Part shown: piece after piece, positions 1 through 22,232 of the stretch | How positions within the stretch are numbered: position 1 is the first letter of the stretch | Layout: each line of letters begins with the position of its first letter | Source: a virus | Virus record (IMG/VR): IMGVR_UViG_3300024346_000568 | Coordinates: 1 to 22,232 of that record | Direction: 5' to 3' (one strand) | Length of the DNA: 22,232 nucleotides | The notes under the pieces: model-generated | Database searches by the model: none | What the model was told of the DNA's origin: nothing | Seen by the model: the letters and a program-made list of their open reading frames with translations, nothing else | Made by a program: the position numbers and the translations under genes

Positions 1-216
1 AACACGAAGTATCTTGAGCAACAGCACGAACTTCAGAACATCGCTTTGACGGCTAGGCAAATCCTCGATGAGAAGATAGACCTCAAGGAACAGGTCGAGC
101 GGCTGACCAAGGCCGGGGATGCGATGGTTGACATGGTTGACTGGGAGGTGCCTTACGAACGCCGCAAGAAGCTAGAGGCAGATTGGAACGCCGCCAAGGA
201 GGGCAAGCAGCCGTGA
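1..216 (+). CDS. Small coiled-coil-like protein, 5' end cut by window edge
   Basis: The frame is open from base 1 to a TGA at 214-216, giving 71 residues without a start codon, so the gene begins outside the window. The visible part is charged and probably helical: Leu/Ile/Val alternate with Glu, Lys and Arg (LEQQHELQNIAL, DLKEQVERLTKAGDAM), as in a short coiled coil. The C-terminus reads WNAAKEGKQP, and its last seven residues (AKEGKQP) are identical to those of the next gene because both are encoded by the same 26-bp direct repeat. The stop overlaps the next gene's GTG start (GTGA), so the two are probably translationally coupled. I do not recognise a family. Similar small early proteins of unknown role are common in siphophages. 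Confidence 0.6.
   Translation, partial: NTKYLEQQHELQNIALTARQILDEKIDLKEQVERLTKAGDAMVDMVDWEVPYERRKKLEADWNAAKEGKQP
191..216 (+). repeat. 26-bp direct repeat, copy 1 (Shine-Dalgarno/stop/GTG-start junction)
   Basis: This copy is identical over 26 bases to 385-410. It holds AAGGAGG (196-202), the last codons and TGA of the upstream gene, and a GTG start at 213-215, ten bases after the Shine-Dalgarno. It therefore acts as a complete gene-junction cassette. Confidence 0.9.
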
Positions 217-410
217 GCGCCGAATGGTTCATCATCGGTGCGGCTGGTGGAGCATTGCTCTATGCCGTTTGGTCTTACCTTTCCTGCTTTGAGTGGACTG
301 AACGCCGATGCCGGAAGGGTAAGCCTTGCGGATGCTACACCTTTTCCAATGTGGGAGGAAGGTATCGCATTTGCGAAGACAAACCCGCCAAGGAGGGCAA
401 GCAGCCGTGA
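213..410 (+). CDS. Small single-TM, cysteine-rich protein
   Basis: This encodes 65 residues from GTG 213, chosen because AAGGAGG lies ten bases upstream and the start forms a GTGA overlap with the preceding stop. Residues 6-25 (FIIGAAGGALLYAVWSYLSC) look like one membrane segment. The remainder is basic and cysteine-rich (Cys25, 33, 39, 41, 54) with an RCRKGKPCGC stretch that could form a small metal site or disulfides. It ends in the same AKEGKQP tail as the gene before it. I do not recognise a family. A membrane-anchored early phage peptide is a reasonable description, but the function is unknown. Its own stop overlaps the GTG start of the next gene through the second copy of the 26-bp repeat. 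Confidence 0.6.
   Translation: MSAEWFIIGAAGGALLYAVWSYLSCFEWTERRCRKGKPCGCYTFSNVGGRYRICEDKPAKEGKQP
385..410 (+). repeat. 26-bp direct repeat, copy 2
   Basis: This is the exact second copy of 191-216, 194 bp downstream. It carries AAGGAGG at 390-396, the TGA at 408-410 and a GTG start at 407-409 for the next gene. Confidence 0.9.
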
Positions 411-634
411 AGCACCCGAAGCAGGTCGGTATGTCCTGCAAGAATACGCGCTTCATAAAAGCCTCCCTCACCCCTTACGAAGCCAAGCTCGTCCAGAAGA
501 CCACCAAAGCCGACCGGGATCGCTGGAACGAACTGATGGCCAAACCTTGGAACAAATGGCAACCTCAACCTCCCGCCCCAACAACTACGGCAAAATCAAA
601 CAAGCGGTCATCGAAGCCCACGCCGCCGGCCTGA
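407..634 (+). CDS. Small basic hypothetical protein
   Basis: This encodes 75 residues from GTG 407, placed ten bases after AAGGAGG and overlapping the preceding stop as GTGA. The first 50 residues look like ordinary protein (SCKNTRFIKASLTPYEAKLV, then DRDRWNELMAKPW). The last 25 are a low-complexity Pro/Thr/Lys/Ser tail. That tail coincides with the 79-base region where the next gene is read in another frame, so its odd composition is probably a by-product of overprinting. I recognise no domain and cannot assign a role. The main doubt is whether the C-terminal tail is functional. Confidence 0.5.
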   Translation: MKHPKQVGMSCKNTRFIKASLTPYEAKLVQKTTKADRDRWNELMAKPWNKWQPQPPAPTTTAKSNKRSSKPTPPA

Positions 635-738
635 CCTACGCCGACGTCCAAGCCAAGTACGGCTACCGCCGCGCCAGCCTTTACGAAGCCGCCCGACACC
701 TTAACCTTAAACTCAAACCCTCCAAACATCGCACATGA
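556..738 (+). CDS. Small helix-turn-helix-like protein (paralogue of 980-1201)
   Basis: This encodes 60 residues from ATG 556. Residues 10-50 read NYGKIKQAVIEAHAAGLTYA and then DVQAKYGYRRASLYEAARHL, with the spacing of a compact helix-turn-helix: a helix, 'GLT', a second helix, 'YGY', then a probable recognition helix. The gene at 980-1201 has the same layout (NKYG, GLTTKETAYEYGY, IQEAANRMKM). That similarity supports both the reading frame and the start, even though the 5' third overlaps the preceding gene by 79 bases. The stop overlaps the next ATG as ATGA. It is probably DNA-binding, for example a small early regulator or terminase-like HTH. The target is unknown. Confidence 0.6.
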   Translation: MATSTSRPNNYGKIKQAVIEAHAAGLTYADVQAKYGYRRASLYEAARHLNLKLKPSKHRT

Positions 739-983
739 GAAAGCCCCCAATCAACCTGACCGAGTACACCCATAAGATGCCCCGCCGTTGCCATGCCCTG
801 CTGGTAATCCTAGACGGCGGCAAGGTCGAGCATCCCGAGTTCGTGGCCTACAGCCGGGACGAGTTCGCCGACGCCATGGCCAAGTGGAAGCGCACGGTGC
901 TGCCGACGCTCCGCCGGTCGAACGTCGAGTTCTGGGAGCTGCACAACGGCCAGCACTCCTGCGTCAACCTGCTGAACCGATGA
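735..983 (+). CDS. Hypothetical protein, 82 aa
   Basis: This encodes 82 residues from an ATG that overlaps the preceding TGA (ATGA at 735-738). It ends in another ATGA overlap with the next gene, so it is firmly embedded in the operon. The sequence has alternating strands and helices (CHALLVILDGGKVEHPEFVA, then YSRDEFADAMAKWKRTVLPT) and ends FWELHNGQHSCVNLLNR. There is no membrane segment or signal peptide. I do not recognise the family. Its position between two HTH-like paralogues suggests an early accessory role, but nothing in the sequence shows a catalytic motif. Confidence 0.6.
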   Translation: MRKPPINLTEYTHKMPRRCHALLVILDGGKVEHPEFVAYSRDEFADAMAKWKRTVLPTLRRSNVEFWELHNGQHSCVNLLNR

Positions 984-1201
984 ACAACTTGAAACGGGTC
1001 AACAAGTACGGCAAGCCGCCGGCACGGACGATCATCCCCCAGGCCATAGGGCGGGGGCTTACGACTAAGGAAACGGCCTACGAATACGGCTATTCCCTTC
1101 GCGCTATCCAAGAAGCCGCCAACCGCATGAAGATGTCCTTCGTCTACGCCGGCACGGGGAGACCCCCTAAACACCTGCCTAACAGTAATGAACATCAATA
1201 A
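980..1201 (+). CDS. Small helix-turn-helix-like protein (paralogue of 556-738)
   Basis: This encodes 73 residues from ATG 980, which overlaps the previous stop as ATGA. Residues 9-52 match the paralogue at 556-738 in layout: NKYG, an Ile/Pro-containing helix, RGLTTKETAYEYGYSLRAIQ, then EAANRMKM. The GLT-x(8)-YGY-x(6/7)-EAA spacing is shared. After the HTH it has a short basic tail with TGRPPK. It is probably a DNA-binding protein. The pair may have arisen by tandem duplication followed by divergence, with the unknown gene 735-983 between them. Its last 14 bases overlap the start of the metallophosphoesterase gene. Confidence 0.62.
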   Translation: MNNLKRVNKYGKPPARTIIPQAIGRGLTTKETAYEYGYSLRAIQEAANRMKMSFVYAGTGRPPKHLPNSNEHQ

Positions 1202-1910
1202 GGGCTGGAAAAGGTTCATGGCGGTCGGCTGCTCCCACGGGATGTATGCCGACCCGAAGGCCATCGCTGGCGTCCTCAAGTTCAAGGATCGCTTCAAGCC
1301 CCACATGACGGTCCACCTAGGCGACTTCGTGGACATGACCCCCTTCATGTCGTCGGCGCGGGGCAAGGGCGACGCCGTGGAGCCGGACATCGGCGGGGGG
1401 CTGAAGTTCCTAGACCAGCTCCGCCCGAACGTCGTGCTGGCCGGCAACCATGAGGTTAGGCTCTGGCGCGAAGCCGCCTCGGACGACGAAGTCTATTCTG
1501 GCTACGCCCTCCGCCTGATCAACGATATCACCGAGCATTGTCGGAAGCGAAAAGCCCTCTTCGTTGAGTACACGGGCATCTGGCAGGCGTTCCAGTTGGC
1601 CAACTACAAGTTCACCCATGGCACCGTTTACGGGGAGAACGCACCCCGGGACATGGCCGAGATGTACGGCAACGTGATCTTCGCCCATACCCATAAGGTC
1701 GGCCGCATGACGGGTCGACGGGACGATACTCCGACGGGCATCAGCGTCGGCACCCTGACCCGCCGGGGGGCTATGGATTATGCCAATACGCGCAGGGCCA
1801 CGTTCGCCTGGTCGCAAGGCATGGTCTTTGGCTACTATAACGACGAGAAACTCATACCGTGGGTGCATGAGCAGCCCCACGATCAGGACGAGTGGATTCT
1901 GCCCATCTGA
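1188..1910 (+). CDS. Calcineurin-like metallophosphoesterase
   Basis: This encodes 240 residues with the metallophosphoesterase motifs in order: VGCSHGMYAD (residues 13-22), HLGDFVDM (43-50), AGNHEVRL (85-92, the GNHE metal/phosphate motif), FTHG (His144) and IFAHTHKVGR (164-173, the G/AHTH motif). Enzymes of this family hydrolyse phosphodiesters or phosphomonoesters using two metal ions. Phage members are often linked to nucleic-acid repair or nucleotide turnover. Motif I normally reads D-x-H-G; here the Asp is replaced by Cys15, which is unusual. The start is uncertain: ATG 1188 overlaps the previous gene by 14 bases, and an in-frame ATG at 1218 lies just before motif I. Cytoplasmic; no signal peptide. 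The substrate cannot be told from sequence. Confidence 0.85.
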   Translation: MNINKGWKRFMAVGCSHGMYADPKAIAGVLKFKDRFKPHMTVHLGDFVDMTPFMSSARGKGDAVEPDIGGGLKFLDQLRPNVVLAGNHEVRLWREAASDDEVYSGYALRLINDITEHCRKRKALFVEYTGIWQAFQLANYKFTHGTVYGENAPRDMAEMYGNVIFAHTHKVGRMTGRRDDTPTGISVGTLTRRGAMDYANTRRATFAWSQGMVFGYYNDEKLIPWVHEQPHDQDEWILPI

Positions 1911-1911
1911 C

Positions 1912-2139
1912 ATGAAGGCCAACGACGTCCTGAAGAAACTCTGGGCCATCAAGGCCGGACACGCCGACCCCGTGCCGAAGGGGTTCAAGGACATGGAGCA
2001 ATGGTCGAAGGAATGGGGCGTACATCTTTCGACAGGTCGGGTCTGGTTGATTGAGATGGAGAAGGCCGGCAAGATGAAGAAACTGCGTCTGCGGTTCTTC
2101 GACGGTAAGCGGTGTCAGATGAAATACTTTTACGGTTGA
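1912..2139 (+). CDS. Small winged-helix-like protein
   Basis: This encodes 75 residues from the ATG two bases after the metallophosphoesterase stop. The central part (MEQWSKEWGVHLSTGRVWLI, then EMEKAGKMKKLRLRF) has the cadence of a winged HTH: a Trp-rich helix, WGV, a turn with S/T, a recognition helix with R-x-W-L, then a hydrophobic wing LRLRFFDGKRCQMKYF. Similar small proteins occur in phage early operons and are usually taken as DNA-binding. I am confident of the gene because of its spacing and composition, and less so of the function. No other motif is visible. Confidence 0.55.
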   Translation: MKANDVLKKLWAIKAGHADPVPKGFKDMEQWSKEWGVHLSTGRVWLIEMEKAGKMKKLRLRFFDGKRCQMKYFYG

Positions 2140-2177
2140 CGCATAGGGGGTACGGGGGGATAACGAATCCGCCACCT

Positions 2178-2789
2178 ATGAAAATCCTAATTGCCTGTGA
2201 ATATTCCGGCACGGTGCGTGATGCCTTTATCAAGGCCGGTCACGACGCCATGTCATGCGATCTGCTCCCGACCGACGTTTCCGGTCCGCATTATCAGGGA
2301 AGCGTTTTTGATGTCATCGACAAGGGCTGGGACATGATGATTGGCCATCCTCCTTGCACATACCTGACCGTGACCGGGAACAAGTGGTTCAAGCCTGAAT
2401 TCAAGGACAGGTTCCCTGACCGTCATCAGCAGCGCGAAGACGCCATCGCTTTTTTCAAGGCGATGTTTGAATGCAACATTCCGCGCATCTGCTTGGAAAA
2501 CCCCGTCGGCATTCTTTCCAGCGTATACCGAAAGCCGACCCAGTACGTCCAGCCTTGGCAATTCGGAGACCCTCACTCCAAGAGGACCGGCCTTTGGTTA
2601 AAAGACCTGCCCGAGCTTGTTCCTACAAAGATTGTCGAGCCGCAGTTCTATACCTATAAGGACGGCCGCAAAGACCCCATCTGGCACGTTGAGTCCATGA
2701 GGATGAAGCCGCTTGAACGTATGAAGTACAGGTCGAAGACATTCCAAGGCATCGCCGACGCAATGGCCGCTCAATGGGGAACGCTCTGA
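2178..2789 (+). CDS. Phage cytosine-methyltransferase-like protein
   Basis: This encodes 203 residues from ATG 2178 (MKILIACEYSGTVRDAF), the usual N-terminus of this phage family. An ATG at 2112 would overlap the previous gene and add a poor leader. Visible motifs are the SAM-loop-like CEYSG (motif I), GHPPCTYL (the PC motif IV with the likely catalytic Cys) and CLENPVG (motif VI-like, ENP in place of ENV). A conserved tail follows: FGDPHSKRTGLWLKDLPELV and then KTFQGIADAMAAQWG. It is shorter than ordinary C5-methyltransferases and shows no clear target-recognition domain. Likely roles are cytosine methylation of phage DNA to avoid restriction, or a related base modification. It ends in a TGATG overlap with the primase-helicase gene. 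Confidence 0.75.
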   Translation: MKILIACEYSGTVRDAFIKAGHDAMSCDLLPTDVSGPHYQGSVFDVIDKGWDMMIGHPPCTYLTVTGNKWFKPEFKDRFPDRHQQREDAIAFFKAMFECNIPRICLENPVGILSSVYRKPTQYVQPWQFGDPHSKRTGLWLKDLPELVPTKIVEPQFYTYKDGRKDPIWHVESMRMKPLERMKYRSKTFQGIADAMAAQWGTL

Positions 2790-4777
2790 TGACCACCGAA
2801 GATCGTATTTCCGGGGCGAGAGCCTATCTCGCCAAATTGCCCCCCGCCGTCGCCGGCCAAGGCGGACACCCCGCCACCTACCGTGCAGCCAGCATCCTCG
2901 CCAACGGGTTCGACCTTCCGTGGTCGGACGCCTGGGCTTTGTTGCAGGAGTTCAACGTCCGTTGCTCGCCCCCGTGGAGCGAGAAAGACCTGCGTCACAA
3001 ATTGAACGATGCCTACGTCAAGCCGCACGAACGCCAGAAGGGCTGGCTTGTCGCCGGCAGGGAGCGTAGGGTCGGCGCGAACGGTCGCTTCGTCTTCGAT
3101 CCCACCCGGGTCGCCGAGCTGGCCGACGCCCAGACGCCGTTCACGACGGCCGACGTGCTGCTGAACTGCTTCACGAACGAGGACGTCATCTGCATCACGA
3201 ACGAGGCCGGCCAGACCGAAGACGGCAAGTGGTTCCCGGCGTCCAAGGGTCTGTTCCTGACCCGCGCCGAATGGATCACCAAGTTCTTCGGCCCCGGTGC
3301 CGTAGGTGCCGGCAAGTTCGCCGCCTCGGAGTCCGGGGCTTGGATTCGGATTAACCCCTTCACCCCTGACGACTTCACGGGTACGGACGGTGCGGTGTCC
3401 GCCTACCGCCATGTGCTGGTCGAGTTCGACAAGAAGCCGAAGGACGAACAGGTGGCCATCTTCCAGCAGTCGAACCTGCCCATCAGCCTGCTCGTCGACT
3501 CGGGCGGCAAGTCTGTCCACGCCTGGGTGCGGGTCGACGCCGAGACCAAGGAGCAATGGGAGGAACGACGTAATACGGTGTATGACTATCTGGCCGACCA
3601 TGAGCCTGACCCGCAGAACAAGAACCCTTCCCGCTGGAGCCGGCTGGGGGGAGTCCTGCGCGGCGAGAACGAACAGAAGATCGTGGCGTTCAAGGTCGGG
3701 GCTTCCGACTGGGACGAGTTCATGGTCTGGCGGGAAGGTCAGGACTTCCCCGAGGAGGTCACGACCGACGTCCTTGAGAACTACGACGTCCTGAACGACC
3801 CGAACACGGTGATCGGTCATGGACGCTGGTTGCAGAAGGGCGGCTCCCTGCTCATCACCGCGCAGTCCGGCATCGGAAAGTCTTCCTTCGCCATGCAGAT
3901 GGCCATGTCATGGGCTTGCGGACGGGAACTCTTCGGCATCCCAGCGAAGCATCCGCTGAAGATGGGCGTCCTCCAGGCGGAGGGCGACGTCGGCGACATG
4001 GCCCAGTCCTTTCAAGGCGTCATGTCGGGCATGAGGCTGAACAACGACGAGAAGGCCATGGTCAGGCAGAACCTGCACTTCTTCAACGAATCGTCCAAGC
4101 GCGGAAACGATATTATCCAGCTCGCCCGTAAGATTATCGTCCGGCACAAACTCGACGTAATCGTGCTGGACCCGTTGATGGCTTACATCGGCGGCAACAT
4201 CAACGACAACGTCGACGTCACGAACTTCTGCCGTGGGCTGCTGGAGCCGATGCTCAAGGAGACGGGGTGCATCGCCATCCTGATCCACCACGAAGGCAAG
4301 CCCAAGGCCAAGGAGGTCACAGACGGCCAGACCTTCTCAGATATTATGTATAGCGGTACGGGGGGAGCGGAACTTGTGAACTATGTCCGTGCCGTGCTGA
4401 ACATCCGCCGGGAGTCCAAGGACCAGCCGGTGTTCTCCTTCATGCTGTCGAAGCGTGGCAAGGAGGCCGGGATGCGTACCCCGGACGGCAAGCCGACGCT
4501 GACCCTGAAACTGAAACACGCCGACGATCGGGTCTTCTGGGAGGTCGCCCCCTTGGCCGGCGGTTTCGAGTTGCTCAAGGTCGGCCAGCAGTTCCGGCAC
4601 TTTGAGTCTAAGCCCAAGGTCAGCCGGGGGGCTTTGATTGAGGAACTGATCTCCGACCACAAGTTGAACCGAGACCAGGCGGAGTCGCTTATCAAGGCCA
4701 TGGTGACCAACGGCATCATGGAGCCTCGGAAGGTCGGCGCGGCCCTGTACTATCAAGGAACCAAATACGAAGCATAA
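2789..4777 (+). CDS. Primase-helicase: PriCT-like, AEP-like primase and RecA-like ATPase
   Basis: This encodes 662 residues from ATG 2789, which overlaps the methyltransferase stop (TGATG) and has GGGGA upstream; an ATG at 2774 would add five residues. Residues about 8-80 (VAGQGGHPATYRAASILANG to NVRCSPPWSEKDLRHKL) match the PriCT-type domain of phage/plasmid primases. Residues about 205-300 look like an archaeo-eukaryotic primase core: HVLVEFDK, then DSGGKSVHAWV (S-x-H), then PSRWSRLGGVLR. A hexameric RecA-fold helicase follows, with Walker A AQSGIGKSS (358-366), Walker B DVIVLD (456-461) and a sensor-like stretch around SGTGGAELVNYVRAVL. The C-terminal 70 residues look like a winged helix. 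It probably unwinds DNA and primes phage replication. The order, with PriCT first, is notable. Confidence 0.85.
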   Translation: MTTEDRISGARAYLAKLPPAVAGQGGHPATYRAASILANGFDLPWSDAWALLQEFNVRCSPPWSEKDLRHKLNDAYVKPHERQKGWLVAGRERRVGANGRFVFDPTRVAELADAQTPFTTADVLLNCFTNEDVICITNEAGQTEDGKWFPASKGLFLTRAEWITKFFGPGAVGAGKFAASESGAWIRINPFTPDDFTGTDGAVSAYRHVLVEFDKKPKDEQVAIFQQSNLPISLLVDSGGKSVHAWVRVDAETKEQWEERRNTVYDYLADHEPDPQNKNPSRWSRLGGVLRGENEQKIVAFKVGASDWDEFMVWREGQDFPEEVTTDVLENYDVLNDPNTVIGHGRWLQKGGSLLITAQSGIGKSSFAMQMAMSWACGRELFGIPAKHPLKMGVLQAEGDVGDMAQSFQGVMSGMRLNNDEKAMVRQNLHFFNESSKRGNDIIQLARKIIVRHKLDVIVLDPLMAYIGGNINDNVDVTNFCRGLLEPMLKETGCIAILIHHEGKPKAKEVTDGQTFSDIMYSGTGGAELVNYVRAVLNIRRESKDQPVFSFMLSKRGKEAGMRTPDGKPTLTLKLKHADDRVFWEVAPLAGGFELLKVGQQFRHFESKPKVSRGALIEELISDHKLNRDQAESLIKAMVTNGIMEPRKVGAALYYQGTKYEA

Positions 4778-5619
4778 TGGAACAGCAAATTATGGACTTC
4801 ACGAAGGCGGAGCCATACTCCTGTCCTTTGTTTGAAATCGACCCAGCCAAGATTTGGGTCGAGCAGGTCGACTCCGCAAAGTTGGCCTTCTATCAAAAGC
4901 AGATGAGCAAGGCAGTCTGGCGTCCGGCCCCAGGCCGTAAGTTGGGCTTCTTGGTCAAGCACGACGAGACGCTGATTGGTCTAATCTTTCTTGCCTCTCC
5001 AGTCATCAATCTGACCGAGCGGGACAAGCGTCTCAATATGCCTAAAGACCCGAAGGAGAAGGGTAAGGCTTTGCGATCCGTCATGGACATCAGCGTCTGC
5101 GTTTCAGCCCAGCCGCTTGGGTGGCATTATAACCTTGGTAAACTCTGTGCGATGCTGGCTCCGACACTTGGGGACTTTTTCGAGCAACGCTACCATGAGA
5201 AACTGGAACACCTTGTGACCACATCTCTCTGGGGTAGGGGTACGCAGTACAATCGAGTTTTCGAGTTTCTTGGCTATACCAAGGGTCACGGTCACGAACA
5301 CATCTCGGACGAGAAGTACCACGCCATGATGCAATGGCTTCGGGACAATGGGCATGAGGTTCCGTCCTGCAAGTTCGGTGCCGGCAGCAATCCGCGCATG
5401 AGACGCATCTCGGCTTATCGAAAGGCAAGCGGGGATAAGACGGTGACGCTGGTACACGGCAATAAGCGTGGCATCTATTATCACCCGGCTACCCCCCCCC
5501 CTAATCGCATGGACGTAATCCTGAACTGGCACAAGCGGTGGGGGTTGCCCCGCTACCTGCGAACCAAGGATACCCCGCCGCCGTACACCAACGGCCTAGC
5601 ATCCAAGGAAGAGGCGTAA
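4777..5619 (+). CDS. DUF4338 (DruA-related) protein
   Basis: This encodes 280 residues from ATG 4777, overlapping the primase-helicase stop (TAATG). The core matches my recollection of DUF4338, the family that includes DruA of Druantia anti-phage systems: VMDISVCVSAQPLGWHYNLG, then GKLCAMLAP, LVTTSLWGRGTQYNRVFEFL, GYTKGHGHEHISDEKYHAM, NPRMRRISAYRKASG, and LVHGNKRGIYYHP near the end. The fold may be related to GNAT-like Mom proteins that modify DNA bases; that link is inference. It is the last gene of the early operon, close to a terminator. A run of ten C (5492-5501) lies in the coding sequence near the 3' end and could slip. Possible roles are superinfection exclusion, inter-phage defence or DNA modification. 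The biochemical activity is unknown. Confidence 0.72.
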   Translation: MEQQIMDFTKAEPYSCPLFEIDPAKIWVEQVDSAKLAFYQKQMSKAVWRPAPGRKLGFLVKHDETLIGLIFLASPVINLTERDKRLNMPKDPKEKGKALRSVMDISVCVSAQPLGWHYNLGKLCAMLAPTLGDFFEQRYHEKLEHLVTTSLWGRGTQYNRVFEFLGYTKGHGHEHISDEKYHAMMQWLRDNGHEVPSCKFGAGSNPRMRRISAYRKASGDKTVTLVHGNKRGIYYHPATPPPNRMDVILNWHKRWGLPRYLRTKDTPPPYTNGLASKEEA

Positions 5620-5661
5620 AAAACCCCCCGAGAGAAACCATCGTTGAGAGGGCCGGGGGGT
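5618..5661 (-). terminator. Rho-independent terminator for the minus-strand operon
   Basis: Bases 5623-5630 and 5654-5661 form a perfect 8-bp stem (ACCCCCCG/CGGGGGGT). On the minus strand it is followed directly by TTTTTT (5623-5618). It lies just after the convergent stop codons and would end transcription of the structural/lysis operon. Confidence 0.8.
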
Positions 5662-5671
5662 CAAAAGAAGA

Positions 5672-5699
5672 CTCCCCCGTGCCTTTCGGTAGAGGGGAG
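5672..5699. other. Hairpin in the convergent spacer
   Basis: CTCCCC (5672-5677) pairs with GGGGAG (5694-5699). Inside it, TGCC (5680-5683) can pair with GGTA (5688-5691) around a TTTC loop, with a symmetric two-base internal loop between the two stems. There is no T-run, so it is not a classical terminator. It may stabilise 3' ends or be a relic. Confidence 0.45.
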
Positions 5700-5724
5700 A
5701 GCCGTTATGCCTGTAGCCCTCTGT

Positions 5725-5764
5725 AAAGCCCCCTAGGAAGCCCGTGGCGGGGCTTTCTTCCTCA
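5725..5764 (+). terminator. Probable terminator for the early (plus) operon
   Basis: AAAGCCCC (5725-5732) pairs perfectly with GGGGCTTT (5749-5756) around a 16-base loop. On the plus strand the stem runs into a T-rich stretch (TTTCTTCCTC). It overlaps the last codons of the convergent gene at 5733. The T-run is interrupted, so strength is uncertain. Confidence 0.5.
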
Positions 5765-6068
5765 GTCTGACTACTACTGCCAACCCGACCCCCAAACAGC
5801 CCACAGCCAAAGCCCAGCCCAAATCTCGGCAGGTCTGCAGGGCTAGGGTGGCGGTGGACAGGTTCCGCTCCAAGTCCTTGGAGTCGGACTTGATGCCCCC
5901 GTCGGTAATAATGAGGGCCATAGCCTCGGTGGACTGCAACTGGTCTAGGACGAAGCCGGCCGTCCAAGCCGACATAAGGGCTGCGAGGGCGGAGGCGATT
6001 ACCAGCCCAGAGACCGACACCAGCAAGTTCTTCTCACTTGCGTCCTTTGGAGGGTTTCTTTTTGCCAT
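5733..6068 (-). CDS. Two-TM membrane protein of the lysis cassette
   Basis: This encodes 111 residues with two hydrophobic segments, about 16-40 (LVSVSGLVIASALAALMSAW) and 84-101 (GWALAVGCLGVGLAVVV). They are joined by a roughly 40-residue polar loop and followed by a basic C-terminus (RLRKKAPPR). It is the last gene of the minus-strand operon and starts inside the end of the holin-like gene, a 35-base overlap. Two TM segments plus position suggest a second holin, an antiholin or another lysis accessory protein, but no family is recognised. The periplasmic or cytoplasmic side of the loop cannot be fixed; the basic tail favours cytoplasmic ends. Confidence 0.6.
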   Translation of the reverse strand: MAKRNPPKDASEKNLLVSVSGLVIASALAALMSAWTAGFVLDQLQSTEAMALIITDGGIKSDSKDLERNLSTATLALQTCRDLGWALAVGCLGVGLAVVVRLRKKAPPRAS

Positions 6069-6399
6069 TGGGTTTCTTGGTTACCTTGGCGACCTCGGAC
6101 TGACCACGGGCTTTGATGTACTTGAGCAGGTAGTCCAGACATTCCGGCGCGGAGTAGCCGGCGGCACCGACGACGCCCATGCGAAGCCCAGGCGACTGGA
6201 TATGGTCTTGAATGGCGTAGCCCACGATGGCGGCGGTGATCGCAGCGGCGGCGACCCTTCGCATGACCCAGCCGGCCGAGACGGGTTCGGTGGAAAGGAG
6301 GAGCCGCGCCACCATGGCAAGGCCACCGAGAACTCCGGCGACGATGCCGTCCTTGACCTCACGGGGGATTTCCTCGGGGTTGATGGGCGCGGCACTCAC
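6034..6399 (-). CDS. Holin-like protein with three TM segments
   Basis: This encodes 121 residues from GTG 6399, preferred because it overlaps the stop of the zincin gene as GTGA. An ATG at 6459 would give 141 residues but a 64-base overlap. Three hydrophobic segments are visible at about 18-35 (GIVAGVLGGLAMVARLLLS), 47-64 (RRVAAAAITAAIVGYAI) and 71-90 (GLRMGVVGAAGYSAPECLDY). The tail is strongly Lys-rich (KKPNGKKKPSKGRK). The GGLAMVARL and GLR...GAAGYSAPE pattern is typical of phage holins of the LydA/class-I-like type. Such proteins form lethal holes in the inner membrane at a set time. Its place beside the lipobox protein and zincin supports a lysis role. Confidence 0.7.
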   Translation of the reverse strand: MSAAPINPEEIPREVKDGIVAGVLGGLAMVARLLLSTEPVSAGWVMRRVAAAAITAAIVGYAIQDHIQSPGLRMGVVGAAGYSAPECLDYLLKYIKARGQSEVAKVTKKPNGKKKPSKGRK

Positions 6400-6680
6400 G
6401 AAATACGGGGGGGCTTGGCGTTGGGGGTAAGGAGGACTCGGCGGTAACTCTGATCCCATAGGACGGCGGCTAGGTCTTTGCCTGCGCGGTCGACTTGGGC
6501 TTCGGACATCTCGGGGAAGGTCAGGTGGACCTGCTCATGGCAGAGGACTTCCAATTGCCGCTTGGCACCCAAGCGGGGGTCAATCTCGATAAGACCTTCG
6601 CCGATGGTCGCCTGGCCCCATGCCTTCTGCCGGCCGAGCTTAACATAGACCACCTTACTCTTTTGGCGTCGCTTCGTCAT
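6396..6680 (-). CDS. Small zinc-peptidase-like protein (HExxH)
   Basis: This encodes 94 residues. Residues 48-52 are HEQVH, an HExxH zinc-binding motif inside a helix (RQLEVLCHEQVHLTFPEMSE). Glu60, eight residues after the second His, is a candidate third ligand, as in mini-gluzincins. The motif is preceded by IEIDPRL, a strand usual in these small proteins. Length and layout fit compact phage zincins of unknown substrate. There is no signal peptide, so it would act in the cytoplasm unless exported through the holin. It starts 26 bases inside the end of the lipobox gene, so the two are coupled. It may cut a host or virion protein; peptidoglycan is not its obvious substrate. Confidence 0.65.
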   Translation of the reverse strand: MTKRRQKSKVVYVKLGRQKAWGQATIGEGLIEIDPRLGAKRQLEVLCHEQVHLTFPEMSEAQVDRAGKDLAAVLWDQSYRRVLLTPNAKPPRIS

Positions 6681-7407
6681 TGGAGGGTGGGGTGGATTGT
6701 TTGTTGACCGAGTCGCGCACCTTATCGGTCAGCCACCACAGGCCGAGGCCAGAGGAGACTAGGAGGGTGCCGCCGGCGATGTACTCGAAATAGGGACTCT
6801 CGATAATGAACGGCACGGCACCGCAGAAGGCACCGCAGAGCAGGAGGGGCAGTCCGATTTTCGGACCCATGAAGGCGGTGATCAAGGCACCGATGACGGC
6901 GAGTCCGGCACCCGTCATCGTCCAGACGTTATTACTGGCTTCCTGCTTAACACGGACGACCTCCTGCGTTAATTCCTCGATACGCTTGTCCTTCATGTCG
7001 GAGACACGCTTGGCCTCCTTCTGCTGGGCTTCCATGCTGGCCCAGTCGGCGTTGATCTTGGCGAGGAGTTTCTTGCCGTACTCTTCCGCCGCCTTGTAGT
7101 CCTTCTGGTCGGCCTTGCCTGCTCGCTGACGGGCGAAGGCGACGTCGGCCTCGGAGGGGGCGGGGAGGTAGGACAAGGCGACGCCGGTCTCGGCTTTGAC
7201 GACCTCGGGCTTCTCGGCGTTCTCCCGGGCTACGGCGACGGCGGCGGCTACCCGACCGTCGACCTTGTCGATGTCCTTGCCGACATTCTCGACGATGTTC
7301 TGGTTCGTCGGGGCGTCGGGCTGCTTGGGAATCTCAGCATGGGGCTTGCTGAACATACTGCACCCCGTGGTCAGGGCCAGCACGGCGATGACCAGAGGGG
7401 TACGCAC
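6655..7407 (-). CDS. Lipobox protein with coiled coil and C-terminal TM segments (spanin-like)
   Basis: This encodes 250 residues from GTG 7407, three bases after the previous stop. The N-terminus is a lipoprotein-type signal (PLVIAVLALTTGC) with Cys16 as the candidate lipid-modified residue; the -3 position is Thr, slightly off the best consensus. Residues about 95-160 are charged and helical (KDYKAAEEYGKKLLAKI, KRIEELTQEVVRVKQE). Three hydrophobic segments follow at about 162-181, 184-202 and 208-227, then a polar tail. A lipid anchor at one end and TM helices at the other, with a coiled coil between, resembles a unimolecular spanin that links and fuses the two membranes in Gram-negative lysis. 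Having three TM segments rather than one is unusual. Confidence 0.6.
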   Translation of the reverse strand: MRTPLVIAVLALTTGCSMFSKPHAEIPKQPDAPTNQNIVENVGKDIDKVDGRVAAAVAVARENAEKPEVVKAETGVALSYLPAPSEADVAFARQRAGKADQKDYKAAEEYGKKLLAKINADWASMEAQQKEAKRVSDMKDKRIEELTQEVVRVKQEASNNVWTMTGAGLAVIGALITAFMGPKIGLPLLLCGAFCGAVPFIIESPYFEYIAGGTLLVSSGLGLWWLTDKVRDSVNKQSTPPSNDEATPKE

Positions 7408-7410
7408 GGT

Positions 7411-7545
7411 TCACTTGTCTCCCTTGAGAGCGGCCAGAAGGTCTTTGCCCTTGGCTTCGGCGGAGTCGAGCTTGGCGCGGTTCTTACGGAAGACGAGGAT
7501 GCCGACGACGACGCCGGCGAGGAAGGAGAGTATGGCGGTGATCAT
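7411..7545 (-). CDS. 44-aa single-TM peptide
   Basis: This encodes 44 residues from ATG 7545, one base after the fibre gene's TAA. A longer upstream reading would run into the fibre gene. Residues 2-18 (ITAILSFLAGVVVGILV) form one membrane segment, followed by a basic turn (FRKNRAK) and a short helix (AEAKGKDLLAALKGDK). This is an N-out, C-in type layout. Peptides of this shape at the start of lysis cassettes are often pinholin-like or spanin-partner proteins. No family can be assigned by eye. The gene leads the five-gene cassette down to 5733. Confidence 0.6.
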   Translation of the reverse strand: MITAILSFLAGVVVGILVFRKNRAKLDSAEAKGKDLLAALKGDK

Positions 7546-7546
7546 G

Positions 7547-9658
7547 TTAATTAAAATACTTGGTAAGCGATTGAAGGAATGATGCCCCATTTGAGACATA
7601 CAAAGTTCGTCCTAAACTTCCGTCAGTAATGTCGCCATTCCAAATAATGTAACCGGGGTTTTCATTGTTATTCAGTCCGAACGTATAATTACCGTCCGTA
7701 AGATAAAATCCATTTGAGTAAGATCGGATTGCCGCATCCGGCCCCGTATGATATACAGTAGTCTGATTGTAAATAGAATCGTAACTCCAAGAAGTAATGT
7801 AGTTAAAGTAATTAAAAATAAACCAAGTCTTGGCTAGGTTTGTATTATCTGGAATTGAACCCGGAAAAGCAGCCGCCGTGGTCTGCGTCGTGCCGTCTCC
7901 GAACATAATCCCATTAGTGTCCACCTTCAGCGCGGCGGTCGCATCCGGGGCGACGCCCACGCCGACCTTGCCGTTCGCATCGACGACGAAGCGGGTAGCG
8001 TCCGGGGTCGTGCTGTCCTCTACCTCGATGGCATTTCCAGTTCCCTTCTGCGTCACGCGCAGGGCGGCAAGAGTATTGTTCGTCGTGTCGATGGTCTGCG
8101 GAGCGTTAAAGACGTTACCGTTGCTTAGGGCGGCAAGAACTTTCCATGCTCCCGTGCCGTCACGGAAATTGAGGTTAGCACCGCCGGTTGCAATCCAAAG
8201 GTCGCCAGCGGTTGTCGAGGCCGTGCTGGTTCCACCGATGCCGACGTTGAGGCCGGCAACGCCAGAGACTGGGGTGAAGTTCGCCTTGCCCGTGAAGGTC
8301 GCGCCCGAGAGGTTCGCCTTGGCGTTGAGGGCGGACTGGAGGTCTGTCTGCGAGCTGAGAGTCCCGGTGATGCCCCCCCAGACCGCACCGCCGGCAGCAG
8401 CCGAGTTCTTCCAAAGGCCGGAGACCGAGTCGTAGGACAAGACCTGACCGTTGGTCGGAGTCGTGATCAGGACGTCATGGAGTTCGTCGAGTTCGTAGCC
8501 GTTCTGGACGGCCACCAGAATCGTGCCGAGCGTCGGATGCGAGCGGATGCAGATGCCGACGTAGACCAGATGCTGCGGGGCGACCGGCTTCGTGGTCGTC
8601 CAGGCACCCGGGGTCGTCGGGGACAGGTAAAGTTGGACGCCTTCCGTAAGGGCGGAGGTGTTGATGTTCTCCAGCACACCGCGCACGATGACGTAGCCCT
8701 GACCGTTGTTGGCAATCGACGTCTTGACGAAGCCCATGGTCTGGGCGGAGTTGGCGTCGTTGTTAGCCTGGGCGAGCGAGATAAGGGGCAGGTTGCCCGT
8801 CGCTCCGCTGATGTAGACGATGGAGCCGGCGGGAATCGTCGCACCGCTCTGGTTGCGGACGAGGACTTCAAGGTTGCGAGCGTTGGCCGTGCCGGCGGCG
8901 AGTTCCTGCTGGACGAAGGCCGTGGTAGCCAACTGGGTCGACGACGTCAGGGTCGGCTGGGTAACGCCGATGGTACCCGTGGGCAAGCTCGGGGTGCCGG
9001 TGAAGACCTGCGAGTTGATCAGCGCGTAGGGCAGCAGGACGGACGAATTGAACGCCGTGGTCTGAGACGTCGAGTCGGGGAAGGTGATTGAACCGTTCTG
9101 AAGGACAAGACCCTGAGTCATGTCCAAGTAGTTCGTCAGGATGCCGTCGCCGATGAAGACTTGATTCTGAAGGAAGCCGGCGTAGCCCCCAGTGGCGATG
9201 GAGATAGAGTCGAAGTTGGGGTTAGGGCTGATGCTGACAGTCTGGGTGCCAGAGTCGTAGGCCAGCGGCGCGGTGGCTGCGACGACGCCTGGGGTTCCGG
9301 GGACGCCCTGCGGACCTTGGGGGCCGATGTCGCCTTGGTCTCCCTTATCGCCCTGCGGACCTTGGTCGCCCTGATCTCCCTTGTCGCCCTTCGGGCCTTG
9401 GTCGCCTTGGATACCCTGAATACCTTGGATGCCTTGGATACCTTGGTCACCCTTATCTCCCTTGTCACCTTGGTCACCCTTGACGCCCTGAATACCTTGG
9501 ATGCCCTGAATACCCTGCGGACCCTGATCACCTTGGTCACCCTTCGGGCCTTGGATGCCCTGCGGACCTTGCGGACCTTGGGGGCCAGTCGGGCCGGCGG
9601 GGCCAGCGAACTGGACCTCAAAGGCGGCTTGGTCGTTGATGCTGATTGTGAAGGCCAT
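7547..9658 (-). CDS. Collagen-like tail fibre
   Basis: This encodes 703 residues from ATG 9658, overlapping the previous stop (TGATG). Residues 19-126 are an unbroken collagen-type run of 36 Gly-X-Y triplets rich in Q, D, K, I and P. The run is expected to form a trimeric triple-helical shaft. Before it lies a short N-terminal attachment part. After it come fibre-type sequences, including the tail-fibre signature TQLATTAFV and two copies of a phage-fibre motif, ITFPDSTSQTTAF (191-203) and IMFGDGTTQTTAA (about 584-596). The last 105 residues are Asn/Tyr/Phe-rich and encoded by AT-rich DNA (7547 to about 7860), unlike the rest. That part is probably the receptor-binding tip, recently exchanged. 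No intramolecular-chaperone motif is recognised. Confidence 0.88.
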   Translation of the reverse strand: MAFTISINDQAAFEVQFAGPAGPTGPQGPQGPQGIQGPKGDQGDQGPQGIQGIQGIQGVKGDQGDKGDKGDQGIQGIQGIQGIQGDQGPKGDKGDQGDQGPQGDKGDQGDIGPQGPQGVPGTPGVVAATAPLAYDSGTQTVSISPNPNFDSISIATGGYAGFLQNQVFIGDGILTNYLDMTQGLVLQNGSITFPDSTSQTTAFNSSVLLPYALINSQVFTGTPSLPTGTIGVTQPTLTSSTQLATTAFVQQELAAGTANARNLEVLVRNQSGATIPAGSIVYISGATGNLPLISLAQANNDANSAQTMGFVKTSIANNGQGYVIVRGVLENINTSALTEGVQLYLSPTTPGAWTTTKPVAPQHLVYVGICIRSHPTLGTILVAVQNGYELDELHDVLITTPTNGQVLSYDSVSGLWKNSAAAGGAVWGGITGTLSSQTDLQSALNAKANLSGATFTGKANFTPVSGVAGLNVGIGGTSTASTTAGDLWIATGGANLNFRDGTGAWKVLAALSNGNVFNAPQTIDTTNNTLAALRVTQKGTGNAIEVEDSTTPDATRFVVDANGKVGVGVAPDATAALKVDTNGIMFGDGTTQTTAAAFPGSIPDNTNLAKTWFIFNYFNYITSWSYDSIYNQTTVYHTGPDAAIRSYSNGFYLTDGNYTFGLNNNENPGYIIWNGDITDGSLGRTLYVSNGASFLQSLTKYFN
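9281..9604 (-). repeat. Collagen Gly-X-Y coding repeat
   Basis: This stretch encodes 36 consecutive Gly-X-Y triplets inside the fibre gene. At DNA level it is a degenerate 9-nt-type repeat (units such as ACCTTGGAT and ACCCTGAAT on the plus strand), so it is prone to expansion or contraction by recombination. Confidence 0.9.
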
Positions 9659-9984
9659 CAGGTAGAAACTTGGTTAGGGGTGACGTTCGGCAGGATTTCG
9701 ATGCGAACGGTGGCCGAATAGAAGATTTCCGTCGTGTTCTGGTAGAACTGGATGTCCCAGTAAGCCGTGCCTGGGTGCCACTCTTGAGTCTGATTGGACG
9801 AAACGGTGAAGGTCGTCGGGCTGGTGATCGCCACGTCGAGGTAGTGGAGCTGGTTCCGGGCGTCGCGCAGCGCGGTGACGATGGTCACCCCCGTAAGGGA
9901 GGAAGGCCACCCAGCCTCGGGGGTATAGGTACCGGCACCGTTAAAGGTGACCCCCCGTTTGAACTGATGCTGGGTACAGGACAT
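9658..9984 (-). CDS. Small conserved tail/baseplate protein
   Basis: This encodes 108 residues from ATG 9984, 26 bases after the motif copy at 9998-10016 begins upstream. It is all-beta in character: FKRGVTFNGAGTYTPEAG, LTGVTIVTALRDARNQLHYL, then TAYWDIQFYQNTTEIFYS and a C-terminal VRIEILPNVT. The pattern F-x-G-x-TF, 'LTGVTI...LRD', 'W-x-G...WDI-x-F' and a final '...VT' is seen in many small phage proteins next to tail fibres, and it may be a fibre-attachment or baseplate-adaptor piece. It overlaps the fibre gene start (TGATG), which supports a partnership with the fibre. The exact role is inferred from position. Confidence 0.6.
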   Translation of the reverse strand: MSCTQHQFKRGVTFNGAGTYTPEAGWPSSLTGVTIVTALRDARNQLHYLDVAITSPTTFTVSSNQTQEWHPGTAYWDIQFYQNTTEIFYSATVRIEILPNVTPNQVST

Positions 9985-9997
9985 AGGTTCGCCGTTT

Positions 9998-10016
9998 GGG
10001 TTTAGCCGTATGTCAA
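9998..10016 (-). promoter_or_regulatory. 19-nt motif, copy 1
   Basis: Minus strand: TTGACATACGGCTAAACCC. It lies 14 bases (counting after TAAACC) before the ATG of the 108-aa tail gene, in a 42-base gap. It matches the TTGACANNNGGCTAAACCC consensus. No Shine-Dalgarno is seen between motif and start. Confidence 0.6.
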
Positions 10017-10026
10017 TACCCCTAAA

Positions 10027-10845
10027 TCAGTCGTTCGGGCTGGCTTCTTGGAACCCTCGGGCAGAGAGCTGGTAGGTAGTGCTACCCGTTTCGGTGATTA
10101 CGTCGGGGGGTACCGTGATTTCAAATGCCGCATTAGCCGGAACTAGGTAGGAGCCGTAATCCATGGCAGTATAACTGCAATAGTTCCTGTCGTCTGGTGC
10201 GTAGGGCGTATAGGTATTCTCGTAGGTCACCGTAGTCTCGGGCGGATCGAATACCGTTACGGTCTTCTGAATCTGAGTAAAGACCGTGATTGTTCGTCGG
10301 AAGTACAGGGGATGGTTGAATAGGACGAAGATGTAGTATGTCCTAGGGATAGTAGGATGGGGGATGCTATCAGCGCCACACGTTGCAATTCCACCTTCTT
10401 GGAACTGCTGCATGGCGACCCCGCAATATTCGGCAGGGCAAACGGGCGAGTCTGGGGTCGGGGAGGGGTTGGACTTAGCCTGGTCTACCTCAACCGTCTT
10501 TCCGTATTCAAATGCCAAAGGGTCTCCAATTATTCCATAAGCGTTAGTTGCGGCAAACTGATCTCCAGAATACTGAAATTCACGAAGGCCGGTATCCGAG
10601 CTGAGAGGCGGCTCGATGATACGGAAATACGTCGTGTGGAACTTCGGCTGGTAGTAGGTATAACCTCCGACGTACAGCGTCCAAGTCCTGATAGGGTCTC
10701 CTTCGCTGTCGACGTTCATCTCCTGATTAGGAGGCGTCCCGCCGGTCGCCGTCGCAGGGTATTGGCTCCGATAATACGTCTGCCCGTTATAGGTGACGAT
10801 GGCACCAGGCGAGTACGAGGTCGCTGGATTCCATGCGTCGGCCAT
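10027..10845 (-). CDS. Distal tail protein with chitin-binding-like (CBM5/12) N-terminus
   Basis: This encodes 272 residues from ATG 10845, directly after the preceding TAA. Residues 3-56 (AWNPATSYSPGAIVTYNGQT to a final RTWTLY) have the W-x(5)-Y-x-x-G-x-x-V-x-Y-x-G-x-x-Y...W pattern of carbohydrate-binding modules of family 5/12. Those modules stack aromatic side chains on polysaccharides. The rest is Tyr/Thr/Pro-rich with several cysteines (SPVCPAEYCG, ATCGAD, NYCSY) and no recognised fold. It is probably a virion adsorption protein that helps hold the phage on host surface sugars. GC content is lower than in the head genes, which fits mosaic exchange. I do not recognise the C-terminal part. 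Confidence 0.6.
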   Translation of the reverse strand: MADAWNPATSYSPGAIVTYNGQTYYRSQYPATATGGTPPNQEMNVDSEGDPIRTWTLYVGGYTYYQPKFHTTYFRIIEPPLSSDTGLREFQYSGDQFAATNAYGIIGDPLAFEYGKTVEVDQAKSNPSPTPDSPVCPAEYCGVAMQQFQEGGIATCGADSIPHPTIPRTYYIFVLFNHPLYFRRTITVFTQIQKTVTVFDPPETTVTYENTYTPYAPDDRNYCSYTAMDYGSYLVPANAAFEITVPPDVITETGSTTYQLSARGFQEASPND

Positions 10846-11448
10846 TTAACTGATGACGTCCCACCACCAAGTGGCGATGTTCTGTCCGGCCTTCAGGCGG
10901 TTGACGACGAGGTTGCCATTGTTGAAGAAGCCGACGCCCGTCAGGGAATACGAGTCGACGCCCCCGGAGGTGGTCTTCACGACCTTGGCCAGAGGATAGT
11001 GGCTTTCCGTGTTCGTGTCGGCCGGCGGCGTGGCAACGGCCAAGAAGACGATCTCCGCCGTGCGCGGGAAGAACTTGTTCACCTCGTAGGTAACCTTGAC
11101 CAAGATGTAGCCGTTGTCGGTGACGGTGATCGTCGGCGCGGGGGTTGCGTCGATGTAGTTGCTACCAATCTTCGGGATGTACCGATTGACCGTGCCTGGG
11201 GCGATGGTGACCTTGTCTCCGCTGATAGACGGGTCTAGGGGGTTAAGCGAGGTGGATTGGACAACTTCCTGCGGGAGGCCGTAGCAAGTCCCAGTAGTTC
11301 CGCCGAAGTATGTGATGTCGTTCGACATCATGGTCTGCGCTCCAGAGGCCGACGCAGCCAACTTGTTCAGGTCGGTGGCCATGATTGGCTGACCCTTTGC
11401 AAAGGAACCCTGAACCGCCGAACTGTTGAATCCGCTTAGGGAACGCAT
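10846..11448 (-). CDS. Tail structural protein (hypothetical)
   Basis: This encodes 200 residues; the ATG at 11448 overlaps the previous stop (TGATG). It is rich in Thr, Ser, Val, Gly and Asn with beta-type stretches (YILVKVTYEVNKFFP, AEIVFLAVATPP, GVGFFNNGNLVVNRL). The start (SAVQGSFAKGQPIMATDLNK) resembles N-terminal anchor parts of small tail-fibre or spike proteins, in which 'G-x-PI-x-A-x-DLN-x-L' is common. It is probably a virion tail-tip or fibre-adaptor protein. The function is otherwise unknown. It sits between an unknown 310-aa tail gene and the CBM-containing protein with no gaps, so it belongs to the same translationally linked unit. Confidence 0.55.
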   Translation of the reverse strand: MRSLSGFNSSAVQGSFAKGQPIMATDLNKLAASASGAQTMMSNDITYFGGTTGTCYGLPQEVVQSTSLNPLDPSISGDKVTIAPGTVNRYIPKIGSNYIDATPAPTITVTDNGYILVKVTYEVNKFFPRTAEIVFLAVATPPADTNTESHYPLAKVVKTTSGGVDSYSLTGVGFFNNGNLVVNRLKAGQNIATWWWDVIS

Positions 11449-12380
11449 CAGCTTGACTGGGTGTTCGGATAAACATCCTTATCCCAGCCGGAGATACCCG
11501 ATAGCATCAGGTCAGCCGTCACCTTGTAGATGCCGCCAAACTCTTCGACGGAGCCGTTGGTGATAAGGAAGGACTTATTGATCTGAGAAGACCATCGTTC
11601 ATTCCATTGGAACGAACCGGCGTAGCCGCCCGTGGCGAGCTGACGATAGGCTTCAGGGATATTCCAGTTGCTGCCGTCGGTCACCCATCCGACATAAGAT
11701 GCGTAGGTAAGGGCCACGTCTAGGCTGTTGACGTAGAACAATACGCGCATCGTGTTCGACGGCTTGTAGTAGTTCTTGATGCCGGCCTTAATGTTGACCT
11801 TGGACACCGTCTCCTCGACGTTCTGGTTGGGCAGGAATCCGACGAACTGGAAACTTTGAACAGCACCGCCGGCGACGACGGCTGGACGCCAGAGTGCGCG
11901 GTTCGGGTTAGTGACAGGGCTAGGGTCCCATCCAGTACCCGTAGGGAAGCCAGCAAGCGTCCTTGTAAGACCTCCAGAAGTGCAATTGACCAACTGGAAG
12001 TTGGGGTGGTGTTCGATAGGTTCGGAAGCAGCCGATCCAGTCATTACCATCTGAGGATTGGTGCGTTGACCGCTGTTGACGTTCGGATCAATACCGCAGA
12101 AGTCGGCGGTAACCGTCACGACATTGTTCTTCTCGTAGACGTAATTGGCCTTCCAGACTTTGAGTTGGGTCAGGTTGCTAGGCGTGATTACTCCGACCAG
12201 GCTTTGAAAGGTGGCACCCTTGGCGAAGGTCGTGGTGAAGATGGGGAGCTGGCTGTTCGTCCACTTGAACTTCACCTGTGCCTGGAGCAATCCGAACCCG
12301 TCCGACTCCACCTGCCATCCGGGCTGGGCGATAGGCGTGATAAGATTACTTCCGTAACCGATTGTAGTAGGGGATGCCAT
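11448..12380 (-). CDS. Tail structural protein (hypothetical, distal-tail position)
   Basis: This encodes 310 residues from ATG 12380, overlapping the tape-measure stop (TAATG). It is beta-rich (QVKFKWTNSQLPIFTTTFAK, MRVLFYVNSLDVALTYASYV) with a C-terminus GGIYKVTADLMLSGISGWDK. Its place right after the tape measure is where distal-tail or baseplate hub proteins are encoded in siphophages. I see no peptidase, lysozyme or gpJ-like motif. The repeated use of aromatic-Thr strands fits a virion protein. I give the role from position only. The next gene starts in its stop codon, which suggests assembly in fixed ratios. Confidence 0.5.
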   Translation of the reverse strand: MASPTTIGYGSNLITPIAQPGWQVESDGFGLLQAQVKFKWTNSQLPIFTTTFAKGATFQSLVGVITPSNLTQLKVWKANYVYEKNNVVTVTADFCGIDPNVNSGQRTNPQMVMTGSAASEPIEHHPNFQLVNCTSGGLTRTLAGFPTGTGWDPSPVTNPNRALWRPAVVAGGAVQSFQFVGFLPNQNVEETVSKVNIKAGIKNYYKPSNTMRVLFYVNSLDVALTYASYVGWVTDGSNWNIPEAYRQLATGGYAGSFQWNERWSSQINKSFLITNGSVEEFGGIYKVTADLMLSGISGWDKDVYPNTQSS

Positions 12381-13561
12381 TAGCGTGTTACTTCGTCAGG
12401 GGTACGGGGAGGGGGGGTGTCTTTCGGTGCGGTGTTACGGGCAGTCTCTTCGGTCGCCGTGGCGATCCGTTCAAGGGGGGTGAAGGACACGGCCCCGAAA
12501 ATGTCGCCACCGGCCATCTGCTGCATCTGGGACGCCGCGCCGGCTTCCGCCATTCCGAAAGGGGAAAGGACTTTGCCGTTTCCTTTGAGCTGCTTTTCAA
12601 TTTCCTTTTTTGCGGCCTCTTTCTTGTCGTCGTCAATTTCTTCAAGAACAAATTTAGCCCGTTCTTCGTCGGTCATGTACTTGGGTGCGTTCTCAAGTTT
12701 ACGCTCTACTTCTCGCTCAAGACTTTCCCAAGGATTCCAAGAACTTAAAGTAAAAAAGTTTTTGAAAGAAAATTGCAGTTCTTCTATCCACTCAAACACA
12801 GAACCGATTAGGTTGATCCAGAAATTGTCCCAAGCCTGGCCCCACTTTTCCATGTCCTGCTTGCCACGACCAAGCGCGCCGACCGCACCTTCGTTGGCGG
12901 TGTGGTAACTGTCTGCGGCATCATCAATGGCCTTAGAGCCGGCCTTGATAATCGGAAGTAGTTCTTTAAAAGCATCACCGAACATCTTCGTCCCGTAATA
13001 AAGCAGGGTTGCTTCGTCCGTGCCGGCGGCGTAGGAATCGGCCAACATCTTCATTGCTTTTTGGTGATCAAAGGTACCATCAGCAACTTCGTCCATGCCG
13101 ACGCCCATCTTGGCTAGGATGTTAGTAACCTCTCCGCCCTTGATGCGAGCCTCGCCCATGCGGCGCGTAAACTCGACGACAGACCGGGACATGGATTCTA
13201 GGCTGACTCCAAAGGCCATGCCGATGGACTCAAGTTGTCGAACTTGTCCGACATCTAATCCAGTAGTAAGGGAGATGCGTCGGAGTTTCTGTGCATATTC
13301 TGCGACCTCTTTGATCTTGGTCATCAGCGAACCAATCATAGAACCGAAGGCGTCGAAGAAAGCACCGATGACGCCACCGATAGGGCCACCAAGAAGACTG
13401 CCGATGCCCATGCCAGAACTGAGTTGTCCGGCAGCGGCATCAAAGGGATTCTTTCCAGCATTAACAGAACCAGCAAGACCGCCGAGTTTCTTACCCGCGC
13501 CGGCAAGACCCTTCTCCAGCTCGCTCTGGTCTAGTCCAATTGTTACTGATAGATCGGCCAT
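12380..13561 (-). CDS. Short tape measure protein
   Basis: This encodes 393 residues from ATG 13561, three bases after the chaperone stop. The N-terminus (DLSVTIGLDQSELEKGLAGA) is the usual opening of tape-measure proteins. A Gly/Ile/Phe-rich hydrophobic block follows at about 50-83 (GSLLGGPIGGVIGAFFDAFG), then amphipathic helices with LRRISLTTGLDVGQVRQLES, typical of this family. A second aromatic-rich helix lies at about 243-270. The last 100 residues are highly charged (ERAKFVLEEIDDDKKEAAKK) and end Pro/Thr-rich. Tape measures set tail length at very roughly 1.5 Angstrom per residue, so a tail near 60 nm is expected, short for a siphovirus. The DNA for the charged region is AT-rich compared with its neighbours. 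Confidence 0.8.
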   Translation of the reverse strand: MADLSVTIGLDQSELEKGLAGAGKKLGGLAGSVNAGKNPFDAAAGQLSSGMGIGSLLGGPIGGVIGAFFDAFGSMIGSLMTKIKEVAEYAQKLRRISLTTGLDVGQVRQLESIGMAFGVSLESMSRSVVEFTRRMGEARIKGGEVTNILAKMGVGMDEVADGTFDHQKAMKMLADSYAAGTDEATLLYYGTKMFGDAFKELLPIIKAGSKAIDDAADSYHTANEGAVGALGRGKQDMEKWGQAWDNFWINLIGSVFEWIEELQFSFKNFFTLSSWNPWESLEREVERKLENAPKYMTDEERAKFVLEEIDDDKKEAAKKEIEKQLKGNGKVLSPFGMAEAGAASQMQQMAGGDIFGAVSFTPLERIATATEETARNTAPKDTPPPRTPDEVTR

Positions 13562-13564
13562 GGC

Positions 13565-14158
13565 TTAGGGTAGGTTGTTCGCCTTTTTGTAGGCTTCAAT
13601 ACGGGCGTCGAAATTCTCTAAATCTTTTTCCTCTTCGGTCGAGAGGATGTTAATCTTGGCTCCGTTGTAGATCGCGCTGGCGATGGACATCCAGACGGCT
13701 TCGCCTTCCGGCATGGTCCAAGCCTCCTCCAGGCTGACGCCGTTACGGCAGAGGCTGGCCACACAGGAGAGCGGGAAGGGGATGTCTTCGTACTTCTTAT
13801 GGTCTTTCTTGTCTTCCTTCTGCCAGAACTTGGGATAGGACAGGGAGACCTTGATGCAGCCAAGGATTGTCCCGACGCAGCGCGAATAGTACTTATTGTT
13901 GATCGCCATGTAGGCGACGAAGCACTTCTCGACGTAGGAAAGCGGACGAGCCATCTCCTGCTTGTCGTAGGTGGACAGAATCCGCGCCGCCATGACGACC
14001 TGAACAGGGTCGAACTTCTTATTCGCCGGGTCTAGGAAAGGCGACTTGATTGCCTCAAGGGCAATGCGATGCCGGAGGCAGAAAGGACGAAGCGTCCTGC
14101 CGCACACCTTATCTTGGCGGGGCAGGACGGTCGTAGCCTGTAGGTAGCGAGCATCCAT
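13565..14158 (-). CDS. Tail assembly chaperone
   Basis: This encodes 197 residues from ATG 14158 (MDARYLQATTVLPRQ). A longer reading to 14248 is an Arg/Ser-rich shadow of the upstream gene. The 'GRTLRPFCLRHRIALEAIKS-PF' opening and the C-terminal 'GVSLEEAWTMPEGEAVWMSI' pattern are ones I associate with tail assembly chaperones encoded just before the tape measure. The position, between tail tube and tape measure, is that of lambda G/GT. The protein is cytoplasmic and is thought to coat the tape measure during tail assembly. A possible slippery run (TACAAAAAG on the minus strand, near 13582-13590) lies shortly before its stop. Confidence 0.72.
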   Translation of the reverse strand: MDARYLQATTVLPRQDKVCGRTLRPFCLRHRIALEAIKSPFLDPANKKFDPVQVVMAARILSTYDKQEMARPLSYVEKCFVAYMAINNKYYSRCVGTILGCIKVSLSYPKFWQKEDKKDHKKYEDIPFPLSCVASLCRNGVSLEEAWTMPEGEAVWMSIASAIYNGAKINILSTEEEKDLENFDARIEAYKKANNLP

Positions 14159-14174
14159 TTGGGATGCACCCCTA

Positions 14175-14507
14175 TTAGGCGATCTGCTGGTACTTGACGC
14201 CCTTGACGGTGACCTTGCGGAAGTCCTTGTTCGTACCCTTGTCCTCAAGGGACTTCAGAATCCATTGGATACCAAGGTAGGTAAACTGGGTGCCGATTGC
14301 GGGGGTCGTTCCATCCTTCAGGACACCGTCAAGGGTGATTTCCTGATAAAGGTCGTCCAGGCGGTCGGTGATCACTCGGCCTTCTTCGTCGGAAACTTCG
14401 ACGTCGAGCTTGAAGCTCTGGGACAGGGAGTCGGACTGGAGGGTCGCATAGGTGACCGTGCCATACAGACCATAAAAATGTGCTACGCCGTAATCAATGG
14501 AAGACAT
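14175..14507 (-). CDS. Tail tube protein candidate
   Basis: This encodes 110 residues from ATG 14507, nine bases after the motif copy at 14516-14534. It is beta-sandwich-like: FKLDVEVSDEEGRVITDRLD, LYQEITLDGVLKDGTTPAIG, TQFTYLGIQWILKSLEDKG, then RKVTVKGVKYQQIA. Position after the gpU-like gene and before the chaperone matches lambda gpV. Length fits a minimal tube protein of the gpV-N/Hcp-like fold with no C-terminal Ig domain. Tube proteins stack as hexameric rings around the tape measure. A small baseplate-type protein is the alternative. I have no sequence-level motif that decides this; gene order is the main argument. Confidence 0.6.
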   Translation of the reverse strand: MSSIDYGVAHFYGLYGTVTYATLQSDSLSQSFKLDVEVSDEEGRVITDRLDDLYQEITLDGVLKDGTTPAIGTQFTYLGIQWILKSLEDKGTNKDFRKVTVKGVKYQQIA

Positions 14508-14515
14508 TGTCGTAT

Positions 14516-14534
14516 GGGTTTAGCCAAGTGTCAA
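14516..14534 (-). promoter_or_regulatory. 19-nt motif, copy 2
   Basis: Minus strand: TTGACACTTGGCTAAACCC, in the 23-base gap before the tail tube gene. The upstream gene's stop TGA (14533-14531) lies inside the TTGACA part. The first 15 bases are identical to copy 4. Confidence 0.6.
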
Positions 14535-14974
14535 GGGGCGGGGGGCATGACGCCCCAGAAGGTGTACTCGATGGCGTTGCCGTAGCGACGCTGGCTCATG
14601 CCTTCCTCGTCATTCTCGATCCATAGGTCGTAGAGCTGGCCGTCCGTGGACACGTTCCAGAGGGAGGCGATGCCGGCGACGTCGCGCATGGCTCCAATGA
14701 CCTCCACGACCCTAGCACGGTGCGTTTCAAGGGTCTCGTCGTCGGCCGAGGAGTAGACGTAGATTTTGACCACGGCCTTGTAGTTGCCAAGGGTCTGTGA
14801 GCCAAGGTCGTCGATGTTGCTGCTCGACTCGGCGTGGACGATGATGATCGGGATGACCCGGAGGTCGTCGGTGACGCCCTTGTTGACCGTCACGCCTGGG
14901 AACAGCGGGGTCAGGTACTGGGCCACCCTGTTCTCGATGGTGGTTCGGAAACTGAAGAAGGGAGGGGTGGGCAT
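14531..14974 (-). CDS. Tail terminator protein (gpU-like) candidate
   Basis: This encodes 147 residues; the ATG at 14974 overlaps the previous stop (TAATG). The fold cues are those of gpU-type tail terminators: an N-terminal helix (FRTTIENRVAQYL), LRVIPIIIVHAESSSNI, a central strand (NYKAVVKIYVYSSADD), a helix (ETLETHRARVVEVIGAMRDV) and a C-terminal strand (NAIEYTFWGV). Such proteins cap the completed tail tube as a hexamer and form the joint with the head connector. Order gpZ-like, gpU-like, tube is the same as lambda Z-U-V. Sequence identity to lambda gpU itself is not evident; the assignment combines predicted secondary structure and gene order. Confidence 0.65.
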   Translation of the reverse strand: MPTPPFFSFRTTIENRVAQYLTPLFPGVTVNKGVTDDLRVIPIIIVHAESSSNIDDLGSQTLGNYKAVVKIYVYSSADDETLETHRARVVEVIGAMRDVAGIASLWNVSTDGQLYDLWIENDEEGMSQRRYGNAIEYTFWGVMPPAP

Positions 14975-15933
14975 TATGGTGTATTGGTAAGGGTGAAGCC
15001 GCCTTGGAGCCGGCGGATGACGTCCAGCAGTTTGCCGTGATTGCGCGGGTGCTGGAGGTGCTTGAGGACGGCCACACGCATGGCGAACGCCCGGTGGTTC
15101 ATGGCCATCCGCATGAAGTGGTAGCCTTGGCTGTAGTTGCGGCCGACGGTGGAGCCGAGTTTGATCACAGGGTCAGGTCCACCTAGGCGCGGGGCATATA
15201 CCGAGGTAGACGCACCCTGATTCATAATCCAGGCGGAAGTAGGCATACGCCCCAGCTTGAGGCCAGCATAGTACCAGCCAGACTTTAGTTTGCCGACGCG
15301 CTGCTGGACACGCTTGATGTAGGATTCGACGGGCTTCCAGTTATCGACATACACCTTCTCGGTCTTGGAGGTCTCATAGACCTTATACGACGGCTTTCCG
15401 CGCCGCTTTTCGTGGATGCTTTGGATTGCTCCCGTGGTAGTACCCATGAGGAACCGGGTCTTGGGGGTGCCTTTCTTGGATTCGACCTGCTTGAAATATT
15501 CAAACTCGCCCTGACCCATGATGCGTCCTCGGTCGAAATTCTTGAAAACGAAGTCAGGGTAATGGGGAGGGGGTAGTTTGATCTTCTCGTTTACCCATGC
15601 CGAGAAGACTCCCAGATTGCCATAGCCAGCGACGCCGGCGGCAGGAGCCTGGGCAAGCGGAGCAAAAATCTTGCGGACGTCACGGCTGACTGCGTCCTGA
15701 CCCTTCTTTTTGGCTTTGTTGCCGAAGCCCCCCTCCCCGCCCTTGCGGATCGTAGGAACCTTGCCAGAAAACGGAGGGGTGAAGTCGCACATATCCTGCG
15801 CGAACAATCGAGCCTGCTGCTTCACGATTTCCTCGGAAGACTTACGCATGACCAACTTGTAGATAGCCAGATGCTGGGCGAACTGGGTGTAGTCCACCTT
15901 GACGCCCTTGGCGACCTCTACGACGAGGGCCAT
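14974..15933 (-). CDS. Tail completion / minor tail protein (gpZ-like) candidate
   Basis: This encodes 319 residues from ATG 15933, overlapping the connector gene's stop (TAATG). It opens with a helical part (DYTQFAQHLAIYKLVMRKSS, then EEIVKQQARLFAQDM). It is basic throughout, with a Lys/Gly-rich stretch (RKGGEGGFGNKAKKKG). The block QRVGKLKSGWYYAGLKLGRM resembles the 'RxGxLKxxW' region of tail-completion proteins such as lambda gpZ. The C-terminal part has many His and Arg (FMRMAMNHRAFAMRVAVLKH). It probably acts at the head-tail joint with the tail terminator. It is longer than lambda gpZ, with an insertion between about residues 60 and 200. The function is inferred from order and local similarity. 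Confidence 0.6.
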   Translation of the reverse strand: MALVVEVAKGVKVDYTQFAQHLAIYKLVMRKSSEEIVKQQARLFAQDMCDFTPPFSGKVPTIRKGGEGGFGNKAKKKGQDAVSRDVRKIFAPLAQAPAAGVAGYGNLGVFSAWVNEKIKLPPPHYPDFVFKNFDRGRIMGQGEFEYFKQVESKKGTPKTRFLMGTTTGAIQSIHEKRRGKPSYKVYETSKTEKVYVDNWKPVESYIKRVQQRVGKLKSGWYYAGLKLGRMPTSAWIMNQGASTSVYAPRLGGPDPVIKLGSTVGRNYSQGYHFMRMAMNHRAFAMRVAVLKHLQHPRNHGKLLDVIRRLQGGFTLTNTP

Positions 15934-16271
15934 TACTGTACCTTGGTCTGTACCTTGACGATCACCCAGGCCGACGGGGTGCGGTCCGTCACGGTCATAA
16001 TGCGGAACTCCTGTCCGCCATAGGCCACGACATTCCCGAACGCAATCAGCCCCGGATTGGCCAGAGCGTCGGCGCGGAGGAACTTCATGTCGAAGGAGGT
16101 CTGGTTCAGGAAGCCGCCCGTCTCCAAGTCCTGCATGATCGCAGGCTGCGTCATCAGGGCGTTAAGGGCTACTGGGGTGCCGCCTGGGACGTTCTTGACG
16201 GTCACGGCCTTGGGAATCTCGGAAAGGATTTCCGAGGCGTCTACCGCCCATTCGTCCGTGATTCCCGACAT
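15933..16271 (-). CDS. Head-tail connector/stopper (gpFII-like) candidate
   Basis: This encodes 112 residues from ATG 16271, one base after the motif copy at 16272-16290. The N-terminal helix (EWAVDASEILSEIPKAVTVK) is followed by strands: PVALNALMTQPA, TSFDMKFLRADALANP, VVAYGGQEFRIMTV, AWVIVKVQTKV. The 'L-x-A...G-x-x-F-x-I-x-x-V' layout and the length are like lambda gpFII and other stopper proteins that plug the head after packaging and bind the tail terminator. It is the first gene after the capsid terminator, so its expression must restart or read through. Family-level assignment is tentative. Confidence 0.6.
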   Translation of the reverse strand: MSGITDEWAVDASEILSEIPKAVTVKNVPGGTPVALNALMTQPAIMQDLETGGFLNQTSFDMKFLRADALANPGLIAFGNVVAYGGQEFRIMTVTDRTPSAWVIVKVQTKVQ

Positions 16272-16290
16272 GGGTTTAGCCCATTGTCAA
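16272..16290 (-). promoter_or_regulatory. 19-nt motif, copy 3
   Basis: Minus strand: TTGACAATGGGCTAAACCC, starting in the T-tract of the capsid terminator and ending directly before the next ATG. It is the only sequence between the terminator and that gene. Confidence 0.6.
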
Positions 16291-16327
16291 AATAAGAAAC
16301 CCTCCCCCCATGGCGTGGGGAGAGGGT
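16289..16327 (-). terminator. Strong rho-independent terminator after the major capsid gene
   Basis: On the minus strand an 11-bp stem (16327-16317 with 16309-16299; one G-T wobble) with a 7-base loop is followed by TTCTTATTTT. A second hairpin, GGGGGA/TCCCCC (16344-16349 and 16358-16363), lies between it and the capsid stop codon. Together they would make the capsid mRNA end here or protect its 3' end. Confidence 0.85.
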
Positions 16328-16369
16328 CTCGCATTGTCGCTTTGGGGGATTTTAAACTCCCCCGAAAGA

Positions 16370-17284
16370 TTACGACGTGAAGGCGATGCGCTGGAGGGCG
16401 TTCGGGTTACCGACAGCCGAACCAACGAGCCAGAGGGCAGACATATTGTGCTTACCAGCCTGCCAGTTGTACCAGTAGCGGAGAGCGAAGGAGAACTTGC
16501 TGTCCGGGTCCTGAACAACCATCTGTTCGCCACCGCCGGTGGTCGGGGTAGCGGGAACACGGGTCACGATGACGAGACCTTCCTTGCAGGAGGCGACGCC
16601 GTTGAGACCTTCGGTGAAGGGCGTACCAGAGACGGGGAAACCGTTGTACTCGGAGACGGAGAAGCCGTGGAGCTGCTTGCTGATCGAGTTGTTCTGGATG
16701 ACGTCGCTGTTGCCGTAGGAGAACGTCTGGGCGACAGACGGGTCTTGGACGAGCTGGCCCATGGCGTCCGGGCTGATGAGCAGCTTGCGGCCGATGTGAG
16801 GCAGGTTGGCCTTGGTCAGGTTCTTGGCGGCGTTGGCCACGGCGATGCGGGTGAAACCGCTGGTCGCGCCGGAGTAGGCTTCGTTGGCGAAGTTGGCGGC
16901 GGTCACCTTGGACAGCACTTCGTCGAACAGGGACTTCTGGACGGCGTTGGCGATCGGGGCGAAGAAGAGGCGACGGAGGCGTTCCAGGCTGAGGGTGGAC
17001 GCTTCGTAGTCGGTGAAGGCGACGTCGACATACTTGAGGTCGGCGATGGTCACCGGGACGTCGGTCGAGACAGCGTCCGAGGGGACGAAGCCGTTGGCGG
17101 CGTTGAAGGTGGTGGCCGTGAAGGAGCCGGCGTAACGGGTGTGAACCGTGGTGCCGCGCTCGGCGACGTAGTTACCGAAGTCGGTGACGGCGATTTCCGT
17201 CAGGGGAACGAGTTCGGGGACGAGGGTGCGGAGGGACTCTTCAGCGACGAGCTGGAGGGTCAAGCCGCCAATGCTGTTAGACAT
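16370..17284 (-). CDS. Major capsid protein
   Basis: This encodes 304 residues from ATG 17284. An N-terminal segment (TLQLVAEESLRTLVPELVPL) is followed by an E-loop-like beta region with a Thr/Ala/Phe-rich stretch (HTRYAGSFTATTFNAANG). Next comes the long spine-helix candidate (STLSLERLRRLFFAPIANAV, then QKSLFDEVLSKV). The C-terminal half has KLLISPDAMGQLVQDP and FSFALRYWYNWQAGK, as in HK97-fold coat proteins. Position after protease and scaffold, its own strong terminator downstream and the lack of other candidates all support the call. About 400 copies per virion would be expected, which fits isolated termination of its mRNA. No separate decoration-protein gene is seen. Confidence 0.82.
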   Translation of the reverse strand: MSNSIGGLTLQLVAEESLRTLVPELVPLTEIAVTDFGNYVAERGTTVHTRYAGSFTATTFNAANGFVPSDAVSTDVPVTIADLKYVDVAFTDYEASTLSLERLRRLFFAPIANAVQKSLFDEVLSKVTAANFANEAYSGATSGFTRIAVANAAKNLTKANLPHIGRKLLISPDAMGQLVQDPSVAQTFSYGNSDVIQNNSISKQLHGFSVSEYNGFPVSGTPFTEGLNGVASCKEGLVIVTRVPATPTTGGGEQMVVQDPDSKFSFALRYWYNWQAGKHNMSALWLVGSAVGNPNALQRIAFTS

Positions 17285-17314
17285 AGTGGTGTATTAGTGG
17301 GGGGTTGAAAAGGA

Positions 17315-17776
17315 TTAGCGAAGGCCGGCGGAGCGAAGGATCGCCACACGGTTCTTGCTGTAGAATTCGGAAGCGGCCTTGCCGTCCTTCTGCTTGAGGG
17401 CCACCCATTCCTGAGTGATGTCCTCGTCGCTCTTGGAGGCGACAGCGGCTTCGGCGGGGGTGACCTCGACGGGCGTCACGCCGACGGAAGCGGCGATGGC
17501 AGCGGCCTTCTTGCCGGCGGTTTCCTGCGAGGAGGCGATCTCCTTGGCCTGGGCTTCGGCCTTGGCGCGAAGTTCATCGGCGGCGGCGAGCTTGGCGGAC
17601 AGGTCAGCGACCTTGGCGGAGAACTCGGCGAGCGAAGCGTCCTTGGCGGACATCGCAGCGGTCATTTCTTCGACCTTGGCGGACAGGGAGGCGACTTCGC
17701 TGGCCTTGGCTTCGACCTCGGCGGTCTTGCCGGTGAAGGCTTCTTTCAGCGAGTTCAGGCGTTCTTCGAGCGTCAT
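17315..17776 (-). CDS. Capsid scaffold protein candidate
   Basis: This encodes 153 residues from ATG 17776 (MTLEERLNSLKEAF), three bases after the motif copy at 17780-17798. A TTG at 17791 would start inside the motif and is less likely. Residues about 10-90 are a long Ala/Lys/Glu coiled coil with repeated 'S-A-K-V/L' units (SLSAKVEEM, FSAKVADLSAKLA). A Pro/Ala linker (VTPVEVTPAEAAVA) then leads to a C-terminal helical domain (EWVALKQKDGKAASEFYSKN) that may bind the capsid protein. Helical, Ala-rich and placed between protease and coat genes, it fits an internal scaffold that is cleaved or released during maturation. Lambda makes its scaffold from inside the protease gene; here it is a separate gene. 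Confidence 0.7.
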   Translation of the reverse strand: MTLEERLNSLKEAFTGKTAEVEAKASEVASLSAKVEEMTAAMSAKDASLAEFSAKVADLSAKLAAADELRAKAEAQAKEIASSQETAGKKAAAIAASVGVTPVEVTPAEAAVASKSDEDITQEWVALKQKDGKAASEFYSKNRVAILRSAGLR

Positions 17777-17779
17777 GTT

Positions 17780-17798
17780 GGTTTTAGCCAAGTGTCAA
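17780..17798 (-). promoter_or_regulatory. 19-nt motif, copy 4
   Basis: Minus strand: TTGACACTTGGCTAAAACC. The protease stop TGA (17797-17795) lies within TTGACA, and the scaffold ATG is three bases after the motif. Its first 15 bases equal copy 2. Confidence 0.6.
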
Positions 17799-18868
17799 GC
17801 CTTGGGCTTACAGTCGGTGTCGACGGGGGGGCATCCGTCGTCGGGGATTTCGGGTTCTTCTTCGTCCTCATCGGACTCCGAACCGTCTTCTTTTTTCTTT
17901 TTCTTCTTTTTCTTCTTCTTGTCGTCCGAGATCGGCGCGACGCCGTCTTCGTCGTCACCCTGCTCGGGCGAGACGTCAGCCGCCTGGGCGTAGCCGGCGG
18001 GGCCGGTCGACGGCACCTGCTTCTCCGCGCGTTCGTACTTGGCGTACTCCTCGGGGGAGATGGCCATCAGGAGGTCGTCAAAGGTGTTCAGTAGCCCGGA
18101 GATAAGACCCTTCTCGGCGGCTTTCTTACCAGACCAGCATTGACCCTGCATATCGGCTTCGTCGGCGTAGGAGCGGACGGCCTTGACGTCGCTGATGAAC
18201 CAGGCGTGGGTCTCGTCGACGTCGTCTTGGAAGAGTTTACGCTGCTCGGGGGTCATCGACGTGCCGGCGAAGCCAGCACCCTTAGCCCAACCAGCCTTGA
18301 TGAGGTCGACCGAGATGCCTTCCTCGGCGTAAGCCGCCTTCATGTCGTAAATCGGGATGTAGACGCCGATGGAGCCGACCACGGAGGACGGGCTGACGTA
18401 GACTTCGTCGCATTGGCTCATAAGCCACATGGATGCCGAGCAGGACTGCTTGCAGGTCCAGCCGACGGTCCGCTTTTCGCAGGCGCGGATACGGGCGGCG
18501 AGTTCAGGGACGCCGGTGACGGTGCCTCCAGGCGAGTCGAAGTCGAAGATGATCACCTCGACCTCGGGGTCACGGTGGGCTTCCTCAAGCATTTCCTCGA
18601 CGTCCTCGACGTCGGTAGCACCCATCATTTTTTCCAGCTCGGTGAGGCCAGAGCCGATGACGCCCTTGACCGGGATGATTGCCAAGTCGCCCGACTTGAC
18701 CAGCATCGGGCGGGGGCCGAAGAGCATCTCCATCATGTCCTCGATGTCGCCGTTCGCCTTCAGGTCGGCGGGGGAGATTTCGGCCACCTTGTCGAGGTAA
18801 GCCTTGGCCTTCGCCGGCTCGATGAGGATTGGCGCGTAGGTCTTGAAAGCGTTGGAAAGGGAATACAT
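17795..18868 (-). CDS. S49-family capsid maturation protease
   Basis: This encodes 357 residues from ATG 18868, three bases after the portal stop. The ClpP/SppA-like core is clear: LAIIPVKGVIGSG (62-74), EVIIFDFDSPGG (104-115, oxyanion region), KQSCSASMWLMSQCDEVYVS (140-159) with Ser144 as the likely nucleophile, GSIGVY (165-170) and IKAGWAKGAGFAG (190-202) with Lys196 at the place of the catalytic Lys of bacterial SppA. It is the lambda gpC counterpart and would process scaffold and portal in the procapsid. The C-terminus (about 300-357) is low complexity: a run of ten Lys at 317-326 in an acidic Asp/Glu/Ser tail. No nested scaffold start is obvious. Confidence 0.88.
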   Translation of the reverse strand: MYSLSNAFKTYAPILIEPAKAKAYLDKVAEISPADLKANGDIEDMMEMLFGPRPMLVKSGDLAIIPVKGVIGSGLTELEKMMGATDVEDVEEMLEEAHRDPEVEVIIFDFDSPGGTVTGVPELAARIRACEKRTVGWTCKQSCSASMWLMSQCDEVYVSPSSVVGSIGVYIPIYDMKAAYAEEGISVDLIKAGWAKGAGFAGTSMTPEQRKLFQDDVDETHAWFISDVKAVRSYADEADMQGQCWSGKKAAEKGLISGLLNTFDDLLMAISPEEYAKYERAEKQVPSTGPAGYAQAADVSPEQGDDEDGVAPISDDKKKKKKKKKKEDGSESDEDEEEPEIPDDGCPPVDTDCKPKA

Positions 18869-18871
18869 TGG

Positions 18872-20470
18872 TTATTCTTTGGAAGTTTCTTCGTCGTCCG
18901 GGTCGACGTCATCGACCACGACCTTTTCGCCGTCGTCCATGAACGTCTGCTTCTGCTCTTCGCCGACGGAGGCGTTGATGTCGGCGGGGGCGACGTTCTG
19001 GGGTTTGTAGAGCATCGACAGCGGGACGTCGAACTCCTTGGACAGGTCGAGGAGGTAACGCTTTTCGGCGGCGTTGGCTCGCATCTGTTCCTTCGGGTCT
19101 TCGCCCTCTTCCAGATAGTTCTGGGTAAGCGTCTTGAGGCCAGACTCGATGTCCTGACGGTTCTGCTGGGCGTCACGGCCGGCGTCGACGGTGACCTTGC
19201 GGGGGGTCGTCCACGACACGTTCGTCCAGGCTTCGGTGGGACGGAGGAATCCGTCCTTGATCGCACAGCCGATGACGTAGCCCCAGACGGGGGTAAGGAA
19301 ACGCTGCACCATCACCTGCTGGCGATGGGAGAACTTGCGGTCAGCCTTGGCCACCACGAAACGCATGACCGCGCCGCCTGCCTTGGTCGGGTTCGCCGTG
19401 AATTCGTACGGGAGCATACCCGCCAGCGAGTCACGCTCAAGGTGTTCGATGAAACCGTCAAAGGTCTTGTTCGGGCGGTTGGACTCAAAGGACTCCAGGC
19501 GTTCGCCGGGGGCCAGAGCCAGCACCTTTCCACCGAGGAAGGTCGAAGCCTCGCTCGGGTCGGTCATGCCGTCGCCGTAATCCTGAGGACGCATACCGAA
19601 CGCCTCGAAATCGGACTGGCTACCGTCGAAGTTCGGGTTCTCACGGGTGATCGTGCGGGTGATGTCCGACGCCGTCTTCACGGCGAGCTTTTCGAGGGAT
19701 AGGATTTCCAACATATCGACCAGATTATTGATCGAGTGCTGGAGGGGGCTGTAGGCTCGCGCACCCGAAGCCAGCTCGGGTTCGTACAAGTGGAGGACCG
19801 CATTGGCCGGGACGAGACGGGAAGACCCATCCGACCGAATGACGTTATATGAAATCGGCTGACCATACGGTCCAAAGAGGATACCGTCGACCATCCCGGG
19901 CGGGACTTCGTTGTTCGACGAGTTACCGACCCGGTGGCTTTCGATGACCTGAAGGCGGGGTTCACCGCCAGGGCCACGGGTCTTGATGATGAAGCACTCG
20001 CCGTCACGATCCATCAGGCGGCAGCAGATGTGCTGAAGTTCAAAGAAAGAATAACGGCCGGTGATGTCGCAGGCGCGTTGACCCCATTGCTTGAAATACG
20101 CCTCGGCTGCGTCGTCCCACATCTCGTCGCCCGACTGAGCCTGGGCCTTGATGCCCGAGCCGACGGTGTAGAGGGCCATGTCGGACAGCACCTGACGGAT
20201 CAGACCCGCATTGAGTTCCAACCAGCGCATCTTGCGCGTGGTCTCCATGCGGTCGAAGACCGTCATGGTCTTCTTGAAGTCCTGCGGCCACGAAGACCAA
20301 ATCCAAGAACGCTTGTTGCTGAACTTGGCGGACTCGAAATTGGAGAAGATGCCCGGACCAGACCCGCCGCCAGACGCCTGCTTCAGCGGAACCGGCGAAG
20401 CGGCTCCCTTCGGCAGTTTAGGGGCTTTCACCTGCGGAACCGCAGGCTTCTTGGTCTTTTTGGGTCGCAT
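18872..20470 (-). CDS. Portal protein (lambda gpB family)
   Basis: This encodes 532 residues from ATG 20470, overlapping the previous stop (TGATG) with GAGGA upstream. After a Lys/Pro-rich N-terminus comes the typical lambda-type portal run: RKMRWLELNAGLIRQVLSDM, TVGSGIKAQAQSGDEMWDD, LMDRDGECFIIKTRGPGGEP, RLQVIESHRVG, ISYNVIRSDGS, then LHLYEPELASGARAYSPLQH. Further on are LALAPGERLESFESNRPNKT and LPYEFTANPTKAGGAVMRFV. Portals form the dodecameric ring at one capsid vertex through which DNA passes. The acidic C-terminal tail (VVVDDVDPDDEETSKE) is variable. Length and gene order (terminase, small protein, portal, S49 protease) are those of lambda. Confidence 0.9.
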   Translation of the reverse strand: MRPKKTKKPAVPQVKAPKLPKGAASPVPLKQASGGGSGPGIFSNFESAKFSNKRSWIWSSWPQDFKKTMTVFDRMETTRKMRWLELNAGLIRQVLSDMALYTVGSGIKAQAQSGDEMWDDAAEAYFKQWGQRACDITGRYSFFELQHICCRLMDRDGECFIIKTRGPGGEPRLQVIESHRVGNSSNNEVPPGMVDGILFGPYGQPISYNVIRSDGSSRLVPANAVLHLYEPELASGARAYSPLQHSINNLVDMLEILSLEKLAVKTASDITRTITRENPNFDGSQSDFEAFGMRPQDYGDGMTDPSEASTFLGGKVLALAPGERLESFESNRPNKTFDGFIEHLERDSLAGMLPYEFTANPTKAGGAVMRFVVAKADRKFSHRQQVMVQRFLTPVWGYVIGCAIKDGFLRPTEAWTNVSWTTPRKVTVDAGRDAQQNRQDIESGLKTLTQNYLEEGEDPKEQMRANAAEKRYLLDLSKEFDVPLSMLYKPQNVAPADINASVGEEQKQTFMDDGEKVVVDDVDPDDEETSKE

Positions 20471-20736
20471 CAGAGTCCTCGGAAGTTGTTAAGCATATTG
20501 ATCACCCGGACACGGTCGACGGCACCGTAGGTCTGGGGGTCTTTGACCATCAGGGCGTAACGGGCCTCCACAAGGACGGTCGAGATGTCCATGGGGAACG
20601 ATTTTACGACGCTGGTGCCGGAGTCGGAGTACTCCATCATGGTCTTCCCCTGCTTGAGGAGTTCTTTCGCCTTGGCGACAATCTCAAGGATGTCGCAAAT
20701 ATCGAAAATAAGGAAGATACCTTGGGGACGCGCCAT
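20470..20736 (-). CDS. gpW-like small head protein candidate
   Basis: This encodes 88 residues from ATG 20736, three bases after the motif copy at 20739-20757. A helical N-terminus (FLIFDICDILEIVAKAKELL) is followed by 'KQGKTMMEYSDSGTSVVKSF' and 'DISTVLVEARYALMVKDPQT'. Lambda gpW, encoded at the same place between terminase and portal, has the same helix, 'G-K', beta hairpin, helix plan; it joins head and tail after packaging. The match is in layout and not in identity, and this protein is about 20 residues longer than gpW. A packaging accessory protein is the alternative. Its stop overlaps the portal start. Confidence 0.55.
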   Translation of the reverse strand: MARPQGIFLIFDICDILEIVAKAKELLKQGKTMMEYSDSGTSVVKSFPMDISTVLVEARYALMVKDPQTYGAVDRVRVINMLNNFRGL

Positions 20737-20738
20737 TT

Positions 20739-20757
20739 GCGTTTAGCCCTGTGTAAA
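20739..20757 (-). promoter_or_regulatory. 19-nt motif, copy 5 (most diverged)
   Basis: Minus strand: TTTACACAGGGCTAAACGC, three bases before the gpW-like ATG. Part of it can fold with its flank as GCCCT (loop TTTACAC) AGGGC. Confidence 0.5.
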
Positions 20758-20762
20758 AGGGC

Positions 20763-20827
20763 CGTCCTGCCCCCCCATGCAACGATCCACAAGAGCCACC
20801 CGTGGTTTTTTCCTGAAGGGCAGGACG
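20763..20827. repeat. 10-bp perfect inverted repeat with 45-base loop
   Basis: CGTCCTGCCC (20763-20772) is the exact inverse of GGGCAGGACG (20818-20827). The loop holds CCAC/GTGG (20787-20790 and 20802-20805) followed by TTTTTT on the plus strand. It fills the 125-base gap between terminase and gpW-like genes. It could be a weak terminator, an mRNA processing site or a protein-binding site. Confidence 0.6.
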
Positions 20828-20861
20828 ACTTGAGTTGAATGTGCCGACCAGGCGGAGGTCG

Positions 20862-22232
20862 TCAAGCGGTTTCTTCCTCGGCCTTCTCGTCAGGCTTTCG
20901 GTCCTCGGGTTTGCCGTTGCGGTTCTTGCCACGGCCGATGAGCTTGGCCATGAGGGCGGGGAGCATCCCGATGACCTCGGCGTCCCATAGGTGGTTCGCA
21001 CGGTCTCCAATGGGCAGCCAGACGGCTTGGCCGTTGGCTTGGCGGGTGCGATGCTCGGACTGCATCTGCTTGCGGTACTCCTCGCCGGCGTCCTCGGGGT
21101 AGGTGTGGTGGCCTGCGCGGCGGAGGCGGGTCATGGAGTCCTTGAAATACAGGTTGGAGAACAGGTACAGTTTGCAGGACGTCTGGCCGACTTGGATTAC
21201 TTTGGCACGGGCGTAGGGGCGATAGGCCACCTTGATGCCGTAGGGCGTCTGGATACGCCACGGGAACTCGTTCTGGCCGGACCCCTTGGTGGCGTTCCAG
21301 GCGAACTTCGCGCACATACGGTAGACGGTGTCGGTGTTCGGGCCGTCGCCCGAATCGACGAACACGAAGGAGTCCAGCACCTCCAGTTTCTTCTGGGCTT
21401 CGCGCAACTGCTCTTCGGTGTCGCAGTAGCCCCATTGCACCATGCGGGACTTGCCGTCGATAGCCCAGCCACGGACGACCCAGTAGAAGCCCTTACGCTG
21501 CACGTCGACCGCCATGAAACGGAGTTTGGCGAACTGCTTGGCCTTCTTGTACTCGTCCCTGAAGGGAGGTTCGGCGAGTTTGCCGTCGACCATGTAGCCC
21601 TCTTGTTCCCACAGATCGAGCATCTTGTATCCCTGCGGCATGACTTCTCCTCCGCCGTCGTCTGGGTCGTCCGCCCAACTGAGTGCGAGACGCTTCTGCT
21701 TGAACTCCCGGCGCGAAACCTCGTCACCGTGTTCCTCGAAAGCCTGCTTCGCACGGATGGCCATCTCAGCGAGCTTGCCCCAGTCCAAGCCCCATTGAGC
21801 GCAGAGTGAATTCCAATGGAAGCCGACGACGCCCTTGGGAGCGTTCTGGTTCATGGGGATGTACTCGCCGGTCAGGTTCAACTCGGCACGGACTTCAAAC
21901 GAGTCACGGTAGCGGTGCTTGCAGGACTTGCACTCGTAGGTGCAGCCGGCCTTGACCTTGTCCAAGTTCCAGCCGTTCGGTTCCTTGGCGTCCTCGGGGT
22001 AGATCAGTTGCTCCCACTCCCATGCTTGGCGCGTACCGCATTGCGTACACTTGAACGTCCACTCCCGGCGGTCGGACTGGTTCCACAGGTCGGTGATATC
22101 GTCGCCTTCGACGCCACCTTGCGAGACGAGCAGCGACTTGCCCTGCCAGATGAACGCCGTGCGACGGGCAAGGGCTTCGTTCAAGTGACCCTTCGGCCAG
22201 AGCCAGACTTCGTCGCCGCCGAGGACGCGGAT
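20862..22232 (-). CDS. Large terminase subunit, GpA family (5' end cut by window edge)
   Basis: The frame is open to the right edge; 456 residues are visible, and the N-terminal ATPase Walker A part lies outside. The first residues (IRVLGGDEVWLWPKG) carry an acidic pair like the end of the ATPase Walker B region. Numbering from the TTG at 22184, a zinc-ribbon-like set follows (Cys46, Cys49, Cys85, Cys88). The GpA nuclease domain then has acidic residues at FMAVDVQRKG (Asp227), FVFVDSGDG (Asp277) and NHLWDAEVIGM (Asp401). This enzyme pumps DNA into the procapsid and cuts concatemers. GpA-type terminases usually cut at cos sites. The C-terminus is a charged Lys/Glu tail. A small terminase subunit would be expected to the right. 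Confidence 0.92.
   Translation of the reverse strand: MRVLGGDEVWLWPKGHLNEALARRTAFIWQGKSLLVSQGGVEGDDITDLWNQSDRREWTFKCTQCGTRQAWEWEQLIYPEDAKEPNGWNLDKVKAGCTYECKSCKHRYRDSFEVRAELNLTGEYIPMNQNAPKGVVGFHWNSLCAQWGLDWGKLAEMAIRAKQAFEEHGDEVSRREFKQKRLALSWADDPDDGGGEVMPQGYKMLDLWEQEGYMVDGKLAEPPFRDEYKKAKQFAKLRFMAVDVQRKGFYWVVRGWAIDGKSRMVQWGYCDTEEQLREAQKKLEVLDSFVFVDSGDGPNTDTVYRMCAKFAWNATKGSGQNEFPWRIQTPYGIKVAYRPYARAKVIQVGQTSCKLYLFSNLYFKDSMTRLRRAGHHTYPEDAGEEYRKQMQSEHRTRQANGQAVWLPIGDRANHLWDAEVIGMLPALMAKLIGRGKNRNGKPEDRKPDEKAEEETA

Follow-up and report, generated by a model that had tools for sequence, protein, structure and literature searches.

A DUF4338/DruA-family gene in a phage replication operon occupies a slot held by Mom or methyltransferase-like genes in related phages

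We analysed a DUF4338 gene in a stretch of 22,232 bases, called the window throughout, which is an IMG/VR virus record and a genome fragment. The rightward early operon of the window runs from a metallophosphoesterase gene through a C5-methyltransferase-like gene and a primase-helicase gene to the DUF4338 gene (Table 1). As the original prediction had stated, the DUF4338 gene is the last in this replication and early operon, and convergent genes lie on its 3' side. Its ATG overlaps the stop codon of the primase-helicase gene (..gcatAATGg), and the 280-codon reading frame is intact, without an internal stop. The minus strand holds the terminase, portal and head-protease genes, as well as a gene for a probable tail fibre (7547-9658), in which a long Gly-X-Y repeat of collagen type lies close to the N-terminus. 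Searches of the window for Rfam families and tRNA genes had no hits. Comparison of the DUF4338 gene with copies that are 94% and 89% identical gave dN/dS values of 0.034 and 0.033, respectively. This strong purifying selection shows that the open reading frame is a functional gene and did not arise by chance.

Table 1. Genes of the rightward early operon in the window, with the evidence for each assignment.
Feature	Coordinates	Strand	Evidence
Metallophosphoesterase	1188..1910	+	PF00149 E 1.4e-6; phrog_221 E 1e-12
C5-methyltransferase-like protein, phrog_757	2178..2789	+	phrog_757 'DNA methyltransferase' E 6e-65
Primase-helicase	2774..4777	+	phrog_2597 DNA primase E 7e-57, AAA_25 E 9e-24
DUF4338/DruA-domain protein, 280 aa, predicted GNAT fold	4777..5619	+	PF14236, PADLOC DruA1, AlphaFold2, dN/dS

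The DUF4338/DruA identity of the gene product was borne out by profile searches. PF14236 (DruA, formerly DUF4338) matched residues 49-238 with 60.3 bits and an E value of 2.2e-16, above the Pfam gathering cut-off of 27 bits, and the PADLOC DruA1 model matched with an E value of 5.6e-22; an NCBIfam profile search of the protein gave no match. The original prediction had also held that no other Druantia gene is present, and indeed none (druB-E, including the DruE helicase) was found among the ORFs of the 22,232-base fragment.

The GNAT fold has previously been ascribed to DUF4338 in its form as a domain fused to DndF (PMC10853773). The AlphaFold2 model of the window protein, based on a 43-sequence alignment, had a mean pLDDT of 83 and a predicted GNAT fold, and hundreds of GNAT chains matched it at Z 8-11 in VIA. 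As regards structural likeness to Mom, phage Mu Mom (8bv8; Z 10.9, 165 residues) ranked first among solved structures, but its margin of 0.3 over an ordinary GNAT (1y9k; Z 10.6, 135 residues) amounts to a tie. A neighbouring Mom, modelled as a positive control, matched 8bv8 at Z 17.4. In BFVD, the window model matched a Salmonella phage Mom (E 2.7e-4). Sequence searches of the PDB with DUF4338, by phmmer and by profile, returned nothing meaningful. BFVD also contained uncharacterised structural relatives from giant viruses (A0A3G4ZXG3, A0A5K0UAJ3 and A0A3G4ZRA1), with E values of 2e-16 for Faunusvirus, 5e-11 for Yasminevirus and 1e-7 for Dasosvirus.

We then asked which genes follow the primase-helicase gene in related phages. 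The survey comprised the window and 80 relatives of its primase-helicase, from which 10 contigs ending at this point were removed, leaving 71 loci. The gene abutting the primase stop codon was Mom in 17 of the 71, DUF4338 in four and C5-methyltransferase-like in one, and no co-directional gene abutted it in the other 49; since the loci are related and are in part near-copies, this is a pattern within one phage clade and not a tally of independent events. The junctions are base-exact equivalents, reading gcaTAATGG for DUF4338, gcATGAGC for Mom and gaATGAAAG for the methyltransferase. All characterised occupants of the slot after the primase gene are DNA modifiers. A second exchange slot lies upstream (2178-2789 in the window), with the metallophosphoesterase gene as its left border, and relatives hold either a full C5 methyltransferase gene or a Mom gene there.

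Near-identical phages of the window clade differ mainly in their modification genes. L006, which is nearly the same phage as that of the window (96% identity in the primase and 97% in DUF4338), carries a Mom gene (PF25680, E 4e-35) between the methyltransferase and primase genes. L007, a near-copy of the window phage, has a C5 methyltransferase gene (PF00145, E 1e-46) upstream of the primase gene, and in L001 a Mom gene (E 3e-43) lies immediately 3' of DUF4338. The presence of Mom together with DUF4338 in L001 and L006 shows that the two are not simple alternatives. Mom is also found three genes downstream of DUF4338 in L023, whose DUF4338 protein is 60% identical to that of the window, and one or two Mom genes lie upstream of DUF4338 in L025, L028, L029 and L032.

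Mom-like genes were detected in 268 of 50,697 phage records, at the sensitivity of that search. In an unselected survey, DUF4338 was found within the flanks of none of 80 other Mom loci, which rules out a general partnership of Mom and DUF4338 and makes the Mom link specific to the clade. Most T4-like carriers of DUF4338 have no Mom gene nearby. The co-occurrence of Mom and DUF4338 in 53 of 80 loci was set aside as a measure of enrichment, because the loci are near-copies and a DUF4338 gene next to the query Mom was the reason for its choice.

The association of DUF4338 with replication genes is not confined to the window clade. A sequence search of phage records recovered 23 distantly related copies from cyanophages and pelagiphages, with S-PRM1 among the cyanophage matches, and a profile-pattern scan of IMG/VR yielded at least 556 DUF4338 relatives among the 600 pattern matches listed. 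L008-L013, taken as relatives in the first scan, proved false, as all that they have in common is the peptide MQWLRDNGH. Across 94 loci, the neighbours of DUF4338 were replication, recombination and early genes, with peptide deformylase at most three genes upstream in 54, gp46 nearby in 48 and gp47 in 34. The distant copies sit within replication and recombination clusters, at gp44/gp62/regA in T4-like cyanophages, between gp43 and uvsX in HTVC008M, and with gp46/gp47. Nearly the sole stretch that L002 and L003 have in common with the window is 4813-5619, which ends exactly at the stop codon of DUF4338 (L003 has one extra match of 103 bases), showing that DUF4338 moves by itself. A tandem pair of DUF4338 genes was observed in L031 (4527-6783).

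To place the phage proteins within the family, profiles were compared. The phage-type and transposon-type DUF4338 profiles matched each other (prob 97.9, E 3e-13), and the transposon-type profile matched that of Mom (prob 94.9, E 4.7e-8, 170 columns, score 60). Against this score of 60, 60 column shuffles reached at most 20.5 and the reversed profile 16.8, and a GNAT control set of 9-11 proteins, some of them possibly mispicked ORFs, gave no signal with transposon-type DUF4338. Proteins matched by the full-length DruA model (L454-L456) and DruA-DndF fusions scored 60-65 bits with the phage HMM and 3-16 bits with the transposon-type HMM, and are the best sequence match to the window protein among the cellular branches tested. 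Together, the bit scores and profile matches distinguish at least three branches, in which the DruA/DndF type and the compact phage type are close to each other and the transposon type is nearer to Mom. Two direct hhalign comparisons between phage DUF4338 and Mom failed (window-type DUF4338 against 48 Moms, 1.2%), and the PF25680 profile found no match in the window protein. The Mom link thus rests on the transposon-type branch, through which the DUF4338 family is, judged by its profiles, homologous to Mom. In a DUF4338 tree, which the original prediction had proposed as a check, a branch with 100/100 support set the long phage copies apart; the rows of this tree were collected with search patterns and left out Druantia-type DruA.

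The transposon-type proteins, although of the same Pfam family, differ from the window protein in carrying the KNxxS and GxxYxAxNW motifs of Mom and in travelling in insertion sequences. In L400 (5190-7908) and its copies L401-L418, a 2.7-kb unit combines an apparent IS66-type transposase, judged by eye, with a DUF4338 gene; these units are 93-100% identical and come from one Candidatus Accumulibacter genome with 83 PF14236 matches. L263 (3899-5233) encodes an ISAs1-type transposase in which an N-terminal DUF4338 domain is fused to DDE_Tnp_1. In L464 (8304-12146) and L463 (3-3131), a DruA-type DUF4338 is fused to a C-terminal P-loop NTPase, and the fusion gene of L464 is followed by genes for 454-aa and 1583-aa proteins; this is probably the published DndF fusion.

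We further compared the active-site residues of Mom with those of DUF4338. The residue mutated in 8bv8 (S124A) lies in KNxxS, as its Ala occupies a position that is Ser in 47 of 48 Moms, and the 8bv8 sequence thereby rules out the serine of SYAD as the counterpart of Mom Ser124. Transposon-type DUF4338 keeps the KNxxS serine in 38 of 41 copies and has also retained GxxYxAxNW. Mom Ser124 aligns, by chained alignments, with Gly121 in the window protein, a residue that is invariant in 43 of 43 phage copies and sits within a QPxG....GK motif; the search patterns themselves account in part for the invariance at Q112, P113 and G115 in alignment A2. Mom His25 aligns with Ser44, which is Ser in 36 and His in 7 of the 43 phage copies. 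The HY motif of Mom is replaced in most phage copies, and the GxxYQAxN motif, which search patterns had partly built into alignment A7, is absent. Conserved in window-type proteins are K122, Y139, T148, T149, S150, Y158 and R231. By these residues the window protein would not be classed as a Mom, and as it does not have the Mom catalytic serine, it would use a different residue set if it modifies DNA. The Mom-like DNA modification offered by the original prediction has gained independent support: slot exchange with Mom and methyltransferase genes, Mom neighbours, the predicted GNAT fold and homology through the transposon-type branch speak for it. The window protein has no direct sequence match to Mom, the methylcarbamoylase of phage Mu, and has Gly at the position of Ser124.

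Since DUF4338 stands in the slot of known DNA-modifying genes in the closest relatives, the product may well be an enzyme that puts a chemical mark on the DNA of the phage itself. We tentatively favour, at somewhat less than an even chance, a GNAT-fold DNA-modifying enzyme that protects phage DNA. Such a transferase would attach a small group of the acyl type to bases in the DNA of its own phage during replication, and the modified DNA would be shielded from host restriction. It would do the same job as Mom or the methyltransferase in sister phages, without the catalytic serine of Mom. We infer that DNA is the substrate, an acyl-CoA-like compound the donor and escape from restriction the benefit.

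The main rival, which we consider unlikely, is that the protein is a GNAT acyltransferase acting on proteins (or on tRNA or other RNA) in host takeover or in the regulation of replication proteins. In the fold comparison, the scores of ordinary GNATs that act on proteins or small molecules are about equal to that of Mom, and T4-like phages carry DUF4338 amid their clamp-loader and polymerase genes. A precedent is Rac, an acetyltransferase of phiKMV-like phages (PMC7824862). However, an acyltransferase of this kind leaves unexplained both the slot exchange with Mom and methyltransferase genes and the profile homology between DUF4338 and Mom.

A role in defence or superinfection exclusion, in which the window protein, as a compact DruA, would recognise other phages or attack them in the way presumed for Druantia, appears less probable still. 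It would fit the higher scores of Druantia-model DruA and DruA-DndF fusions with the phage profile than with the transposon-type profile, and the movement of DUF4338 as a single unit. The window protein and the DruA/DndF type belong to the same PF14236 family and have the motifs GGKL(V/L)ALL, TTSLYG and QY in common. However, the window protein has 280 aa, compared with about 700-1280 aa for the DruA/DndF type, and lacks the ~150-aa insert that L454-L456 have between the domain halves. Unlike in Druantia type I and DndF systems, no druB-E or dndFGH partner accompanies the gene, and neither the window nor its near relatives hold a helicase or nuclease partner for it; its place is next to modification genes, within a replication operon. 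The name DruA has no predictive value, as the open literature searched gives no role for DruA itself. For superinfection exclusion and for the blocking of a rival's defence, both of which had been suggested at the outset, we found nothing in favour here except the family name. A counter-defence decoy, in which a DruA mimic poisons host Druantia or DndF-type systems, seems the least credible explanation: the shortened DruA-like domain is strictly conserved and host systems do contain DruA domains, including DruA-DndF fusions, but the gene is very widespread in phages (at least 556 relatives among the 600 IMG/VR pattern matches listed), the DruA model matched in 6 of 299 Pseudomonadota genomes, and the conservation of a GNAT core points to catalysis.

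DruA-like proteins have been reported by structure in Synechococcus phages (PMC12774648), so that earlier publications cover DruA-like proteins of phages as well as the GNAT assignment; the contextual slot evidence is new here. The Synechococcus proteins belong to the same phage branch as the window protein, but are 350-430 aa long and are encoded inside the replication cluster of T4-like phages; the accessible part of that report gives no function for them and no relation to a Mom or methyltransferase slot. In the open literature we found no paper linking DUF4338 or DruA with Mom, an absence that is weak evidence, and no role for DruA.

A wider reading, of which we are doubtful, treats DUF4338/DruA and Mom as one family of GNAT-fold DNA modifiers, with an undescribed base modification made by the phage branch and with DruA as the DNA-marking subunit of Druantia type I. 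The active site would then have changed, with the invariant GK and TTSL motifs replacing the serine of Mom, and DruA in type I may take the place of DruM in type II. According to Doron et al. in 2018, DruM is reportedly a cytosine methylase, and Druantia type I is said to have DruA instead. Druantia type II requires DruM and DruG (PMC8565338). The window gene offers a route to testing what DruA does, in that, if phage relatives replace Mom or methyltransferases in the slot, the simplest test of DruA is nucleoside analysis of DNA. If DNA modification by DUF4338 is true, the DNA-modifying enzymes known today would gain a large and widely distributed phage family (at least 556 IMG/VR contigs in one scan), and one protein family would take in a transposon passenger gene, a defence protein and an anti-restriction enzyme of phages.

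Other arrangements of Mom and DUF4338 genes were also seen. In L029 (4190-8122), two Mom genes, DUF4338 and a glycosyltransferase-like gene follow one another on one strand, suggesting a compound DNA-modification cluster. In L133 (5265-6801), a short DUF4338 gene (254-aa open frame, PF14236 E 7e-23), which is nearer to the transposon type in the tree, lies directly upstream of Mom, and similar short copies lie upstream of Mom in L140 and L152.
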